Shown: positions 1-64,000 of the stretch, piece by piece
Layout: every line of letters starts with the position of its first letter
Numbering within the stretch: position 1 is the first letter of the stretch
NCBI RefSeq assembly: GCF_002222655.1
Contig: NZ_CP022423.1
Location: 2,604,001 to 2,668,000 of the forward strand
From: Vitreoscilla filiformis
GTDB taxonomy: Bacteria; Pseudomonadota; Gammaproteobacteria; Burkholderiales; Burkholderiaceae_C
Length of the DNA: 64,000 nt
Reading direction: 5' to 3'
The notes under the pieces: model-generated
Told to the model about the DNA's origin: nothing
What the model saw: only the letters and a program-made list of their open reading frames with translations
Database searches by the model: none
Translations under genes and position numbers: made by a program

Positions 1-465
1 CTGATTCTGTGGGGAGCTGCTTGGCGCAAGGATCAGCACCATCGGGCCGAGCGCGAAGCCGCTGCCGAACGGGGCATCCGCCAGTATTTTGCGCGGAGGG
101 ATTGTTTCCCCCATGCCTACATCGCCGGGCAGGCCATGGGGCGCTCACCGCTGACGCTGTCAGACATCGACATGATCCGCTGGGCGCGTGGCCAAGCCAC
201 CCCGTTCAGCATGCTGATACAAGTGCGCGTGGAAGAACTGGACGTGCGCACCCAAGTGCAGCCCTCTTTGGTGCTGTGGGAAAGTGACAGCCTCGTCCAG
301 CTTCGGGTGCGGGTGCTGGACATGGCCTCCATGCGCCTGCACATGGATCGAACCGTGCATTGGAAGAATGGAGGCGGCTATGCTGTGCGCAACACCAGCA
401 CGCTCAGTGACGATTTGAGCTCGGCACTGGCGGCGGTCTTCACACAGCAGTTCTCTCGTTACTGA
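1..465 (+). CDS. Unidentified protein, 3' end only
   Basis: The reading frame is open from the first base of the window, so the start lies outside it. About 154 residues are visible. The first few (LILWGAAW) look like the end of a membrane segment. They are followed by a charged stretch and then a soluble region rich in alternating hydrophobic residues. I do not recognise a domain. The gene reads toward the minor-pilin operon but is separated from it by 140 bp. A pilus-related role is possible but rests only on position. Confidence 0.6.
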   Translation: MILWGAAWRKDQHHRAEREAAAERGIRQYFARRDCFPHAYIAGQAMGRSPLTLSDIDMIRWARGQATPFSMLIQVRVEELDVRTQVQPSLVLWESDSLVQLRVRVLDMASMRLHMDRTVHWKNGGGYAVRNTSTLSDDLSSALAAVFTQQFSRY

Positions 466-605
466 TGAAAATTTCGCCTACACCAAGAAACGGGTTGACA
501 CACTCCCTTTCTTGATTGTTTCTTTTTCGGGATGAGCTCCATTTAAAATTTGAATCGAGTCTCATCGATTTTGTTGTGGCCCATCTCCAAATTCGCTGAG
601 GACAT

Positions 606-1043
606 ATGAACAAAAATCGCGCCATATCGGGTTTTACGCTGGTTGAACTGGCCATCGTCTTGCTCATCATCGGGATCTTGTCCGCCATTGCGATGCCGAT
701 TTACCAAGATCATGCTTTGCAAGGTCGCATCGTGGACGCCACCAATGCGCTGTCCACCCTGCGCGTGCGCATGGAACAGCACTACCAAGACAACCGCAAG
801 TACATCGACACATCGTGGGCGGCCAGCCCGTGTTCATCTTCGGCTTCGGCGGGAGAATTCACCATTTCGTGCTCCTCGCTGTCGAGTGCCGCCTGGGTGG
901 GTCTGGCGCAAGGCACCGGCACCATGGCCGAATTCGCGTACAGCATCAACCAAGATGGTACCCGCGCCACCGTTTCTCTGCCGGCCAAGTGGGGCAGCAG
1001 CGCTTCGGGGTGCTGGATCACCAGCAAGGGAGGGAAATGCTAA
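606..1043 (+). CDS. pilE: Type IV pilin-like protein (PilE family minor pilin)
   Basis: This 145-residue prepilin has a short basic leader ending in Gly, followed by FTLVELAIVLLIIGILSAIA, the N-methylated hydrophobic helix cleaved by PilD, with Glu at mature position 5. Cysteines near the C-terminus (GCWITSKGGKC) fit the pilin disulfide loop. The start is supported by GAGGA a few bases upstream. The stop overlaps the next start (ATGCTAA), so translation is probably coupled. It is the first gene of a six-gene pilus operon, which points to a minor or priming pilin rather than the major subunit, though this is inference. It acts in the inner membrane and pilus fibre. Confidence 0.85.
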   Translation: MNKNRAISGFTLVELAIVLLIIGILSAIAMPIYQDHALQGRIVDATNALSTLRVRMEQHYQDNRKYIDTSWAASPCSSSASAGEFTISCSSLSSAAWVGLAQGTGTMAEFAYSINQDGTRATVSLPAKWGSSASGCWITSKGGKC

Positions 1044-1660
1044 AACACCCTTCGCACAGCTGCCACGGTCAGCGGCGCCAACACGGGTTCTCGTTGGTCG
1101 AACTCCTGATGGTGCTGCTCATGATCGGCGTACTGGCCTCGTTGGCCATTCCCCAGATCACCGAATGGGTGGCTGTGTCACGGTTGCGCGCAGCGGCTGA
1201 AGGAATCCAGCACGCAGTGCGCTTGGCCCAAGCGGAGGCATTGCGCCGCAGCCGCTCGACCGCGCTGGTGTTGACACAAGCCACCCCCGCCATTGGCGCC
1301 ACACCGGTGGCGAATGGCCAGCGGTGGTGGGTGCAGTCTTTGCAGCGCAGCGGTGAGGATGCCAGCACCCAGCAGATGCTGCAAAACGGCACGGATCCTG
1401 CGTCCATGAATGTCAGCGTGAGCGGCGTTGCCGCACTTTGCTTTAACGCCCTCGGTCAGCAAGTCACACTGGCAGCGGCGGCCAATGGACTGGGGGTTGA
1501 CTGCACAGCCCCCAGCGCGGCCACCCCTTACACCGAATACACCTTCACCCACACCCGCACGACCCGCCGCATGCGCGTCCAGGTGGGCAAAAGTGGTGAA
1601 GTGCGCATGTGCAACCCCGACAAAACCCTCAGTGACGAGGCTCCCGATGGCTGCCGCTGA
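1037..1660 (+). CDS. fimT: GspH/FimT family pseudopilin
   Basis: This is a 207-residue prepilin-like protein. After a basic leader it has the class III signal HGFSLVELLMVLLMIGVLAS with cleavage after Gly and Glu5. The rest is long and beta-rich with two C-terminal cysteines (RMCNP and DGC at the end), typical of FimT/GspH minor pilins. The chosen ATG overlaps the upstream pilin stop by seven bases. A longer frame upstream overlaps pilE and is not credible. FimT proteins help prime pilus assembly and in some species bind DNA for uptake. Only the family assignment is supported here. Confidence 0.85.
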   Translation: MLKHPSHSCHGQRRQHGFSLVELLMVLLMIGVLASLAIPQITEWVAVSRLRAAAEGIQHAVRLAQAEALRRSRSTALVLTQATPAIGATPVANGQRWWVQSLQRSGEDASTQQMLQNGTDPASMNVSVSGVAALCFNALGQQVTLAAAANGLGVDCTAPSAATPYTEYTFTHTRTTRRMRVQVGKSGEVRMCNPDKTLSDEAPDGCR

Positions 1661-2087
1661 CCCCTTGCCGTCCATCCCCCCCGCCCGTCCACGGCGACGC
1701 CAACAGGGGTTCACGCTGCTGGAAGTGCTGGTGGCCATGTTGCTCACGTTCGTCGGGCTCATGGGCATGTTGCAAATTCACGGGCGAGCGATCGGCGTGG
1801 CCATCGATGCCACCGAACGCAACCAAGCGGCCCTCATGGCCAGTGAGCTGGCTGCGCTAATGTGGGCCAATAACAGCGCCACGCTGGACTCCACGGTGCT
1901 GGACACCTGGAAAACCACACGCCTCCAAAACGAAGACATTTCGGGTTTGCGTGCTGCTGAACTCACCGTCAGTGACCCTGACGCCAGTGGCGTGGTGCTG
2001 ATCACCATCCGGTGGACATCGGTCACCCATCAAGGCCAAGCCAGCCGCTACGTCACCGAGATGGTGATTCCTCAGGAGCTGAGTTGA
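1647..2087 (+). CDS. pilV: Type IV pilus modification/minor pilin PilV
   Basis: This 146-residue protein has the prepilin signal QQGFTLLEVLVAMLLTFVGL after a Pro/Arg-rich leader. Its length and position between fimT and pilW match PilV. The start ATG at 1647 lies 14 bases inside fimT. A longer frame exists upstream but would cover most of fimT. PilV, PilW, PilX and PilE form the minor-pilin priming complex that initiates pilus assembly and carries PilY1. The stop overlaps the pilW start as TGATG. Confidence 0.85.
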   Translation: MAAADPLPSIPPARPRRRQQGFTLLEVLVAMLLTFVGLMGMLQIHGRAIGVAIDATERNQAALMASELAALMWANNSATLDSTVLDTWKTTRLQNEDISGLRAAELTVSDPDASGVVLITIRWTSVTHQGQASRYVTEMVIPQELS

Positions 2088-3265
2088 TGCAAGCGCCACC
2101 CCGTTCAGCACAGCGCGGCATGACGCTCGTTGAGCTTTTGGTCGCCATCGTCATTTCGCTGTTCATTTCGCTGTCGATTTTGGTCTTGTTGGCGGGCAGT
2201 GAAGGCCGTAACCGGGTGAGCAACGGCCTCAACACCATCGAACAAACCTCCAGCCTCAGTTCGTTCATGATGGATCAGTGGGTGCGCAGCGCAGGCAGTG
2301 GGCTCACCGTCGAGAGTGGTACGTTTTATGGCTGCACGCTCTACGCTAAAAACAGCACCGGGCAAACCTTGCCTCGCACGGCAGCGCTGCCCGATCCGTT
2401 TGCGCACATCAACCCCCATGAGGCTTACCAATTTCCGCTGGCCCCGGTGCTGATTTTTCCGGGCGTATCCTCGGGCACCAACACCCCGTCAGACACGCTG
2501 ATGGTGATGGGCGCTGCTGCCAACCATGCGGGGATTCCGTCATCCCTGACCAGCGCGCCCGGTGAAGATCATTTGAATGTCCACAATGCCTACGCTCTGA
2601 CGGCCTCCCAGTTGGTGCTGATTGCCGATATCAACAGCTCCAACTGCATGGTGACGCAAATCAGCTCGTCACATACCGACGCCACGGCCACGACGGTGCC
2701 ACTGAACGGCGATTTTCATGCCTCCCACATTGACACCCTCAATCTTGCCGATTTTTCCAAAGACAGCATTGCCCTGCCTCTTGGCATTCCCTCAACCGGC
2801 ACAGCGCCCCAAATGATGCTGCTGGGCGTTGGCAGCAACAAAACACTTTACAGTTATGATCTGCTGCAAATGTCTGGCGGTGACGATGCTTTACAGGCCC
2901 GTGCCAGCGGTATTTTGGAAATGCACGCCATTTATGGTGTGGACACCACCAACGACGGCAAACAAGATGGCTGGGTTTCCGCGTCAACGGGGGAATTTGC
3001 GACCACTGCCATTTTGGCGAACAGCCAACTCTCGACCAAACTGAAGAGAATCAAATCGGTTCGGGTGGCGCTGGTTTTGCAAATGGATGAAGTGAGTTCT
3101 TCACGCCAAGGCATGGTATCGGCGCCCAGCCTGACGATTTTCCCGGATCTGGCTGCGCAAGGTCTGTCTATCACCCGCACGCTGACCGACGATGAGCGCC
3201 GCTATCGCTACCGTGTTGTGGACACCACGCTGGTGCTGCGCAACACCCACATGCTGACGCCATGA
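2087..3265 (+). CDS. pilW: Type IV pilus assembly protein PilW
   Basis: This 392-residue minor pilin has a short leader followed by RGMTLVELLVAIVISLFISL, a class III signal with Glu5. The large C-terminal region is Ser/Thr/Asn-rich, as usual for PilW. The start codon shares one base with the pilV stop (TGATG), and the gene ends in an ATGA overlap with pilX, so the operon is translationally coupled throughout. PilW belongs to the priming complex at the pilus tip. The family call is confident; the tip role is known for the family and not shown here. Confidence 0.85.
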   Translation: MQAPPRSAQRGMTLVELLVAIVISLFISLSILVLLAGSEGRNRVSNGLNTIEQTSSLSSFMMDQWVRSAGSGLTVESGTFYGCTLYAKNSTGQTLPRTAALPDPFAHINPHEAYQFPLAPVLIFPGVSSGTNTPSDTLMVMGAAANHAGIPSSLTSAPGEDHLNVHNAYALTASQLVLIADINSSNCMVTQISSSHTDATATTVPLNGDFHASHIDTLNLADFSKDSIALPLGIPSTGTAPQMMLLGVGSNKTLYSYDLLQMSGGDDALQARASGILEMHAIYGVDTTNDGKQDGWVSASTGEFATTAILANSQLSTKLKRIKSVRVALVLQMDEVSSSRQGMVSAPSLTIFPDLAAQGLSITRTLTDDERRYRYRVVDTTLVLRNTHMLTP

Positions 3266-3891
3266 TTGTTGCCATGCCCGCTGCCGCCACCGATCGTCGT
3301 CGCATTCGGCGTCATCAGCAAGGTGCCACTTTGCTGATTGTGCTCGCCACGTTGTTGATTTTGTTAGCCGGTGGCGTGGCCCTGCTTCGCTCGTCGGATG
3401 CCAACTTGTTGCTGACTGGCCAATTGGCCACCCGGCGCGACATGCAAAACCAAGGTGAGCGCGGGATTGCTTGGGCTGTTGCCCAGTTTAATTCGGGCGC
3501 CCTGAGTTCCAAAGTATCGCGAGAATCCAGCCAAAAGGCCATTAATTATTCAGCCGTGCAACTGGCCAGTAATTCTCAAGGGATTCCCAGTATTTTGCTG
3601 AGTGATACCGCTTACGCCGCTGCGGGCATGACGGGCAGTGACATTGAAAGCACCAACACCAGTGTGATCATCCGAACGGTCATCGATCGATTGTGTACCG
3701 AAGAAGGGGCCTCGGCGACGGACACTTGCACCATGATCAGCAAGTTTTGCGGCGGGCACTCGGCTGGGCAAGATTCTTCGGTCGGGGGTGGTGAAGTTTT
3801 GAAGTGTGAAATGACTGTTTATCGGATCACTGTTCGCGTCGATGGCCCCCGATCTGCGCAAGCTTTCTATCAATCCATTTTTGCGATGTGA
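3262..3891 (+). CDS. pilX: Type IV pilus assembly protein PilX
   Basis: This 209-residue protein has a basic leader and a hydrophobic helix beginning QQGATLLIVLATLLILLAGG. Unlike the other pilins here it has Leu rather than Glu near mature position 5, as is common in PilX and GspK-like minor pilins, which cap the fibre. Four cysteines lie in the C-terminal half. It overlaps pilW by four bases (ATGA) and is followed after 24 bases by pilY1, which has its own ribosome site (AGCAGGAG). This order is the standard PilX-PilY1 arrangement. Confidence 0.85.
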   Translation: MIVAMPAAATDRRRIRRHQQGATLLIVLATLLILLAGGVALLRSSDANLLLTGQLATRRDMQNQGERGIAWAVAQFNSGALSSKVSRESSQKAINYSAVQLASNSQGIPSILLSDTAYAAAGMTGSDIESTNTSVIIRTVIDRLCTEEGASATDTCTMISKFCGGHSAGQDSSVGGGEVLKCEMTVYRITVRVDGPRSAQAFYQSIFAM

Positions 3892-3915
3892 CCGCTCTTC
3901 AGAGCAGGAGCCGAA

Positions 3916-6900
3916 ATGTCTCACCCCTTGAAGTCTTTGGTACAACTGACGCTGGCGGCCTGGTTGGCCGTTGGCACGTCGGCCACACTAGCGGCTGATG
4001 TTAATCTCGCTGATTCGCCATTGTTCACGACGGTGGCGGTTCCGGGCAATTTGGCATTTGCGCTTTCGGTGGAATGGCCTACGGCCAACACCACGGCTTA
4101 TTCGAGCGATCCGAAAAAAACTTACTCGGCGGCCAACACTTATGTGGGGTATTTTGACCCGGCCAAGTGTTATCGCTACAGCTACAACAGCACGACGCCA
4201 AAGAACAGTCAGTTCATCCCGCACAGCACAACTTCTTCGCAAACTTGCACCAGCTCGTCGAGTGTGCCGCTTTGGAGCGGCAACTATTTGAACTGGGCGA
4301 GTATGCAAACCATGGATGTGTTCCGGTGGGCTTTGACGGGGGGTTACCGTTCCACGGACACAGTTGGCAATACCATTCTAACGAAAATTATTGCCAAAAC
4401 TCCGAACTCGACTTCGATCAACGTCACCGCACCAGATAAAACCATCACGACCAACATCACGGGAGCAACGCCTTTTAATTGGACGACTCTTACCACGGCC
4501 ATACAAAATCAAGGGATTTCCATGCTCGTCACGAGCACGGCCACCCAAGTCAGTACCGTGAAGATGAGCCCTTCCACCGGGTGTAAAGTTGGCTACACTT
4601 GCATCGATACGGCGAATTACACCCCGGAAGACTACACGGGGCAAAACTCTTACGTCACATCGGATAACAGCGCTTACGCTAATCCAGCAAAAATTTATCA
4701 GATTTATATCAACGTCAGGGTTTGTGACCCTAGTGTTTCCATCGAAAGCAACTGCACCGATTACACCAGCGCAGGTTCTGGCAATTACAAACCTGAAGGG
4801 TTGATGCAGAACTATGCAGAACGCATTCGTTTCGCTACTTTCGGCTACCTGAACGACACGGACAATCCAGACCGCCGAGATGGTGGCGTGCTTCGCTCCC
4901 CGATGAAATTCATTGGCCCGAAAAAAGCCAATGCCGATGGAACCACCTCCGCCAACTCCACCCCAGAATGGGATAGCACAACGGGAATTGTATTAACTGA
5001 TCCCGAGAGCAGTTTGTCCGCACAGTTTAATGGATGGACCACCTGGAGCGGATCAATCAATTACATCAATCACTTCGGACAAAGCCTCCACCGCTCCACT
5101 GAAGACGAATATCGCTATCGTCGATCAGATCCTGTTAGTGAGCTTTATTATGCTGTCACTCGCTACTACCGAAATGTCGGCAACGTGGCGTCCTACAGCG
5201 AGCTGCCGTCCAACGATTTCAGCAAGATATTGATTCTTGACGAATTCCCGATCGTCACAGACTGGAGCACAACAGCCTGGCAAAGCGGCGCCCCCGCCAG
5301 CTCGGCCGACCCCATCATTTATGCCTGCCAGAAGAACTTCATTTTGGGCATCGGTGACGTTTACGCGAACAATGACGCCAATTTACCCGGCGCACTGGAC
5401 ACACTAAGAGGGAAAGAAAACACCATGCCCACCGAAGTCAGCAGCGATGCGGCTTATGTGGACGTTGTCAAATCTACAAAAATGGTGGCCCAGCTTGAAG
5501 ATTTAGCCGACACCCTGGCCACTGAATTTGCACCCAAATACTGCCCTCCCCCCAAAAAGGGCCAGACCATCTCCGCCACCTGTAGAAATCCGGGCACCAA
5601 CAATACCTTTTACATTGCAGGACTGGCCTACGACGTTCACACAACCGACATTCGCAGCGATATTCCCGACACCCAAACCATCAGCACCTACTGGCTAGAC
5701 GTGAAAGAAAACGATGTCTACGTCAGCAAGAATCCTTACTGGATGGCAGCCAAGTATGGTGGTTTCACCGTACCGTCAGGCTTTGAGCCCTACAGCGCCG
5801 GCAATGGCCCGAGCACTCTCAACCTGACCGACTGGTATAACACCACCGATACCCTTCTTTGGACTGACCCGGTCACTTTGAACGAATACTCGGATCAGCG
5901 CCCAGACAATTATTTTGCCGCTGACCAGGGCGACGTGATGGTTGCCGCCCTGAAATCTGCCTTCGCCAAAATCGCCTCCGAATTGGGCGCCGCGACCACC
6001 ACCGCTTTCTCCTCTGCCACACGCAAGAGCACGACCACCGACAACGCCAACTACGCCGCCAGCTACGACCCCACCACGTGGACCGGCAAAGTGGTGGGCT
6101 CTAGCATCAGCTACGACGCCAATTTCACCCCCACCCTGACCCAAATTTGGGACGCCCGCAGCCTGCTAGAAACCACCACACCCGAAGAGCGAAAAATCAT
6201 CACCTGCTGCGAAGTGACCACCGATGACGACAACGGCTCCCCCACGCAAGCCGGCTTGGCTTTCACCGTCAATGATTTGAGCAACCGGCCATTGATTTCC
6301 CGCACCTACGTGGCGTCTTTTAGTGACGTGCCAGGCGTTACATCACAATCCCGGTCTAATTTCATCGCTTACTTGCGCGGCGACCGGGATCAGGAATTGA
6401 ACAAGGGCGGCGTCTATCGCAATCGAACCTACTTGCTGGGGGACATTGTGAACTCTAAGCCCACTGCGGTTGCATCGCCGTCCCGCCCTTATTACGACAG
6501 TTATAACCCCGGTTACGGTGCCTTCAAGCGCAAGTGGTCCACCCGCAGCACCGTGGTTTACATCGGCGCGAACGATGGCATGATGCACGCCTTCGATGGC
6601 TCGTTGAGCTCTACCACTCGCGGCATGGAATTGTTTGCCTACATTCCAAGCTTTGTTTACGGCAGCTCCTCAACGGCCTCGACGACTGGCTTGGCATCCC
6701 TGGGCAACCCCAGCTTCACGCACCATTATTTCGTCGATGCTACGCCGCTGTCTTTCGACATTGACCTGTCCAATACCTACAACAGCGGCACGTCCACCCC
6801 AGATTGGCGCACCGTCATCATCGGTGGCTTGGGCAAAGGCGGAAAAGGCTATTACGCCATTGATGTCACCGACCCCAGCAGTTGGACGTCTGAATCCGTG

Positions 6901-7929
6901 TTATCCAGCAAAGTGCTGTGGGAGTTTACTCATGAGCACATGGGTTATTCATATGGTGACGCCCACGTCGTCAAAACAGAAAAATATGGCTGGGTGGTGT
7001 TGCTGACATCAGGCTATAACAACGACGATGGTAAGGGTTATCTGTTTGTGGTCAACCCCAAAACAGGCGCCCTGCTGGAAGCGATTGCCACCCCGGATTC
7101 GGCCACCACGCCCGTCAATTTCGGACAAATGCGCTCGTTCATCCCGAACGTGGCCGATTACACCGCCGACGCGGTTTATATCGGTGACCTGCAAGGCAAT
7201 CTGTGGCGATTTGACTTGACCGGTACCCCCAATGCCTACCCCGCCCCTGTTTTGCTGGCCCAACTGCGCAGCTCCTCCGGTGACGTGCTGCCCATCACCG
7301 CATCGCCCATGATTGGTGTGGATCCGAGTACTCTCAAGCGGTATGTCATGGTCGGCACGGGCCGCTTGTTGCATAGCAGTGACATCGACAGCAACAACAA
7401 CCAAACCTTCTTTGCGATGGTGGATGGAACCTACGAATCCGGGCGCTTCTACACTGCCGAAACCATCCCCGATAATTATTCGCTGCCCATCACCCGCAGC
7501 CAGCTCACCGAAGTCACCGATCTGACGCAGGGGCTGAACACAGTGAATGCAACCCCCTCCGCCATGGGTTGGTATTACGACGTGGCTGGCGGCATCACCA
7601 CGGACGGCGACGTTTACAACGGCGTCGTCGCCTTCGGGGTGAACAACACCGATGACAGCTCGGCCTGTAACCCATCCGGCACCAGCGCTTATTACGCAGT
7701 GCGTTTTGCTTCGGGTGCCTCGGTGTTGGTCGGCAGCGATGGAACCACCATCGTGGATTCTGTTTTGAACGAGAGCGGCATCGTGACTGAAATCAGCGTG
7801 CAGAGCGTCAACGGCACCATTTTGGTCACGGCGGGGGACAGCTCAGGCAAAGTCACCACACTGCGCATCGGCACCGTGGCCAACGCCACGCAACGGCTCA
7901 ACTGGCGCGAGATTTCAACGATTGACTGA
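3916..7929 (+). CDS. pilY1: Type IV pilus tip adhesin/assembly factor PilY1
   Basis: This 1337-residue exported protein has a Sec signal peptide (residues 1 to about 27, ending in TLAA). A long Ser/Thr/Asn-rich N-terminal region is followed by a C-terminal beta-propeller. Propeller repeats are visible as YIGANDGMMHAFDG near residue 882 and YIGDLQGNLWRFDL near residue 1088. An acidic, Asn-rich loop (DIDSNNN, near 1156) is a candidate calcium site of the kind that controls PilY1-dependent extension and retraction. I saw no clear MIDAS motif in the N-terminal part, so a von Willebrand A domain is not claimed. PilY1 sits at the pilus tip with the minor pilins and acts in adhesion, twitching and surface sensing. 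It is the sixth gene of the operon. Confidence 0.93.
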   Translation: MSHPLKSLVQLTLAAWLAVGTSATLAADVNLADSPLFTTVAVPGNLAFALSVEWPTANTTAYSSDPKKTYSAANTYVGYFDPAKCYRYSYNSTTPKNSQFIPHSTTSSQTCTSSSSVPLWSGNYLNWASMQTMDVFRWALTGGYRSTDTVGNTILTKIIAKTPNSTSINVTAPDKTITTNITGATPFNWTTLTTAIQNQGISMLVTSTATQVSTVKMSPSTGCKVGYTCIDTANYTPEDYTGQNSYVTSDNSAYANPAKIYQIYINVRVCDPSVSIESNCTDYTSAGSGNYKPEGLMQNYAERIRFATFGYLNDTDNPDRRDGGVLRSPMKFIGPKKANADGTTSANSTPEWDSTTGIVLTDPESSLSAQFNGWTTWSGSINYINHFGQSLHRSTEDEYRYRRSDPVSELYYAVTRYYRNVGNVASYSELPSNDFSKILILDEFPIVTDWSTTAWQSGAPASSADPIIYACQKNFILGIGDVYANNDANLPGALDTLRGKENTMPTEVSSDAAYVDVVKSTKMVAQLEDLADTLATEFAPKYCPPPKKGQTISATCRNPGTNNTFYIAGLAYDVHTTDIRSDIPDTQTISTYWLDVKENDVYVSKNPYWMAAKYGGFTVPSGFEPYSAGNGPSTLNLTDWYNTTDTLLWTDPVTLNEYSDQRPDNYFAADQGDVMVAALKSAFAKIASELGAATTTAFSSATRKSTTTDNANYAASYDPTTWTGKVVGSSISYDANFTPTLTQIWDARSLLETTTPEERKIITCCEVTTDDDNGSPTQAGLAFTVNDLSNRPLISRTYVASFSDVPGVTSQSRSNFIAYLRGDRDQELNKGGVYRNRTYLLGDIVNSKPTAVASPSRPYYDSYNPGYGAFKRKWSTRSTVVYIGANDGMMHAFDGSLSSTTRGMELFAYIPSFVYGSSSTASTTGLASLGNPSFTHHYFVDATPLSFDIDLSNTYNSGTSTPDWRTVIIGGLGKGGKGYYAIDVTDPSSWTSESVLSSKVLWEFTHEHMGYSYGDAHVVKTEKYGWVVLLTSGYNNDDGKGYLFVVNPKTGALLEAIATPDSATTPVNFGQMRSFIPNVADYTADAVYIGDLQGNLWRFDLTGTPNAYPAPVLLAQLRSSSGDVLPITASPMIGVDPSTLKRYVMVGTGRLLHSSDIDSNNNQTFFAMVDGTYESGRFYTAETIPDNYSLPITRSQLTEVTDLTQGLNTVNATPSAMGWYYDVAGGITTDGDVYNGVVAFGVNNTDDSSACNPSGTSAYYAVRFASGASVLVGSDGTTIVDSVLNESGIVTEISVQSVNGTILVTAGDSSGKVTTLRIGTVANATQRLNWREISTID

Positions 7930-8554
7930 CCGTCGTTCCGGGGCTTGGGGTGCAGCAGGCACCCTGGCCCTGCACCTGCTGGGGTGGCAGGTGGCGCAAA
8001 CATCCGAGTGGGCCGCGCCCCCTGCGGCGCAACCCGCCCCCGGTGAAGTGGTGATGGTGCGCTGGCTGCCCCCTGAAATCAGCCCGGGGGACGTGGCTCA
8101 AGCGTTACCCCTGCCCGCGCCGGCGCTGCCACAACCCCCGGTCGAGGATCCCGCGCCCCCGCAGCCAGCTCCCACGCCCCCACCCACTTGGACGGAACCG
8201 GACACCGCCGGTCTGCCCGAACCCGGTGTCCAAGACTCGCCGCCCTCCCGCTCGCACGACAGCGTGGACAGCCCCGCATTGCCCGTGACCGCCCCAGATT
8301 TCGGCGCCGTTTTGCTCCAACCCAGCAGCGGGCAACCGATTCACCTGCGCCTGCACATTGATGACCACGGAACCGTGACCGACGTGCTCATCTTGGAATG
8401 CTCGCCCGAAGACGAACCGTTCGCGGCTCAAATCGCCACGGTGCTCCAGCAAACACCCCATGTGCCCGCCCGCCGCGACGGGCGCAACGTCGCCTCGACC
8501 AAGGACATTTGGCTGCAACTCAACCCTGTGCTGGAGCGACGACCCTTGCGTTGA
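7922..8554 (+). CDS. TonB C-terminal-like protein coupled to pilY1
   Basis: This 210-residue protein has an N-terminal hydrophobic segment (about residues 10-25), a long Pro/Ala-rich spacer (about 35-125) and a C-terminal domain of about 65 residues. In that domain the pattern hydrophobic-x-D-x-x-G-x-V-T-D-V, followed by a conserved PARRDG stretch, resembles TonB C-terminal domains. The best start is TTG at 7922, eight bases inside pilY1, with only a weak ribosome site. A slightly later start is possible. The architecture is that of an energy-transducing protein, but no exbB, exbD or receptor gene is nearby. Coupling to pilY1 suggests a pilus- or envelope-related job. That is inference. Confidence 0.65.
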   Translation: MTDRRSGAWGAAGTLALHLLGWQVAQTSEWAAPPAAQPAPGEVVMVRWLPPEISPGDVAQALPLPAPALPQPPVEDPAPPQPAPTPPPTWTEPDTAGLPEPGVQDSPPSRSHDSVDSPALPVTAPDFGAVLLQPSSGQPIHLRLHIDDHGTVTDVLILECSPEDEPFAAQIATVLQQTPHVPARRDGRNVASTKDIWLQLNPVLERRPLR

Positions 8555-8637
8555 GCACAGCACCGTGACACATCGCCTACACTTCTGAACGCCTGCTCAG
8601 GCATCCATCGAGATCCTGCCAACCGGAGAACTGCCCC

Positions 8638-9210
8638 ATGTCAAAACTGCTGAGCGACAACGATTTCGAAACCGCCGCCTTCATCCTCGAATGCGAAGTG
8701 GCCGCCATTCGGGCGGTCGCCGAAGTCGAGAGTGCCGGTGCCGGTTTTCTGAGCAACGGGTTGGCCAAAATCCTGTTTGAAGGCCACATCTTTTACAAGT
8801 ACACCTCGGGCGCTTACGCTACCAGCAACCCGACGATTTGTTATTCCCGCTGGACCACCAAGTTTTACAAGGGTGGCGCCGCTGAATACGATCGTCTGCG
8901 CGAAGCCGAGGCCCTGAACCGGACGGCGGCTCGCATGTCCGCCAGCTACGGCAAGTTCCAGATCATGGGCTTCAACTATGGCATCTGCGGCTTCAACAAC
9001 GTGGATGAGTTTTATGACGCGATGCAAAACACCGAAGCCGACCAACTGAACGCCTTCTGCGAATTCATCAAGTCCAACAACCTGGTGCCAGCCCTGCAAA
9101 ACCGCAACTGGGCCCAATTCGCCCGGGTTTACAACGGCCCCGAATACGCCCGCAACGCCTACGACACCAAGCTGGCCGCCGCCTACGCCAAATACGCCGC
9201 CATGGCGTGA
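8638..9210 (+). CDS. N-acetylmuramidase domain protein (phage endolysin type, DUF3380)
   Basis: This is a 190-residue protein that consists only of the catalytic domain. The family signature is visible: AEVESAGAGF with the presumed catalytic Glu31, then ILFEGHIFYK, then the conserved ASYGKFQIMGFNYG. The domain cleaves the glycan strand of peptidoglycan and is best known from phage endolysins. There is no signal peptide, no peptidoglycan-binding domain and no holin, spanin or other phage gene around it. It may be a remnant of a prophage or a domesticated lysin. Its stop overlaps the GTG candidate start of ureD by four bases, an odd partnership. Confidence 0.85.
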   Translation: MSKLLSDNDFETAAFILECEVAAIRAVAEVESAGAGFLSNGLAKILFEGHIFYKYTSGAYATSNPTICYSRWTTKFYKGGAAEYDRLREAEALNRTAARMSASYGKFQIMGFNYGICGFNNVDEFYDAMQNTEADQLNAFCEFIKSNNLVPALQNRNWAQFARVYNGPEYARNAYDTKLAAAYAKYAAMA

Positions 9211-10046
9211 TCCCCATGGGTTGGCACGGCCATCTTGAGCTGCACTACCGCCGGCAAGGTGCGCGCACCATCGCCCTGGATCGGCACGACGGGCCGCTGC
9301 GCGTCTTGCAACGGCTGTACCCGGAAGGGGAAGGCATCTGCCACCATGTGCTGGTGCATCCGCCCGGGGGCATCGTCGGGGGGGACACACTGGCGGTCGA
9401 TGTGCGCCAAGATCCCGGCACCCATGCGGTGATCACCACGCCCAGCGCCACCCGGTTTTACCGCAGCGCGGGGCCAGTGGCGGTGCAGCAAGTTCGCGCC
9501 CACGTGGCCCAAGATGCTCGGCTGGAGTGGCTCCCCTTGGAGAGCATCGCCTACAACGCCTGCCAAGCCCGCAACGAGTTGCACTTTGACTTGGCCCCCG
9601 GTGCCCAGATGCTGGGCTGGGACATGCTGGCCCTGGGCCTGCCCGCTGCGGGCTTGGCATTCGAACAAGGCTGTGTCACCCAGCATGTGGAGTGGCCGGG
9701 CGTGTGGCTTGAACGCGGCCACCTGGACGCCCGCGACACGCTGTTGCTGGACAGCCCCGTGGGCCTGGCCGGCCAGCGCGTGATGGGCACGGTGTGGCTG
9801 GCCACGGGCAGCGCATGGCCCGCCGCGCAGCGGGCCGAACTGTTGGAGCTGACCCGCACGCACATCGCGGCCAGCCCCTTGGCGGCCCGCGTGGGGGTGA
9901 CGAGTCCGAACGAACGCCTCATCGTCTGCCGCAGCTTGGCGCCCATGGTCGAGCCCGTGTTTGCGCTGTGGCAATCGATTCGGGCGCTGTGGCGGCAGCA
10001 AGCCTGGGGCTTGGCCCCTGTCGCGCCGCGCATTTGGGCAATGTGA
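9207..10046 (+). CDS. ureD: Urease accessory protein UreD (UreH)
   Basis: This 279-residue protein is full length for UreD. Family features include a run ending in VHPPGGIVGGDTLA, a TPSATRFYRS segment (about residues 78-87) and the terminal PRIWAM. UreD binds apo-urease and, with UreF and UreG, channels nickel to the active site. The start is either GTG 9207, overlapping the muramidase stop, or ATG 9216, three codons later. Urease genes normally adjoin ureD, but no ureA, ureB, ureC, ureE, ureF or ureG is present on either side. The gene therefore appears separated from the rest of its operon. Confidence 0.9.
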   Translation: MIPMGWHGHLELHYRRQGARTIALDRHDGPLRVLQRLYPEGEGICHHVLVHPPGGIVGGDTLAVDVRQDPGTHAVITTPSATRFYRSAGPVAVQQVRAHVAQDARLEWLPLESIAYNACQARNELHFDLAPGAQMLGWDMLALGLPAAGLAFEQGCVTQHVEWPGVWLERGHLDARDTLLLDSPVGLAGQRVMGTVWLATGSAWPAAQRAELLELTRTHIAASPLAARVGVTSPNERLIVCRSLAPMVEPVFALWQSIRALWRQQAWGLAPVAPRIWAM

Positions 10047-10049
10047 CGC

Positions 10050-11363
10050 TCAGCGAGGAATCAGCCAACGGCGCATGTCCTGGGCGGCCACGACGCCGCT
10101 GGCCATCACCGCTGTCAGCAGATAGCCGCCCGTGGGCGCTTCCCAATCGAGCATTTCCCCCGCACACCACACGCCGGGGCAGGGCTGAAGCATCAAGCCC
10201 GACGTCAGGTCTTCCAGACGCACACCGCCGGCGGTGCTGATCGCTTCATCGAGCGGTCGCATCGCTGTGAGCGTCAACGGCAGGGCTTTGATGCGCTGAG
10301 CCAAAGCGGCGGGCGTTTGAATGAGCTGCTGCCAGGCCGCAGCGTCCAGCCCTTCCCGCAACAAACCCGCTTTGACGCCACTCAGCCCCGCCTGTTCCTT
10401 GAGGTGATTGGCCCAACTGCGCGAACCCCGCCCCCGTGCCAGTGCGGTGCGCAGTTCGTCCACCGTGCGGTGGGGCAGCAGATCGAGGGTGACATCACAC
10501 CGCCCTTGTGCCAACAGCGTTTCGCGCAGTCGGGCGCTGGCCGCGTACACCAGCGAGCCCTCCAGCCCGGTGGCGGTGAGCACACATTCCCCCAGTCGAT
10601 CAAACGGCGCTTGCCCGTCACCATCGAAGCGCAGGCGCACGTTTTTCAGCGGTGATCCGGCGTACTTTTCGGCCAGATGGGGGCTCCATGCCAGGTCGAA
10701 ACCACAATTAGCGGGGCGCAGCGGGGCCACACCGACACCCACCTCGCTCAAGGGCCCAACCCAAGCCCCATCCGACCCCAACCGTGCCCAACTGGCACCA
10801 CCCAGCGCCAGCAGCACAGCGTCCGCGTGGCAGGTCACGGGGCCATGAGGGGTGTTGAAACTCAGGGCGTGCTGACCGTTGGCATCGGCCCTCAGCCCAT
10901 CGCCTTGCCAGCGATGGCGCATGTGGAACCGCACCCCATCCTCCCGCAACCGGTGCAACCAAGCCCGCAGCAGCGGCGCCGCTTTCATGGCTTCGGGAAA
11001 GACTTTGCCGGAACTGCCCACAAACGTGGTGATCCCCAGCGTTTGTGCCCAGTCTCGCAGGGATTGGGGGCCCAGCACGTCGAGCCACGCGGCCACCTGC
11101 GGAGCGCGTTCCCCGTAACGGCTGACAAATTGGGGCAGAGGCTCGGCGTGGGTGAGGTTCAACCCCCCCTTGCCGGCCAGCAAGAACTTGCGTCCCACCG
11201 AGGGCATGGCGTCGAACACATGCACGTCGGGCGGAACTTCGGAAGAGGCAGTGGCGTGGCGCAGGTGCTGGGCCGCCATGAGCCCCGCCGGGCCGGCCCC
11301 GACGATGGCGATCAGCGGCGCAGCAGCGGTGCGACGAATTGGAGAAAGGAACGTGTCTGGCAT
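10050..11363 (-). CDS. NAD(P)/FAD-dependent oxidoreductase, HI0933/BaiN-like (TIGR03862 type)
   Basis: This 437-residue flavoprotein begins with a Rossmann FAD-binding motif IAIVGAGPAGLMAAQHL, followed by AGKGGLNLTH, which replaces the usual GGGRCN motif and is characteristic of the TIGR03862 subgroup. The C-terminal segment GVWCAGEMLDWEAPTGGY completes the FAD site. The physiological substrate of this subgroup is unknown. The predicted start lies 52 bases inside the upstream DUF2917 gene. No later ATG precedes the FAD motif, so the overlap is probably real, and the two are likely cotranscribed. Confidence 0.85.
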   Translation of the reverse strand: MPDTFLSPIRRTAAAPLIAIVGAGPAGLMAAQHLRHATASSEVPPDVHVFDAMPSVGRKFLLAGKGGLNLTHAEPLPQFVSRYGERAPQVAAWLDVLGPQSLRDWAQTLGITTFVGSSGKVFPEAMKAAPLLRAWLHRLREDGVRFHMRHRWQGDGLRADANGQHALSFNTPHGPVTCHADAVLLALGGASWARLGSDGAWVGPLSEVGVGVAPLRPANCGFDLAWSPHLAEKYAGSPLKNVRLRFDGDGQAPFDRLGECVLTATGLEGSLVYAASARLRETLLAQGRCDVTLDLLPHRTVDELRTALARGRGSRSWANHLKEQAGLSGVKAGLLREGLDAAAWQQLIQTPAALAQRIKALPLTLTAMRPLDEAISTAGGVRLEDLTSGLMLQPCPGVWCAGEMLDWEAPTGGYLLTAVMASGVVAAQDMRRWLIPR

Positions 11364-11704
11364 GAGGAGGCGCAGTCTATGCCAGGTGCCGGTTGCCCCA
11401 CGACACGGAATTGGGCCGCGCCAGGCGCCAAACGCGGTTCGGTTTCGATCAGCAAGGCCCGTAGCACGTCGGGATCGTCCGGCAAGCGGCAGCGTTCACC
11501 GGCGACCAAGTAGCGATCGTCATCGCAACCCGGCCAAGTCAGCCACAGCGCCCCGGCGCTGACTTCCAGCATCAGGCGCTGGCCCGATGCACCGCGAATC
11601 CAACGTGGATCAAGGCGCATCGCTTGGCCAGGTGGCAGCAAAGTGATGTCAGACCCGCCCAGGAACCGGGCGGTGCGATCGGTGGAGGTAGGCTGTGTGT
11701 TCAT
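11312..11704 (-). CDS. DUF2917 domain protein
   Basis: This 130-residue protein contains the small DUF2917 domain. The core runs from about residue 20 to 80, with LEVSAGALWLTWPG and then DRYLVAGERCRL, a cupin-like pattern common in Burkholderiales. It has no signal peptide or membrane segment. The function of the family is unknown. It is transcribed divergently from the MocR-type gene across a 154-bp intergenic region that contains repeated CTGTA boxes, so it is a candidate MocR target, though that is inference. Confidence 0.75.
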   Translation of the reverse strand: MNTQPTSTDRTARFLGGSDITLLPPGQAMRLDPRWIRGASGQRLMLEVSAGALWLTWPGCDDDRYLVAGERCRLPDDPDVLRALLIETEPRLAPGAAQFRVVGQPAPGIDCASSCQTRSFLQFVAPLLRR

Positions 11705-11789
11705 GGCCCTGACCTTAGGCCGTACAAACCCGGCCGCCTAGCCACAGTCACGCCGTCTGACAGGGCACCAGCCCAGGGGAAACGGCCAC

Positions 11790-11837
11790 CTGTATTGTCC
11801 ATAGAAGGGTGCATCTGTACTGCAACAGCCGATACAG
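11790..11837. promoter_or_regulatory. Candidate MocR/GntR operator with CTGTA boxes
   Basis: CTGTA occurs at 11790-11794 and 11815-11819, and its inverse TACAG at 11833-11837, in the region between DUF2917 and the mocR-like gene. Direct plus inverted repeats upstream of the regulator's own gene are typical of MocR/PdxR autoregulation. No binding data are available. Confidence 0.35.
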
Positions 11838-11858
11838 AGGCTCGCACAATCAGGCCAC

Positions 11859-13357
11859 ATGGACACTTCGTTTTCCGATGCCCCCACCCCGCTCTATCGC
11901 CAACTCTGTGACCGGGTGAGCGCCCTGATTCACAGTGGCGCCCTGCGCAAAGGCGACAAACTCGCCTCCGTGCGCGAGATGGCACGCCAGCAGGGCATGG
12001 CGCAGTCCACGGTGTTGCAAGCCTATCGGGCGCTGGAAGATCGCCGCTTGATTGAGGCCCGGCCTCGCTCGGGCTATTTTGTGGCGGTATCTGCCCCGGC
12101 GGCGAGCAAAGTGGCGCGGCGCGCCCCTGCGCTGGCGGTGCCCGCGATCACGACCCCGCCGGCAGATTCCCGCTCGGTCGATGTCAGCCGGCTGGTCGAA
12201 CAGGTGATGAGCGCAGCGGTGGACGAGCGTTTCATCAGCTTCGGCGCCGCGTGCCCGACCGACGATCTGTTTCCCCCCGAACGGCTGCGCAAAGCCATGA
12301 GCCGGGCACTGCAACAGCACGCTGACTCCCTCAGCCACTACCCGTTTGCCCCGGGCATCCGGCCCTTGCGCGAGGTGATCGCCCGCCGCGCACTGGGCAT
12401 GGGCTGCACCCTCGATCCGGAGCGCATCCTCATCACCAATGGCTGCCTGGAATCGATCAGCCTGTGCTTGCGAGCGGTGACCCAACCGGGGGATGTGGTG
12501 GCCATTGAGTCGCCCGCCTATTTCGGTCTGTTACAAATCATGGAGAGTTTGGGGCTGCGGGCGCTGGAAATCCCCACCCACCCGCGCACCGGCCTGTCGG
12601 TGCCCGCCCTGCAACTGGCGTTGGACACCCAGCCGGTGAAAGCGGTGTTGCTGGTGCCGACGCTGTCCAACCCCCTGGGCTCGGTCATGCCGCTGGGCGC
12701 CCGGCGTGAACTGGCCCGCCTGGCGCGTGAGCACGATCTGCCCATCATTGAAGACGCGCTTTACAACGATTTGTGCCCCCGTGCCGAAGGGCGGCGAGCC
12801 ATCAAATCGTTCGACACGACGGGGCATGTGCTGCTGTGCTCGTCCTACTCCAAAACGGTGGCGCCGGGGCTGCGCCTGGGCTGGGTGGAAGCCGGGCGCT
12901 GGAGCAGCGAAGTGCAGCGGCTCAAATCGACCCTGAGCGGCGGCCACACCGAGCTGCTCGAATGGGCCATGACGGAGCTGCTCGACCAAGTTCAGCACGA
13001 ACCCGCCTTGCGCCAATTGCGTGCCACCGTGGCCGAACGCATGGCGCAAGCGCGCGCAAGCTCATCGCCCACAGCTTCCCGGCAGGCACCCGCATGACCT
13101 GCCCAGAAGGCGGCTACATCCTCTGGCTGGAACTGCCCGACGGCTTGAGCGGCCTGGCGCTGCACGAAGCCGCTCTGGCCGAGCGCATCTGCATCGCCCC
13201 CGGCGCGATGTTCAGCACCAGCCAGCGTTATGACCACTGCGTGCGCCTCGGGCTGGGCAAGGGATGGGGGCCCGCCGAGCAACAGGCGTTGCAGCGGGTG
13301 GGCCACATTGCGTGTGCGTTGCTGGACGTTCAACGCCGCCGCCTCCTCGCTGCTTGA
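11859..13357 (+). pseudogene. MocR-family PLP-dependent transcriptional regulator, frameshifted
   Basis: The N-terminal 60 residues are a GntR winged helix (TPLYRQLCDRVSALIHSG, then SVREMARQQGMAQSTV). They are followed by a fold-type I aminotransferase-like domain with the PLP lysine in SYSKTVAPGLRLGW. The frame runs to an early stop at 13097. The missing C-terminus (KLIAHSFPAGTRM through ICIAPGAMFS to the stop at 13357) continues in another frame. The two frames join at 13050-13057, where the run GCGCGC appears expanded by two bases compared with the expected reading. The gene is therefore a pseudogene, a phase-variable gene or an assembly error. The truncated product would lack the C-terminal small domain that completes the PLP fold. 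Confidence 0.85.
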
Positions 13358-13438
13358 AGCACGACCCAGGATGAGGCAGCCCCCGGCTCGGACATGCGCA
13401 GCGGTAGATAATCAGCCGCTTCGACTTTGCGAGTGACC

Positions 13439-15133
13439 ATGTCCAGCCCTGCAAGCGTCCGCGTCGCCCTGGCACAAATCAACGCCACCGTCGGCGATCT
13501 GGCGGGCAATGCCCAGCGCATCCTCCAAGCGGCCCGTGAGGCTTTTGAACAAGGGTCGCGGCTCGTGGTCACCCCCGAGTTGGCCCTCACCGGTTATCCC
13601 CCTGAAGATTTGCTGCTGCGTCCGGCGTTCATGGCGGCTTGTGCGCAGCACCTGCAAACACTGGCCGAACAATTGGCGGATTGCCCTGGGCTGCACGTGG
13701 TGGTCGGCCATCCGCACGCAGAAACGCCCGATGTGCGTTCACGCTCACACGCGGCGCCGCGTCGCTTCAACGCTGCGTCCGTGCTCAGCGAAGGCCACAT
13801 TGTGGCCACCTATGCCAAGCGGGATCTGCCGAACTACCAGGTGTTCGACGAACGCCGCTACTTTGCTTCGGGCCGCGATGCCGGCTTGGGCCCCGTGGTG
13901 TTTGACGTGCAAGGCGTGCGCTTTGGCCTCTTGATTTGCGAAGACGCTTGGCTGGAAGAACCCGCCGCTGCCGCCTGTGCAGCAGGCGCCCAGGTGTTGT
14001 GTGTGCTCAACGCCTCGCCCTTCCACATCGACAAGCACGACGAGCGCGAAGAACGCATGGCCGCACGCGCCCAGGCCACGGGTTGCGCCCTGCTCTACTC
14101 GCACTTGGTGGGTGGGCAGGATGAAATCATTTTCGATGGCGCATCGTTCGGGGTGGATGCCCAGGGCATCGTCCAAACCCGGGCGCCGGCCTTCGATCCC
14201 GACAGCCTGTTGTTGGACGTCACCGCCGCCGGCGCGGTGAGCGGCCCTCTGGCACCGATTCCGCCGCTAGAAGAACAAGTGTGGCGTGCGCTGGTCTTGG
14301 GCGTGCGGGACTACTTGGGCAAAAACGGTTTTCCAGGCGCCATCATCGGTCTGTCCGGTGGGGTGGATTCGGCGTTGGTGCTGGCCGTGGCCGTCGAAGC
14401 CCTCGGCGCCGACAAGGTGCGCGCCGTGATGATGCCCTCGCCCTACACCGCCGACATTTCGTGGATCGACGCCCGTGACATGGCCGCCCGCCTGGGTGTG
14501 CGCTACGACGAAATTGGCATCACGCCCATGTTCGAAGCGTTCAACCACGCTTTGGCCCCGCAGTTCACGGGGCTGGCTGAAGATGCCACGGAAGAGAACA
14601 TCCAAGCGCGCATTCGGGGCACGCTGTTGATGGCCCTGTCCAACAAAACCGGCGCCATCGTGCTGACAACCGGCAACAAAAGCGAGATGGTCACCGGTTA
14701 CTGCACGTTGTATGGGGACATGGCCGGCGGCTTTGCCGTCATCAAAGACGTGGCCAAAACCCTGGTTTATCGCCTGTGCCTGTGGAAGAACCAACAGGGC
14801 GGCCTGCTGGCCGATGGCACGATCGGTGAAGTCATCCCCGAACGCATCATCACGCGCCCGCCTTCGGCTGAACTGCGCCCCGACCAGAAAGACCAAGACA
14901 GTTTGCCACCCTACGAGGTGCTTGACGCCATCTTGGCTCGCTACATGGAAGAGGATCAGAGCATCGAAGACATCGTCGCTGCCGGCTTCGACCGGGCCGA
15001 TGTGGAACGTGTAACACGCCTCATCAAAATCAACGAATACAAGCGCCGCCAAGCCCCCGTGGGCATTCGAATCACCCACCGGGGTTTCGGGCGTGATTGG
15101 CGTTACCCAATCACCTCGAAGTTCCGTGCTTAA
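13439..15133 (+). CDS. nadE: Glutamine-dependent NAD+ synthetase
   Basis: This 564-residue two-domain enzyme makes NAD+ from nicotinate adenine dinucleotide, ATP and glutamine. The N-terminal nitrilase-type glutaminase carries the Glu-Lys-Cys triad at E47 (TPELALTGYPPE), K127 (YAKRDLPNYQVFDE) and C167 (LLICEDAW). The C-terminal synthetase has the PP-loop SGGVDS beginning at S306. The ATG at 13439 is preferred over an in-frame TTG four codons upstream. The gene is followed after 48 bp by glnB, a pairing common in Burkholderiales and sensible because both respond to glutamine status. Confidence 0.95.
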   Translation: MSSPASVRVALAQINATVGDLAGNAQRILQAAREAFEQGSRLVVTPELALTGYPPEDLLLRPAFMAACAQHLQTLAEQLADCPGLHVVVGHPHAETPDVRSRSHAAPRRFNAASVLSEGHIVATYAKRDLPNYQVFDERRYFASGRDAGLGPVVFDVQGVRFGLLICEDAWLEEPAAAACAAGAQVLCVLNASPFHIDKHDEREERMAARAQATGCALLYSHLVGGQDEIIFDGASFGVDAQGIVQTRAPAFDPDSLLLDVTAAGAVSGPLAPIPPLEEQVWRALVLGVRDYLGKNGFPGAIIGLSGGVDSALVLAVAVEALGADKVRAVMMPSPYTADISWIDARDMAARLGVRYDEIGITPMFEAFNHALAPQFTGLAEDATEENIQARIRGTLLMALSNKTGAIVLTTGNKSEMVTGYCTLYGDMAGGFAVIKDVAKTLVYRLCLWKNQQGGLLADGTIGEVIPERIITRPPSAELRPDQKDQDSLPPYEVLDAILARYMEEDQSIEDIVAAGFDRADVERVTRLIKINEYKRRQAPVGIRITHRGFGRDWRYPITSKFRA

Positions 15134-15520
<387 letters not shown>

Positions 15521-15524
15521 TCGC

Positions 15525-15541
15525 CTGAGCCCAAGGCTCAG
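15525..15541. terminator. Short hairpin between convergent glnB and LOG gene
   Basis: CTGAGCC and GGCTCAG form a perfect 7-bp stem with a three-base loop. It lies exactly between the two convergent genes and covers the stop codon of the minus-strand gene. It lacks a T-run, so it is only a weak bidirectional terminator candidate. Confidence 0.35.
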
Positions 15542-16131
15542 ATGCGGGCGTAACAGCCCGCCTGACCGGGGGGCTCGCTCATGCGCGCCAGCGTGTGCAG
15601 CATGTCCACCGGGTCGGTGCCGACGGTCAGCATGCTCTGCTGCTCGGTATCGACAAAACCGGCCGCCTGCGTGCGTTGCATGAACGCCAGCAGCGGGTCA
15701 TAGAAGCCTGCCACGTTGAGCAACCCGATGGGTTGCTGGTGGTAGCCGAGGTGGCGCCACGTCCACACCTCGAACAACTCCTCGAACGTGCCGATGCCAC
15801 CCGGCAGCGCCAAGAAAGCGTGCGCCATTTCGGCCATGCGCTTTTTGCGCTCATGCATGGTGTGAACCACGTGCAGTTCACTGAGCTGGCGGTGTCCGAC
15901 TTCCCGCTGCATCAGCCGCTCTGGAATCACACCGACCACCCGGCCCCCGGCTTCCAGCGTCGCGTTGGCCACTTCGCCCATCAAGCCGACATTGCCACCG
16001 CCATACACCAATTGCCAGCCCTGGCGGCCAATCTCGTGCCCCAGTGCCACAGCGGCTTGGGTAAAGCGCTCATCTTGACCGTGGCGCGAGCCACAGTAGA
16101 CACAGAGCGAAAACGTCACGGGTTGACTCAT
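15538..16131 (-). CDS. TIGR00730 (LOG) family Rossmann protein
   Basis: This 197-residue protein has the lysine-decarboxylase-like fold of the LOG family. It has an N-terminal CVYCGS, then VYGGGNVGLMG, and the signature PGGIGTFEE. Family members hydrolyse cytokinin riboside monophosphates or related nucleotide 5'-monophosphates to the free base and phosphoribose. In bacteria they are often nucleosidases of unknown physiological role. The name lysine decarboxylase often attached to them is misleading. The gene lies three bases downstream of dgkA and is probably cotranscribed with dgkA and the RDD gene. Confidence 0.88.
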   Translation of the reverse strand: MSQPVTFSLCVYCGSRHGQDERFTQAAVALGHEIGRQGWQLVYGGGNVGLMGEVANATLEAGGRVVGVIPERLMQREVGHRQLSELHVVHTMHERKKRMAEMAHAFLALPGGIGTFEELFEVWTWRHLGYHQQPIGLLNVAGFYDPLLAFMQRTQAAGFVDTEQQSMLTVGTDPVDMLHTLARMSEPPGQAGCYARI

Positions 16132-16134
16132 ACC

Positions 16135-16524
16135 TCAGGCCCCCAACAGGCGTTGCCACAGTGCTGCGCCCCAAATACCGGCACACAGCAGGAGTGAGAG
16201 AAAGACAGCCGCACTGGCGATGTCTTTGGCACGTGCGGCCAACTCGTGGAGTTCGAAACCGACGCGATCGACCACAGCTTCGACCGCAGAATTCAGCAAT
16301 TCCACAATCAACACCGCCAGCACCGAGCCGGCCAACAAAGCCACTTCGACCCAGGTGCGCCCCAGCCACCAAGCGCAAGGCAGCAACACCACAGCCAGCC
16401 AAGTTTCTTGGCGAAACGCACTTTCACCGGTGTAAGCCTTGCGCAGCCCGGCCCATGAATAGCCCGCTGCGTGGATCACACGATCCAAACCCGTGCGCCC
16501 TTTGTGAGGATTGGTCTGTGACAT
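16135..16524 (-). CDS. dgkA: Diacylglycerol kinase
   Basis: This protein of about 129 residues is an integral membrane diacylglycerol kinase that recycles diacylglycerol to phosphatidic acid using ATP. Three hydrophobic segments are visible, with the conserved catalytic/metal-binding run ELLNSAVEAVVDRV and the N-terminal ESAFRQE. The start MSQTNP is preferred to an ATG three codons upstream. It sits between the RDD and LOG genes in a minus-strand operon. Confidence 0.92.
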   Translation of the reverse strand: MSQTNPHKGRTGLDRVIHAAGYSWAGLRKAYTGESAFRQETWLAVVLLPCAWWLGRTWVEVALLAGSVLAVLIVELLNSAVEAVVDRVGFELHELAARAKDIASAAVFLSLLLCAGIWGAALWQRLLGA

Positions 16525-16535
16525 GACAAACATCT

Positions 16536-17084
16536 TCAGGCGCCAGCGCGCCCTTTCTTAGGACGGGGTGCAGGGCGCCAAGTGACCAGGCGCGTGCCGC
16601 ACAGCACGTCATGGAAAAACTGCCGATCCGGACGCAAGCGCGCCAACCCAGCATATGTGACGACCCCGACAGACAACGCTGCCGCAAAAGCGGCGCTGTC
16701 CTTGAGCCCAGCAGCCCAGAGTGCCACCAACGCCGGCAGAAACCACAGCCAAGCCAAGAGATAACGCGCCACGGCTTGAGGCCAGGACAGCGCCCGCCCC
16801 GAAGCATTCACCACACGGACGTGCCACGCTTTCATGGCCACGGTCTGCCCTCCGCGCACCCAAAAACCGGCAAAGTAAACCCCGAGCACCACGAACAAAA
16901 ACACTTGCAGGCCCAATTTGCCATGCAATGCATGATCCATGCGCGTGAGCACGGAGTACAGCAAGCCAGCGATCATCAAAACCCCGAACAGCAACACCCC
17001 CTCGTACAGGAAGGCCGCCAACCGGCGCCAAACAGGGGGCGTCGGTGCTTGCTTCAGGGCCTGGATCTCGTCCAAATCCGACAT
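16536..17084 (-). CDS. RDD family membrane protein
   Basis: This 182-residue membrane protein has the RDD domain: an N-terminal PPVWRRLAAFLYEGVLLFGV with the conserved Arg, followed by two or three further hydrophobic helices and the C-terminal QFFHDVLCGTRLV, where the conserved Asp lies. Some RDD proteins affect Na+/H+ exchange, but most are uncharacterised. A longer frame upstream would add a Trp/Arg-rich extension with no family support, so MSDLDEI is taken as the start. It lies 13 bases beyond the DUF3106 stop and heads toward dgkA. Confidence 0.85.
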   Translation of the reverse strand: MSDLDEIQALKQAPTPPVWRRLAAFLYEGVLLFGVLMIAGLLYSVLTRMDHALHGKLGLQVFLFVVLGVYFAGFWVRGGQTVAMKAWHVRVVNASGRALSWPQAVARYLLAWLWFLPALVALWAAGLKDSAAFAAALSVGVVTYAGLARLRPDRQFFHDVLCGTRLVTWRPAPRPKKGRAGA

Positions 17085-17097
17085 CCACGCAACTCCA

Positions 17098-18006
17098 TTA
17101 ATTGACCACGGAGGCCACCGCCGAAGCCGCCACAGGCACTGCGGCCACCACACTCGACGCTGCCGACGCGGCCCCCACAACCGGAGAGGAGGCCACCGCC
17201 GCCGATGAAGCCGCTGGACTCACCGCAGATGCAGCACCTGCCCGAGCCACCACAGGCGGCTTGTGCGGTGCTGCCACACCCGCAGCCTGTGGGCCGTGCT
17301 TGGGTAGCAGGGTTGAACGATCCACCATGCCCGGGCCAGCGGCGATTTTAGGTTGACCCGCTTTCTGGTGATCAGGCGGAGAGGGCTGCTTGACCCCGAC
17401 CCATTGAGTGGTCACGCCTGGCCGCGCCTGAACCACGGACGGTGCGACAGGTCGCAAGGCAAGCACCGCTGGCACTGGCGCTTCTTTCACCACATTGGAC
17501 TTAGGAACCATCGCCCCCAACGGTGCCTTGCGCAACAGATGCGTTGGCGACGCCATCGGTGCCGAAGCAGGTGCCGAAGCAGCTCGCGCAGCTTTGGCTG
17601 CCAAAGCCTGGCGCTCCTCTGGCGGCAGGGCTTGGTAGGCTTCCCAGCGTGCTTGTTTGTCCACACCGCCCCATTGGCGGAATTGCTGGAAATTCAGCCG
17701 GGCCTCTGTGCGCTGCTCTGGACTCAGGCGGGCCCACTCGCGCATGCGCTCATGCACCCGCTGTTGCTGTTCAGCAGACATGGTCGGCAGCTTGCCCGCA
17801 ATTTCGATCCACTTGTGCTGCACCGCAGGTGCCAGGCGCGACCATTCAACAGCGAGAGGCGCCAACGTGGTGCGTTGCTGCATCGACAACGCTCCCCAAG
17901 TCACCGGGGCGATGGGCTGAACGCCCTGCGCATGCACGCCCTGCCCACAAACCAGCGCCACCGCGCAAGCGGCTGCCACAGCAGCTTGGTGCCAGCGTCG
18001 TGTCAT
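17098..18006 (-). CDS. DUF3106 domain protein, exported
   Basis: This 302-residue protein has a Sec signal peptide (MTRRWHQAAVAAACAV, ending near VHAQ). The DUF3106 region follows (about residues 35-125), with repeats of the form 'LSPEQR' and 'LPPEERQAL'. The C-terminal half is low complexity, rich in Ala, Pro, Val and Ser, and may span the envelope or be disordered. It is the third gene of a sigma factor - DUF3619 - DUF3106 operon, one base after the DUF3619 stop. The set looks like an envelope-linked regulatory unit. The function is unknown. Confidence 0.8.
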   Translation of the reverse strand: MTRRWHQAAVAAACAVALVCGQGVHAQGVQPIAPVTWGALSMQQRTTLAPLAVEWSRLAPAVQHKWIEIAGKLPTMSAEQQQRVHERMREWARLSPEQRTEARLNFQQFRQWGGVDKQARWEAYQALPPEERQALAAKAARAASAPASAPMASPTHLLRKAPLGAMVPKSNVVKEAPVPAVLALRPVAPSVVQARPGVTTQWVGVKQPSPPDHQKAGQPKIAAGPGMVDRSTLLPKHGPQAAGVAAPHKPPVVARAGAASAVSPAASSAAVASSPVVGAASAASSVVAAVPVAASAVASVVN

Positions 18007-18007
18007 C

Positions 18008-18484
18008 TCACTCCTGTGGGTGCTTGAGGAATTCAACAAAGCCAGGGTCACGGTAGGCGCCAACCGGCAAATCGTCTGCCAACAAGGCCACATCGACTTC
18101 AGCGGTTGCATGGATCTGCGCCCGGTCATACCCATGATCGATGGCCAGCAAACCCATCCCCAGCACGATGAACGGCACCACAACCGCTAAACGCCCCACC
18201 CACTTGGGCGCTGAGGGCCATGCCAGCGTCGACAAGCCAACGCGAATCGGGGAAGCCGCCACCGGTGCGGCCTGGAGGGCAGCCGCACGGCGCTGGCGCG
18301 CACGTGCCAGCGCCTGCTCTCGGGCAAAACGCAAGCGTGCTTCAATGTCATGGTCGGATTGCAAACTGCGCTCGGTCAGTGCGGCTCCAAGGCGGGCGCC
18401 CAGCCGATCTTCCGCGCTGCCCAGCTCGGCCTGCGCAGCACCCGTGCGACGGGCCACCGTTTGTGAAGTATTCGAAAAATTCAT
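18008..18484 (-). CDS. DUF3619 family membrane protein
   Basis: This 158-residue protein starts MNFSNTSQ and overlaps the sigma factor stop by four bases (ATGA). A basic, Ala-rich N-terminal half (about residues 35-70, RLRFAREQALARARQRR) is followed by one transmembrane segment (LAVVVPFIVLGMGLLAI) and an acidic tail. Its position directly after an ECF-type sigma factor suggests an anti-sigma or accessory role, but no zinc-binding anti-sigma motif is visible. Confidence 0.75.
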   Translation of the reverse strand: MNFSNTSQTVARRTGAAQAELGSAEDRLGARLGAALTERSLQSDHDIEARLRFAREQALARARQRRAAALQAAPVAASPIRVGLSTLAWPSAPKWVGRLAVVVPFIVLGMGLLAIDHGYDRAQIHATAEVDVALLADDLPVGAYRDPGFVEFLKHPQE

Positions 18485-19074
18485 GATGAGATTCCCCTGG
18501 CCTTGAGGGATTTGGCCAGCGCGTGGACGGCACGCGAACAATGGGTCTTGACGCTCCCCTCGGAGCAACCCATGGCCGTGGCTGTCTCGGCGACATCCAA
18601 TTCTTCCCAGTAACGCAGCAAAAACGCTTCCCGTTGACGCCCCGGCAGCTTCTGCACCTCTTCTTCGATGAGCAGTAGCACCTGCTGACGGGCCACGGTG
18701 TCCGCAGCACTTTCCGCGCCGAGAGCCCCCTCAACCGACACCAGCGATTCCAACAGGTCAAAGTCTTCGCCTTCGTCTGAGCCCTCAAAGTCGGAAAGGT
18801 TCTGCATCACCGCGCCACGCACTTTTTGGCGGCGAAACCAGTCTGTCGTGGCGTTCGACAAGATACGCTGAAACAGCAATGGCAATTCTGCGGCCGGTCG
18901 GTCGGCGTAGCGATCCGCCAGACGGATCATGGCGTCTTGCACGATATCCAGCGCACCGTCCTCGTCCCGCACAGCGTAGACGGTGCGCTTGAAGGCACGT
19001 TTTTCAACGCTTTTGAGGAAATCTGTGAGTTCTTTGTCGGTGGCCAAGGGAGCGTGGCGGGCCACGCGGCCCAA
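18481..19074 (-). CDS. RNA polymerase sigma factor, ECF-like sigma-70 family
   Basis: Region 2 is visible as ALDIVQDAMIRLADRY with the DNA-melting FQRILSNATTDWFRRQ. Region 4 is a helix-turn-helix (LDVAETATAMGCSEGSVKTH). Sigma factors of this subgroup occur upstream of ilvB in many Burkholderiales, together with DUF3619 and DUF3106. There is no ATG start. TTG at 19074 has a distant GGAAAG, while TTG at 19047 gives the N-terminus (ATDKELTDF) where I recall homologues beginning. The N-terminal nine residues are therefore uncertain. The gene is divergent from ilvB. Confidence 0.85.
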   Translation of the reverse strand: MGRVARHAPLATDKELTDFLKSVEKRAFKRTVYAVRDEDGALDIVQDAMIRLADRYADRPAAELPLLFQRILSNATTDWFRRQKVRGAVMQNLSDFEGSDEGEDFDLLESLVSVEGALGAESAADTVARQQVLLLIEEEVQKLPGRQREAFLLRYWEELDVAETATAMGCSEGSVKTHCSRAVHALAKSLKARGISS

Positions 19075-19120
19075 GACAATGCAAGCTTTCCATTATCGCA
19101 TCGCAGCTTGCACGGGGCTG

Positions 19121-19155
19121 AGCCATGCCATGGCTTGATGCAAGGATGCAATAAT
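19121..19155 (+). promoter_or_regulatory. Candidate ilvB promoter and palindrome
   Basis: An inverted repeat AGCCAT-GCC-ATGGCT lies at 19121-19135. It is followed at 19147-19155 by TGCAATAAT, an extended -10 element. Transcription would begin near 19162, leaving about 150 bases of leader before ilvB. No well-spaced -35 box was found, and no branched-chain-rich leader peptide was seen in the leader. Confidence 0.35.
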
Positions 19156-19309
19156 GCGCGTTCGCACGGATTGTGCGACTGGATCTTGAAGGCCCGTCCG
19201 ACCGCGGGCGCCGGCCATTATTGATCGCGCAGGCTCCGATTCCACCTCACGAGGGCGCGAGGAGGGGCACCGAAGGTTTTTCGTCAGAGAAATTCACAGA
19301 GGTTCTTGA

Positions 19310-21097
19310 ATGGACATGTCTAGCGCGGATGTCAAGCGCGCCCCAGCGGCGCAACCGCAAAACGCTTCCCCCGCCGTGGAATTGAACGGCTCCGAAATTC
19401 TGGTGCAGGCCCTGGTGGCCGAAGGCGTCAAGCATGTCTGGGGCTACCCAGGCGGCTCGGTGCTGTACATCTACGACGCACTTTACAAGCAAGAATCCAT
19501 CCAGCACGTTTTGGTGCGCCACGAGCAGGCCGCCGTTCACGCGGCTGACGGCTTTGCCCGCGCCACGGGTGAAGTGGGCGTGGCCCTGGTCACCTCCGGC
19601 CCCGGCGTCACCAATGCGGTGACGGGCATCGCCACGGCCTACATGGACTCGATCCCCATGGTGGTGATCACCGGCCAGGTGCCGACCGCCGCCATCGGTT
19701 TGGACGCTTTCCAAGAATGTGACACCGTCGGCATCACCCGCCCCATCGTCAAGCACAACTTCTTGGTGAAGGATGTGCGCGACTTGGCGCTGACGCTGAA
19801 GAAAGCCTTCCACATCGCCCGCACCGGTCGCCCTGGCCCGGTGGTGGTGGACATCCCCAAGGACGTGTCGCTCAAAACCGCGATGTTCAGCGAGGCCGAA
19901 TACCGCGAGCCGGTGTCGATGCGCTCCTACAACCCGGTGAAGAAGGGCCACGGCGGTCAGATCCGCAAGGCCGTGCAACTGCTGCTGCAAGCCAAGCGTC
20001 CTTATATCTACACCGGCGGCGGTGTGGTGCTGGGCAATGCGTCGGCTGAGCTGCGCGAGCTGTGCGATCTGCTGGGCTACCCCGTCACCAACACGCTGAT
20101 GGGTTTGGGCGCCATTTCGGCCACCGATCCGAAGTTCCTGGGCATGCTGGGCATGCACGGCACCTACGAAGCCAACATGACCATGCAGCACTGCGACGTG
20201 CTGTTGGCCGTGGGCGCACGCTTCGATGACCGCGTGATCGGCAACCCGGCGCACTTCGCCGAGGTCGAGCGCAAGATCATCCATGTGGACATCGACCCGT
20301 CTTCGATCTCCAAGCGCGTGAAGGTGGACATTCCCATCGTCGGCGATGTCAAGGAAGTGCTGCACGAGCTGATCGTTCAGATCCGCGAAGCCCAAGCCAA
20401 GCCGGACGCTGCCGCGCTGGGCCACTGGTGGAACCAAATCAACGACTGGCGCTCACGCGATTGCCTGAACTTCAAGCGCAGCGACGAGGTCATCAAGCCG
20501 CAACATGTGGTGCAAACGCTGTGGGAGCTGACCCGTGGCACCGACACCTACGTCACTTCCGACGTGGGTCAGCACCAAATGTGGGCGGCGCAGTTCTACA
20601 AGTTTGGCGAGCCGCGCCGCTGGATCAACTCCGGCGGCCTGGGCACCATGGGTGTGGGCCTGCCGTACGCGATGGGCATCAAGCTGGCCAAGCCGGACGC
20701 AGACGTGTTCTGCATCACCGGCGAAGGCTCGATCCAGATGAACATCCAAGAGCTTTCGACCTGCCAGCAGTACAACACGCCGGTGAAGATCATTGCGCTC
20801 AACAACCGCTACCTGGGCATGGTGCGCCAGTGGCAAGAGCTGATCTACGAAGGCCGCTACGCCCACAGCTACATGGACGCGCTGCCGGACTTCGTCAAGC
20901 TCGCCCAAGCCTATGGTCACATCGGTCTGAAGATCGAGCGGCCGTCGGAAGTGGAGCCGGCGCTGCGTGAAATGCTCAAGGAAAAGAACCGCACCTTCTT
21001 CCTCGACGTTCGCACCGACCCGACCGAAAACGTCTGGCCGATGGTGCAAGCCGGCATGGGCATCACCGAGATGCTGTTGGGTTCGGAAGACCTCTGA
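19310..21097 (+). CDS. ilvB: Acetolactate synthase large (catalytic) subunit
   Basis: This 595-residue TPP enzyme condenses two pyruvates, or pyruvate and 2-oxobutyrate, in the first common step of valine/leucine and isoleucine synthesis. The N-terminal PYR domain carries the catalytic Glu in RHEQAAVHAADG. The C-terminal PP domain has the TPP/Mg motif starting at ITGEGSIQMNIQEL. An N-terminal extension of about 25 residues before the conserved LNGSEILVQAL is usual in Burkholderiales. The gene leads the ilvB-ilvN-ilvC cluster. Confidence 0.95.
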   Translation: MDMSSADVKRAPAAQPQNASPAVELNGSEILVQALVAEGVKHVWGYPGGSVLYIYDALYKQESIQHVLVRHEQAAVHAADGFARATGEVGVALVTSGPGVTNAVTGIATAYMDSIPMVVITGQVPTAAIGLDAFQECDTVGITRPIVKHNFLVKDVRDLALTLKKAFHIARTGRPGPVVVDIPKDVSLKTAMFSEAEYREPVSMRSYNPVKKGHGGQIRKAVQLLLQAKRPYIYTGGGVVLGNASAELRELCDLLGYPVTNTLMGLGAISATDPKFLGMLGMHGTYEANMTMQHCDVLLAVGARFDDRVIGNPAHFAEVERKIIHVDIDPSSISKRVKVDIPIVGDVKEVLHELIVQIREAQAKPDAAALGHWWNQINDWRSRDCLNFKRSDEVIKPQHVVQTLWELTRGTDTYVTSDVGQHQMWAAQFYKFGEPRRWINSGGLGTMGVGLPYAMGIKLAKPDADVFCITGEGSIQMNIQELSTCQQYNTPVKIIALNNRYLGMVRQWQELIYEGRYAHSYMDALPDFVKLAQAYGHIGLKIERPSEVEPALREMLKEKNRTFFLDVRTDPTENVWPMVQAGMGITEMLLGSEDL

Positions 21098-21295
21098 TGC
21101 ACCGAGGCCGTGCGCGGCCTGCCGATTCAGCGTGCGCAGTGACCGCTGCAAAACGGGTGAATCGGTGGGCGCGGCGGCCCGCATCCGACTGCTTTTGCAA
21201 GCCCATCCGCCCTTGACTTCCTGACTTCAAACGGCGTGCCAAGCGCCGCCGGCCACCCGCCGGCGTTGCGTGAGGAGCGCGCCAGGAGACTTCGC

Positions 21296-22869
<1,574 letters not shown>

Positions 22870-22890
22870 TCGGTTTCGATCCTTCTCTGA

Positions 22891-22914
22891 AAGCCGCCTG
22901 CGGGCGGCTTTTTT
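22891..22914 (+). terminator. Rho-independent terminator after ilvC
   Basis: AAGCCGCC and GGCGGCTT form a perfect 8-bp stem with a TGCG loop, followed by a run of T. It lies 21 bases after the ilvC stop. Confidence 0.9.
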
Positions 22915-22965
22915 CATGGAGTCGCTGAGGTATCCTCAGCGCCTACCGAGATTCGCTCCCTCCTC

Positions 22966-23781
22966 ATGACGACTCCTGACACTGCGACCTCCACACCCGT
23001 GCTGCCCCGCCCGCGCCGACGGGGCATTTACGTCCTGCCCAATCTGTTCACCCTGGCGGCGCTGTTCGGTGGGTTTTACGCCGTGGTGATGGCGATGAAC
23101 GGACGCTTCGAGCACGCCGCCATCGGCATTTTTTGCTCCATGGTGCTGGACAGTTTGGATGGCCGTGTCGCACGCATGACCAACACCCAAAGCGCCTTCG
23201 GCGAGCAGATGGACAGCCTGGCAGACATGGTGAGCTTTGGCGCAGCCCCGGCGCTCATCGTGTACGAATGGGCGCTCAAAGGCTTGGGCAAAGCGGGCTG
23301 GATCGCCGCCTTCGTGTATTGCGCCTGTGCGGCGCTGCGGCTGGCGCGTTTCAACACCAACATCGGCATCGTGGACAAGCGTTTTTTCCAAGGCTTGCCC
23401 AGCCCTGCGGCAGCGGCTCTGGTGATCGGTTTCATCTGGGTGGCGGACGATTCGGGGTTGACCCATGTATCCACCCTGGCGTTCTGGCCTTGGGTGACGT
23501 GCGCTGTGGTGTTGTATTCCGGCCTGACCATGGTGACGAACGTTCCGTTCTACAGCTTCAAAGACGTGAACTTCAAACGCACGGTGCCCTTCATCGTGAT
23601 CGTGCTGATCGCTTTGGGATTGGCCATCGTCACCCTGCATCCGCCGGTGGTGTTGTTCGGTGTGTTTTGCGTGTATGGCTTGTCGGGTTATGTGGTGTAT
23701 GCCTGGCGCAAGATGAAAGGGCAACACGTCAGTGTCATCGCCACATCGACGGATGAACCCGACGAGCGCGGCTTGCATTGA
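22966..23781 (+). CDS. pssA: CDP-diacylglycerol-serine O-phosphatidyltransferase
   Basis: This 271-residue integral membrane CDP-alcohol phosphatidyltransferase makes phosphatidylserine, the precursor of phosphatidylethanolamine. The catalytic motif D62-S-L-D65-G-R-V-A-R, followed by G-x3-D-x3-D (GEQMDSLAD), is intact. About seven hydrophobic helices follow. The NLFT segment near residue 26 is typical of the Bacillus-type PssA rather than the E. coli PLD-type enzyme. It lies between the ilv and leu genes, a placement common in Burkholderiales. Confidence 0.92.
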   Translation: MTTPDTATSTPVLPRPRRRGIYVLPNLFTLAALFGGFYAVVMAMNGRFEHAAIGIFCSMVLDSLDGRVARMTNTQSAFGEQMDSLADMVSFGAAPALIVYEWALKGLGKAGWIAAFVYCACAALRLARFNTNIGIVDKRFFQGLPSPAAAALVIGFIWVADDSGLTHVSTLAFWPWVTCAVVLYSGLTMVTNVPFYSFKDVNFKRTVPFIVIVLIALGLAIVTLHPPVVLFGVFCVYGLSGYVVYAWRKMKGQHVSVIATSTDEPDERGLH

Positions 23782-23785
23782 GCCG

Positions 23786-23794
23786 TGCTATATT
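23786..23794 (+). promoter_or_regulatory. Extended -10 promoter for the leu leader
   Basis: TGCTATATT matches the extended -10 consensus TGnTATAAT at all but one base, just after the pssA stop. The start point expected about seven bases downstream falls on the first base of the leader-peptide ATG at 23801. No proper -35 box is present at the usual spacing, as is usual for extended -10 promoters. Confidence 0.6.
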
Positions 23795-23800
23795 GAACGG

Positions 23801-23872
23801 ATGTTTCGCCCGATGTCGATCCACGCTGCTTTGCTGCTATCGCTGCCCCTAGCCACCCTGCGGGCATGCTGA
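23801..23872 (+). CDS. leuL: leu operon leader peptide (attenuator)
   Basis: This short frame encodes 23 residues, of which six are Leu, in the block ALLLSLPLATL (codons 10-20). Two of the Leu codons are CTA, which is uncommon in this GC-rich DNA. The last codons (CTG CGG GCA) contain GCGGGC at 23860-23865, identical to part of the 3' arm of the downstream terminator. Ribosome stalling at the Leu codons when charged tRNA-Leu is scarce would leave this segment free to pair with the 5' arm and allow read-through into leuA. There is no Shine-Dalgarno sequence if transcription starts at the ATG, so translation would be leaderless. Confidence 0.75.
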   Translation: MFRPMSIHAALLLSLPLATLRAC

Positions 23873-23908
23873 TCGATCGCGTCTGAACACCCCCATTCCA
23901 AGAGATCA

Positions 23909-23940
23909 ACGGCCCGCCAGCGCTCGCAGCGGGCCGTTTC
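23909..23940 (+). terminator. leu attenuator terminator
   Basis: ACGGCCCGC (23909-23917) and GCGGGCCGT (23929-23937) form a perfect 9-bp stem, followed by TTTCTC. GCCCGC at 23912-23917 can pair instead with GCGGGC at 23860-23865 inside the leader peptide frame, which would disrupt this hairpin. This competition is the hallmark of amino acid attenuation. Confidence 0.75.
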
Positions 23941-24009
23941 TCATTTCAGGCTGCGTGCGCATCGTTTCCCCTGAACTTTGCTCGACCGGCTTCGCCGAGG
24001 AGAACTTCC

Positions 24010-25551
24010 ATGACCGACAAGCTCATCATCTTCGACACCACCTTGCGTGACGGCGAACAATCGCCCGGCGCCTCGATGACGCGGGACGAAAAACTGCGCA
24101 TCGCCCGCCAACTGGAACGCCTGAAGGTGGACGTGATCGAAGCGGGCTTTGCCGCCTCCTCGAACGGGGACTTTGAGGCCGTTCGCACCATCGCCAACCA
24201 CATCAAAGACTCCACCGTCTGCTCGCTGGCCCGCGCCAATGACCGCGACATCGCCCGCGCCGCCGAAGCGGTGGCCGGTGCCAACCGGGGGCGCATCCAC
24301 ACCTTCATCGCCACCAGCCCGCTGCACATGGAGAAGAAGCTGCGCATGTCGCCCGAGCAGGTGCTGGAGCAAGCGCGCTTGGCCGTGCGTTTTGGCCGCA
24401 ACCTGTGTGGCGACATCGAGTTCAGCGCCGAAGACGGCTACCGCTCGGAAATCGACTTTTTGGCCCGCGTGGTCGAAGCCGTGATTGCCGAAGGCGCCTC
24501 TACCATCAACATCCCCGACACGGTGGGCTACGCCATCCCCGAGCTGTACGGCCACTTCATCAAGACGCTGCGCGAAAAAGTGCCCAATTCGGACAAGGCC
24601 ATTTGGTCGGTTCACTGCCACAACGACCTGGGCATGGCCGTGGCCAACTCGTTGGCCGGTGTCAAGATCGGTGGTGCCCGCCAGGTGGAATGCACCATCA
24701 ATGGCCTGGGCGAGCGCGCCGGCAACTGCTCGCTGGAAGAAGTGGTGATGGCCGTGAGAACCCGCCGTGACTACTTCGGTTTGGATGTGGGCATCGACAC
24801 TTCGCAAATCGTGCCCGCCAGCCGCATGGTGAGCCAGACCACGGGTTTTGTGGTGCAGCCGAACAAGGCGGTGGTCGGTGCCAACGCGTTTGCGCACGCT
24901 TCGGGCATCCACCAAGATGGCGTGCTCAAAGCGCGTGACACCTACGAAATCATGCGCGCTGAAGACGTGGGTTGGAGCGCCAACAAAATCGTGCTGGGCA
25001 AGCTCTCGGGGCGCAACGCCTTCAAGCAGCGTTTGCAAGAGCTGGGCATTGAGCTGGAATCGGAAGCCGAAATCAACGCCGCTTTCACCCGCTTCAAAGA
25101 CCTGGCCGACCGCAAGAGCGAGATTTTTGATGAGGACATCATTGCCTTGGTCGGCGACGAAAGTGTCACCGCAGCGCAGGAGCATTACCGCTTGGTCGCG
25201 CTGAGCCAAAGCTCGGAAATGGGCGAACGGCCTCAAGCCACGGTGACGTTTGCCGCTGGTGCCAAGGAACACACCGCCACCGCCATCGGTAACGGGCCGG
25301 TGGATGCGTGCCTCAAAGCCATTGAATCGCACGTCCAAAGCGGTGCTGAGCTGGTGCTGTATTCGGTCAATGCCATCACGTCTGGCAGCACCGAGTCCCA
25401 GGGGGAGGTCACTGTGCGCCTGCAACTGGCGGGGCGGATCGTCAACGGGGTGGGTGCCGATCCGGACATCATCGTCGCCTCGGCCAAAGCCTATTTGGCA
25501 GCGCTGACCAAGCTGTACTCCAGCGTCGAGCGCGTCGCCGCCCAGGTCTGA
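24010..25551 (+). CDS. leuA: 2-isopropylmalate synthase
   Basis: This 513-residue enzyme condenses acetyl-CoA with 2-oxoisovalerate in the first committed step of leucine synthesis. The catalytic TIM barrel starts [16 protein letters not shown] and contains the metal-binding [12 protein letters not shown] motif. The C-terminal region from about residue 390 is the leucine-binding regulatory domain. The ATG has a strong ribosome site (GAGGAGAAC). The gene is preceded by a Leu attenuator, giving transcriptional as well as allosteric control. Confidence 0.96.
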
Positions 25552-25571
25552 CGCCTTCGACGTTCAACATG

Positions 25572-25609
25572 ACAGCGTGCCAGGGGGAAACCCCTTGCAC
25601 GCTGTTTGC
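25572..25609 (+). terminator. Terminator hairpin after leuA
   Basis: ACAGCGTGC pairs with GCACGCTGT (9 bp). After a single mismatch the stem continues with AGGGG/CCCCT capped by a GAAA tetraloop. The T-run is short (TTTGCTTGG). The hairpin begins 20 bases after the leuA stop. Confidence 0.7.
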
Positions 25610-25664
25610 TTGGCTTTAGACTCCCACGTTGGACAAATCTGTCGGTTTTTCCCCTGACTTTTGC

Positions 25665-26638
25665 ATGAAAACAACATCACGCCACGTCTTTTCCATCCGT
25701 TGGAGTCTCATCAGCCTGGTTCTTTGCTTAACGGCACCGATGGCCGCACAAGCGGCCCAGAAAAAATCGGTGGCCAAAGCCAGTGCCGTCGTCACCGCCG
25801 CGAGCCCACGCGCCAGTCCTTCGGCCAGATGTACGGCTTGCATCAACTGGAAGATCCGCTCGAATTGAAATCCGGCGCCGCACTGGTGATGGATCAAGAA
25901 ACCAACGAAGTGTTGGTCACCAAAAACTCGCAAGCGGTGTTGCCGATCGCGTCCATCACCAAACTGATGACCGCCCTGCTGGTGATCGAAGCCCAGCAAC
26001 CGCTGACGGAGATGCTCACCATCACCGAGGAAGACATCGACACGGAAAAGGGCAGCCGCTCGCGCCTCCAAGTCGGCGCTCAACTGTCACGCGGGGACAT
26101 GCTGCATTTGGCGCTGATGGCCTCTGAAAACCGCGCCGCCAACGCCTTGGGCCGCCATTACCCAGGCGGGTTTTATGCTTTTGTCGCAGCGATGAACGCC
26201 AAAGCCCGCAGTTTGGGGATGTTGGACACGCGGTATGTCGAGCCCACGGGGCTGTCCAGCTTGAACCAATCGAGTGCCCATGACCTGGCTTTGTTGGTCA
26301 AAGCGGCCTATGACGTGCCGCTGATCCGCACTTTGTCCACTTCTCCCGAAGGGCTGGTGGCCGTGGGGCCTCGGCAAATGCAGTTTCACACCACCAACCG
26401 GCTGGTGCTGAACCCCGAGTGGGACATCGGTCTGCAAAAAACCGGCTACATCGTCGAAGCGGGCCAGTGTTTGGTGATGCAAGCCAAACTGGCCGGGCGC
26501 AAGCTCATCATGGTGCTGCTCGATTCGGCTGGGAAGTATTCCCGCTTGGGTGACGCCGAACGCATCCGCCGATGGCTGGTGCAATCGACGCTGAACGGTG
26601 CCACCACCGCCGCATCGTCACGTTTTGATTTACGCTGA
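25665..26638 (+). pseudogene. pbpG: D-alanyl-D-alanine endopeptidase (PBP7-like, S11), frameshifted
   Basis: The signal peptide (MKTTSRHVF to about APMAAQA) and a Lys/Ala-rich linker are read in one frame that ends at 25868. The catalytic domain (from SFGQMYGLHQLEDPL) continues in another frame to 26638. The join is near 25804-25807: one extra C in the CCC run would restore a continuous protein reading AASPTRQSFGQ. All three active-site motifs are intact: SITK, SEN and KTG. The enzyme would cleave D-Ala-DAP cross-links in the periplasm. As sequenced, the catalytic part lacks its export signal, so the gene is inactive unless the shift is an error or is bypassed. Its 3' end overlaps the convergent iclR gene by nine bases. 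Confidence 0.85.
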
Positions 26639-27412
26639 TCCGGCAGCACCTCGGTAGCCCAGCGCGGTGGAAATCTGCGCGGCTGTGGCCTTGACCCGAT
26701 CCAGCCACGATTCTTCCAGCCGATCCGCCGGCGCCGACACCGACAGGCCGGCCACCAGCTTGCCCTGATCATCAAAGATGCCAGCGGCCATGCAGCGCAC
26801 GCCCAGCTCCAGCTCCTCATCGTCGCGGGCCAGGGCGTTGCGGCGCACCAGCGCCAGCTCACGCTCCAGCGCCGGCAAATCGGTGATGCTGTTGCGGGTG
26901 TGACCCGCCAAGCCGGTGCGCGTGGCGTACGCCCGCACACGCTGGGGCTCATCAAACGCCAGGAACAGTTTGCCCACGGACGTCAAATGCAGCGGCGCAC
27001 GTCCGCCCACGGCGCGCACCACTTGCATGCCCGAACGCTCGCTGTAGGTGCGTTCGATGTAAACGATCTCATCGCCCTGGCGCACAGAGAGGTTCACCGG
27101 CTGATGTGTGAGCTTGTGCAATTCACGCATTGGGCCAATGGCGGCGTCCCGCACATCCAAGCGCGCTTTGACCAGATTGCCCAATTCCAGCAAACGCATG
27201 CCCAGCCGGTAACTGCCGGACTCAGGCCGATCGACCAGCCGCCCGGCGGCCAAGTCGTTGAGAATGCGGTGGGCGGTGGAGGGATGCAGGCCGGTGCGCT
27301 CGCTCAATTCTTTGAGCGGTACCGGGTCGGGGTGGGCTGCCAGCACGTCCAACAAAGCGAACGCACGGGCCAGAACCTGGATGCTGGGGTCTTGGGGATC
27401 TTTTTTGGTCAT
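26630..27412 (-). CDS. IclR-family transcriptional regulator
   Basis: This 260-residue protein has an N-terminal winged helix (about residues 10-70, with PLKELSERTGLHPSTAHRIL). The C-terminal effector domain includes HLTSVGKLFLAF and LVAGLSVSAPADRLE. IclR regulators bind small metabolites, often aromatic or short organic acids, and act as repressors or activators of nearby catabolic genes. No catabolic operon adjoins it here, so the target is unknown. It converges on the PBP7 gene. Confidence 0.9.
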   Translation of the reverse strand: MTKKDPQDPSIQVLARAFALLDVLAAHPDPVPLKELSERTGLHPSTAHRILNDLAAGRLVDRPESGSYRLGMRLLELGNLVKARLDVRDAAIGPMRELHKLTHQPVNLSVRQGDEIVYIERTYSERSGMQVVRAVGGRAPLHLTSVGKLFLAFDEPQRVRAYATRTGLAGHTRNSITDLPALERELALVRRNALARDDEELELGVRCMAAGIFDDQGKLVAGLSVSAPADRLEESWLDRVKATAAQISTALGYRGAAGSA

Positions 27413-27458
27413 GGTGACGTGCTTTTTTGACCCATATTTTTACATGGCGAAATGTACC

Positions 27459-28802
27459 TCAGCCATGTGCAGCTTTTACCCGTCCAACGCGCTGGGCGGC
27501 GGCCACACCCGATCGCACCGCCGCTTCCAAGGTGGCGGGATACGGCCCGGCCACATGATCCCCCGCCACCGACACGCCCGGCAGCGGATCCGCACACGGG
27601 CGCTGCAACCCCGGTACGCAGGCAAACGTGGCGCGCTTTTCAGCCCGAATCGCCAGCACCCGCACACGCGCCGCCGGCCACGCCGAGGGCTGCTGGCGCC
27701 AGGCTTGGCGCAACTGGTCACACACCGCCGCCCCAACCGCCGCCAGTGGCCGGTCCAGCCACACGGACGCCCCACTCACCACCAAGGAGAACTGCCCCGC
27801 CACACCACCCAGTTGCCCCAGATCGAACCCAAACTGCGCCGGATGCGCGGCATCGGCCCGCAGCGCCAGCATCGGTTCGGGCCAGCGGGCGCCCGGCGCC
27901 TCCAGCCACACCGTGATGATGGGCTCGTAGTGCAGCGCTGCCGCTTGTTCGGCCCAAATGGGCGCATGAGGCGCCAGCAAACGCGCCGCTTCAACGGCGC
28001 TGCTGGCGACGATCACATGGTCGAACACCTCGTCGTCCACACACCAAGCGCCGGACGCCTGCGGCGTCAACCGCTGGACGCGACGCCCCAACGTCAGTGT
28101 GGCGCCATGCTGTTGCAGCCAGCGTTGTGCCGCATCGGGCAACAGGGCGCTGAGGGGCGCACGAGGCAGCAGCACGTCCGAGCTGCCGCGTGGGCCGAAC
28201 AGGGCATCGCGCAGCACCGTCAACAGCACCTGCGCGCTGGCTTGGTGCGACGGTGTGTTGAGCGCGGCCACGCTCAACGGATCGATCAGCCATTCGTGGA
28301 CACGTGGCGGGCAATCGGCGCTGATGTCCGCCACCGTCAACCGAGGATCGCAGCGAAACCCCCGCCAGCGCCAACGGGCCGCCCAGCGCAACAGCCCCCA
28401 ACGTTCCGCCACGCTCAACGCCCGCCAACGCCACACCCCCCACAGAAACGCCGGCACCGCCGGCCCGGGGGGTAAGCGCAAGCCTTGGCCGTCGGGATAC
28501 ACCACCGCCAACGGGCGCCGCATCAACACCTGCTCGGGATCGACGCCCACCTGCCGCATCAACGCCAGCGTGGCCTGATAGGCGCCGATGAGGATGTGCT
28601 GGCCGTTGTCACGCCGTTCAGCGTCGGGTTGACCGGGTGAGGCTGCATCGCTGCGCGCCCGCCCGCCGGTTTGGCGCGCCATTTCAAACAAGTGGACGGT
28701 GTACCCCAACCGGACGGCCTCCACCGCCGCCGCCAAGCCCGCCCAACCCGCACCAATGACGGCCACGCGCCGCGCTAGCGACGTTGAACGCGAGGCGCTC
28801 AT
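27459..28802 (-). CDS. hpnE: Hydroxysqualene dehydroxylase HpnE
   Basis: This 447-residue flavoenzyme converts hydroxysqualene into squalene. The FAD-binding motif VAVIGAGWAGLAAAVEA is at the N-terminus, followed by GGRARSD. The C-terminal GPYPATLEAAVRSG segment is typical of amine-oxidase-like proteins. It overlaps hpnD by four bases (ATGA). The start MSASRST is used because the longer frame would extend into hpnD. With HpnC and HpnD it forms the three-enzyme bacterial route to squalene, the hopanoid precursor. Confidence 0.92.
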   Translation of the reverse strand: MSASRSTSLARRVAVIGAGWAGLAAAVEAVRLGYTVHLFEMARQTGGRARSDAASPGQPDAERRDNGQHILIGAYQATLALMRQVGVDPEQVLMRRPLAVVYPDGQGLRLPPGPAVPAFLWGVWRWRALSVAERWGLLRWAARWRWRGFRCDPRLTVADISADCPPRVHEWLIDPLSVAALNTPSHQASAQVLLTVLRDALFGPRGSSDVLLPRAPLSALLPDAAQRWLQQHGATLTLGRRVQRLTPQASGAWCVDDEVFDHVIVASSAVEAARLLAPHAPIWAEQAAALHYEPIITVWLEAPGARWPEPMLALRADAAHPAQFGFDLGQLGGVAGQFSLVVSGASVWLDRPLAAVGAAVCDQLRQAWRQQPSAWPAARVRVLAIRAEKRATFACVPGLQRPCADPLPGVSVAGDHVAGPYPATLEAAVRSGVAAAQRVGRVKAAHG

Positions 28803-29647
28803 CGGCTGCGCCAATGCGTGCGCCCCGCGATCCACAGCTTGCGCAGCGGCGTGAGCGAAATGCGCTGGTGCAGGACTTGGAAGCCGCCCTTTTCGATCTC
28901 CCGCAGCAGCGAGCGGTAAATGTTGGCCATCATCAAACCGGGGCGCTGATCGGCCCGGTCAATGTCGGGCAAAGCCGACAGGGCTTCGTCATAAAACCAA
29001 TGCGCCCGCTCGGCTTGGAATTTCATCAGCGCTTGGAATCGGTCGCTGTAACCCCAGGGGCGTTCGCATTTGAGCAGCTCGTGGGCCTTGACGTCGAAAC
29101 GCTGCAACTCGCTGATCGGCAAGTAGATGCGTCCGCGCCGCGCATCTTCCCCCACATCGCGAATGATGTTGGTGAGCTGCATCGCCAGCCCCAGGGTGTG
29201 GGCGTAGCGCAGGGTGTCCTCGGCGGTACGGCCAAAAATGCTGCTGGCCACTTCACCGACCACCCCCGCCACCAAATGGCAGTAGCGCGTCAGGCCAGCG
29301 AAATCGAGGTAGCGCGTCTGCGTCAAATCCATCTGGCAGCCCTCGATCACGGCGAGCAAATGTTCGGCGCGAATGTCGAACGGGGCCACATGGGGCATCA
29401 ACGCTTGCATCACCGGATGCGTCGGCTGGCCGGCAAAACTTTGGTGAACTTCACGTGTCCACCACGCCAGCTTCTGCCCGGCCACATGCGGATCGTGAAC
29501 CTCATCGACCACGTCATCCACTTCGCGGCAAAACGCATAAAACGCTGTGATCGCCGCCCGCCGAGGCGGTGGCAAAAACAGAAAAGCGTAATAAAACGAC
29601 GAGCCGCTGGCGGCGGCTTTTTGTTGCACGTACTGTTCAGGCGTCAT
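28799..29647 (-). CDS. hpnD: Presqualene diphosphate synthase HpnD
   Basis: This 282-residue trans-isoprenyl diphosphate synthase of the squalene/phytoene family joins two farnesyl diphosphates into presqualene diphosphate. Both Asp-rich motifs are visible: REVDDVVDEV near residue 50 and NIIRDVGEDARRGRIYLP near 160. The ATG overlaps the hpnC stop and its own stop overlaps hpnE, each by four bases, so the three proteins are translationally coupled. Confidence 0.93.
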   Translation of the reverse strand: MTPEQYVQQKAAASGSSFYYAFLFLPPPRRAAITAFYAFCREVDDVVDEVHDPHVAGQKLAWWTREVHQSFAGQPTHPVMQALMPHVAPFDIRAEHLLAVIEGCQMDLTQTRYLDFAGLTRYCHLVAGVVGEVASSIFGRTAEDTLRYAHTLGLAMQLTNIIRDVGEDARRGRIYLPISELQRFDVKAHELLKCERPWGYSDRFQALMKFQAERAHWFYDEALSALPDIDRADQRPGLMMANIYRSLLREIEKGGFQVLHQRISLTPLRKLWIAGRTHWRSR

Positions 29648-30471
29648 GACCGGGGCATCCACAAAGCGCGCCACAACAGCAGCGGGGCATCCGCTGCCGC
29701 AACGGTCGGACGCGAGACAAAACTGGTTTCATCCATGGCTTCGATTTTCTCAAGAACGCGCAAGCCGCCCTGCACCACCAAGCGCAGCTCCCAACCCATG
29801 CGCCCCGGCAAGCGGTGTACCAGCGGCGCACCTTCGAGCATCAAGCGCCGCGCCCAGCCCACCAAGTCGGCCAGCAGGGCGCGATGTGCCGCGCTGGGCG
29901 GACGGCACAGCAGTTGCGAACGCGGCAATTGGTGCTGGCGTAAATCCGAATTCGGGATGTAGTGGCGTCCCCGGGGCAGATCGACGCTCAAATCCTGCCA
30001 AAAGTTGATGAGCTGCAACGCCGAGCACACCGCGTCGGACTGGCGCAAAGCCACCTCGTCTTGCACGCCGTACAGGTGCAGCAGCAAGCGGCCAATCGGG
30101 TTGGCCGAGTAGCGGCAGTAATCCAGCACGGCCTCGCGATCCGGGTAGATGGGGTTGTCGATGTCGCGGATGAAGGCTGTCAGCAAATCGTCCAGCAGAC
30201 GGGGCGGCAGTTGGTGCTGCTGGATCATTCGGCCCAGCGGCTCAAACACCCCACGCCAGCGTTCGGACGCGGCCAAACCCGCCGCCACCCGATGCAAATC
30301 GGTGCGATACGCCTGCAAATCAGCATGACGCTGGGCCGGCAAGGCGTTGCCTTCATCGGCCAAATCGTCTGCCGTGCGGGCAAACCAATAAATCGCCGTG
30401 ATCGGCGGACGCAACGCCGGCGGGCACAGCCACGACGCGACGGGGAAGTTTTCATAGTGTTGGACGCTCAC
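29644..30471 (-). CDS. hpnC: Hydroxysqualene synthase HpnC
   Basis: This 275-residue member of the squalene/phytoene synthase family converts presqualene diphosphate into hydroxysqualene. Motifs are ARTADDLADEG near residue 35 and NFWQDLSVDLPRGRHYIP near 160, the latter characteristic of HpnC. It is the first gene of the hpnCDE operon. The operon is transcribed divergently from the RND efflux genes across 112 bp that hold the efflux promoter. No squalene-hopene cyclase gene is in the window. Confidence 0.92.
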   Translation of the reverse strand: MSVQHYENFPVASWLCPPALRPPITAIYWFARTADDLADEGNALPAQRHADLQAYRTDLHRVAAGLAASERWRGVFEPLGRMIQQHQLPPRLLDDLLTAFIRDIDNPIYPDREAVLDYCRYSANPIGRLLLHLYGVQDEVALRQSDAVCSALQLINFWQDLSVDLPRGRHYIPNSDLRQHQLPRSQLLCRPPSAAHRALLADLVGWARRLMLEGAPLVHRLPGRMGWELRLVVQGGLRVLEKIEAMDETSFVSRPTVAAADAPLLLWRALWMPRS

Positions 30472-30517
30472 GGGGGACGATTGTCCGTCCTTCCCCGGCG
30501 CCCCTGAGGGCCGCTCG

Positions 30518-30546
30518 TTGACACGTTCTCACCATCTTTCTATATT
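30518..30546 (+). promoter_or_regulatory. Sigma-70 promoter of the RND efflux operon
   Basis: A perfect -35 TTGACA (30518-30523) is followed after exactly 17 bases by -10 TATATT (30541-30546). The expected start point is near 30553. Confidence 0.85.
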
Positions 30547-30560
30547 ACTGACCAGTCAGT
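30547..30560. promoter_or_regulatory. TetR-type operator palindrome
   Basis: ACTGAC-CA-GTCAGT is an inverted repeat with 6-bp arms directly abutting the -10 box and covering the predicted start point. This sequence type is typical of TetR-family repressors of RND pumps. No TetR gene is present in the window, so the regulator must be encoded elsewhere. Confidence 0.7.
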
Positions 30561-30583
30561 CATTAACAACCTTGCTCTCTGCC

Positions 30584-31741
30584 ATGAACGCCCTTCGTCA
30601 GCATCGGTTGCGGCCCGGAACGCCGCTGCTTCTCACCCTCGTGAGTCTGGGCGGCCTGTGGCTGTCGGGCTGCGCGCCCAAGGAGGTGGCCCCCGAGCCG
30701 GTGCGCGCCGTGCGCACGCTCAAAGTCGAATCCGGCACCGCGCAGTTGGAGCGGGACTATGCGGCGGAAATCAAAGCGCGCACCGAATCGCGTCTGGGGT
30801 TCCGTGTCGGCGGCAAGCTGCTGGCCCGACCCGTGAACGCGGGGGACGCCGTGCGCGCCGGCCAGGTGCTGGCGCAGCTCGATCCGCAAGACTTGCGCCT
30901 GGGCCAAGAAGCCGCACAAGCCGGGGTGGCCGCCGCGCAAGTGCAATTCGAGCTGGCTGTGGCGGACTTCAAGCGCTACCAAGACTTGCGCGCCCAAAAC
31001 TTCATCAGCGCCGCCGAACTGGAGCGGCGCGAAACCACCCTCAAGGCCGCTAAAGCGCAGTTAGAGCAAGTCAAGGCGCAAGCCGGGGTGCAGATCAACC
31101 AAACGTCTTACAGCAGCTTGAACGCACCCGCTTCGGGGGTGATCACGGCGGTGGAAGCCGAGCCGGGCCAAGTGCTGGCCGCTGGCACCCCCGTGGTGCG
31201 TCTGGCGCTGGATGGCCCGCGTGATGCCGTTTTTGCTGTGCCCGAAGATCGGGTGAACGAGCTGCGCGCCTTGCTGAACCGCTCGGGGGCGGTGCGCGTC
31301 GTGCCCTGGGGCAGTCAAGAGGCTGTGCCCGCCACGGTGCATGAAATCGCCGCTGCGGCCGACCCGGTCACCCGCACCTTCAGCGTCAAGGCGGACATCG
31401 GCAGCGCAGCGCTGCGTTTAGGGCAAACCGCCACGGTACGCATCGCCCAAAGCGGACGCGCAGGCGTGGTGCGCCTGCCGTTGACGGCGCTGGTGGAACA
31501 CAAAAACCAGTCGGCCGTATGGTTGCTGGAGGGTGCCATGAAGGTGCGCCTCCACCCCGTGACGGTGGCCGGCGCCGAAGGCAACACCGTGCTGGTGAGT
31601 GCGGGCCTGTCAGCCGGGGATGAAGTGGTGACCGCTGGCACCCACTTGCTCACCCCCGGCCAAACCGTGCGCCGCTACCTCGAACGCGGCCAGGTGGGTG
31701 ACGTGCCCGCCTCGGCCCCGGCTTCGGCCGCGTCCCGCTGA
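30584..31741 (+). CDS. RND efflux periplasmic adaptor lipoprotein
   Basis: This 385-residue membrane fusion protein has a lipoprotein signal peptide with lipobox LSGC and lipidated Cys30. It is followed by the biotinyl-lipoyl half-motif GFRVGGKLLARPVNAGDAVRAG, an alpha-helical hairpin (about residues 100-175) and beta-barrel and membrane-proximal domains. It would bridge the inner-membrane pump to an outer-membrane channel. It is followed after 26 bp by the pump gene. No TolC-like gene is present, so the channel is probably shared. The ATG at 30584 is preferred because the longer frame starts at the -35 box. Confidence 0.9.
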   Translation: MNALRQHRLRPGTPLLLTLVSLGGLWLSGCAPKEVAPEPVRAVRTLKVESGTAQLERDYAAEIKARTESRLGFRVGGKLLARPVNAGDAVRAGQVLAQLDPQDLRLGQEAAQAGVAAAQVQFELAVADFKRYQDLRAQNFISAAELERRETTLKAAKAQLEQVKAQAGVQINQTSYSSLNAPASGVITAVEAEPGQVLAAGTPVVRLALDGPRDAVFAVPEDRVNELRALLNRSGAVRVVPWGSQEAVPATVHEIAAAADPVTRTFSVKADIGSAALRLGQTATVRIAQSGRAGVVRLPLTALVEHKNQSAVWLLEGAMKVRLHPVTVAGAEGNTVLVSAGLSAGDEVVTAGTHLLTPGQTVRRYLERGQVGDVPASAPASAASR

Positions 31742-31767
31742 ACCCGCATCCACCGACGAGGCCCCCG

Positions 31768-34700
31768 ATGAGCCGCCGACACCCCCGCGCCACCGAGCGC
31801 GAGACGTTCAACATTTCCCGCTGGGCGCTTGAACACGCCCCCCTGACGCGCTACCTGATGGTGGTGCTGATGGTGCTGGGCCTGGCCGCCTACTTTCAAC
31901 TTGGGCAGGACGAAGACCCGCCTTTCACTTTCCGCGCCATGGTGGTGCAGGCGTTTTGGCCCGGCGCCACCGCCCAGCAAATGGCCGAGCAGGTGGCCGA
32001 CAAGGTCGAACGCACCCTGCAAGAAGTCCCCCACGCCGACATCATCCGCACCTACACCAAACCCGGCGAAATGCTGGTGATGTTCCAGCTCAAGGACTCG
32101 ACGCCCCCCAAAGAGGTGCCGGATGCTTGGTATCAGGTGCGCAAAAAAATCGGTGACATGCGCAGCACCTTGCCCGCTGGCGTCATCGGCCCGGTGTTCA
32201 ACGACCAGTTCGGGGACGTGTACGGCTCGATTTATGCCCTGTCCGCCGATGGATTCAGCACCGAGGAGCTGCGTCAGCACGCCGAGGACGTGCGTGCCCG
32301 CCTCCTCAAAGTGCCGGACGTGGCCAAGGTCGAGCTGTTTGGCGTCCAAGCCGAAAAGCTCTACATCGAAATTTCCCACAAACGCTTGGCCGAATTGGGG
32401 CTGGATCTGAACCAGGTGATCGCCCAACTCACGGCGCAAAACACCGTCGAAGGGGCCGGAGTGCTGAATGCGGGCAGCCAAAACGTGCAACTGCGCGTCG
32501 ATGGCGCCTTGACCACGCCGGACTCGCTGCGCCAACTGCCCATCCGCGCCACCAACCCGGCCACCGGCCAAGCCAGCAGCCTGCGCTTGGGGGACATCGC
32601 CGACATTCGTCGCGCCTACGTCGATCCACCGGCCACGATGGTGCGCCATCAAGGCAAACAAGTGGTGGCCCTGGGCGTGGCCATGGCCAAGGGCGGTGAC
32701 ATCCTCGCCATGGGCCAAGCCCTGACCGCCACGGTGAACACCCTGCGCCCGACGCTGCCGCTGGGCATCGAAATTTCGCAGGTGCAAGACCAGCCGCAGG
32801 TGGTGTCGCGCTCGGTGAACGAGTTCGTCGGCACACTGGTGGAAGCGGTGGTGATCGTGCTCATGGTGAGTTTTGTCAGCCTGGGGCTGCACACGCGGCC
32901 CCTGCGCATCGACATTTGGCCGGGTTTGGTGGTGGCCATCACCATCCCGCTGGTGCTGGCGATCACCTTTGTCACCATGTTTTACTGGGGCGTGGGGCTG
33001 CACAAAATCTCGTTGGGCTCGCTCATCATCGCCCTGGGCTTGTTGGTGGACGATGCCATCATTGCCGTGGAAATGATGGTGCGCAAACTCGAAGAAGGCT
33101 ACGACCGGCTGCACGCCGCCACCCACGCCTACGAAGTCACCTCGATGCCGATGCTGACCGGCACGCTCATCACCGCCGCCGGGTTCCTGCCCATCGGCAT
33201 GGCCCAATCGACGGTCGGGGAATACACCTTCGCCATCTTTGCCGTGACCTCGGCAGCACTGGTGATTTCGTGGCTGGTGTCGGTGTACTTCGTGCCTTAC
33301 CTCGGAGCGTGGCTGCTGCACACCCACAAGGCCAACGACGGCACTCCGCACGAGCTGTTCGACACGCCGTTCTACACCCGCTTTCGCACCCTGGTGGATC
33401 GCTGCGTCGAACACCGCTGGGTGACCATCGGGGTGACGCTGCTGATTTTCGCTCTGGGCATCGTCGGCATGGGGCGGGTGCAACAGCAGTTTTTCCCGGA
33501 TTCGAGCCGGCCAGAAATCCTCGTGGACTTGTGGTTGCCGGAGGGCGCCACCATCCAAGCGTCCGAAGAGGTGGCCAAGCGTTTTGAAGCACGGATGCTC
33601 AAAGAGGACGGTTTGCAAAGTGTGACCGCCTGGGTGGGCAGTGGCGTGCCGCGTTTTTACCTGCCGCTGGATCAGGTGTTCCCGCAGGCCAACGTGAGCC
33701 AGTTCATTTTGCTGCCCAAGGACTTCAAGGTGCGCGAAGAACTGCGTCAGCGCCTGCCCGAGCTGCTGGCCAGCGAGTTTCCCGAAGTGCGTGGCCGCGT
33801 CAAACTGCTGCCCAGCGGGCCGCCGGTGGCGTATCCGGTGCAGTTCCGCGTCGTGGGGGACGACATGCGCCAGGTGCGCCAGTGGGGCGACACCGCCAAA
33901 GAATTGCTGCGCGCCAACCCCAACATGCGCGGCGTCAACGACAACTGGAACGAACAAATCAAAGCCCTGCGCTTGGTGATCGACCAAGACAAGGCCCGCG
34001 CCTTGGGCGTCACCAGCCAGTCGATTGCGCAGACCACGCGGGCGCTGTTCTCGGGTTCCACCATCGGCCAGTTCCGTGAGGGCGATCGGCTCGTGGACAT
34101 CGTGCTGCGCCAACCCCAAGCCGAACGGGACGCCCTGACCGACTTGGTCAGCGCCTACGTCGCCACCAGCAGCGGGCGTTCGATTCCGCTGACACAAATC
34201 GCCCAGGTGGAACACGGTTGGGAGCCCGGCGTGCTGTGGCGCGAAGGTCGCAAATACGCCGTGACCGTGCAAGGCGATGTGATCGAGGGCGTGCAAGGCG
34301 CCACCGTGACCCACCAGATTTGGCCCGACATGGCCAAGCTGCGTGAACGCATGCCGCCGGGCATGGACATCGAGATTGCCGGTGCCGTGGCCGAAAGCGC
34401 CAAGGGCCAGGGCTCGATTGCCGTCGGTGCGCCGCTGATGCTGTTCATCATGCTGACGCTGCTGATGATGCAACTGCAAAGCTTCTCGCGCACCCTGCTG
34501 GTGGTGTTGACGGCGCCGCTGGGCATTGCGGGGGTGGCGGCGGCCTTGCTGATCTTGAACCGACCGTTCGGCTTTGTCGCCTTGTTGGGCTTCATTGCGT
34601 TGCTGGGCATGATCATGCGCAACTCAGTGATCTTGATCGACCAGATTGAGCAGGATCGTGCCCGGGGCGTGCCGGCCTGGGAGGCCATCGTCGAATCGGC

Positions 34701-34908
34701 GGTGCGACGCTTCCGGCCCATCGTGCTGACAGCGGCGGCAGCGGTGCTGGCGATGATTCCGCTGTCGCGCAGCACCTTCTGGGGGCCGATGGCGGTGGCC
34801 ATCATGGGCGGGCTCATTGTCGCCACCGCCCTGACTTTGCTGGCCCTGCCCGCGATGTACGCCGCCTGGTTCCGTGTGCGGCGCGAAACCGGCGCACAAG
34901 TTGGCTAG
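31768..34908 (+). CDS. RND efflux transporter permease
   Basis: This 1046-residue resistance-nodulation-division pump is of normal length for the AcrB/MexB class. Two repeats are visible, each with six hydrophobic helices and a large periplasmic loop. The proton-relay Asp pair lies in the fourth helix (LGLLVDDAIIAVEMMVRK). The substrate cannot be predicted. It is close to the VexF/MexK-like group often paired with a lone adaptor. The operon is controlled by the promoter and palindrome at 30518-30560. Confidence 0.93.
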   Translation: MSRRHPRATERETFNISRWALEHAPLTRYLMVVLMVLGLAAYFQLGQDEDPPFTFRAMVVQAFWPGATAQQMAEQVADKVERTLQEVPHADIIRTYTKPGEMLVMFQLKDSTPPKEVPDAWYQVRKKIGDMRSTLPAGVIGPVFNDQFGDVYGSIYALSADGFSTEELRQHAEDVRARLLKVPDVAKVELFGVQAEKLYIEISHKRLAELGLDLNQVIAQLTAQNTVEGAGVLNAGSQNVQLRVDGALTTPDSLRQLPIRATNPATGQASSLRLGDIADIRRAYVDPPATMVRHQGKQVVALGVAMAKGGDILAMGQALTATVNTLRPTLPLGIEISQVQDQPQVVSRSVNEFVGTLVEAVVIVLMVSFVSLGLHTRPLRIDIWPGLVVAITIPLVLAITFVTMFYWGVGLHKISLGSLIIALGLLVDDAIIAVEMMVRKLEEGYDRLHAATHAYEVTSMPMLTGTLITAAGFLPIGMAQSTVGEYTFAIFAVTSAALVISWLVSVYFVPYLGAWLLHTHKANDGTPHELFDTPFYTRFRTLVDRCVEHRWVTIGVTLLIFALGIVGMGRVQQQFFPDSSRPEILVDLWLPEGATIQASEEVAKRFEARMLKEDGLQSVTAWVGSGVPRFYLPLDQVFPQANVSQFILLPKDFKVREELRQRLPELLASEFPEVRGRVKLLPSGPPVAYPVQFRVVGDDMRQVRQWGDTAKELLRANPNMRGVNDNWNEQIKALRLVIDQDKARALGVTSQSIAQTTRALFSGSTIGQFREGDRLVDIVLRQPQAERDALTDLVSAYVATSSGRSIPLTQIAQVEHGWEPGVLWREGRKYAVTVQGDVIEGVQGATVTHQIWPDMAKLRERMPPGMDIEIAGAVAESAKGQGSIAVGAPLMLFIMLTLLMMQLQSFSRTLLVVLTAPLGIAGVAAALLILNRPFGFVALLGFIALLGMIMRNSVILIDQIEQDRARGVPAWEAIVESAVRRFRPIVLTAAAAVLAMIPLSRSTFWGPMAVAIMGGLIVATALTLLALPAMYAAWFRVRRETGAQVG

Positions 34909-34996
34909 AATGCGCGGCTTACCAATTCGCCCGGGTGCTGGTTGAAGTTTGCGCCAGGCCCGAGGAATCAGGCAGTTCGAACACACGATATGCGTT

Positions 34997-35083
34997 GCGC
35001 GGGTGGCGAAATTGGTAGACGCACCAGGTTTAGGTCCTGACGCCTTCACGGGCGTGCCGGTTCGAGTCCGGCCCCGCGCACCA
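34997..35083 (+). tRNA. tRNA-Leu (anticodon TAG)
   Basis: This 87-base class II tRNA has acceptor arms GCGCGGG and CCCGCGC, an encoded CCA end, anticodon TAG within TTTAGGT, a long variable arm and the T-loop GTTCGAGTC. The anticodon stem has one C-A mismatch at its first pair. A possible -10 box TAGAAT lies at 34906-34911. Placement just upstream of tig is common in Burkholderiales. Confidence 0.97.
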
Positions 35084-35112
35084 TCCAACACGATCACAAG
35101 ACTTTTCGCATC

Positions 35113-36420
35113 ATGGCAGTCACTGTTGAAACCCTGGAAAAGCTCGAACGCCGCATCACCCTGACGCTGCCGACCAGCGAGATCGAATCCGAAGTCAACG
35201 CCCGCCTGAAGAAGCTGGCACGCACCGTGAAGGCCGACGGCTTCCGTCCGGGCAAGGTGCCGATGTCCATCGTGGCTCAGCGTTATGGCTACTCGGTGCA
35301 GTACGAAGTCCTGAACGACAAGATCAACGACGCCTTCGTGCAAGCCATCAAGGAAGCCGATCTGCGCGTCGCTGGCGCTCCGAGCATCACCCAGAAGGAC
35401 GAGTCGCCCGAAGGCGCCGTGGCGTTTGACGCCACCTTCGAAGTGTTCCCGGAAGTCAAGCTGGCTGATCTGTCGGCCGCCGAAGTGGATCGCGTTTCCG
35501 CTGAAGTGGACGATGCCGCCATCGACAAGACCATCGACATCCTGCGCAAGCAACGCCGCACTTTCATCGAGCGCAACGAAGGCGGCTGGACCGACCCGGG
35601 CGACCGCGTCACCATTGACTTCGAAGGCAAAATCGACGGCGAACCCTTCGCCGGCGGCAAAGCCGAAGGCTTCCAGTTCTTGGTCGGTGAAGGCCAAATG
35701 CTGGAGCAATTCGATGCTGCCGTGCGTGGCATGAAGGTGGGCGAGTCCAAGACCTTCCCGCTGCAATTCCCCGAGGATTACCACGGCAAGGACGTGGCCG
35801 GCAAAGAAGCCGACTTCCTCGTGACCATGAAGAAGATCGAATTCCAACAGCTTCCTGAGCTGACCGAGGAATTCATCTCGTCGCTGGGCATCGTGGCCGG
35901 CACCGTCGAAGCCCTGCGCGCTGACGTGAAGAAGAACCTGGAACGCGAAGTCAAGTACCGTCTGCTGGCCCGTAACAAGGCGGCTGCGATGGATCTGCTG
36001 GTCAAGGTCAACGAGCTGGACGTGCCCAAGGCACTGGTCACCTCGGAAACCGAGCGCCTGGTGGAAAACGCCCGCGATGACCTGAAGCAACGCGGCATCA
36101 AGGACGCTGACAAGGCTCCGATTCCGGCCGAAATGTTCACCCCGCAAGCTGAGCGCCGCGTGCGCCTGGGCCTGCTGCTGTCTGAGCTGGTGACGGCCAA
36201 CAACCTGCAAGCCAAGCCTGAGCAACTGCAAGCCCACATCGAAGAGCTGGCCCAGAGCTACGAGCAACCGGCCCAGGTGATGAGCTGGTACCTGTCCAAC
36301 CGCGAGCGCATGGCCGAAATCGAAGCCGTGGTGCTGGAGAACAACGTTGCCGACTTCGTCATGGCCCAAGCCAAGGTGACCGACAAGGTGTTGCCGTTTG
36401 ACGAACTGATGGCGGCCTGA
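35113..36420 (+). CDS. tig: Trigger factor (ribosome-associated chaperone)
   Basis: This 435-residue three-domain chaperone acts at the ribosome exit tunnel. The N-terminal ribosome-binding loop signature is GFRPGKVP (residues 43-50). The middle FKBP-type peptidyl-prolyl isomerase domain (about 155-250) includes GDRVTIDFEGKIDGEPF. The C-terminal helical arms end at DELMAA. It starts the tig-clpP-clpX-lon protein quality-control block and ends at a terminator. Confidence 0.96.
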   Translation: MAVTVETLEKLERRITLTLPTSEIESEVNARLKKLARTVKADGFRPGKVPMSIVAQRYGYSVQYEVLNDKINDAFVQAIKEADLRVAGAPSITQKDESPEGAVAFDATFEVFPEVKLADLSAAEVDRVSAEVDDAAIDKTIDILRKQRRTFIERNEGGWTDPGDRVTIDFEGKIDGEPFAGGKAEGFQFLVGEGQMLEQFDAAVRGMKVGESKTFPLQFPEDYHGKDVAGKEADFLVTMKKIEFQQLPELTEEFISSLGIVAGTVEALRADVKKNLEREVKYRLLARNKAAAMDLLVKVNELDVPKALVTSETERLVENARDDLKQRGIKDADKAPIPAEMFTPQAERRVRLGLLLSELVTANNLQAKPEQLQAHIEELAQSYEQPAQVMSWYLSNRERMAEIEAVVLENNVADFVMAQAKVTDKVLPFDELMAA

Positions 36421-36474
36421 ACCCCCAGCCGCTGAAGGGAGATGGCCCACACGGCCCCTCCCCTTCACCCATCG

Positions 36475-36504
36475 AGCCCGACCATCTTGGCCGGGCTTTT
36501 TTTT
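36475..36504 (+). terminator. Terminator after tig
   Basis: AGCCCG pairs with CGGGCT, with an inner CC/GG pair, followed by eight T residues. It lies 55 bases after the tig stop and suggests clpP also has its own promoter. Confidence 0.85.
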
Positions 36505-36579
36505 ACGGCGCAGGCGCTCGGCCTGCAACGACATAATCGGCCACATACCGACTTCCCTTCTTCGCAAGAAAGTGACCGC

Positions 36580-37191
36580 ATGAGCGCACTGGAAACCCAA
36601 GCCCTCGGCATGGTGCCGATGGTCATCGAGCAATCGGGCCGTGGCGAGCGCGCCTACGACATCTACTCGCGTTTGCTGCGCGAACGCATCATCTTCTTGG
36701 TGGGCCCGGTCAATGACCAAAGCGCCAACCTCGTGGTAGCACAGATGCTCTTTCTGGAAAGCGAAAATCCCGACAAGGACATCTTTTTCTACATCAACTC
36801 CCCGGGCGGCAGCGTGAGCGCAGGCATGTCGATCTTCGACACCATGCAGTTCATCAAGCCCGATGTGTCCACGCTGTGCATCGGCATGGCCGCCAGCATG
36901 GGCGCGTTCCTGCTGGCCGCAGGGGCCAAGGGCAAGCGCTTTTCGCTGCCGAATTCCAAGGTGATGATCCACCAACCCCTGGGCGGCACCCAAGGCCAGG
37001 CGACTGAGATCGAGATCCACGCGCGCGAAATCCTCAAGACGCGGGATCAACTCAACCGCATCCTGGCCGAGCGCACCGGCCAGCCGCTGGAAAAAGTGCA
37101 AAACGACACCGAGCGCGACTACTACCTCAGCGCCACCGAGGCCCAGTCCTACGGTCTGATCGACCAAGTGCTGACGCACCGCAATACCTGA
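36580..37191 (+). CDS. clpP: ATP-dependent Clp protease proteolytic subunit
   Basis: This 203-residue serine protease forms the tetradecameric ClpP barrel. The catalytic Ser106 lies in [11 protein letters not shown] and His131 in MIHQPLGG. The catalytic Asp lies in the C-terminal third. The start MSALETQ is used; a longer frame upstream crosses the tig terminator. It partners ClpX, encoded 125 bp downstream. Confidence 0.96.
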
Positions 37192-37248
37192 CCCGCTCGC
37201 CACCCCATGCGAGAGCCCTGGCAAGCTGTGTGCCGGGGCTGGCCTCAG

Positions 37249-37276
37249 GGGGATGATGGTCTGCACTATCATCCCC
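37249..37276. repeat. Inverted repeat between clpP and clpX
   Basis: GGGGATGAT (37249-37257) and ATCATCCCC (37268-37276) form a perfect 9-bp inverted repeat with a 10-base loop and no following T-run. It could be an mRNA processing hairpin or an operator before clpX. Its function is unknown. Confidence 0.5.
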
Positions 37277-37316
37277 GGCGATCTTTCTCCTCCCGCCACC
37301 GTTCCCCATCCGTCCC

Positions 37317-38585
37317 ATGCCCGACAAAAAAGGCGCCTCTGGCGAAAAAGCCCTCTACTGTTCGTTCTGCGGCAAGAGCCAGCACGAGGTCAAAAAGCTC
37401 ATCGCCGGCCCCTCGGTGTTCATCTGTGACGAGTGCATCGAGCTGTGCAACGACATCATCCGTGACGAGGTGCCCACCGATGCTGTGCCCGCTGGCAAGG
37501 CGGCCAAGTCCGATCTGCCGGTGCCTGCTGAGATCAAATCGACGCTGGATCAGTACGTCATTGGCCAAGACGGCGCCAAGCGCACCCTGGCCGTGGCGGT
37601 TTACAACCACTACAAACGCCTCAAGCACCAAGGTGCGAGCAAGGACGAAGTGGAGCTGAGCAAGAGCAACATTCTGCTCATCGGCCCCACCGGTTCGGGC
37701 AAAACGCTGCTGGCCCAGACGCTGGCACGCTTGCTGAACGTGCCCTTCGTCATCGCCGATGCCACCACACTGACCGAAGCCGGCTACGTCGGCGAGGACG
37801 TGGAAAACATCATCCAAAAGCTGCTGCAAAACTGCAATTACGACGTGGAGCGGGCCCAACGCGGCATCGTTTACATCGACGAGATCGACAAAATCAGCCG
37901 CAAAGCGGACAACCCCAGCATCACCCGCGATGTCTCGGGCGAAGGTGTGCAGCAAGCCCTGCTCAAGCTGGTGGAAGGCACCATGGCCAGCGTGCCCCCA
38001 CAAGGTGGGCGCAAGCACCCAAACCAAGACTTTTTGCAGATCGACACCACCAACATCCTCTTCATCTGCGGCGGTGCGTTCGATGGGTTGGAAAAGGTGA
38101 TCCAGAACCGCACGGAAAAATCCGGCATCGGTTTTGGCGCCACCGTCCACAGCAAAACCGACCGCAAGACCTCGGAAATTTTCCGCGACGCCGAACCCGA
38201 AGATTTGGTGCGCTTCGGCCTGATTCCCGAGTTGGTGGGCCGCCTGCCGGTGGTCGCCACCTTGGGTGAACTGACGGAAGATGCACTGATTCAAATCCTG
38301 GTCGAGCCGCGCAACGCCTTGGTCAAGCAGTACCAGAAGCTGTTCGCCATGGACGGCGTGGATCTGGAGATCCGCACCTCGGCGTTGGCTGCGATCGCCC
38401 GCAAGGCACTCAAGCGCAAAACTGGCGCACGCGGCCTGCGCTCGATCATGGAGCAATGTCTCATGGACACGATGTTCGATTTGCCGACACTCGACGGCGT
38501 GGCCAAGGTGGTGATCGACGATCACATCGTGGACGATGGCACCAAGCCGCTGCTGGTCTACCGGGAAACCCAGGCCAGCGCTTGA
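37317..38585 (+). CDS. clpX: ATP-dependent Clp protease ATP-binding subunit ClpX
   Basis: This 422-residue AAA+ unfoldase has an N-terminal zinc-binding domain with cysteines C15, C18, C37 and C40. It has a Walker A GPTGSGKT near residue 120, Walker [10 protein letters not shown], and a sensor-2 region near [13 protein letters not shown]. It recognises tagged substrates and threads them into ClpP. The length and all motifs are normal. Confidence 0.97.
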
Positions 38586-38620
38586 AGACGCGGCGCCGGC
38601 TTGCCTGATGAGCCGGCCGC

Positions 38621-38648
38621 CTTGCAAACCGCAACTCGGGCCCTATCT
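38621..38648 (+). promoter_or_regulatory. Sigma-32 (heat-shock) type promoter of lon
   Basis: CTTGCAA (38621-38627), a 13-base spacer and CCCTATCT (38641-38648) closely match the RpoH consensus CTTGAAA-N13-15-CCCCATnT. The predicted start point is about 20 bases before the lon ATG. Confidence 0.65.
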
Positions 38649-38674
38649 ACCGGCCTGAGAAAGTGAGGCATTCC

Positions 38675-41107
<2,433 letters not shown>

Positions 41108-41126
41108 AAATTTAGGGCGAAAAAGC

Positions 41127-41156
41127 TTGCATGTGGAATAAAAATCTTCCTATAAT
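41127..41156 (+). promoter_or_regulatory. Promoter of the tRNA operon
   Basis: TTGCAT (41127-41132) and a perfect TATAAT (41151-41156) are separated by 18 bases. They lie about 80 bases upstream of the first tRNA-Gly. No other gene lies between. Confidence 0.75.
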
Positions 41157-41234
41157 GCGAGCTTCTCTGATGCAGCGAAACGAAAGTTTTGTGTGACACC
41201 AATCACCGCATCAGATGGCTAGCCAAGCCAAAAC

Positions 41235-41310
41235 GCGGGAATAGCTCAGTTGGTAGAGCGCAACCTTGCCAAGGTTGAGGTCGCGAGTTCGAGCCTCGTT
41301 TCCCGCTCCA
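41235..41310 (+). tRNA. tRNA-Gly (GCC), copy 1
   Basis: This 76-base tRNA has acceptor arms GCGGGAA and TTCCCGC, anticodon GCC in CTTGCCAAG, T-loop GTTCGAGCC and an encoded CCA. It is the first gene of a five-tRNA operon. Confidence 0.98.
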
Positions 41311-41356
41311 AAGTCAGCGCGTTGGCACGCGGTGATGGCGAGGCAAAACCAAGTCT

Positions 41357-41430
41357 GGCGCGATAGCAAAGCGGTTATGCAACGGATTGCAAATCCGTCT
41401 AGTCCAGTTCGACTCTGGATCGCGCCTCCA
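41357..41430 (+). tRNA. tRNA-Cys (GCA)
   Basis: This 74-base tRNA has acceptor arms GGCGCGA and TCGCGCC, anticodon GCA in ATTGCAAAT, T-loop GTTCGACTC and an encoded CCA. It lies between the first and second tRNA-Gly copies. Confidence 0.98.
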
Positions 41431-41443
41431 AAGCACACTGTGT

Positions 41444-41519
41444 GCGGGAATAGCTCAGTTGGTAGAGCGCAACCTTGCCAAGGTTGAGGTCGCGAGTTCG
41501 AGCCTCGTTTCCCGCTCCA
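41444..41519 (+). tRNA. tRNA-Gly (GCC), copy 2
   Basis: This copy is identical over all 76 bases to copy 1. It begins 13 bases after tRNA-Cys. Confidence 0.98.
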
Positions 41520-41533
41520 AGTTTGTGCCCTCT

Positions 41534-41609
41534 GCGGGAATAGCTCAGTTGGTAGAGCGCAACCTTGCCAAGGTTGAGGTCGCGAGTTCGAGCCTCGTTT
41601 CCCGCTCCA
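41534..41609 (+). tRNA. tRNA-Gly (GCC), copy 3
   Basis: This copy is identical to copies 1 and 2. It starts exactly 90 bases after copy 2, with a 14-base spacer. Confidence 0.98.
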
Positions 41610-41623
41610 GTTTGGTACCCCCT

Positions 41624-41699
41624 GCGGGAATAGCTCAGTTGGTAGAGCGCAACCTTGCCAAGGTTGAGGTCGCGAGTTCGAGCCTCGTTTCCCGCTCCA
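41624..41699 (+). tRNA. tRNA-Gly (GCC), copy 4
   Basis: This copy is identical to the other three. It starts exactly 90 bases after copy 3, with a similar 14-base spacer, and is followed directly by the operon terminator. Confidence 0.98.
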
Positions 41700-41706
41700 A
41701 ATTCTG

Positions 41707-41741
41707 AAAAGCCGATGCAATGCCGATTGCATCGGCTTTTT
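41707..41741. terminator. Bidirectional terminator between tRNA operon and aroC
   Basis: AAAAGCCGATGCAAT and its exact complement form a 15-bp stem with a GCCG loop, flanked by T on one strand and A on the other. It can end both the plus-strand tRNA transcript and the minus-strand aroC transcript. Confidence 0.92.
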
Positions 41742-41791
41742 GCTTTGTGCTCGACGGGCGATGCCCCCGCCAACAACGGGGGCCACATCGA

Positions 41792-42892
41792 TCAACGATG
41801 CGCAATGTCCGGCGTGGCCACGCGCACATCACCGCACTGCGCCCGATGGCGCAAAGCGTGATCGATCAACACCAGCGCCAGCATGGCCTCGGCAATCGGC
41901 GTCGCACGGATGCCGACGCACGGATCATGGCGCCCGAAGGTTTCCACCGTCGCCGGATCGCCGTTCACGTCAATGGACTGGCGCGGCACACGAATCGAAC
42001 TCGTCGGTTTGATCGCCATGTGAACGCGCACATCTTGCCCTGTCGAAATGCCACCAAGCACACCCCCAGCGTGGTTGCTCAAGAAGCCCTGCGGCGTCAG
42101 CTCATCACCGTGTTCGCTGCCGCGTTGGCGGGCGCTCTCGAACCCATCGCCGATTTCCACGCCCTTGACGGCGTTGATGCCCATCATGGCGTAAGCAATG
42201 TCGGCATCGAGTTTGTCAAACAGCGGTGCGCCCAGGCCCACCGGCACGCCGCTGGCCTCGACATACAAGCGGGCGCCGATCGAATCCCCCGCCCGGCGCA
42301 GCGTATCCATGAAGGCTTCCAGCTCGGCGAGTTTGGCTGCGTCCGCCGTGGCTGCGAAAAACGGGTTCTGGCCGACTTGCGACCAATCGTCTTGGCCGAT
42401 GGCAATGTCGCCGATGGCGGTCATGCAGCCACGAATGCGCGTGCCGTATTGGGCCGCCAGCCATTTTTTGGCCACCGCGCCTGCGGCCACAGTCGGCGCC
42501 GTCAAGCGGGCCGAGCTGCGCCCGCCCCCACGCGGATCGCGCAGGCCGTATTTGTGCCAATAGGTATAGTCCGCGTGGCCGGGGCGAAAACTCTGGGCGA
42601 TGTTGCCGTAGTCCTTGCTGCGCTGATCGGTGTTGCGGATCAGCAAACAAATCGGCGTGCCGGTGGTTTGGCCTTGGTAGACACCGGAGAGGATTTCGAC
42701 CGCATCCGCCTCGTTGCGCTGGGTGACGTGGCGCGAGGTACCGGGGCGGCGGCGATCGAGATCGGGCTGAATGTCCGCTTCGCTCAGGGGCAGGCCGGGC
42801 GGGCAGCCATCGATCACGCAGCCAATGGCCGGGCCGTGGCTTTCGCCGAAATTGGTGACGCGAAACAGTTCGCCAAAAGTGCTGCCAGACAT
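41792..42892 (-). CDS. aroC: Chorismate synthase
   Basis: This 366-residue enzyme performs the last step of the shikimate pathway, converting EPSP to chorismate with reduced FMN. Conserved signatures are [14 protein letters not shown] near the N-terminus, [11 protein letters not shown] in the middle and the C-terminal run [15 protein letters not shown]. The length is normal. It is monocistronic between two terminators. Confidence 0.97.
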
Positions 42893-42916
42893 GAATCAAA
42901 CCCGGTTGAAAGCCAA

Positions 42917-42949
42917 ACAAAAGGGGCGCCGATTTTAGTCGGCGCCCCT
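42917..42949 (-). terminator. Terminator of the CBS-domain gene
   Basis: AGGGGCGCCGA and TCGGCGCCCCT form an 11-bp stem with a six-base loop. Read on the minus strand it is followed by TTTTGTTTG. It lies just after the CBS gene stop and before aroC. Confidence 0.88.
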
Positions 42950-42977
42950 CAGGCGGTGGATGGCCGAAGACCGGCGG

Positions 42978-43454
42978 TCACGAAGCCTTGTCAGCGGTGG
43001 ATTCGGTGCCTTCGCTCTCTTCCACCGGCCAGTCGCGGATGTAGGCTTTGAGCATGCGGTTTTCAAAGTCCTGCGCTTCCACGACGGACTTGGCCACGTC
43101 ATAGAACGAGATCACGCCCATCAGCACACGGCCATTCAGCACCGGCATGTAGCGGGCGTGGCGGCCCAGCATCATGCGACGCACTTCGTCGATCTCGGTG
43201 GCGGGGGTGCAGGTCAGCGGAGCATCGTCCATGACGGAGCGCACCAAGCGGGTACCGATCTGCATGTTGTTGGTGACGATGGCCGAAATCACCTCGCGGA
43301 AGGTGAGCATCCCGGCCAGATCACCGTGCTCCATGACCACCAGCGAGCCGATGTCTTGCTCAGACATCAACTGGACGGCTTCGGCCAGAGGCTGGTCGGG
43401 GGTGACGGTGAACAGGGTGTTGCCCTTCACACGAAGAATGTCGCTGACTTTCAT
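42978..43454 (-). CDS. CBS-domain protein
   Basis: This 158-residue protein consists of two CBS motifs (about residues 1-60 and 70-130). Typical signatures are VTPDQPLAEAVQLMSEQDIGSLVV and RYMPVLNGRVLMGVISFYDV. Such stand-alone Bateman modules bind adenine nucleotides and regulate partner proteins. The partner is unknown. The start MKVSDILR has a good ribosome site (AAGGAGAAA). The longer frame upstream is unsupported and crosses the purL terminator. Confidence 0.88.
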   Translation of the reverse strand: MKVSDILRVKGNTLFTVTPDQPLAEAVQLMSEQDIGSLVVMEHGDLAGMLTFREVISAIVTNNMQIGTRLVRSVMDDAPLTCTPATEIDEVRRMMLGRHARYMPVLNGRVLMGVISFYDVAKSVVEAQDFENRMLKAYIRDWPVEESEGTESTADKAS

Positions 43455-43555
43455 TGTTCGGTTTCTCCTTGCTCTGTGGATGCCCAAGGCGCCACTGTGC
43501 CCTGAACTGCCTCGATTGGGGTGCGGACTTGCCCCCATTTCAGCGCATAAGCTGC

Positions 43556-43582
43556 AAAAAAACGCGCACATGGCGCGTTTTT
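43556..43582 (-). terminator. Terminator of purL
   Basis: AAAAACGCGC and GCGCGTTTTT form a 10-bp stem with a five-base loop and T/A runs on both sides. It lies about 80 bases beyond the purL stop on the minus strand. Confidence 0.85.
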
Positions 43583-43659
43583 CAGAGGTTCACCCGTTTT
43601 TCATTTCGCATAGAGAAAACAGGGCTCGATATGCGCAAGCCCTGCCCTCTCCTTGAAGA

Positions 43660-46600
43660 TCAACCCACCCACTTGCGGGCGTTGCGGAACATGCGCATCC
43701 AGGGGCTGAGCGTGTTCACGTCGCCGCCGTTCCAGCTCATCAGCACGTTGCGGAAGACCCGTTCCGGGTGCGGCATCATGGCGGTGAAGCGGCCATCAGC
43801 CGTGGTCACGCCGGTGAGACCTTGCGGGCTGCCGTTCGGGTTGAGCGGATAGGCTTCGGTGGCGGCACCGCTGCCATCCACGAAACGCAGGGCGCGGGCC
43901 ACGCTGGCGGCGTCACCGCGCTGGCTGAAGTCCGCGAAACCTTCACCGTGCGAAACGACGATGGGCAAACGGCTGCCAGCCATGCCTTGGAAGAACACCG
44001 AGGGGCTTTCCAGAACTTCGACCATCGACAGGCGCGCCTCGAACTGTTCACTCTTGTTGCGCGTGAACTTGGGCCAAGCGCCGGCGCCCGGAATCATGGG
44101 CGAAAGCGCCGCCAGCATTTGGCAACCGTTGCAGATGCCCAGGGCGAAGGTGTCTTGGCGGCCAAAGAAGGCTTCGAACTGTTCGGCCAGCTTGGGGTTG
44201 AAAAGGATGGAGCGTGCCCAGCCTTCCCCCGCGCCCAGCGTGTCACCGTAGGAGAAACCGCCGCAGGCCACAAAGCCCTTGAACTGCGACAGCTCGGCCT
44301 TGCCAGCTTGCAGGTCGCTCATGTGAACGTCGTAAGCGTCGAAACCGGCGAGCGCAAAGGCGTAGCTGGTTTCCACATGGCTGTTCACGCCCTGCTCACG
44401 CAGGATGGCCACCTTGGGCTTGGCGCCCAGGTTGAGGAAAGGCGCGGCCACGTCTTCCGCCGGGTCGAACGTCAGGGCCAGGTGCAGGCCGGCATCGTTG
44501 CCACCGGCCAGGGTGTGTTCGCTGTCGGCACAGGCGGGGTTGTCGCGCTGCTGGGCGATGCGCCAGCTCACCTCGTCCCACAGCTTGTGCAGCTCTTCCA
44601 ACGGGGCGCTGAATTGCGGCTTGGCGTCGCGCCAAATTTCCATCGCACCCTTGTCGTTCGGCTTGCCGATGACGTGGCTTTGCTTGGACAGCCCATGTGC
44701 CCGCAGCACCTGCAACACCGCATCGCGGTCGGCGCTGCGCACTTGCAGCACGACGCCCAGTTCTTCGTTGAACAGCGCTTGCAGCGTCAGTTCGTTGCGA
44801 CGGCCACTGGCTTGGGTGGCCCAGTTCTTGGCATCGCCCACGTCGTTGCGGCTGTCGGAGATGCCGTCGCCTTCGAGCACCAGCATGTCCACGTTCAGGC
44901 TGACACCGCGCTTGGCAGCAAACGCCATTTCGCAGGCCGCCGCCCACAGGCCGCCGTCCGAACGGTCGTGGTAGGCCAGCAGTTTGCCGTCGGCACGCAA
45001 GGCGTTCACGGCGTTCACCAGGGCCTTCAGTTGGGCCGGATCGTCCACATCCGGCACGTTGTGGCCGAACTGTTGCAGCGTTTGCGCGAGGATCGAACCG
45101 CCCATGCGGCGCTGGCCGTTGCCCAGATCGACCAGGATCAGCGTGGTATCACCGTCTTGCAGTTGCGGCGTGAGGGTGCCGCGCACGTCATCCAGCGTCA
45201 CGAAGGCCGACACGATGAGCGAAACGGGCGCCACCACTTGCTTGGTTTCGCCGGCATCGTTCCAGCGGGTGCGCATCGACAGGCTGTCCTTGCCCACCGG
45301 CACGCCCACGCCCAGCGCGGGGCACAAATCCATGCCCACGGCCTTGACGGTTTCGTAGAGCGCGGCGTCTTCGCCCGGCTCGCCGCAAGCGGCCATCCAG
45401 TTGCAGCTCAGCTTGACGTGCGAGAGCTCAAACGGTGCAGCCAGCAAGTTGGTGATGGCCTCGGCCACCGCCATGCGGCCCGAAGCGGGCGCGTCCAACG
45501 CGGCCAGCGGGGTGCGCTCGCCCATGCTCATGGCCTCGCCACGGAAGCTGCTGTAGTCCGCCAGGGTCACGGCGCAATCGGCCACGGGCACTTGCCAGGG
45601 GCCGACCATCTGGTCGCGGTGGCTCATGCCGCCCACGCTGCGATCGCCAATGGTGATGAGGAAACGCTTGCTGGCCACGGTTGGGTGGCGCAGCACGTCG
45701 CGGGCGGCTTGCTCCAGCGAGACTTCCGTCAGGTTGAGCGGGGCCAGCTCACGCGCCACGCGCTTGACGTCACGCACCATCTTGGGCGGCTTGCCCAGCA
45801 GCACGTCCATGGGCATGTCGATGACGCGCTCGCCGCCGGGGCCGTCTTCCAGAATCAATTCTTTGTCATCGGTGGCGACGCCGACCACCGAATAGGGGCA
45901 GCGTTCGCGCTGGCACATGGCGTCAAACGCTTCCAGCTTGGCCGGATCGACGGCCAGCGTGTAACGCTCCTGGCTCTCGTTGCACCAGATTTCCTTGGGT
46001 GCGAGGCCCGTTTCTTCCAGCGGCACCTTGCGCAGATCGAAGCGGGCGCCCTTTTCGGCCCCATCCACCAGCTCGGGGAAAGCGTTGGAGATGCCACCCG
46101 CGCCCACGTCGTGAATCGCCACGATCGGGTTGCCCTCACCCAGCGCCCAGCAGTGGTTGATGACTTCCTGCGCACGGCGTTGGATTTCTGGGTTGCCGCG
46201 CTGCACCGAATCAAAATCCAGCGACGCGGTGTTGGTGCCCGCTGCCATCGAGCTGGCGGCACCGCCGCCCATGCCGATGCGCATGCCCGGCCCGCCCAGT
46301 TGCACCAGCAGCGTGCCGGCGCCGAAAGGCAGCTTGTGCGTCTGGCCTTCGCTGATGAAGCCCAGGCCGCCGGCGATCATGATCGGCTTGTGATAGCCCC
46401 GGCGCACGGCTTGTGCGCCCTCACCCACGGTTTGTTCAAAAACGCGGAAATAACCGCCGAGGTTGGGCCGGCCAAACTCGTTGTTGAACGCTGCGCCGCC
46501 CAGCGGGCCTTCCGTCATGATTTGCAGCGGGCTGGCGATGTGCTCGGGCTTGCCGTAGGCGTTGGTTTCCCAGGGCTCGTTCGTGCCCGGCAGGTTCAGG

Positions 46601-47697
46601 TTCGAAACCGAGAAACCCGTCAGGCCGGCCTTGGGGCGAGCGCCCCGGCCAGTGGCGCCTTCGTCGCGGATTTCACCGCCGGCGCCGGTGGAAGCACCGG
46701 GGAAGGGTGAAATGGCCGTCGGGTGGTTGTGCGTTTCCACCTTCATCAGCACGTGCGAGGTTTGGGCGCGGCCAACGTACTGGGGGGCCGCATCAAAGCC
46801 ATCGGTCAGCCAGCGCTCGACCGGGCCGCCTTCCATCACGGCGGCGTTGTCGCTGTAGGCAACGATGCTGCGCTGCGGGTTCAGCTTCTCGGTGTTGCGG
46901 ATCATGCCGAACATGGAGAGCGGCTGCTTCTCGCCATCGATGATGAACTCGGCGTTGAAGATCTTGTGGCGGCAGTGTTCGCTGTTGGCCTGGGCGAACA
47001 TCATCAACTCCACGTCGGTGGGGTTGCGCTTCAGGCCGGTGAAGGCGTTCACCAGGTAGTCGATTTCGTCGGAAGACAGCGCCAAGCCGAATTCGACGTT
47101 GGCAGCTTCCAGCGCACTGCGGCCTTGGCCCAGCACATCGACGTGCGCCATCGGTTCGGCGGCCTTTTCGTCAAACAGATGCAGGGCGGCGTCGCGCTCG
47201 AAGGCCACGCTTTCGGTCATGCGGTCGTGCAGGGCCAGGGCGCAGGCAGTGCGTTCTTCAGCAGTCAAGCCCTTGGGGGCGTTGCCGGTGAGGGCGTCGA
47301 TGAAGCCCGCCACGCCGCCGGTTTTCAGCGAGATGCGCACTTCGGTGACGCGCTCGACGCGGTGAATCCCTAAGCCGCAGTTGTGGGCGATGTCCGTGGC
47401 CTTGGAGGCCCAGGGCGACACCGTGCCCAGACGCGGCATGACGACGATGAGTTCGGTACCAGCGTCGGCTTGGGTGGGGCCGGCGTAGGCGTCACCGTAG
47501 TTCAGCAAGGCAGCGAGTTTGCCGACCTCGGTGGCGCCCAGGGCGCCGTCACTCCAGACCCAATGCACATGCCGGGCGGCCACATCCACGATGCGGGGGC
47601 AGATGGCTTGCAGGGTGGGCAGCAGCGCGGCGGCGCGGAAAAGCGAAAGGGCGTTGCCGCCCTCGAAGTGCATCAGGTGCTTGGTGGGAGAAGACAT
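43660..47697 (-). CDS. purL: Phosphoribosylformylglycinamidine synthase
   Basis: This 1345-residue enzyme is the large single-chain form found in Proteobacteria. It converts FGAR, ATP and glutamine to FGAM, the fourth step of purine synthesis. It has an N-terminal PurS-like domain, a linker, two AIR-synthase-like halves ([18 protein letters not shown] near residue 345) and a C-terminal class I glutaminase with catalytic Cys1189 in [10 protein letters not shown]. The start [14 protein letters not shown] matches the family. An upstream in-frame extension of 47 codons has no support. Confidence 0.96.
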
Positions 47698-47905
47698 GAG
47701 ATCCCGTCGGTTGGCGGCGGATGGACGAATCTGTGGGCGATCAGAACGGCGTGCCGACCCAGCGCGCTGGCGGGTGGCAACCGGTGGCCCAGAAAGGGCC
47801 TTGATTTTACGTCTTGCCAACCAGGTGCCGGGGGGCACGGACTACACTGGCCGTCCATCCGGCTTCCCGCCCGGTCTTTCTCTTCGCTTGGACACGGCTG
47901 GCGCC

Positions 47906-48820
47906 GTGCCTGTCTTGACCCCTCCTTTTTCCCATCAACCGCTGCGGCTGGGCTTCTCCATTGCACTCCAGTACGACGTAGCGGCACCTGGCGCTGATTT
48001 CATTTTCAATGTGCAGCCAGCGCAGACCCGCCAGCAGCATCTGGTGCATGAGCGACTGACGCTCAATCAAGCCATCTTGCCGCAGGCACACATGGATTCG
48101 GTCAGCCGGTCGCGATACGTCCGGCTCCAAGCTTGGCCCGGTACGCTGACACTCAACTACCGCGCTGTGGTGGATTTATTTCACCATCAAGCCGACCCGA
48201 TGGAGTTGGGTGAAATTCCCGTGATGCAACTGCCGCCCGCTGTGTTGGGTTTCCTGTGCCCGAGCCGGTATTGCGAATCGGATCGGCTGCAAGCACTCGC
48301 CATGGCTCAATTTGGGCAAGTGTCCCCCGGTTACCAACGGGTGGTCGCGATTCGCGACTGGGTGCGGACACAACTCCGCTTTGAGGCCAACACTTCCGAC
48401 AGCACCACGTCCGCCTGCGACAGTTTGAACCGAGGCGCCGGGGTGTGCCGCGATTTCGCGCACGTCATGATTGGCCTGTGCCGCGCCCTGAACATTCCGG
48501 CGCGCTTTGCCACAGGGTTCGACTACGGTGCCGATCCGGCGCTGGGGCCACCGGATTTCCATGCGTACGTCGAGGTGTACGTCGGGCACCGCTGGTACTT
48601 GTTCGACCCTTCAGGCACGGCCATTCCGATGTCCTTTGTGCGCTTGGCCACGGGTCGGGATGCCAGCGATGCCGCCTTCGCCATGATTTTTGGCAGCGTG
48701 ACGTGTTACGCCCCGATCATCCACGTGGCGCCACAGCCCAACGCGCAAGGCATTTTGGTGACGCCGGAACACACGTGGCGGGCGTTGTCCACGGACGGGA
48801 TGGCCTCGCTGGCGCAATAA
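47906..48820 (+). CDS. Transglutaminase-like cysteine protease family protein
   Basis: This protein of about 304 residues has an N-terminal beta-rich domain (residues 10-110) and a transglutaminase-like core. The Cys-His-Asp triad is visible: Cys181 in GVCRDFAHV, His219 in FHAYVEVY and Asp234 in YLFDPSG. Cytoplasmic members of this group are presumed amidases or peptidases of unknown substrate. The start is uncertain. GTG 47906 removes an upstream extension that runs antisense to purL. No signal peptide is visible. It is divergent from purL. Confidence 0.82.
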   Translation: MPVLTPPFSHQPLRLGFSIALQYDVAAPGADFIFNVQPAQTRQQHLVHERLTLNQAILPQAHMDSVSRSRYVRLQAWPGTLTLNYRAVVDLFHHQADPMELGEIPVMQLPPAVLGFLCPSRYCESDRLQALAMAQFGQVSPGYQRVVAIRDWVRTQLRFEANTSDSTTSACDSLNRGAGVCRDFAHVMIGLCRALNIPARFATGFDYGADPALGPPDFHAYVEVYVGHRWYLFDPSGTAIPMSFVRLATGRDASDAAFAMIFGSVTCYAPIIHVAPQPNAQGILVTPEHTWRALSTDGMASLAQ

Positions 48821-48909
48821 AACGAAACACACCGATACCGCGCTGAGAAGACGCGAAACCTCCCGGCGGGCACCATGGCGCCATGCCCTTCCTTCTGAGG
48901 TCTTTCGCC

Positions 48910-49494
48910 ATGAACCTGCTGACGCCCCGCTTCTCCGCTTTGTTTTCTGCCCGTCCTTGGCTGCGCCGCACGCTGATCGGTGTGACGATGGCTGGCCTGT
49001 CCCTCAGTGGCTTGGCCGCTTGTGGTCACAATCCTGGCTCCTTCGGAGGGGACGGCGCCGCCATGACGCCGGCCAACATGGCCCAGCACCGCGACCGCAT
49101 GGTCGAGCGCGTGACCAGCCAACTGAGTCTGGATGCGACGCAGAAAAAGCACCTCGTCGCCCTGATCGACACGGTTCACGAACAGCGCCAAGCCATGATG
49201 GGCGCCCCTGGGGCTGCCAGCAGCGCCAGCGGCCCAGCCGCCGGCCCGCGTGCTGAACTTCAAGCACTGATCACCGGCCCGCGTTTCGACGCCCAAGCCG
49301 CCCAAGCCCTGGCCAACCGCAAGGCCGATGCCATGAAAACCGCCAGCCCCAAGGTGATCGCCGCTTTCGCCACGTTCTATGACAGCCTCAAGCCCGAGCA
49401 GCAGCAAAAAGTGCGCGATTTCTTGAACAGCCGTGGCCCCGGCAGCCGCCAGGGTCATGGGCAGGGTCATGGCCACGGCGGTTGGGGCTACTGA
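48910..49494 (+). CDS. Spy/CpxP-like periplasmic lipoprotein with His-rich tail
   Basis: This 194-residue lipoprotein has a signal peptide ending in a lipobox (LAAC, lipidated Cys38). A helical region with an LSLDATQKKHL motif follows, resembling the LTxxQ repeats of Spy, CpxP and the metal sensor CnrX. A second helical segment SLKPEQQQKVRDFLNSRG is followed by a Gly/His tail (HGQGHGHGGWGY) likely to bind metal. An upstream ATG at 48883 is possible, but the ATG at 48910 has a better ribosome site. It is followed 23 bases later by an OmpR-type regulator and kinase, an arrangement like Cpx or Cnr sensing systems. Confidence 0.75.
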   Translation: MNLLTPRFSALFSARPWLRRTLIGVTMAGLSLSGLAACGHNPGSFGGDGAAMTPANMAQHRDRMVERVTSQLSLDATQKKHLVALIDTVHEQRQAMMGAPGAASSASGPAAGPRAELQALITGPRFDAQAAQALANRKADAMKTASPKVIAAFATFYDSLKPEQQQKVRDFLNSRGPGSRQGHGQGHGHGGWGY

Positions 49495-49517
49495 ACGGGT
49501 GCGCTACCCTCGCCGTC

Positions 49518-50255
49518 ATGCATCGCATTTTGTTGATTGACGACGACGAGCACCTCGGCCCGCCGCTGGCCACTTACCTGCGGCGCTTCGATCTGGCGCT
49601 GCATGCAGCGCTGCGCCCCAGCGCCGGGCGGGCGCTGTTGGCGCAACCGCCCGCGCCACGCTGGCCGGGCGAGGAGGCGGCCCCTTTCGCCGCCGTCATC
49701 CTCGACGTGATGCTGCCCGAAATGGACGGCTTCGAGTTGCTGCGCCAATTGCGGCGCGATCACCCGCAACTGCCCGTGCTGATGCTGACGGCACGCGGCG
49801 AGCTGGCCGACCGCGTGGTCGGGCTGGAACTGGGGGCGGACGACTACCTCCCCAAACCCTTTGAGCCGCGTGAGTTGGCCGCCCGGTTGCACACCATCTT
49901 GCGCCGAGCGACGCCGGCACCGCCCCAGCCCTCACCACCCCCGACAGGCGCCGAGGCTCCGCTGCGTTTCGAAGGTTTGATCTTGGATTCGCTGCGGCGC
50001 GAAGCGGTGGCCGAAGGTCGCGGCCCGCTCGACCTGACCGGCACCGAATTCGAATTGTTGCTGCTGCTGGCCCGCGAGCCTGGCCGGGTCTTCAGCCGCG
50101 ATGACATCCTCACCCGCCTGCGCGGCCACGATGCCGAGCTTTACACCCGCGCCGTGGACATCCTGGTGTCGCGCTTGCGGCGCAAGCTGGAACCGCTCCA
50201 GTGCATCAAAACCCTGCGCAACGCCGGTTACAGCTTCGCCGGCACCCCGCTGTGA
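49518..50255 (+). CDS. OmpR-family response regulator
   Basis: This 245-residue protein has an N-terminal receiver domain (acidic pocket LLIDDDEHL, phospho-acceptor Asp63 in VILDVMLPEMDGFEL, Lys in LPKPFEPREL). After a Pro-rich linker it has a C-terminal winged helix (LTGTEFELLLLLAREPGRVFS and RAVDILVSRLRRKL). The start MHRILL is used. The stop overlaps the kinase GTG start by four bases. It is a CpxR/RstA-like DNA-binding regulator. Its targets probably include the adjacent Spy-like gene, by analogy with Cpx. Confidence 0.92.
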   Translation: MHRILLIDDDEHLGPPLATYLRRFDLALHAALRPSAGRALLAQPPAPRWPGEEAAPFAAVILDVMLPEMDGFELLRQLRRDHPQLPVLMLTARGELADRVVGLELGADDYLPKPFEPRELAARLHTILRRATPAPPQPSPPPTGAEAPLRFEGLILDSLRREAVAEGRGPLDLTGTEFELLLLLAREPGRVFSRDDILTRLRGHDAELYTRAVDILVSRLRRKLEPLQCIKTLRNAGYSFAGTPL

Positions 50256-51658
50256 CGCCCCATGCGCCCATGTCCGCCTGGCACCGGTGGCGCCATTCGC
50301 TGGGCGCACGCTTGGTGCTGCTGTTCGTGTTGCTGGCGTTGGCATCGAGTGCCGTGTTTGTCGGCGGGGTGCAACATGCGTTGGGCACCGGTTGGCGCAT
50401 GGCAGTGCGCCCTTTGGTGGAAGATTACGTCGATCGCCTCGCTGCGGAGGTGGGGACGCCACCCGACATCGAACGGGCCCGCGCCCTGGCTGAACGCCTG
50501 CCCTTGGCCCTGCGCATTGAGGGGCCGGTGGTGAATTGGGTGTCGAACCGCGAGGCGCCGGGGCTGTCGGGTGAACCGCTGTTTCACCATCCCCCCGGGC
50601 AGCCCCCGGCCTCGGGGATGCACCCGCACCGCCATCACCGCCTTGTCGATCCGGAACACGCTTGGCTGGCGCGCACCACAGCCGATGGCCACCTCCTGCA
50701 ATTCGCGCTGGACACCGAAGGCTGGGTGCGCCGACCACGCGCCATCGGAGCCTTCACCCTCGCGTTGTTGCTGAGTTTGTTGGGGCTGACGTGGTGGTGG
50801 GTGCGCCGCTGGCTGCTGCGCCCCTTGCAGCGCATCGGTGCTGGGGCGGAACGTTTTGGCCGAGGGGACTTCAGCCAACCCATCGATCTGGCTCGCCCCG
50901 ATGAGCTGGGTGAATTGGCCGGGCGCGTCAACCGCATGGCCACCGACCTGCGCGGCATGCTCGATGCCCAACACAGCCTGCTGTTGGCCATCAGCCATGA
51001 ACTGCGCTCGCCGCTGACACGCGCCCGCCTCAACGCCGAGCTGATCGACGACAGCCCCGAACGCGACGCCCTGTTGCGCGACCTGGGCCAAATGCGCGAC
51101 CTCATCAGCGACTTGCTTGAAAGCGAGCGCCTCACCCGCCCCGATGCCAGCCTGCAACGCACCCTGACCGACGCCGCCGATTGGGTCGCGCTGCTGGCGC
51201 AAGTGCGCGAGGCGTTGCACGCGGCTTACCCGCAAGCCGAACCGGCTTTGTGCGTCCAACTTCCTGAGCACCTGCCGGCGGCCCCGGTGGATCGGACGCG
51301 CTTGGCGCTGCTGGTGCGCAATGTGCTGTCCAACGCCTGGCGCCACGCCGCCGATGCCCCCTTCCCACCCGAATTGAGCGTGCAGTGGCACCCAGAGGCT
51401 GGCGGCTGGTTGACGCTGAGTGTGCGCGACCGTGGGCCGGGCGTGGCCCCCGAGCAGCTCACCCGCTTGGCCGAGCCGTTTTACCGCCCAGACAGCGCCC
51501 GCACCCGCAGCGCAGGCGGCGTCGGGCTCGGATTGCACCTGTGCCGGCGGGTGGCCGAAGCGCACGGTGGCACCTTGATTTTAGAGAACGCAGCGCCGGG
51601 GTTGCGCGTCACGGCCCGGCTGCCTTGGCCTGCGTCGGGGGCGACAATCTCTGCATGA
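50252..51658 (+). CDS. Two-component sensor histidine kinase
   Basis: This protein of about 468 residues has a first transmembrane helix near residue 22-40, a periplasmic sensor region with a His/Pro-rich loop (residues about 112-130, with HPHRHHR), a second helix near 170-187 and a HAMP domain. The HisKA box holds His249 (AISHELRSPLTRARL). The ATPase domain has an N-box (NVLSNAWRHA) and G-boxes (VRDRGPGV, GGVGLGLHLC). The start is GTG 50252, overlapping the regulator, or ATG 50270. The His-rich loop suggests metal sensing, which is inference. Confidence 0.9.
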   Translation: MTPHAPMSAWHRWRHSLGARLVLLFVLLALASSAVFVGGVQHALGTGWRMAVRPLVEDYVDRLAAEVGTPPDIERARALAERLPLALRIEGPVVNWVSNREAPGLSGEPLFHHPPGQPPASGMHPHRHHRLVDPEHAWLARTTADGHLLQFALDTEGWVRRPRAIGAFTLALLLSLLGLTWWWVRRWLLRPLQRIGAGAERFGRGDFSQPIDLARPDELGELAGRVNRMATDLRGMLDAQHSLLLAISHELRSPLTRARLNAELIDDSPERDALLRDLGQMRDLISDLLESERLTRPDASLQRTLTDAADWVALLAQVREALHAAYPQAEPALCVQLPEHLPAAPVDRTRLALLVRNVLSNAWRHAADAPFPPELSVQWHPEAGGWLTLSVRDRGPGVAPEQLTRLAEPFYRPDSARTRSAGGVGLGLHLCRRVAEAHGGTLILENAAPGLRVTARLPWPASGATISA

Positions 51659-52389
51659 ATCTGTCCCCTCCCGTAACCCCGGTGGCCGATCTGGACACCA
51701 CCCTCGCCGCTCAAGGCTACGCCGTGCTCGACGCCGATGGCGCCGCCACCCTGCTCCACCACCCCGTCGCCGCCCTGGAAGACTGGCGCCCCTTTTGGGA
51801 TCGCCTGCCCGCCGACCGCTACCTGCGCGACGGGGGCCGTTACCGCCGCCGCCGCCACAGTTGTTTCATCGTCGAAGGTGAACAGGTCACGCTCGTGCCC
51901 CACCGGCCACACTGGCAGCCCGTGGAGTACAACGCTTTGCACGGCGGCATCGAACGGCATTTCGAGCCGATGGAAACGGCGCACCTGGCCCATCCGCTGT
52001 GGGCGCGCTGGCTGGTGGCCATGGCGGCACGGGCGTCAGCACTCAAAGGGGCACGCCCTTGGTATATGGAAGCCCATCCGTTCCGCATCGACACCACCGA
52101 CGGCATCGGCCGCCCCACGCCCGAAGGCGCGCACCGCGACGGGGTCGATCTGGTGACGGTCACGCTGGTGGGCCGCGAGGCCATCAAGGGCGGCGAAACC
52201 CGTGTGTTCGCCGCCCAAGGGCGGGCCGGCGAGCGCTTCACCCTGAGTCAAGCGTGGAGCACGCTGTTGCTCGACGATGAACGGGTGATCCACGAATCCA
52301 CCCCGATTCAACCCCTCCGCCCCGAACAGCCCGGCCACCGCGACACCCTGGTGTTGACGTTCCGCGCCGGCAGTTTCCAAGGCCCCTGA
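51655..52389 (+). CDS. 2OG-Fe(II) dioxygenase family protein (PF10014 type)
   Basis: This 244-residue protein of the 2OG-Fe dioxygenase family includes amino-acid hydroxylases such as bacterial isoleucine dioxygenase, and the stress protein BsmA. The iron ligands are visible as His160-x-Asp162 (GAHRDGVDLV) and His213 (VIHEST). Arg237 (TFRAG) is the likely 2-oxoglutarate anchor. It overlaps the kinase gene by four bases (ATGA), so it is translated as part of the Spy-like/two-component operon. The substrate is unknown. Confidence 0.82.
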   Translation: MNLSPPVTPVADLDTTLAAQGYAVLDADGAATLLHHPVAALEDWRPFWDRLPADRYLRDGGRYRRRRHSCFIVEGEQVTLVPHRPHWQPVEYNALHGGIERHFEPMETAHLAHPLWARWLVAMAARASALKGARPWYMEAHPFRIDTTDGIGRPTPEGAHRDGVDLVTVTLVGREAIKGGETRVFAAQGRAGERFTLSQAWSTLLLDDERVIHESTPIQPLRPEQPGHRDTLVLTFRAGSFQGP

Positions 52390-52426
52390 CGATTCATCCG
52401 AATTCAGACGACAAGGAGCAATCTGC

Positions 52427-53512
52427 ATGCACATCGGCATCCTCACCGGCGGCGGTGACTGCCCCGGTCTCAACGCCGTGATCCGCGCCGTGACGCTGGC
52501 GCTCATCAACGAATGTGGCGCCCGCGTCACCGGGATTGAACGCGGCTTTTTGGGCCTCATCACCCGCAACGTCCAACCCTTGGATGCCCGCTCGGTCGAA
52601 GGTATCTTGGCGCAGGGCGGCACCGTTTTGGGCACGCACAACCGCTGCGATCCGTTCCACTACTTTGGCGCGGGCGGCGCGGATGTGTCCGCCCAAGCCC
52701 TGGCCTACGCCCGCGACGAGCTGGGGTTGGATGGTTTGGTGGTGATCGGCGGCGACGGCACGATGGTGATTGCCCACCGTTTTGCCGAACTGGGCTTGCC
52801 CGTGGTCGGCGTGCCCAAAACCATCGACAACGACTTGGCGTGTACCGAACGCACCTTCGGTTTTGACAGCGCCGTGGCCGTGGTCGCCGAAGCGCTGGAT
52901 CGGCTGGAAACCACGGCACGCAGCCACCGCCGGGTGATGATCGCCGAGACCATGGGACGCTACGCGGGGTGGATTGCCCTCGAAGGCGGCATGGCGGGTG
53001 GTGCCGATGTGATCCTGCTGCCCGAAGTGCCGTTTGATGTGGACGAGGTGGCCCGCGTCTGCGCCGAACGCGAAGCGCGGGACGGCTACACCCTGATCTG
53101 CATCGCCGAAGGCGCCCATGCCCGCGATCAAGGCTTGACCGTGCGCGCCACCCTCGCCGACAGCCCCGACCCGCTGCGCCTCGGTGGCGTCGGCCAGTGG
53201 CTGCAACACCAGTTGCAACCGCGCTTGCAAAGCGAAGTGCGCACCACGTTGCTGGGCCACATCCAGCGCGGCGGTTCGCCAACGCCGTATGACCGGGTGT
53301 TGTCCACGCGCTTTGGCTACCACGCGGCCCAGCTCATCCGCCGGGGCCAGTTCGGGCGCATGGTGACTTTGGAAGGTGAACACTGCGCCAGCGTCCCCCT
53401 GCAAGCCGTCGCGGGACAGACGCGCACCGTGCCCTTGGATCACCCGCTGTTGAATGCTGCACGCGGCCTGGGCATCAGCTTGGGCGAGACACAGGGCGGG
53501 GTATCTGTCTGA
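52427..53512 (+). CDS. pfkA: 6-phosphofructokinase family enzyme
   Basis: This 361-residue phosphofructokinase has the N-terminal GILTGGGDCPGLNAVIR, then GGDGT, with Gly111 at the position that in E. coli (Gly104) favours ATP. It then has PKTIDNDL, with Lys131 where pyrophosphate enzymes have Lys and E. coli has Gly. This Gly/Lys combination occurs in the group III family, so the phosphoryl donor is uncertain, with ATP more likely. The catalytic Asp is in TIDND. It is preceded by a ribosome site AAGGAG and 37 bp from the oxygenase gene. Confidence 0.9.
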   Translation: MHIGILTGGGDCPGLNAVIRAVTLALINECGARVTGIERGFLGLITRNVQPLDARSVEGILAQGGTVLGTHNRCDPFHYFGAGGADVSAQALAYARDELGLDGLVVIGGDGTMVIAHRFAELGLPVVGVPKTIDNDLACTERTFGFDSAVAVVAEALDRLETTARSHRRVMIAETMGRYAGWIALEGGMAGGADVILLPEVPFDVDEVARVCAEREARDGYTLICIAEGAHARDQGLTVRATLADSPDPLRLGGVGQWLQHQLQPRLQSEVRTTLLGHIQRGGSPTPYDRVLSTRFGYHAAQLIRRGQFGRMVTLEGEHCASVPLQAVAGQTRTVPLDHPLLNAARGLGISLGETQGGVSV

Positions 53513-53535
53513 TCTTCGTCAAGGAGCATGCAGAA

Positions 53536-53562
53536 GCAACTGCGACGACCTGCCGCAGTTGC
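53536..53562. other. Hairpin between pfkA and the small membrane protein gene
   Basis: GCAACTGCG and CGCAGTTGC form a perfect 9-bp stem with a nine-base loop, 23 bases after the pfkA stop. No T-run follows. It may stabilise or terminate the pfkA message. Confidence 0.4.
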
Positions 53563-53649
53563 GCTGGCGCAAAAAGCACCGGCGCGGGACGGTGTCTGAT
53601 CACGGTCACTCGCTGACCCTGAGACCGACAACCCCGAGGAGCCATTCCA

Positions 53650-53817
53650 ATGCGTGCCCTGCAAGACTTCCTGAGCACTGACTACGGCCTGATGAGCGCT
53701 GCTGTGATCGCCTTCACACTGGGCATGGGCGTGTACTACGTCAACTACTTCCTCAAGCACATCAAGGCGGACATCGCCGCGCACGACGCCCAGCAGAAGG
53801 CCGCTGGCGCGAAGTGA
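53650..53817 (+). CDS. DUF3149-type small membrane protein
   Basis: This 55-residue protein has one transmembrane helix (about residues 14-34, SAAVIAFTLGMGVYYVNYFL) and a charged C-terminal tail ending AAGAK. The N-terminal LQDFLSTDYGLMS matches small DUF3149-like proteins found widely in Betaproteobacteria. The function is unknown. The ATG has a ribosome site (CGAGGAG). A good terminator follows. Confidence 0.8.
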   Translation: MRALQDFLSTDYGLMSAAVIAFTLGMGVYYVNYFLKHIKADIAAHDAQQKAAGAK

Positions 53818-53842
53818 TTTCCAGCGGATCGCCAGTCCTCAG

Positions 53843-53868
53843 GAGGCCGATTTCATCGGCCTCTTTTT
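53843..53868 (+). terminator. Terminator after the DUF3149 gene
   Basis: GAGGCCGA and TCGGCCTC form a perfect 8-bp stem with a TTTCA loop, followed by five T. It separates this gene from the arabinose operon. Confidence 0.92.
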
Positions 53869-53928
53869 CGTTCGAAACCACCCCAATAAATGCGTTAACG
53901 GGAGGGGGCTAAACTGGCGCCGCGCCGG

Positions 53929-54876
53929 GTGTCTCCGGTGTGCTTCGTTTCGCCTCGGAGACGGCCATTGCCATACACCCGCACCCCTCCTCCTCCCTCA
54001 CCGAATTTCGCTAGAACCGCCCTGCAACTGATGCGCCCCCATCAGTGGGTGAAGAACAGCTTCGTGCTTTTCGGTGTCCTCTTCGCGGGACGGTGGGGGG
54101 ATTGGGCATTGCTCGGGCAAGCCGGATTGACCTTTTTGGCTTTTTGCGCCGTCGCCAGCGCGATTTACATCGGCAATGACTTGGTCGACGTCCACGCCGA
54201 CCGTGTTCACCCTCACAAACGCCATCGCCCTCTCGCCAGCGGGCTCGTTTCCACGGCACAGGCCCGCATGCTGGGGGGGCTTTTGGTGGGTCTGGGGTGC
54301 GGACTGGCTGCCACAGTTTCTTGGCCCGTCTTGGCGCTGGCGATGGGCTACATTGCCATCAACGCGGCCTACAGCCTGCGACTGAAACACGCTCCCATCT
54401 TGGACGTGTTTTGCATCTGTGCTGGCTTCATGCTGCGCATCTTGGCCGGCACGGTCGGACTGGGCATTCACCCCTCCAGCTGGTTGCTGCTGTGTGGGTT
54501 GATGTTCACTCTTTTCTTGGGTTTTGCCAAACGCCGCGCTGAATTGATGCTGATGCAGCAGCATCCCAAGCGCACCACCCGCCGTGTTTTGCACGCCTAT
54601 AAACCCGAAATGCTGGAGCAATACCTGTCCATTTCGGCCACGTGTACCGTGTTGAGTTATGCCCTGTACACCGTTAGCCCCGACACCATTGAGCTGCATG
54701 GCACCGATCGCTTGATCTACACGGTGCCACTCATCATCTACGGAATCTTCCGATACCTGCTCCTGCTGCACAGCCACGGAGCTGGCCAAGATACTGCCCG
54801 CGATCTTCTGCGCGATCGCCAGTTACTGCTCTGTGTGCTGGCGTGGCTGGCTTTGACCGTGGGACTGATCAGGTGA
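53929..54876 (+). CDS. UbiA-family polyprenyl-phosphate phosphoribosyltransferase (DPPR synthase-like)
   Basis: This protein of about 315 residues is an integral membrane prenyltransferase with about eight to nine helices. The first motif MRPHQWVKN is followed by N83-D84-x2-D87-x3-D91, with HPHKRHRPLASG directly after it. That combination, rather than the quinone-pathway version, matches the mycobacterial enzyme Rv3806c. Rv3806c transfers 5-phosphoribose from PRPP to decaprenyl phosphate. The start is uncertain: GTG 53929, TTG 53968 or ATG 54031. It opens a five-gene operon with DprE1- and DprE2-like genes and would make the first intermediate, polyprenyl-phosphoryl-5-phosphoribose. Confidence 0.85.
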   Translation: MSPVCFVSPRRRPLPYTRTPPPPSPNFARTALQLMRPHQWVKNSFVLFGVLFAGRWGDWALLGQAGLTFLAFCAVASAIYIGNDLVDVHADRVHPHKRHRPLASGLVSTAQARMLGGLLVGLGCGLAATVSWPVLALAMGYIAINAAYSLRLKHAPILDVFCICAGFMLRILAGTVGLGIHPSSWLLLCGLMFTLFLGFAKRRAELMLMQQHPKRTTRRVLHAYKPEMLEQYLSISATCTVLSYALYTVSPDTIELHGTDRLIYTVPLIIYGIFRYLLLLHSHGAGQDTARDLLRDRQLLLCVLAWLALTVGLIR

Positions 54877-55877
54877 CCCCCCCCCTCCCCCCTCCTTTTT
54901 CGCCCGAAAACGTGCTCATGTCCCGCCGCACCTGGGTGGGACTGCTGGTGACTTTGGTTGTCAGTGCGCTGGGTTACCTGCTGTTTTCTGTCTGGAATGG
55001 CTGGGCCGCTGTTTGGGCGGCTGTTCAGCGCGTCCACATGCTGGGATTCGCTGTTTTGCTCGGCTTATCCTTGGTGAACTATGGGCTGCGCTTTGTCCGC
55101 TGGCAGGCTTATCTGCACGAGATGGGGCACACCGTACCCTGGAAGCCCTGTGGCCTGATTTACGTGGGTGGCTATGCCCTCACCACCACCCCCGGGAAAG
55201 TGGGAGAGGCTGTCCGCTCTGTGTTCTTGCGCGCATGGAACGTCCCGGTTTCGCACAGCCTAGCGGCTTTCGCCAGCGAACGACTGGCTGACTTGGTCGG
55301 CATCATGGCCCTGGCCTGCTTAGGCGCTTGGAGTTTCACCACGCACCGTTCACTGATTGGGTTCGGGTGGGTGTTGATTTTGCTGTTGTGGGTCGGGCTG
55401 GTGCATGGCCACCGCGTGATACACAAACTCTCCCCCTCCGACACGTTGCCGCACAACGCCTGGTCGGGGCTCCTCCAACGGGTCACGCACGCACTGTCCG
55501 CGACTCGGCAGTGCCATCGCCCCGGCTTGGTGGCGTGGGTTTGGCCCATGACCGCCCTGGCCTGGATGGCTGAAGCTTGGGCCCTCCACCTCTTGCTCGG
55601 CTGGTTGGACATTCACTGTCACTGGCTGTTTTCCTTTTTTGTTTATGCCGTGGCCATGATGGCGGGCGCTTTCAGTTTCTTACCGGGTGGATTGGGGGGC
55701 ACCGAAGCCGTCATGGTGGGCTTGCTGCTCTGGCATGGTGCGGATCCACCGGTGGCAGTGGCCGCGACCATCGTTGTGCGGCTGACCACGTTATGGTTCG
55801 CTGTTTTGCTGGGCTTGGTCGCTCTGTCGATCTTATGGCGCCAGCACCAACTGCCTCGCACTGGCGTGTCCCCATGA
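54873..55877 (+). CDS. Lysylphosphatidylglycerol synthase TM-like (UPF0104) membrane protein
   Basis: This protein of about 319-334 residues has roughly eight hydrophobic helices. Family features are RFVRWQAYL after the second helix, TTTPGKVGEAVRS, the SERLADLVG segment and the C-terminal FSFLPGGLGGTEAVMVGLLL. Members range from the membrane half of MprF flippases to proteins in glycolipid clusters. The start is GTG 54873, overlapping the UbiA stop, or ATG 54918, which begins directly before the first helix. In this operon it could flip the lipid-linked pentose or transfer it. Both are inference. Confidence 0.8.
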   Translation: MTPPLPPPFSPENVLMSRRTWVGLLVTLVVSALGYLLFSVWNGWAAVWAAVQRVHMLGFAVLLGLSLVNYGLRFVRWQAYLHEMGHTVPWKPCGLIYVGGYALTTTPGKVGEAVRSVFLRAWNVPVSHSLAAFASERLADLVGIMALACLGAWSFTTHRSLIGFGWVLILLLWVGLVHGHRVIHKLSPSDTLPHNAWSGLLQRVTHALSATRQCHRPGLVAWVWPMTALAWMAEAWALHLLLGWLDIHCHWLFSFFVYAVAMMAGAFSFLPGGLGGTEAVMVGLLLWHGADPPVAVAATIVVRLTTLWFAVLLGLVALSILWRQHQLPRTGVSP

Positions 55878-57169
55878 CACAACCCACCCAAGCCTGGGGC
55901 CGGATGCCCACCCCCCCCGCAAAATACGAACGGCCCCTCACCGACCGTCACACCAACCTGCCACGACCGAGCGATGCACAAAACACCCTGCTCGCTCATG
56001 GATGGGGCCGTAGTTATGGCGATGTGGCACTCAATCCGGGCCACACCCTGTTGCACACTCGCCATCTGGATCGTTTCATGGCTTTCGATCCTGCAACCGG
56101 TGTGCTGCGCGCTGAAGCGGGCGTGTCGCTGGATGCCATCCTGCGATTGGTGATTCCACAAGGCTGGTTTTTACCTGTGACCCCGGGAACACGCTTTGTC
56201 ACCCTGGGCGGGGCTGTGGCCAACGATGTTCACGGTAAAAACCACCATGTGATGGGCTCGTTCGGAGATCACGTGCGCGCCTTGGAACTGTTGCGCTCGG
56301 ACGGTTCCCGCCAGCAGTGCAGCGCCACGCAGCATCCTGACTGGTTTCGTGCCACGGTCGGTGGGCTGGGTCTCACGGGCTTGATCACTTGGGTTGAAAT
56401 TGGGCTGCGTCGCATCGCGCAACCCGATGTCCAAGCCATCAACCGGCGTTTCGCCTCGATCGACGACTATTGGGCCTTGGATGCCCATTGGATGCCTCGG
56501 TGTGAATACGCTGTCGCTTGGGTCGATTGCCTGCGTGGTGGCCGTGGCATTTACACGGCGGGCCTGCACGCTGGCGCTCAGGCGCAGTGGCGTCACCCGC
56601 CTGCTCCGCAGCGTCAGTGGCCGATGACACCTCCGCTGTCGCTGGTCAACCGCGCCTCCGTTTGGGGGTTCAACTGGCTGTACTACCACCGTCCGCTGCC
56701 ACCTCAAACCCTCATGCCCTGGCCGGCCTTTTTTTACCCGTTGGACGGTATTGGCCAATGGAATCGCATGTACGGCCCGCGTGGCTTCATTCAGTACCAA
56801 TGCGTGCTCCCCCCTGCGACCATGCGTGACGCCAGCCGTGAACTGCTGCGCCTGATTGGTTCACGCGGACAAGGCTCTTTCCTCGCCGTGTTCAAAACCT
56901 TTGGCAACCGGACTGCCCCTGGCATGCTGTCATTCCCCCGGCCAGGTTCAACCTTGGCGCTGGACTTTCCCTTCCAGGGCGAGGCCACCCTCCGTTTGTG
57001 CCACGAACTCGATGCCGTGGTGCGCGAGGCACAGGGAGCGCTGTATCCCGCCAAGGATGCACGCATGCCCGGGTCGATGTTCCGTGCAGGCTACCCCGAT
57101 TGGGAAGCCTTCAGCACCTATGTCGATCCGGCGTTTTCGTCCGGTTTTTGGCGGCGTGTTCAGACGTGA
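55874..57169 (+). CDS. DprE1-like decaprenylphosphoryl-ribose oxidase
   Basis: This 431-residue FAD-binding oxidase is close in pattern to mycobacterial DprE1. It has HGWGRSYGDVALN, PVTPGTRFVTLGGAVAND, then VHGKNHHVMGSFGDHV (His pair 124-125) and LYPAKDAR with Tyr391 and Lys394 at the active site. It would oxidise the 2'-hydroxyl of polyprenyl-phosphoryl-ribose to the keto form. At the position of the benzothiazinone-reactive cysteine (C387 in M. tuberculosis) it has Ala362 (TLALDFP). The ATG overlaps the upstream stop (ATGA). Confidence 0.88.
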   Translation: MTQPTQAWGRMPTPPAKYERPLTDRHTNLPRPSDAQNTLLAHGWGRSYGDVALNPGHTLLHTRHLDRFMAFDPATGVLRAEAGVSLDAILRLVIPQGWFLPVTPGTRFVTLGGAVANDVHGKNHHVMGSFGDHVRALELLRSDGSRQQCSATQHPDWFRATVGGLGLTGLITWVEIGLRRIAQPDVQAINRRFASIDDYWALDAHWMPRCEYAVAWVDCLRGGRGIYTAGLHAGAQAQWRHPPAPQRQWPMTPPLSLVNRASVWGFNWLYYHRPLPPQTLMPWPAFFYPLDGIGQWNRMYGPRGFIQYQCVLPPATMRDASRELLRLIGSRGQGSFLAVFKTFGNRTAPGMLSFPRPGSTLALDFPFQGEATLRLCHELDAVVREAQGALYPAKDARMPGSMFRAGYPDWEAFSTYVDPAFSSGFWRRVQT

Positions 57170-57224
57170 CAATGCCCCCCTCCCCCGCTCCTCACCACCC
57201 AGCCTCTCACCGAATATTGACGCG

Positions 57225-57977
57225 ATGAAACACAAGTTTCTTCTGTTGGGCGCCACATCCGCCATCGCCCACGCCACTGCTCGGTTGTGGGTTCAACGCG
57301 GTGCGGCACTGGTGTTGGTCGGACGCGATGCCGTCAAACTTCAGCAGGCGCTGCAAGACCTGCAAGTGCGTGCGGGGCCACAAGCGCATCTGCTGCACGC
57401 CATCCAAGCCGATTTGGAAGATGTCAGCCGCCACGCCGCTTTGATCGACGAAGCCTGGCAACGCTTAGGGGGGTTGGATGGCGTTCTCATCGCCCATGGC
57501 ACCTTGCCAGACCAAACGGCCTGCGATGCCGATGTGTCTCTGGCCTTGGCGCATTTGCATACCAATGGGGTGTCGGTGGTGTCGCTGTGCGCCCACATCG
57601 CGCAGCGCATGAAGACGGCCCAAGCGGGCACGCTGGCGGTCATTTCATCCGTTGCAGGCGATCGGGGGCGACAGTCCAATTACCTCTATGGTGCAGCCAA
57701 AGGCCTGGTGAGTTTGTATCTCCAAGGACTTCGCAATCGCCTGTACCCGCACGGGGTGCATGTGCTGACCATCAAACCTGGGTTTGTGGACACCCCCATG
57801 ACAGCAGGCATCGGCCCGAAAGGGGCACTCTGGGCCACGCCGGAGCGTGTTGCCGCCGACATCGTCCGCGCCATGGATCGCAACACCGACGTGCTATACA
57901 CCCCCGGTTTCTGGCGTTTCATCATGATGGTGGTGAGGCACATTCCGGAACGGGTGTTCAAGCGTCTGCGTCTCTGA
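57225..57977 (+). CDS. DprE2-like short-chain dehydrogenase
   Basis: This 250-residue short-chain dehydrogenase has an N-terminal LLGATSAIAHATARL cofactor loop, ISSVAGDRG with the catalytic Ser, and the Y155-x3-K159 dyad in YLYGAAKGLVS. The SVAG and following NYLYGAAK closely resemble DprE2, which reduces the keto intermediate to polyprenyl-phosphoryl-arabinose with NADH or NADPH. It lies 55 bp after the DprE1-like gene and completes the epimerisation pair. The C-terminus (PGFWRFIMMVVRHIPE) may associate with the membrane. Confidence 0.85.
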   Translation: MKHKFLLLGATSAIAHATARLWVQRGAALVLVGRDAVKLQQALQDLQVRAGPQAHLLHAIQADLEDVSRHAALIDEAWQRLGGLDGVLIAHGTLPDQTACDADVSLALAHLHTNGVSVVSLCAHIAQRMKTAQAGTLAVISSVAGDRGRQSNYLYGAAKGLVSLYLQGLRNRLYPHGVHVLTIKPGFVDTPMTAGIGPKGALWATPERVAADIVRAMDRNTDVLYTPGFWRFIMMVVRHIPERVFKRLRL

Positions 57978-57981
57978 CGCA

Positions 57982-58608
57982 ATGGGGCTGGAGATGCGCT
58001 TGGCTTTGTTCGATTTCGACGGCACCCTCACGACCCGTGACAGCCTCATGCCTTTCCTACGCCATGTCGTGGGAACGCCGGCGTTCATCGCCGGGCTGGG
58101 TGCCATGAGCCCGGTCTTAGCGGCTTACGCCTTCGGCTGGATGCGCAATGACCGGGCCAAAGAACGGGTGTTGCACTGGTTCTTGGGTGGTCGTCGTCTC
58201 GCGGAGGTGGAAGACGCTGGGCAAGCGTTTGCCCAGACACGCTTACCCCGACTCCTGCGTCCGAGCATGATGGCCACGCTTCACCAGCATCAAGCCAGGG
58301 GCGACACATGCGTGCTGGTCAGTGCCTCACTGGGCTGCTATCTGCGCCCGTGGGCCCAGGCCCATCGGTTCGATGCCGTGCTGTGCTCCGAGCTGGTCGC
58401 CACACCAGGGCGATTGGGCGAGCCCCAGCGCATCAACGGACAGCTCGCCGGTGCCAACTGCTTCGGGCCCGAAAAAGTGGCTCGCATCCAAGATTGGTTG
58501 GCGGGGCGCACGCCCACGCACGTCAGTGCGTACGGGGACAGTCGAGGTGATCGCGAAATGTTGGCACTGGCCGACAGCCCTCACTATCGTCCTTGGCGTC
58601 ACCCCTGA
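57982..58608 (+). CDS. HAD-IB family phosphatase
   Basis: This 208-residue haloacid dehalogenase-type phosphatase has motif I LFDFDGTLTTRDS (nucleophile Asp), motif II SAS in CVLVSASLG, and motif IV AYGDSRGDREML. It starts four bases after the DprE2-like stop. In mycobacteria the phosphate of the phosphoribose intermediate is removed by a different fold, a PAP2 protein. In this operon the HAD enzyme is the obvious candidate for that step, by position only. Its end overlaps the convergent ABC transporter gene by ten bases. Confidence 0.85.
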   Translation: MGLEMRLALFDFDGTLTTRDSLMPFLRHVVGTPAFIAGLGAMSPVLAAYAFGWMRNDRAKERVLHWFLGGRRLAEVEDAGQAFAQTRLPRLLRPSMMATLHQHQARGDTCVLVSASLGCYLRPWAQAHRFDAVLCSELVATPGRLGEPQRINGQLAGANCFGPEKVARIQDWLAGRTPTHVSAYGDSRGDREMLALADSPHYRPWRHP

Positions 58609-60401
58609 ACCCGGGGACGCTCTTCCTCCAACGCCCCGTTGTCGCTGCTGAGCTGCTGCAACTCCACCATGCGGCGGTAAATCCCGCCCTCGCGCTGCAT
58701 CAGCGCGTCGTGGGCGCCCAGCTCGGCCACCTGCCCGTGGTTCAACACCACAATGCGATCCGCCTCGCGGATGGTGGACAGCCGGTGCGCGATGCTGATC
58801 AACGTCAAGCGGCCCCGCAAACCGGACAGCGCCCGTTGCACCACTTGCTCGGTGGCGCTGTCAATGTGAGACGTCGCTTCGTCCAGCAGCAGGATGCGCG
58901 GCTCGCCCGCCAAGGCCCGCGCCAAGGCCACGAGCTGCTTTTCCCCCACGGCCAGGCGCGCGCCGCCTTCGCCCAACACCGTGTCGAAGCCTTGCGGCAG
59001 GCGTTCGATGAAATCGAGCGCCCCGGCCAGGCGGGCGGCGTCGCGCACCCGTTCAGCGCTCAACGGGCGGTTCATGGCGATGTTGTCGCGCACGCTGGCG
59101 GCGAGCAAAAAGGGCTCTTGCGGCACCAGGGCGACGGCCTCGCGGAAGTGGGCTTCATCCAATTCGGCCAGCGCGTGGCCATCGACCCGCAAGCATTCCG
59201 CAGGCACCGGGTAAAAGCGCAACAGCAAGGCCAGCAGCGTGCTTTTGCCTGACCCCGTCGGGCCGACGATGCCGATGAACTCGCCGGGCTGCACCTGCAA
59301 ACTCACCTCGCGCAGCACGGGCGTGCCGGGGGTGTAAGCGAAGCTGAGGCGATCGAGCTGCACCTCGCCCGCTGTCACCCGGCCAGCGGCGTGCGGGCGC
59401 TCGGCCTCGGCTTCCTCCAGCAAGGTGTTGACACGCGCAGCGGCCACCACCGCTTGCTGCAACTGCGAAAACTGCGTGGTGAGCTGCACCAGCGGCTCCA
59501 CCACCCGACCGATGTAGCTGACAAAGGCATACAGCACGCCCACCTCCAGCGCCCCCAACGCCCCGCCGTGTTCTCGCAGGCCGAACACGGCGATCACCAG
59601 CGCCAGCATCAGCACATTCAGCAAATCGAGCATCGGGCGCAGCAGCCAGGCGTTGGCGCGCAGTTCGGCTTTGCGGGAACGGTAGTGCGCTTCGTTCAAA
59701 CGAGCGTAACGCGCTCCGTAAGCGACGCTAGCGCCAGTGGCCTGCAACACCGGCATCCCAGCGATGGATTCCGCCGTTTGGGCGTTCAAATCGCTGCGCA
59801 AGGCACGGGTTTGCGCCACCGCAGCGGCAGACAGGTGCCGGTACAGCGCCACGATGCCCAACACCGCCGGCACCAGCAGCAGCACGACCAGCATCAAGCG
59901 CCAGTTCAGCAGCGCCATCGTCACCAACAAACTGCTGACCATGATGACGCTGTCCAACATCACGAACAGCACCTGGATGTAGAGCTGTTTGACGGCTTCG
60001 GTGTCGTTCGTCACCCGGCTGACGAGTTGGCCGGTGATGGCGCTGTCGAAAAAGCGCATCGGCAGGCGCAGCACATGGCCGTACACGGTTTCGCGGATGC
60101 GCTGCACCGCCCGCATCGCCAACCCAGACAGGCGAATGAGCTGCACATACCGCAGCCAACTCGCCACGCACCCGGCCAGCAGCGCCCCGCCCAACAGGCC
60201 AAGCATGGCGCCAAGCTGCGGGTCACGCGGTAACAGGTAGCGGTCGATGAACGCTTTGCCCAGCACGGGGCCGAGTGCATCCAGCCCAGCCGCCAGCAGC
60301 AGCCCGAACAGACCGAGCCAGAGTTGGCGCACGTCGGGCTGGGCGGCACGCCACAGCAGGCTGGCGGCGCGGCGGGTCGGGGGGGCGGCGTCAGTCGTCA
60401 T
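58599..60401 (-). CDS. ABC transporter half (MdlB-like), permease plus ATPase
   Basis: This 600-residue half-transporter has six predicted helices (residues about 20-330) and an ATPase domain with Walker A GPTGSGKST, the modified signature VGEKQLVALARAL instead of LSGGQ, and Walker B ILLLDEAT. The E. coli MdlB pattern VGQK is similar, so the change is a family trait. It overlaps the MdlA-like gene by 11 bases, and the two should form a heterodimeric exporter. The start MTTDAA is used; the longer frame overlaps MdlA. Confidence 0.88.
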   Translation of the reverse strand: MTTDAAPPTRRAASLLWRAAQPDVRQLWLGLFGLLLAAGLDALGPVLGKAFIDRYLLPRDPQLGAMLGLLGGALLAGCVASWLRYVQLIRLSGLAMRAVQRIRETVYGHVLRLPMRFFDSAITGQLVSRVTNDTEAVKQLYIQVLFVMLDSVIMVSSLLVTMALLNWRLMLVVLLLVPAVLGIVALYRHLSAAAVAQTRALRSDLNAQTAESIAGMPVLQATGASVAYGARYARLNEAHYRSRKAELRANAWLLRPMLDLLNVLMLALVIAVFGLREHGGALGALEVGVLYAFVSYIGRVVEPLVQLTTQFSQLQQAVVAAARVNTLLEEAEAERPHAAGRVTAGEVQLDRLSFAYTPGTPVLREVSLQVQPGEFIGIVGPTGSGKSTLLALLLRFYPVPAECLRVDGHALAELDEAHFREAVALVPQEPFLLAASVRDNIAMNRPLSAERVRDAARLAGALDFIERLPQGFDTVLGEGGARLAVGEKQLVALARALAGEPRILLLDEATSHIDSATEQVVQRALSGLRGRLTLISIAHRLSTIREADRIVVLNHGQVAELGAHDALMQREGGIYRRMVELQQLSSDNGALEEERPRVQG

Positions 60402-62157
60402 GCAGCGAAGCCTCCAACTGTTGAATGCGCCATTGCTGCGCGTACCAGCTTGCCGCCGTGCCCCGCGCCAGCAATTCAGCGTGCGTGCCCCATTCGCTGA
60501 GGTGGCCGTGACGCAGCACGGCAATCGCGTCCGCGTCCATCACCGCTGAAAGCCGGTGGCTGACGATCAACACTGTGCGCCCGCGCCGCTGCTCACGCAG
60601 GTGCTGGAGGATGTCGTGTTCGGTTTGCGCGTCCACGGCGGACAGGGCATCGTCCAGCAGCAGCAACGGCGCATCCGCCAACAAAGCGCGGGCGATGGCC
60701 ACGCGTTGGCGCTGGCCGCCCGAGAGCGTCACGCCGCGTTCGCCCACGGGAGTGTCGTAGCCTTGCGGCAGGCGGGTGATGTCCTCGTGCACCGCCGCCA
60801 AGCGGGCGGCATGTTCGATCTCGGCCCGGCTGGCCTCGGGGCGGGCCAAGGCGATGTTCTCGGCCACGCTGGCGGAAAACAAAATCGGCTCCTGCGGCAC
60901 CCAGGCAATGCCAGCGCGCAGCGCTTCCAGGGTGTAGTCCGTCAAGGCCACGCCGCCCCAGGTGATGGCCCCCGCTTGCGGCGCCCACTGCCGCAACAGC
61001 AAGCGCAGCAGCGTGCTTTTGCCCGCACCCGTGGGGCCGACCAGACCCAGCGTTTGCCCGGCAGGCAGCGTCCAGCTCACGCCGTCCAGCGCTGGGGCGG
61101 TGGCACCGGGGTAGGAAAAACGCAGCCCGTCCACACGCAGCGCGCCAGCGGTTACGGGGGCGATGCGGCCATCATCGTCAATCGCCAGCGGTTCGGCCAG
61201 CACGGCATGCAAGCGACCCCACGCCGCCCGGCCACGCTCCCACAGCGACAGCACCCAACCCGCCGCGAACATCGGCCAAATCAGTTGCCCGAGGTACAGC
61301 CCGAAGCTGGTGAGTTGGCCGACGCTGAGTTCACCGTGCCACACCAACCAGCCGCCCAGGCCAAGCGACAGCACCATCGCCGCACTCAAGGTCAGCCCAA
61401 CCGCCGGTTCGTAACGCGCTTCCCAGCGCTGGGCGTCCAGGCTGGCATCGGCGGCGGCTTGGGCCAGTTCGGCAAACCGGGCGCTGCTGCGCGCCTCCAA
61501 CCCCAGGGCGCGCAGGGTGCGCACGCCGGTGAGGGTTTCTTGCACCTGGTCGTTCAAATGGCCGAAGCGTTCCAAGGCGTTGCGCGAGGCGTCATGCACA
61601 TGGCGCGAAATCCACCAGAACGCCAAGGCCATCGCCGGAAACGGCAGCAGCGCCACCGCCGCCAAACGGCCATCGACCGCCAGCACCATCGTCGCCACGA
61701 CGAGGATCAAGGTCAGCGTGCCATCAAACCCGGCCAGCACGGCTTCGCCAGCGGCCAACTCGACGGCGTCCACATCGTTGGTGGCCAGTGCCATCACATC
61801 ACCGGTGCGGCGCTGCTGGAAAAAGCGCGGCCCCTGTGCCGCCAAGCGTTGGTAAAGCTGCTCGCGCAGCTCCACGCCCATGCGGTACGCGGCGCCATAC
61901 AGGCGCAGCCGCCACGCCACCCGCAAACCGTAAATGCCGACGCCAGCGGCCAGCAGCCACGCCAATTCACGCCACAGGGCCGCGCCGTACAAGCGTTGCG
62001 CCACCAAGCCATCCACCATCGCGCCGACGTGGTGCGGAATCCACACCGTCAACAGCGCGATGCAGGCCAACATCGCCGCTGCCGGCACGTAGGCGCGGGC
62101 GTGACGGCGCACGAAGTCCGTCACCAAAGCGGCCAGGCTGGCGGGCAGCGCGTGCAT
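60391..62157 (-). CDS. ABC transporter half (MdlA-like), permease plus ATPase
   Basis: This 588-residue half-transporter has an N-terminal membrane domain and an ATPase with Walker A GPTGAGKST, a normal signature LSGGQRQRVAIARAL, and Walker B LLLLDDALSAVD, where Asp replaces the catalytic Glu. Thus one ATP site is degenerate, as in E. coli MdlA/MdlB. It is a putative multidrug or lipid exporter. It is encoded directly after orn on the same strand, with a 10-bp gap. Confidence 0.88.
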   Translation of the reverse strand: MHALPASLAALVTDFVRRHARAYVPAAAMLACIALLTVWIPHHVGAMVDGLVAQRLYGAALWRELAWLLAAGVGIYGLRVAWRLRLYGAAYRMGVELREQLYQRLAAQGPRFFQQRRTGDVMALATNDVDAVELAAGEAVLAGFDGTLTLILVVATMVLAVDGRLAAVALLPFPAMALAFWWISRHVHDASRNALERFGHLNDQVQETLTGVRTLRALGLEARSSARFAELAQAAADASLDAQRWEARYEPAVGLTLSAAMVLSLGLGGWLVWHGELSVGQLTSFGLYLGQLIWPMFAAGWVLSLWERGRAAWGRLHAVLAEPLAIDDDGRIAPVTAGALRVDGLRFSYPGATAPALDGVSWTLPAGQTLGLVGPTGAGKSTLLRLLLRQWAPQAGAITWGGVALTDYTLEALRAGIAWVPQEPILFSASVAENIALARPEASRAEIEHAARLAAVHEDITRLPQGYDTPVGERGVTLSGGQRQRVAIARALLADAPLLLLDDALSAVDAQTEHDILQHLREQRRGRTVLIVSHRLSAVMDADAIAVLRHGHLSEWGTHAELLARGTAASWYAQQWRIQQLEASLHDD

Positions 62158-62167
62158 GTTCAGCGCC

Positions 62168-62728
62168 TCACACCTTCAGCAGATGAGCGCGGTAGTGCAG
62201 CAGCTCGTCGATGGATTCGTGGATGTCCGCCATCGCGGTGTGGGCCTGGGCTTTCTTGAAACTCTCCACCGCGCTCGGATGCCAGCGGCGGGCGATTTCC
62301 TTCAAGGTGCTCACATCCAAGTTGCGATAGTGGAAGAAGGCTTCCAAACGCGGCATGTAGTTGGCCAAAAAGCGGCGATCCTGGCAGATCGAGTTGCCGC
62401 ACATCGGGCTTTTGCCCTTGTACAGATACTGCGCCAAAAACTCGATGACCTTCTCTTCGGCCTCGGCCTCGCTCACCGTGGAAGCCTTGACGCGGTCAAT
62501 CAGCCCGCTTTTGCCGTGGGTGCCTTTGTTCCAGGCATCCATTTTGTCCAGCGTTTCATCGCTTTGGTGAACCGCGAACACCGGGCCTTCGATGCGCTGG
62601 GTGAGCTGCGCATCCGTCACCACCACGGCGATTTCGATGATGCGGTCGCTGTTCGGTTGCAGGCCGGTCATCTCCAAATCGATCCAGATCAGGTTTTGTT
62701 CGTGGCGCGGCAGGGTCGGGGCGTTCAT
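62168..62728 (-). CDS. orn: Oligoribonuclease
   Basis: This 186-residue DEDDh 3'-5' exoribonuclease degrades short RNA, including pGpG from cyclic di-GMP turnover. Motifs visible are WIDLEMTGL (the first Asp-x-Glu), [10 protein letters not shown] and [14 protein letters not shown]. The start MNAPTLPRH is supported by the conserved N-terminus. An upstream in-frame extension has no support. It is divergent from the M48 protease across 67 bp. Confidence 0.95.
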
Positions 62729-62795
62729 GGCAGGGTTTTTTCCAACAAAGGCAACAGGGCGGGCATTGTCCGTCAGCCGCCCTACACTGCCGGCC

Positions 62796-64000
62796 ATGCA
62801 GGCATCCCTTCTCTCCCTCGTTTTTTGTGTGGTGTTGTTGGCTTCGCTGGCGGTCAAGTTTTGGCTGGCCGGACGGCAAATGCGCCACGTTCACCAGCAT
62901 CGCCACGCTGTCCCGGCGCCGTTTGACGCCACCATCGCGCTGGACGCCCACCAACGCGCCGCCGATTACACCATCGCCAAACTGCGCTTCGGGCTGGTGG
63001 CTGAAGGCTTCTCGGCGGCGGTGCTCATCGTCTGGACGCTGTTGGGCGGGCTGGACGCGCTCAACGGCGTGGTACACGACGCCATCGCCCCGCGCTGGGG
63101 AGACATGGCCTACCAGCTCGCGCTGTTCGCGGCGTTCAGCGTCATGGGCAGCGTCATCGAACTGCCCTTCGACTGGTGGCGCACCTTCCGCCTCGAACAA
63201 CAGTTCGGCTTCAACCGCATGACGCCGGGGCTGTTCTTCGCTGATTTGGTGAAGGGCGCTGCGGTGGGAGCCGTCATCGGCCTGCCGCTGCTGGCGGCGG
63301 TGCTGTGGGTGATGGGCGCCACCGGCGGGCTGTGGTGGCTGTGGGCCTGGGTGTTGCTCACTGGCTTCATGCTGCTGATGCAGGTGATTTACCCGACCTT
63401 CATCGCCCCGCTGTTCAACAAGTTTGAGCCCCTGGCGGACGCTGAACTGTCCGCCCGCGTCAACGGTTTGATGCAACGCTGCGGCTTCCAATCCAAGGGC
63501 TTTTTTGTGATGGATGGCAGCAAGCGCTCCGCCCACGGCAACGCCTACTTTGCCGGGCTGGGCCGCGCCAAACGAGTGGTGTTTTTCGACACCTTGCTCT
63601 CGCGCCTGCAAACCCCAGAAATCGAAGCGGTGCTGGCGCATGAGCTGGGCCACTTCCACCACAAACACGTGTTGCTGCGCACGGTGCAGGTGATCGGCAT
63701 GAGTTTGGCGGGCTTTGCGCTGCTGGGCTGGCTGGCCGGGCAGGCGTGGTTTTATGTCGGCCTGGGGGTCACGCCCAACATGATGGTGCCAAACCACGCG
63801 CTGGCACTGTTGCTGTTCAGCCTGGCGCTGCCGGCGTTCACCTTCTTCATTTCACCCCTGATGGCGCGCAGCTCCCGCAAGGCCGAGTTTGAAGCCGACG
63901 CCTACGCCTGCGCCCACACCAGCGGCGCCGACCTGAGCCGCGCTCTGCTCAAGCTCTACCAAGACAACGCCTCCACACTGACGCCCGACCCGGTTTATGC
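62796..64000 (+). CDS. Ste24/CAAX prenyl protease-like M48 metalloprotease, 3' truncated
   Basis: The first 401 residues are visible and the frame is open to the window end. The protein starts [10 protein letters not shown] with a signal-anchor helix. It has several transmembrane helices, [10 protein letters not shown] near residue 130, the zinc motif HELGHFHH near residue 281, and a downstream EFEADAYA with the third ligand Glu. The length and motifs fit the Ste24-like M48A family of membrane proteases rather than HtpX, which is shorter. It probably ends a few residues beyond the window. Confidence 0.9.

Follow-up and report, generated by a model that had tools for sequence, protein, structure and literature searches.

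The chemistry of polyprenyl-phosphate-linked arabinose and its occurrence in Gram-negative bacteria have been described (PMC11127046, PMC12369383 and PMC11841053), and arabinosylated pseudomonad pili as well as pentofuranoses in O-antigens are already on record (PMC12369383, PMC11127046). The closest described systems are the mycobacterial DPA pathway, the three-component pentofuranose systems of Citrobacter youngae O1/O2 and the arabinosylation of pilin in Pseudomonas paraeruginosa. With respect to membrane carriers, lipid flipping has been shown or predicted for proteins of family PF03706 (PMC11980842, PMC12713373 and PMC5898192); members of COG0392 are predicted to act in this way in glycosylation pathways (PMC5898192), and GpgF constitutes a parallel case with a putative flippase role (PMC12713373). 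A search of literature listings showed no publication tying PF03706 to polyprenyl-phosphate-arabinose.

Results

Layout of the operon

The stretch of Vitreoscilla filiformis DNA analyzed here (64,000 nucleotides, hereafter the window) corresponds to bases 2,604,001–2,668,000 of contig 1 in a 3.79 Mb genome of three contigs from the order Burkholderiales; for a stretch of contig 2, the nearest plasmid matches belong to Ideonella, Sphaerotilus, Acidovorax and Methylibium. Five of the window's genes make up the operon and are listed here with the hairpin that precedes them:

53843..53868, + strand: terminator-like hairpin and T-run at the end of the upstream unit (by eye from the sequence)
53929..54876, + strand: U, UbiA-family polyprenyl-phosphate phosphoribosyltransferase, DPPRS-like (Pfam, NCBIfam)
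54843..55877, + strand: F, PF03706 (UPF0104, MprF-type) membrane protein (Pfam, predicted fold, conserved place)
55874..57169, + strand: E1, DprE1-like FAD oxidase (profile of 11 relatives, NCBIfam)
57225..57977, + strand: E2, DprE2-like SDR reductase (best solved relative, NCBIfam)
57982..58608, + strand: HAD-IB phosphatase gene (Pfam)

The positions and strand that a sequence-only reading had assigned to the five genes were confirmed, as were their families by Pfam and NCBIfam, and all five have intact frames with their motifs kept. That reading also described the genes as nearly contiguous and mostly overlapping, which is too strong as regards overlap: the sole certain one is the 4 nt (ATGA) shared by F and E1, whereas 55 nt separate E1 from E2 and 4 nt separate E2 from the HAD gene. 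The start of U is uncertain (GTG 53929 to ATG 54031), and F may begin either at GTG 54843, which produces a 34-nt overlap with U, or at ATG 54918, which leaves a 41-nt gap; the latter, corresponding to a protein of 319 residues, is the likely start. On the 3' side of the operon, an ABC exporter is encoded on the opposite strand.

The order U-F-E1-E2-HAD on one strand is found in six other loci, belonging to Chromohalobacter moromii (L041), a Thioalkalivibrio MAG (L055), Halomonas (L058), an Alcaligenaceae MAG (L059) and Pseudomonas (L066 and L076), and a seventh locus carries all five genes plus GtrA and one extra gene. Because this order recurs in other genera, the five-gene arrangement is not a product of chance.

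Enzymes of the cassette and proposed pathway

U lies above two NCBIfam cut-offs for decaprenyl-phosphate phosphoribosyltransferase and scores 267.6 bits against NF008977 (cut-off 234); its best solved relatives are the DPPRS entries 8j8j and 8j8k (131 and 100 bits, followed by the next entry at 25). Aligned to mycobacterial DPPRS across 290 residues, U retains both N-D-x-x-D-x-x-x-D and R-x-x-E, residues whose role was put to the test (PMC11127046, section 7). Searched among solved chains with a profile of 11 relatives, E1 retrieves DprE1 at 354–325 bits and the next family at 51, and it reaches 318 bits against the NCBIfam DprE1 equivalog, missing the cut-off of 500. Similarly, DprE2 tops the 296 solved SDR matches of E2 with 97 bits (next 61), and in NCBIfam E2 passes PRK07102 (316 bits, cut-off 267) and misses DprE2 (179 bits, cut-off 250). 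Despite these two scores below equivalog level, U, E1 and E2 appear closest, among solved structures, to the mycobacterial-type DPPRS, DprE1 and DprE2, which speaks against their belonging outside those functional clades. Given this ranking and the retained U motif, the proposal of an enzyme set for polyprenyl-phosphoryl-D-arabinose stands, and the enzymes of the operon probably make polyprenyl-phosphoryl-D-arabinofuranose.

Certain covalent inhibitors of DprE1 need the cysteine of the mycobacterial motif NICVDFP. This position is occupied by alanine in 11 of 11 aligned E1 proteins, so that cysteine-dependent covalent inhibitors should not act on E1 in that way.

We infer a pathway whose chemical steps in this organism, lipid product, flipping, transferase and acceptor would be the following. 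The HAD enzyme would take off the 5-phosphate; E1 would oxidize C2 of the ribose and E2 would reduce it with inverted configuration, generating polyprenyl-P-D-arabinofuranose at the cytoplasmic face; F would carry this lipid to the periplasmic face; and a GT-C-type glycosyltransferase encoded elsewhere would attach the arabinose to its acceptor, either a glycan of the envelope or a protein, for example pilin. That the operon thus makes and exports a single activated sugar lipid, with F as the flippase and the transferase encoded elsewhere, is the reading that we favor with moderate confidence.

Distribution and descent

Relatives of E1 are present in 16 of the 150 family genomes (the window's own included), in at least 40 of the 399 from the order and, within the genus, in the window genome only (1 of 16). 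Among named genomes, at least 590 stretches match E1, the best 80 of which include Xanthomonas, Dyella, Lysobacter, Halomonas, Pseudomonas, Corallococcus and Chloroflexi MAGs, among others; 40 plasmid records also carry it, at least 23 of them from Rhizobium, Sinorhizobium, Agrobacterium or Neorhizobium. The view that such a cassette is surprising in a Gram-negative organism did not hold up, as it is patchy yet frequent and its chemistry is published (PMC11127046 and PMC12369383).

For comparison of gene neighborhoods we assembled 115 loci, a sample biased towards the window's own E1 that consists of the window, its 15 family relatives, 79 of the best 80 among at least 590 matches, and 20 loci taken from the 40 E1-bearing order genomes; L101 was left out, being the same locus as L022. 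A rapidly built tree of 79 E1 proteins places the window with family rows L020 and L027 (support 99) inside a clade of 15 rows (support 94) that also holds Halomonas, Chromohalobacter, Pseudomonas and Rhodocyclus-like loci.

The GC content of the cassette is 61.6%, relative to a window mean of 62.9% and to 67.2 and 66.2% in the 5-kb flanks, and the GC3 of E1 is the third lowest of 48 window genes. Horizontal gain of the cassette is plausible from its patchy occurrence; base composition lends it weak support, the cassette being close to the window mean though below its flanks. A recent acquisition that is inactive or repurposed, and makes no arabinose lipid, would be compatible with the same single occurrence among 16 genomes, with the sub-cut-off scores of E1 and E2 and with the broken E1 frame of relative G056; we nevertheless hold it to be very improbable, considering the five intact frames and their motifs and the conservation of the cassette across distant genera.

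An MprF-type membrane protein as candidate flippase

Returning to the favored pathway, its export step is assigned to F, a gene that the sequence-only reading had placed in UPF0104 but left without a role. The family was borne out, with F scoring 155 bits against Pfam PF03706 (cut-off 33.4). A search of the PDB by sequence gave no match for F; its structure model (pLDDT 88.2), compared to the same database, matched MprF chains alone at E ≤ 0.001, with a TM-score of about 0.6 by query length.

In 41 of the 115 loci, F lies no more than 5 kb from E1, and in 37 of the 115 it is 5' of E1, on the same strand and at most 2.7 kb away. Mycobacterial-type DPA synthesis has a GtrA/SMR-type carrier, Rv3789, beside dprE1; no GtrA is encoded within 5 kb of the window's E1. 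In the 79 loci with 5 kb on both sides, F occurs alone in 23, GtrA alone in 31, both in 6 and neither in 19, so that the two are found together more rarely than expected (p 4.5e-4, Fisher test uncorrected for kinship); a tree-corrected test, with 0 concordant independent pairs and about 3 of 9 opposite, is not significant (median p 0.25). Within the tree, 13 of the 15 rows of the window's E1 clade have F and none has GtrA, in either case within 5 kb, while a separate group of 15 rows (support 99) has GtrA in 12 and F in 1. Replacement of GtrA by F was rejected as a strict rule, on account of the loci with both or neither and of the tree-corrected p value.

Since the genome encodes two GtrA proteins outside the operon, one of them adjoining pilA, F is not the sole possible flippase. 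The arabinose lipid could be made and then flipped by one of these GtrA proteins, with F scrambling another lipid or aiding carrier recycling, an arrangement that would agree with the description of MprF as a promiscuous scramblase (PMC11980842) and with the six loci in which F and GtrA coexist, adjacent to each other in L228, L230 and L236. Against it, F forms part of the cassette in distant genera and GtrA is missing near E1 throughout the window's own clade, and we consider it unlikely. On the strength of its modeled fold and its conserved place, F is instead probably the flippase of the operon's arabinose lipid.

An apparent single slot for several phosphatases

The fifth gene encodes a HAD-IB protein (Pfam HAD, 129 bits) whose one solved relative is weak and uncharacterized; it is probably the 5-phosphatase acting on polyprenyl-P-ribose-5-P. 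Among the 115 loci, 72 carry a U fused to a phosphatase, 19 an unfused U, and 24 have no U within 5 kb; two genomes of the last type, G081 and G056, encode U away from F-E1-E2. A free HAD gene accompanies 10 of the 19 unfused-U loci, 0 of the 72 fused ones and 1 of the 24 loci without nearby U, so that free and fused HAD exclude each other (10/19 vs 0/72, p 1e-8, Fisher test uncorrected for kinship), and BLAST detects no clear similarity between the free HAD and the fused HAD domain. Two further loci, L024 and L030, have a divergent PAP2 protein (PF02681) right after an unfused U, and the mycobacterial phosphatase of the pathway is unrelated to HAD (PMC11127046, section 7). Based on this pattern of fused and free HAD, PAP2 and a non-HAD mycobacterial enzyme, there appears to be a single phosphatase slot, a position filled by at least three kinds of phosphatase.

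Candidate transferases

The earlier statement that no arabinosyltransferase is encoded at the locus agrees with our search, in which no GT-C (GT136) gene was found among the five genes or their flanks. Extending the search for GT-C enzymes to the whole genome, as the same reading had proposed, gave a divided answer: PF13231 has no match, and a family of putative GT-C proteins provides candidates. This family, named here after a 613-residue member, comprises membrane proteins of 611–649 residues and is represented in the window's genome by four full-length copies, one beside pilA and three stand-alone, and by two shortened ones. The copy beside pilA follows the single PF00114 pilin gene of the genome and precedes genes for a GtrA protein, a PRK07208-type FAD enzyme and a PglL-like protein.

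The 613 family is a candidate GT-C group by virtue of size, number of transmembrane segments and context. It has no match above cut-off in Pfam, its profile matches neither of two other GT-C-like sets, its predicted structure has a pLDDT of 44, and no relatives were found in viral contigs and plasmids. Both the pilA-linked protein and the three stand-alone paralogues are candidate arabinosyltransferases.

The first of these would imply a TfpW-type arabinosylation of pilin above all, with the 613-residue protein just 3' of pilA as the transferase. Consistent with this, in Candidatus Accumulibacter aalborgensis a 613-family homologue directly adjoins fused-U, E1 and E2; in P. duriflava (L066) and G028 (L026), pilA is followed by a membrane protein of 627–634 residues (one family) and then by the DPA genes; and Lysobacter enzymogenes (L051) has three pilins about 7–10 kb away and two large membrane proteins beside the cassette. 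A major pilin is near the cassette in at least 3 of 115 loci, a lower bound given that about 8–9 kb on both sides are available in 57 of the 115; the chance estimate for this proximity, p 0.015, is built on an assumed pilin density. The P. paraeruginosa pilin, moreover, carries D-Araf, and its biosynthesis genes are likewise apart from pilA-tfpW (PMC12369383). On the other hand, G165, of the same genus, and G030 share this pilA-613-GtrA-FAD-PglL operon, yet neither has E1 or a DPPRS-like U, and across the order the 613 family (at least 12 of 399 genomes) and E1 share only 2 genomes, with no association (p 0.34; both family counts are lower bounds, at most three 613-family and four E1 candidates being scored per genome). 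Together with the absence of Pfam or profile matches and the poor model, this leaves a mainly pilin-directed pathway a doubtful proposition, and the pilA-linked protein was rejected as an established arabinosyltransferase on the basis of the G165/G030 operon and of the order-wide counts.

Alternatively, arabinose could reach a glycan by way of the three stand-alone full-length paralogues away from pilA. This genome has four full-length copies and two fragments, while of the 15 other genomes of the genus just 1 has the family, with one copy, and this genome alone of the 16 has E1; furthermore, 613 copies without a GtrA/FAD neighbor (each detected with its own profile) occur in 2 of 2 E1-bearing genomes (G000 and G415) and in 2 of 12 E1-negative ones. 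The latter comparison has a p value of 0.066, involves few genomes and may have missed GtrA/FAD in L216 and L218, and we regard this route, too, as rather unlikely.

Other cassettes are accompanied by different membrane proteins. In G445 (L222), the closest order relative by E1, a 538-residue membrane protein is encoded between U and F, and this GT-C-like protein has no match in the window's genome or in 6 of 7 others searched; in Thioalkalivibrio L055, a PF13231 protein follows HAD. Because the membrane proteins in or beside the cassettes differ in this manner (L066, L026, L051, L222 and L055), the donor genes seem to form a constant set, with the transferase as the variable part.

Discussion

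With the favored reading of an operon that makes and exports polyprenyl-P-D-arabinofuranose, what may be new is the constant presence of an MprF-type flippase in one branch of the cassettes, along with the swapping of their phosphatase and flippase modules. If true, PF03706 flippases would be one more type of carrier for such lipids, unrelated to those of the GtrA/SMR and EmrE types. A broader extension, which we put forward only tentatively, is that MprF-type PF03706 proteins are dedicated polyprenyl-P-pentofuranose flippases in a kit with freely exchangeable phosphatase (fused HAD, free HAD or PAP2-like), flippase (F or GtrA) and transferase, and that in this genome paralogous transferases serve several surface targets; the tree-corrected test, which does not back a strict exchange, makes this extension slightly less likely. 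The compactness of the operon and its one structurally recognizable flippase candidate render the step testable by single-gene removal, and the spread of DprE1 relatives through the order suggests looking for D-arabinose in the envelopes and pili of many Gram-negative bacteria.

Comparison with known systems

Of the components of the mycobacterial DPA pathway (DPPRS, Rv3807c, DprE1, DprE2 and Rv3789), DPPRS, DprE1 and DprE2 are homologous to U, E1 and E2; where mycobacteria use the phosphatase Rv3807c, unrelated to HAD, and the SMR-type carrier Rv3789, the operon has a HAD protein and F. The three-component systems of Citrobacter youngae O1/O2 (Kelly et al. 2024, PMC11127046) resemble the operon, as interpreted here, in their PRPP-fed UbiA-family PPPRS, on-lipid epimerization and separate membrane carrier, as well as in the DprE1/E2 homologues present where the sugar is Araf, and the free HAD-IB gene is a candidate counterpart of their HAD phosphatase; U has the N-D-x-x-D-x-x-x-D motif (aligned to 8j8j) and the above-cut-off score expected of such a PPPRS. 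They differ in that HAD is fused to PPPRS rather than free, the carrier is the MATE/EmrE-type ORF14 rather than a PF03706 protein, and a GT-C is encoded in the cluster, unlike in the window. The D-Araf genes PSPA7_6245-6251 of P. paraeruginosa, which work with TfpW (PMC12369383), are like the operon in standing away from pilA, a link to pilin being hypothetical in our case. Finally, F has the Pfam family and predicted fold of the MprF flippase domain and COG0392 proteins (GpgF, YbhN), from which it differs as a stand-alone gene in a polyprenyl-P-pentose operon.

Pilin modules and the minor-pilin operon

A pilin module consisting of one or more pilins, a membrane protein of the 613 family (candidate arabinosyltransferases), a GtrA protein (candidate flippase) and a PRK07208-type FAD enzyme recurs at five loci (L127, L148, L158, L211 and L217); it is followed by a PglL match in three of them, and the polyprenyl-phosphoryl-D-arabinose genes are absent from the module at all five. 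The window itself carries an operon of the minor-pilin type (606-7929, +), three genes of which rank lowest, second lowest and fourth lowest in GC3 among 48 window genes:

606-1043, +, ComP/N-methyl pilin
1428-2087, +, N-methyl protein
2120-3265, +, PilW
4069-7929, +, PilY1

Elsewhere in the window, a tRNA cluster (41235-41699, +) has the order Gly-Cys-Gly-Gly-Gly, with anticodon gcc in all four Gly tRNAs.

Gene variants

In the related genome G056, the gene for the DprE1-like FAD oxidase (L027:9738-11020, +) is split into two frames, either because the gene is disrupted or through an error in sequencing. Two shortened 613-family copies are found in the same genome as the window, the first of which adjoins genes that are read as phage-like:

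L146:8994-9635, shortened 613-family copy
L147:8736-10073, shortened 613-family copy

A further family member belongs to Ca. Accumulibacter:

L075:1091-3040, +, 613-family ORF

Compared by eye, its terminal stretch is similar to the end of the operon's PF03706 MprF-type membrane protein, as if the two genes had been joined through a deletion.
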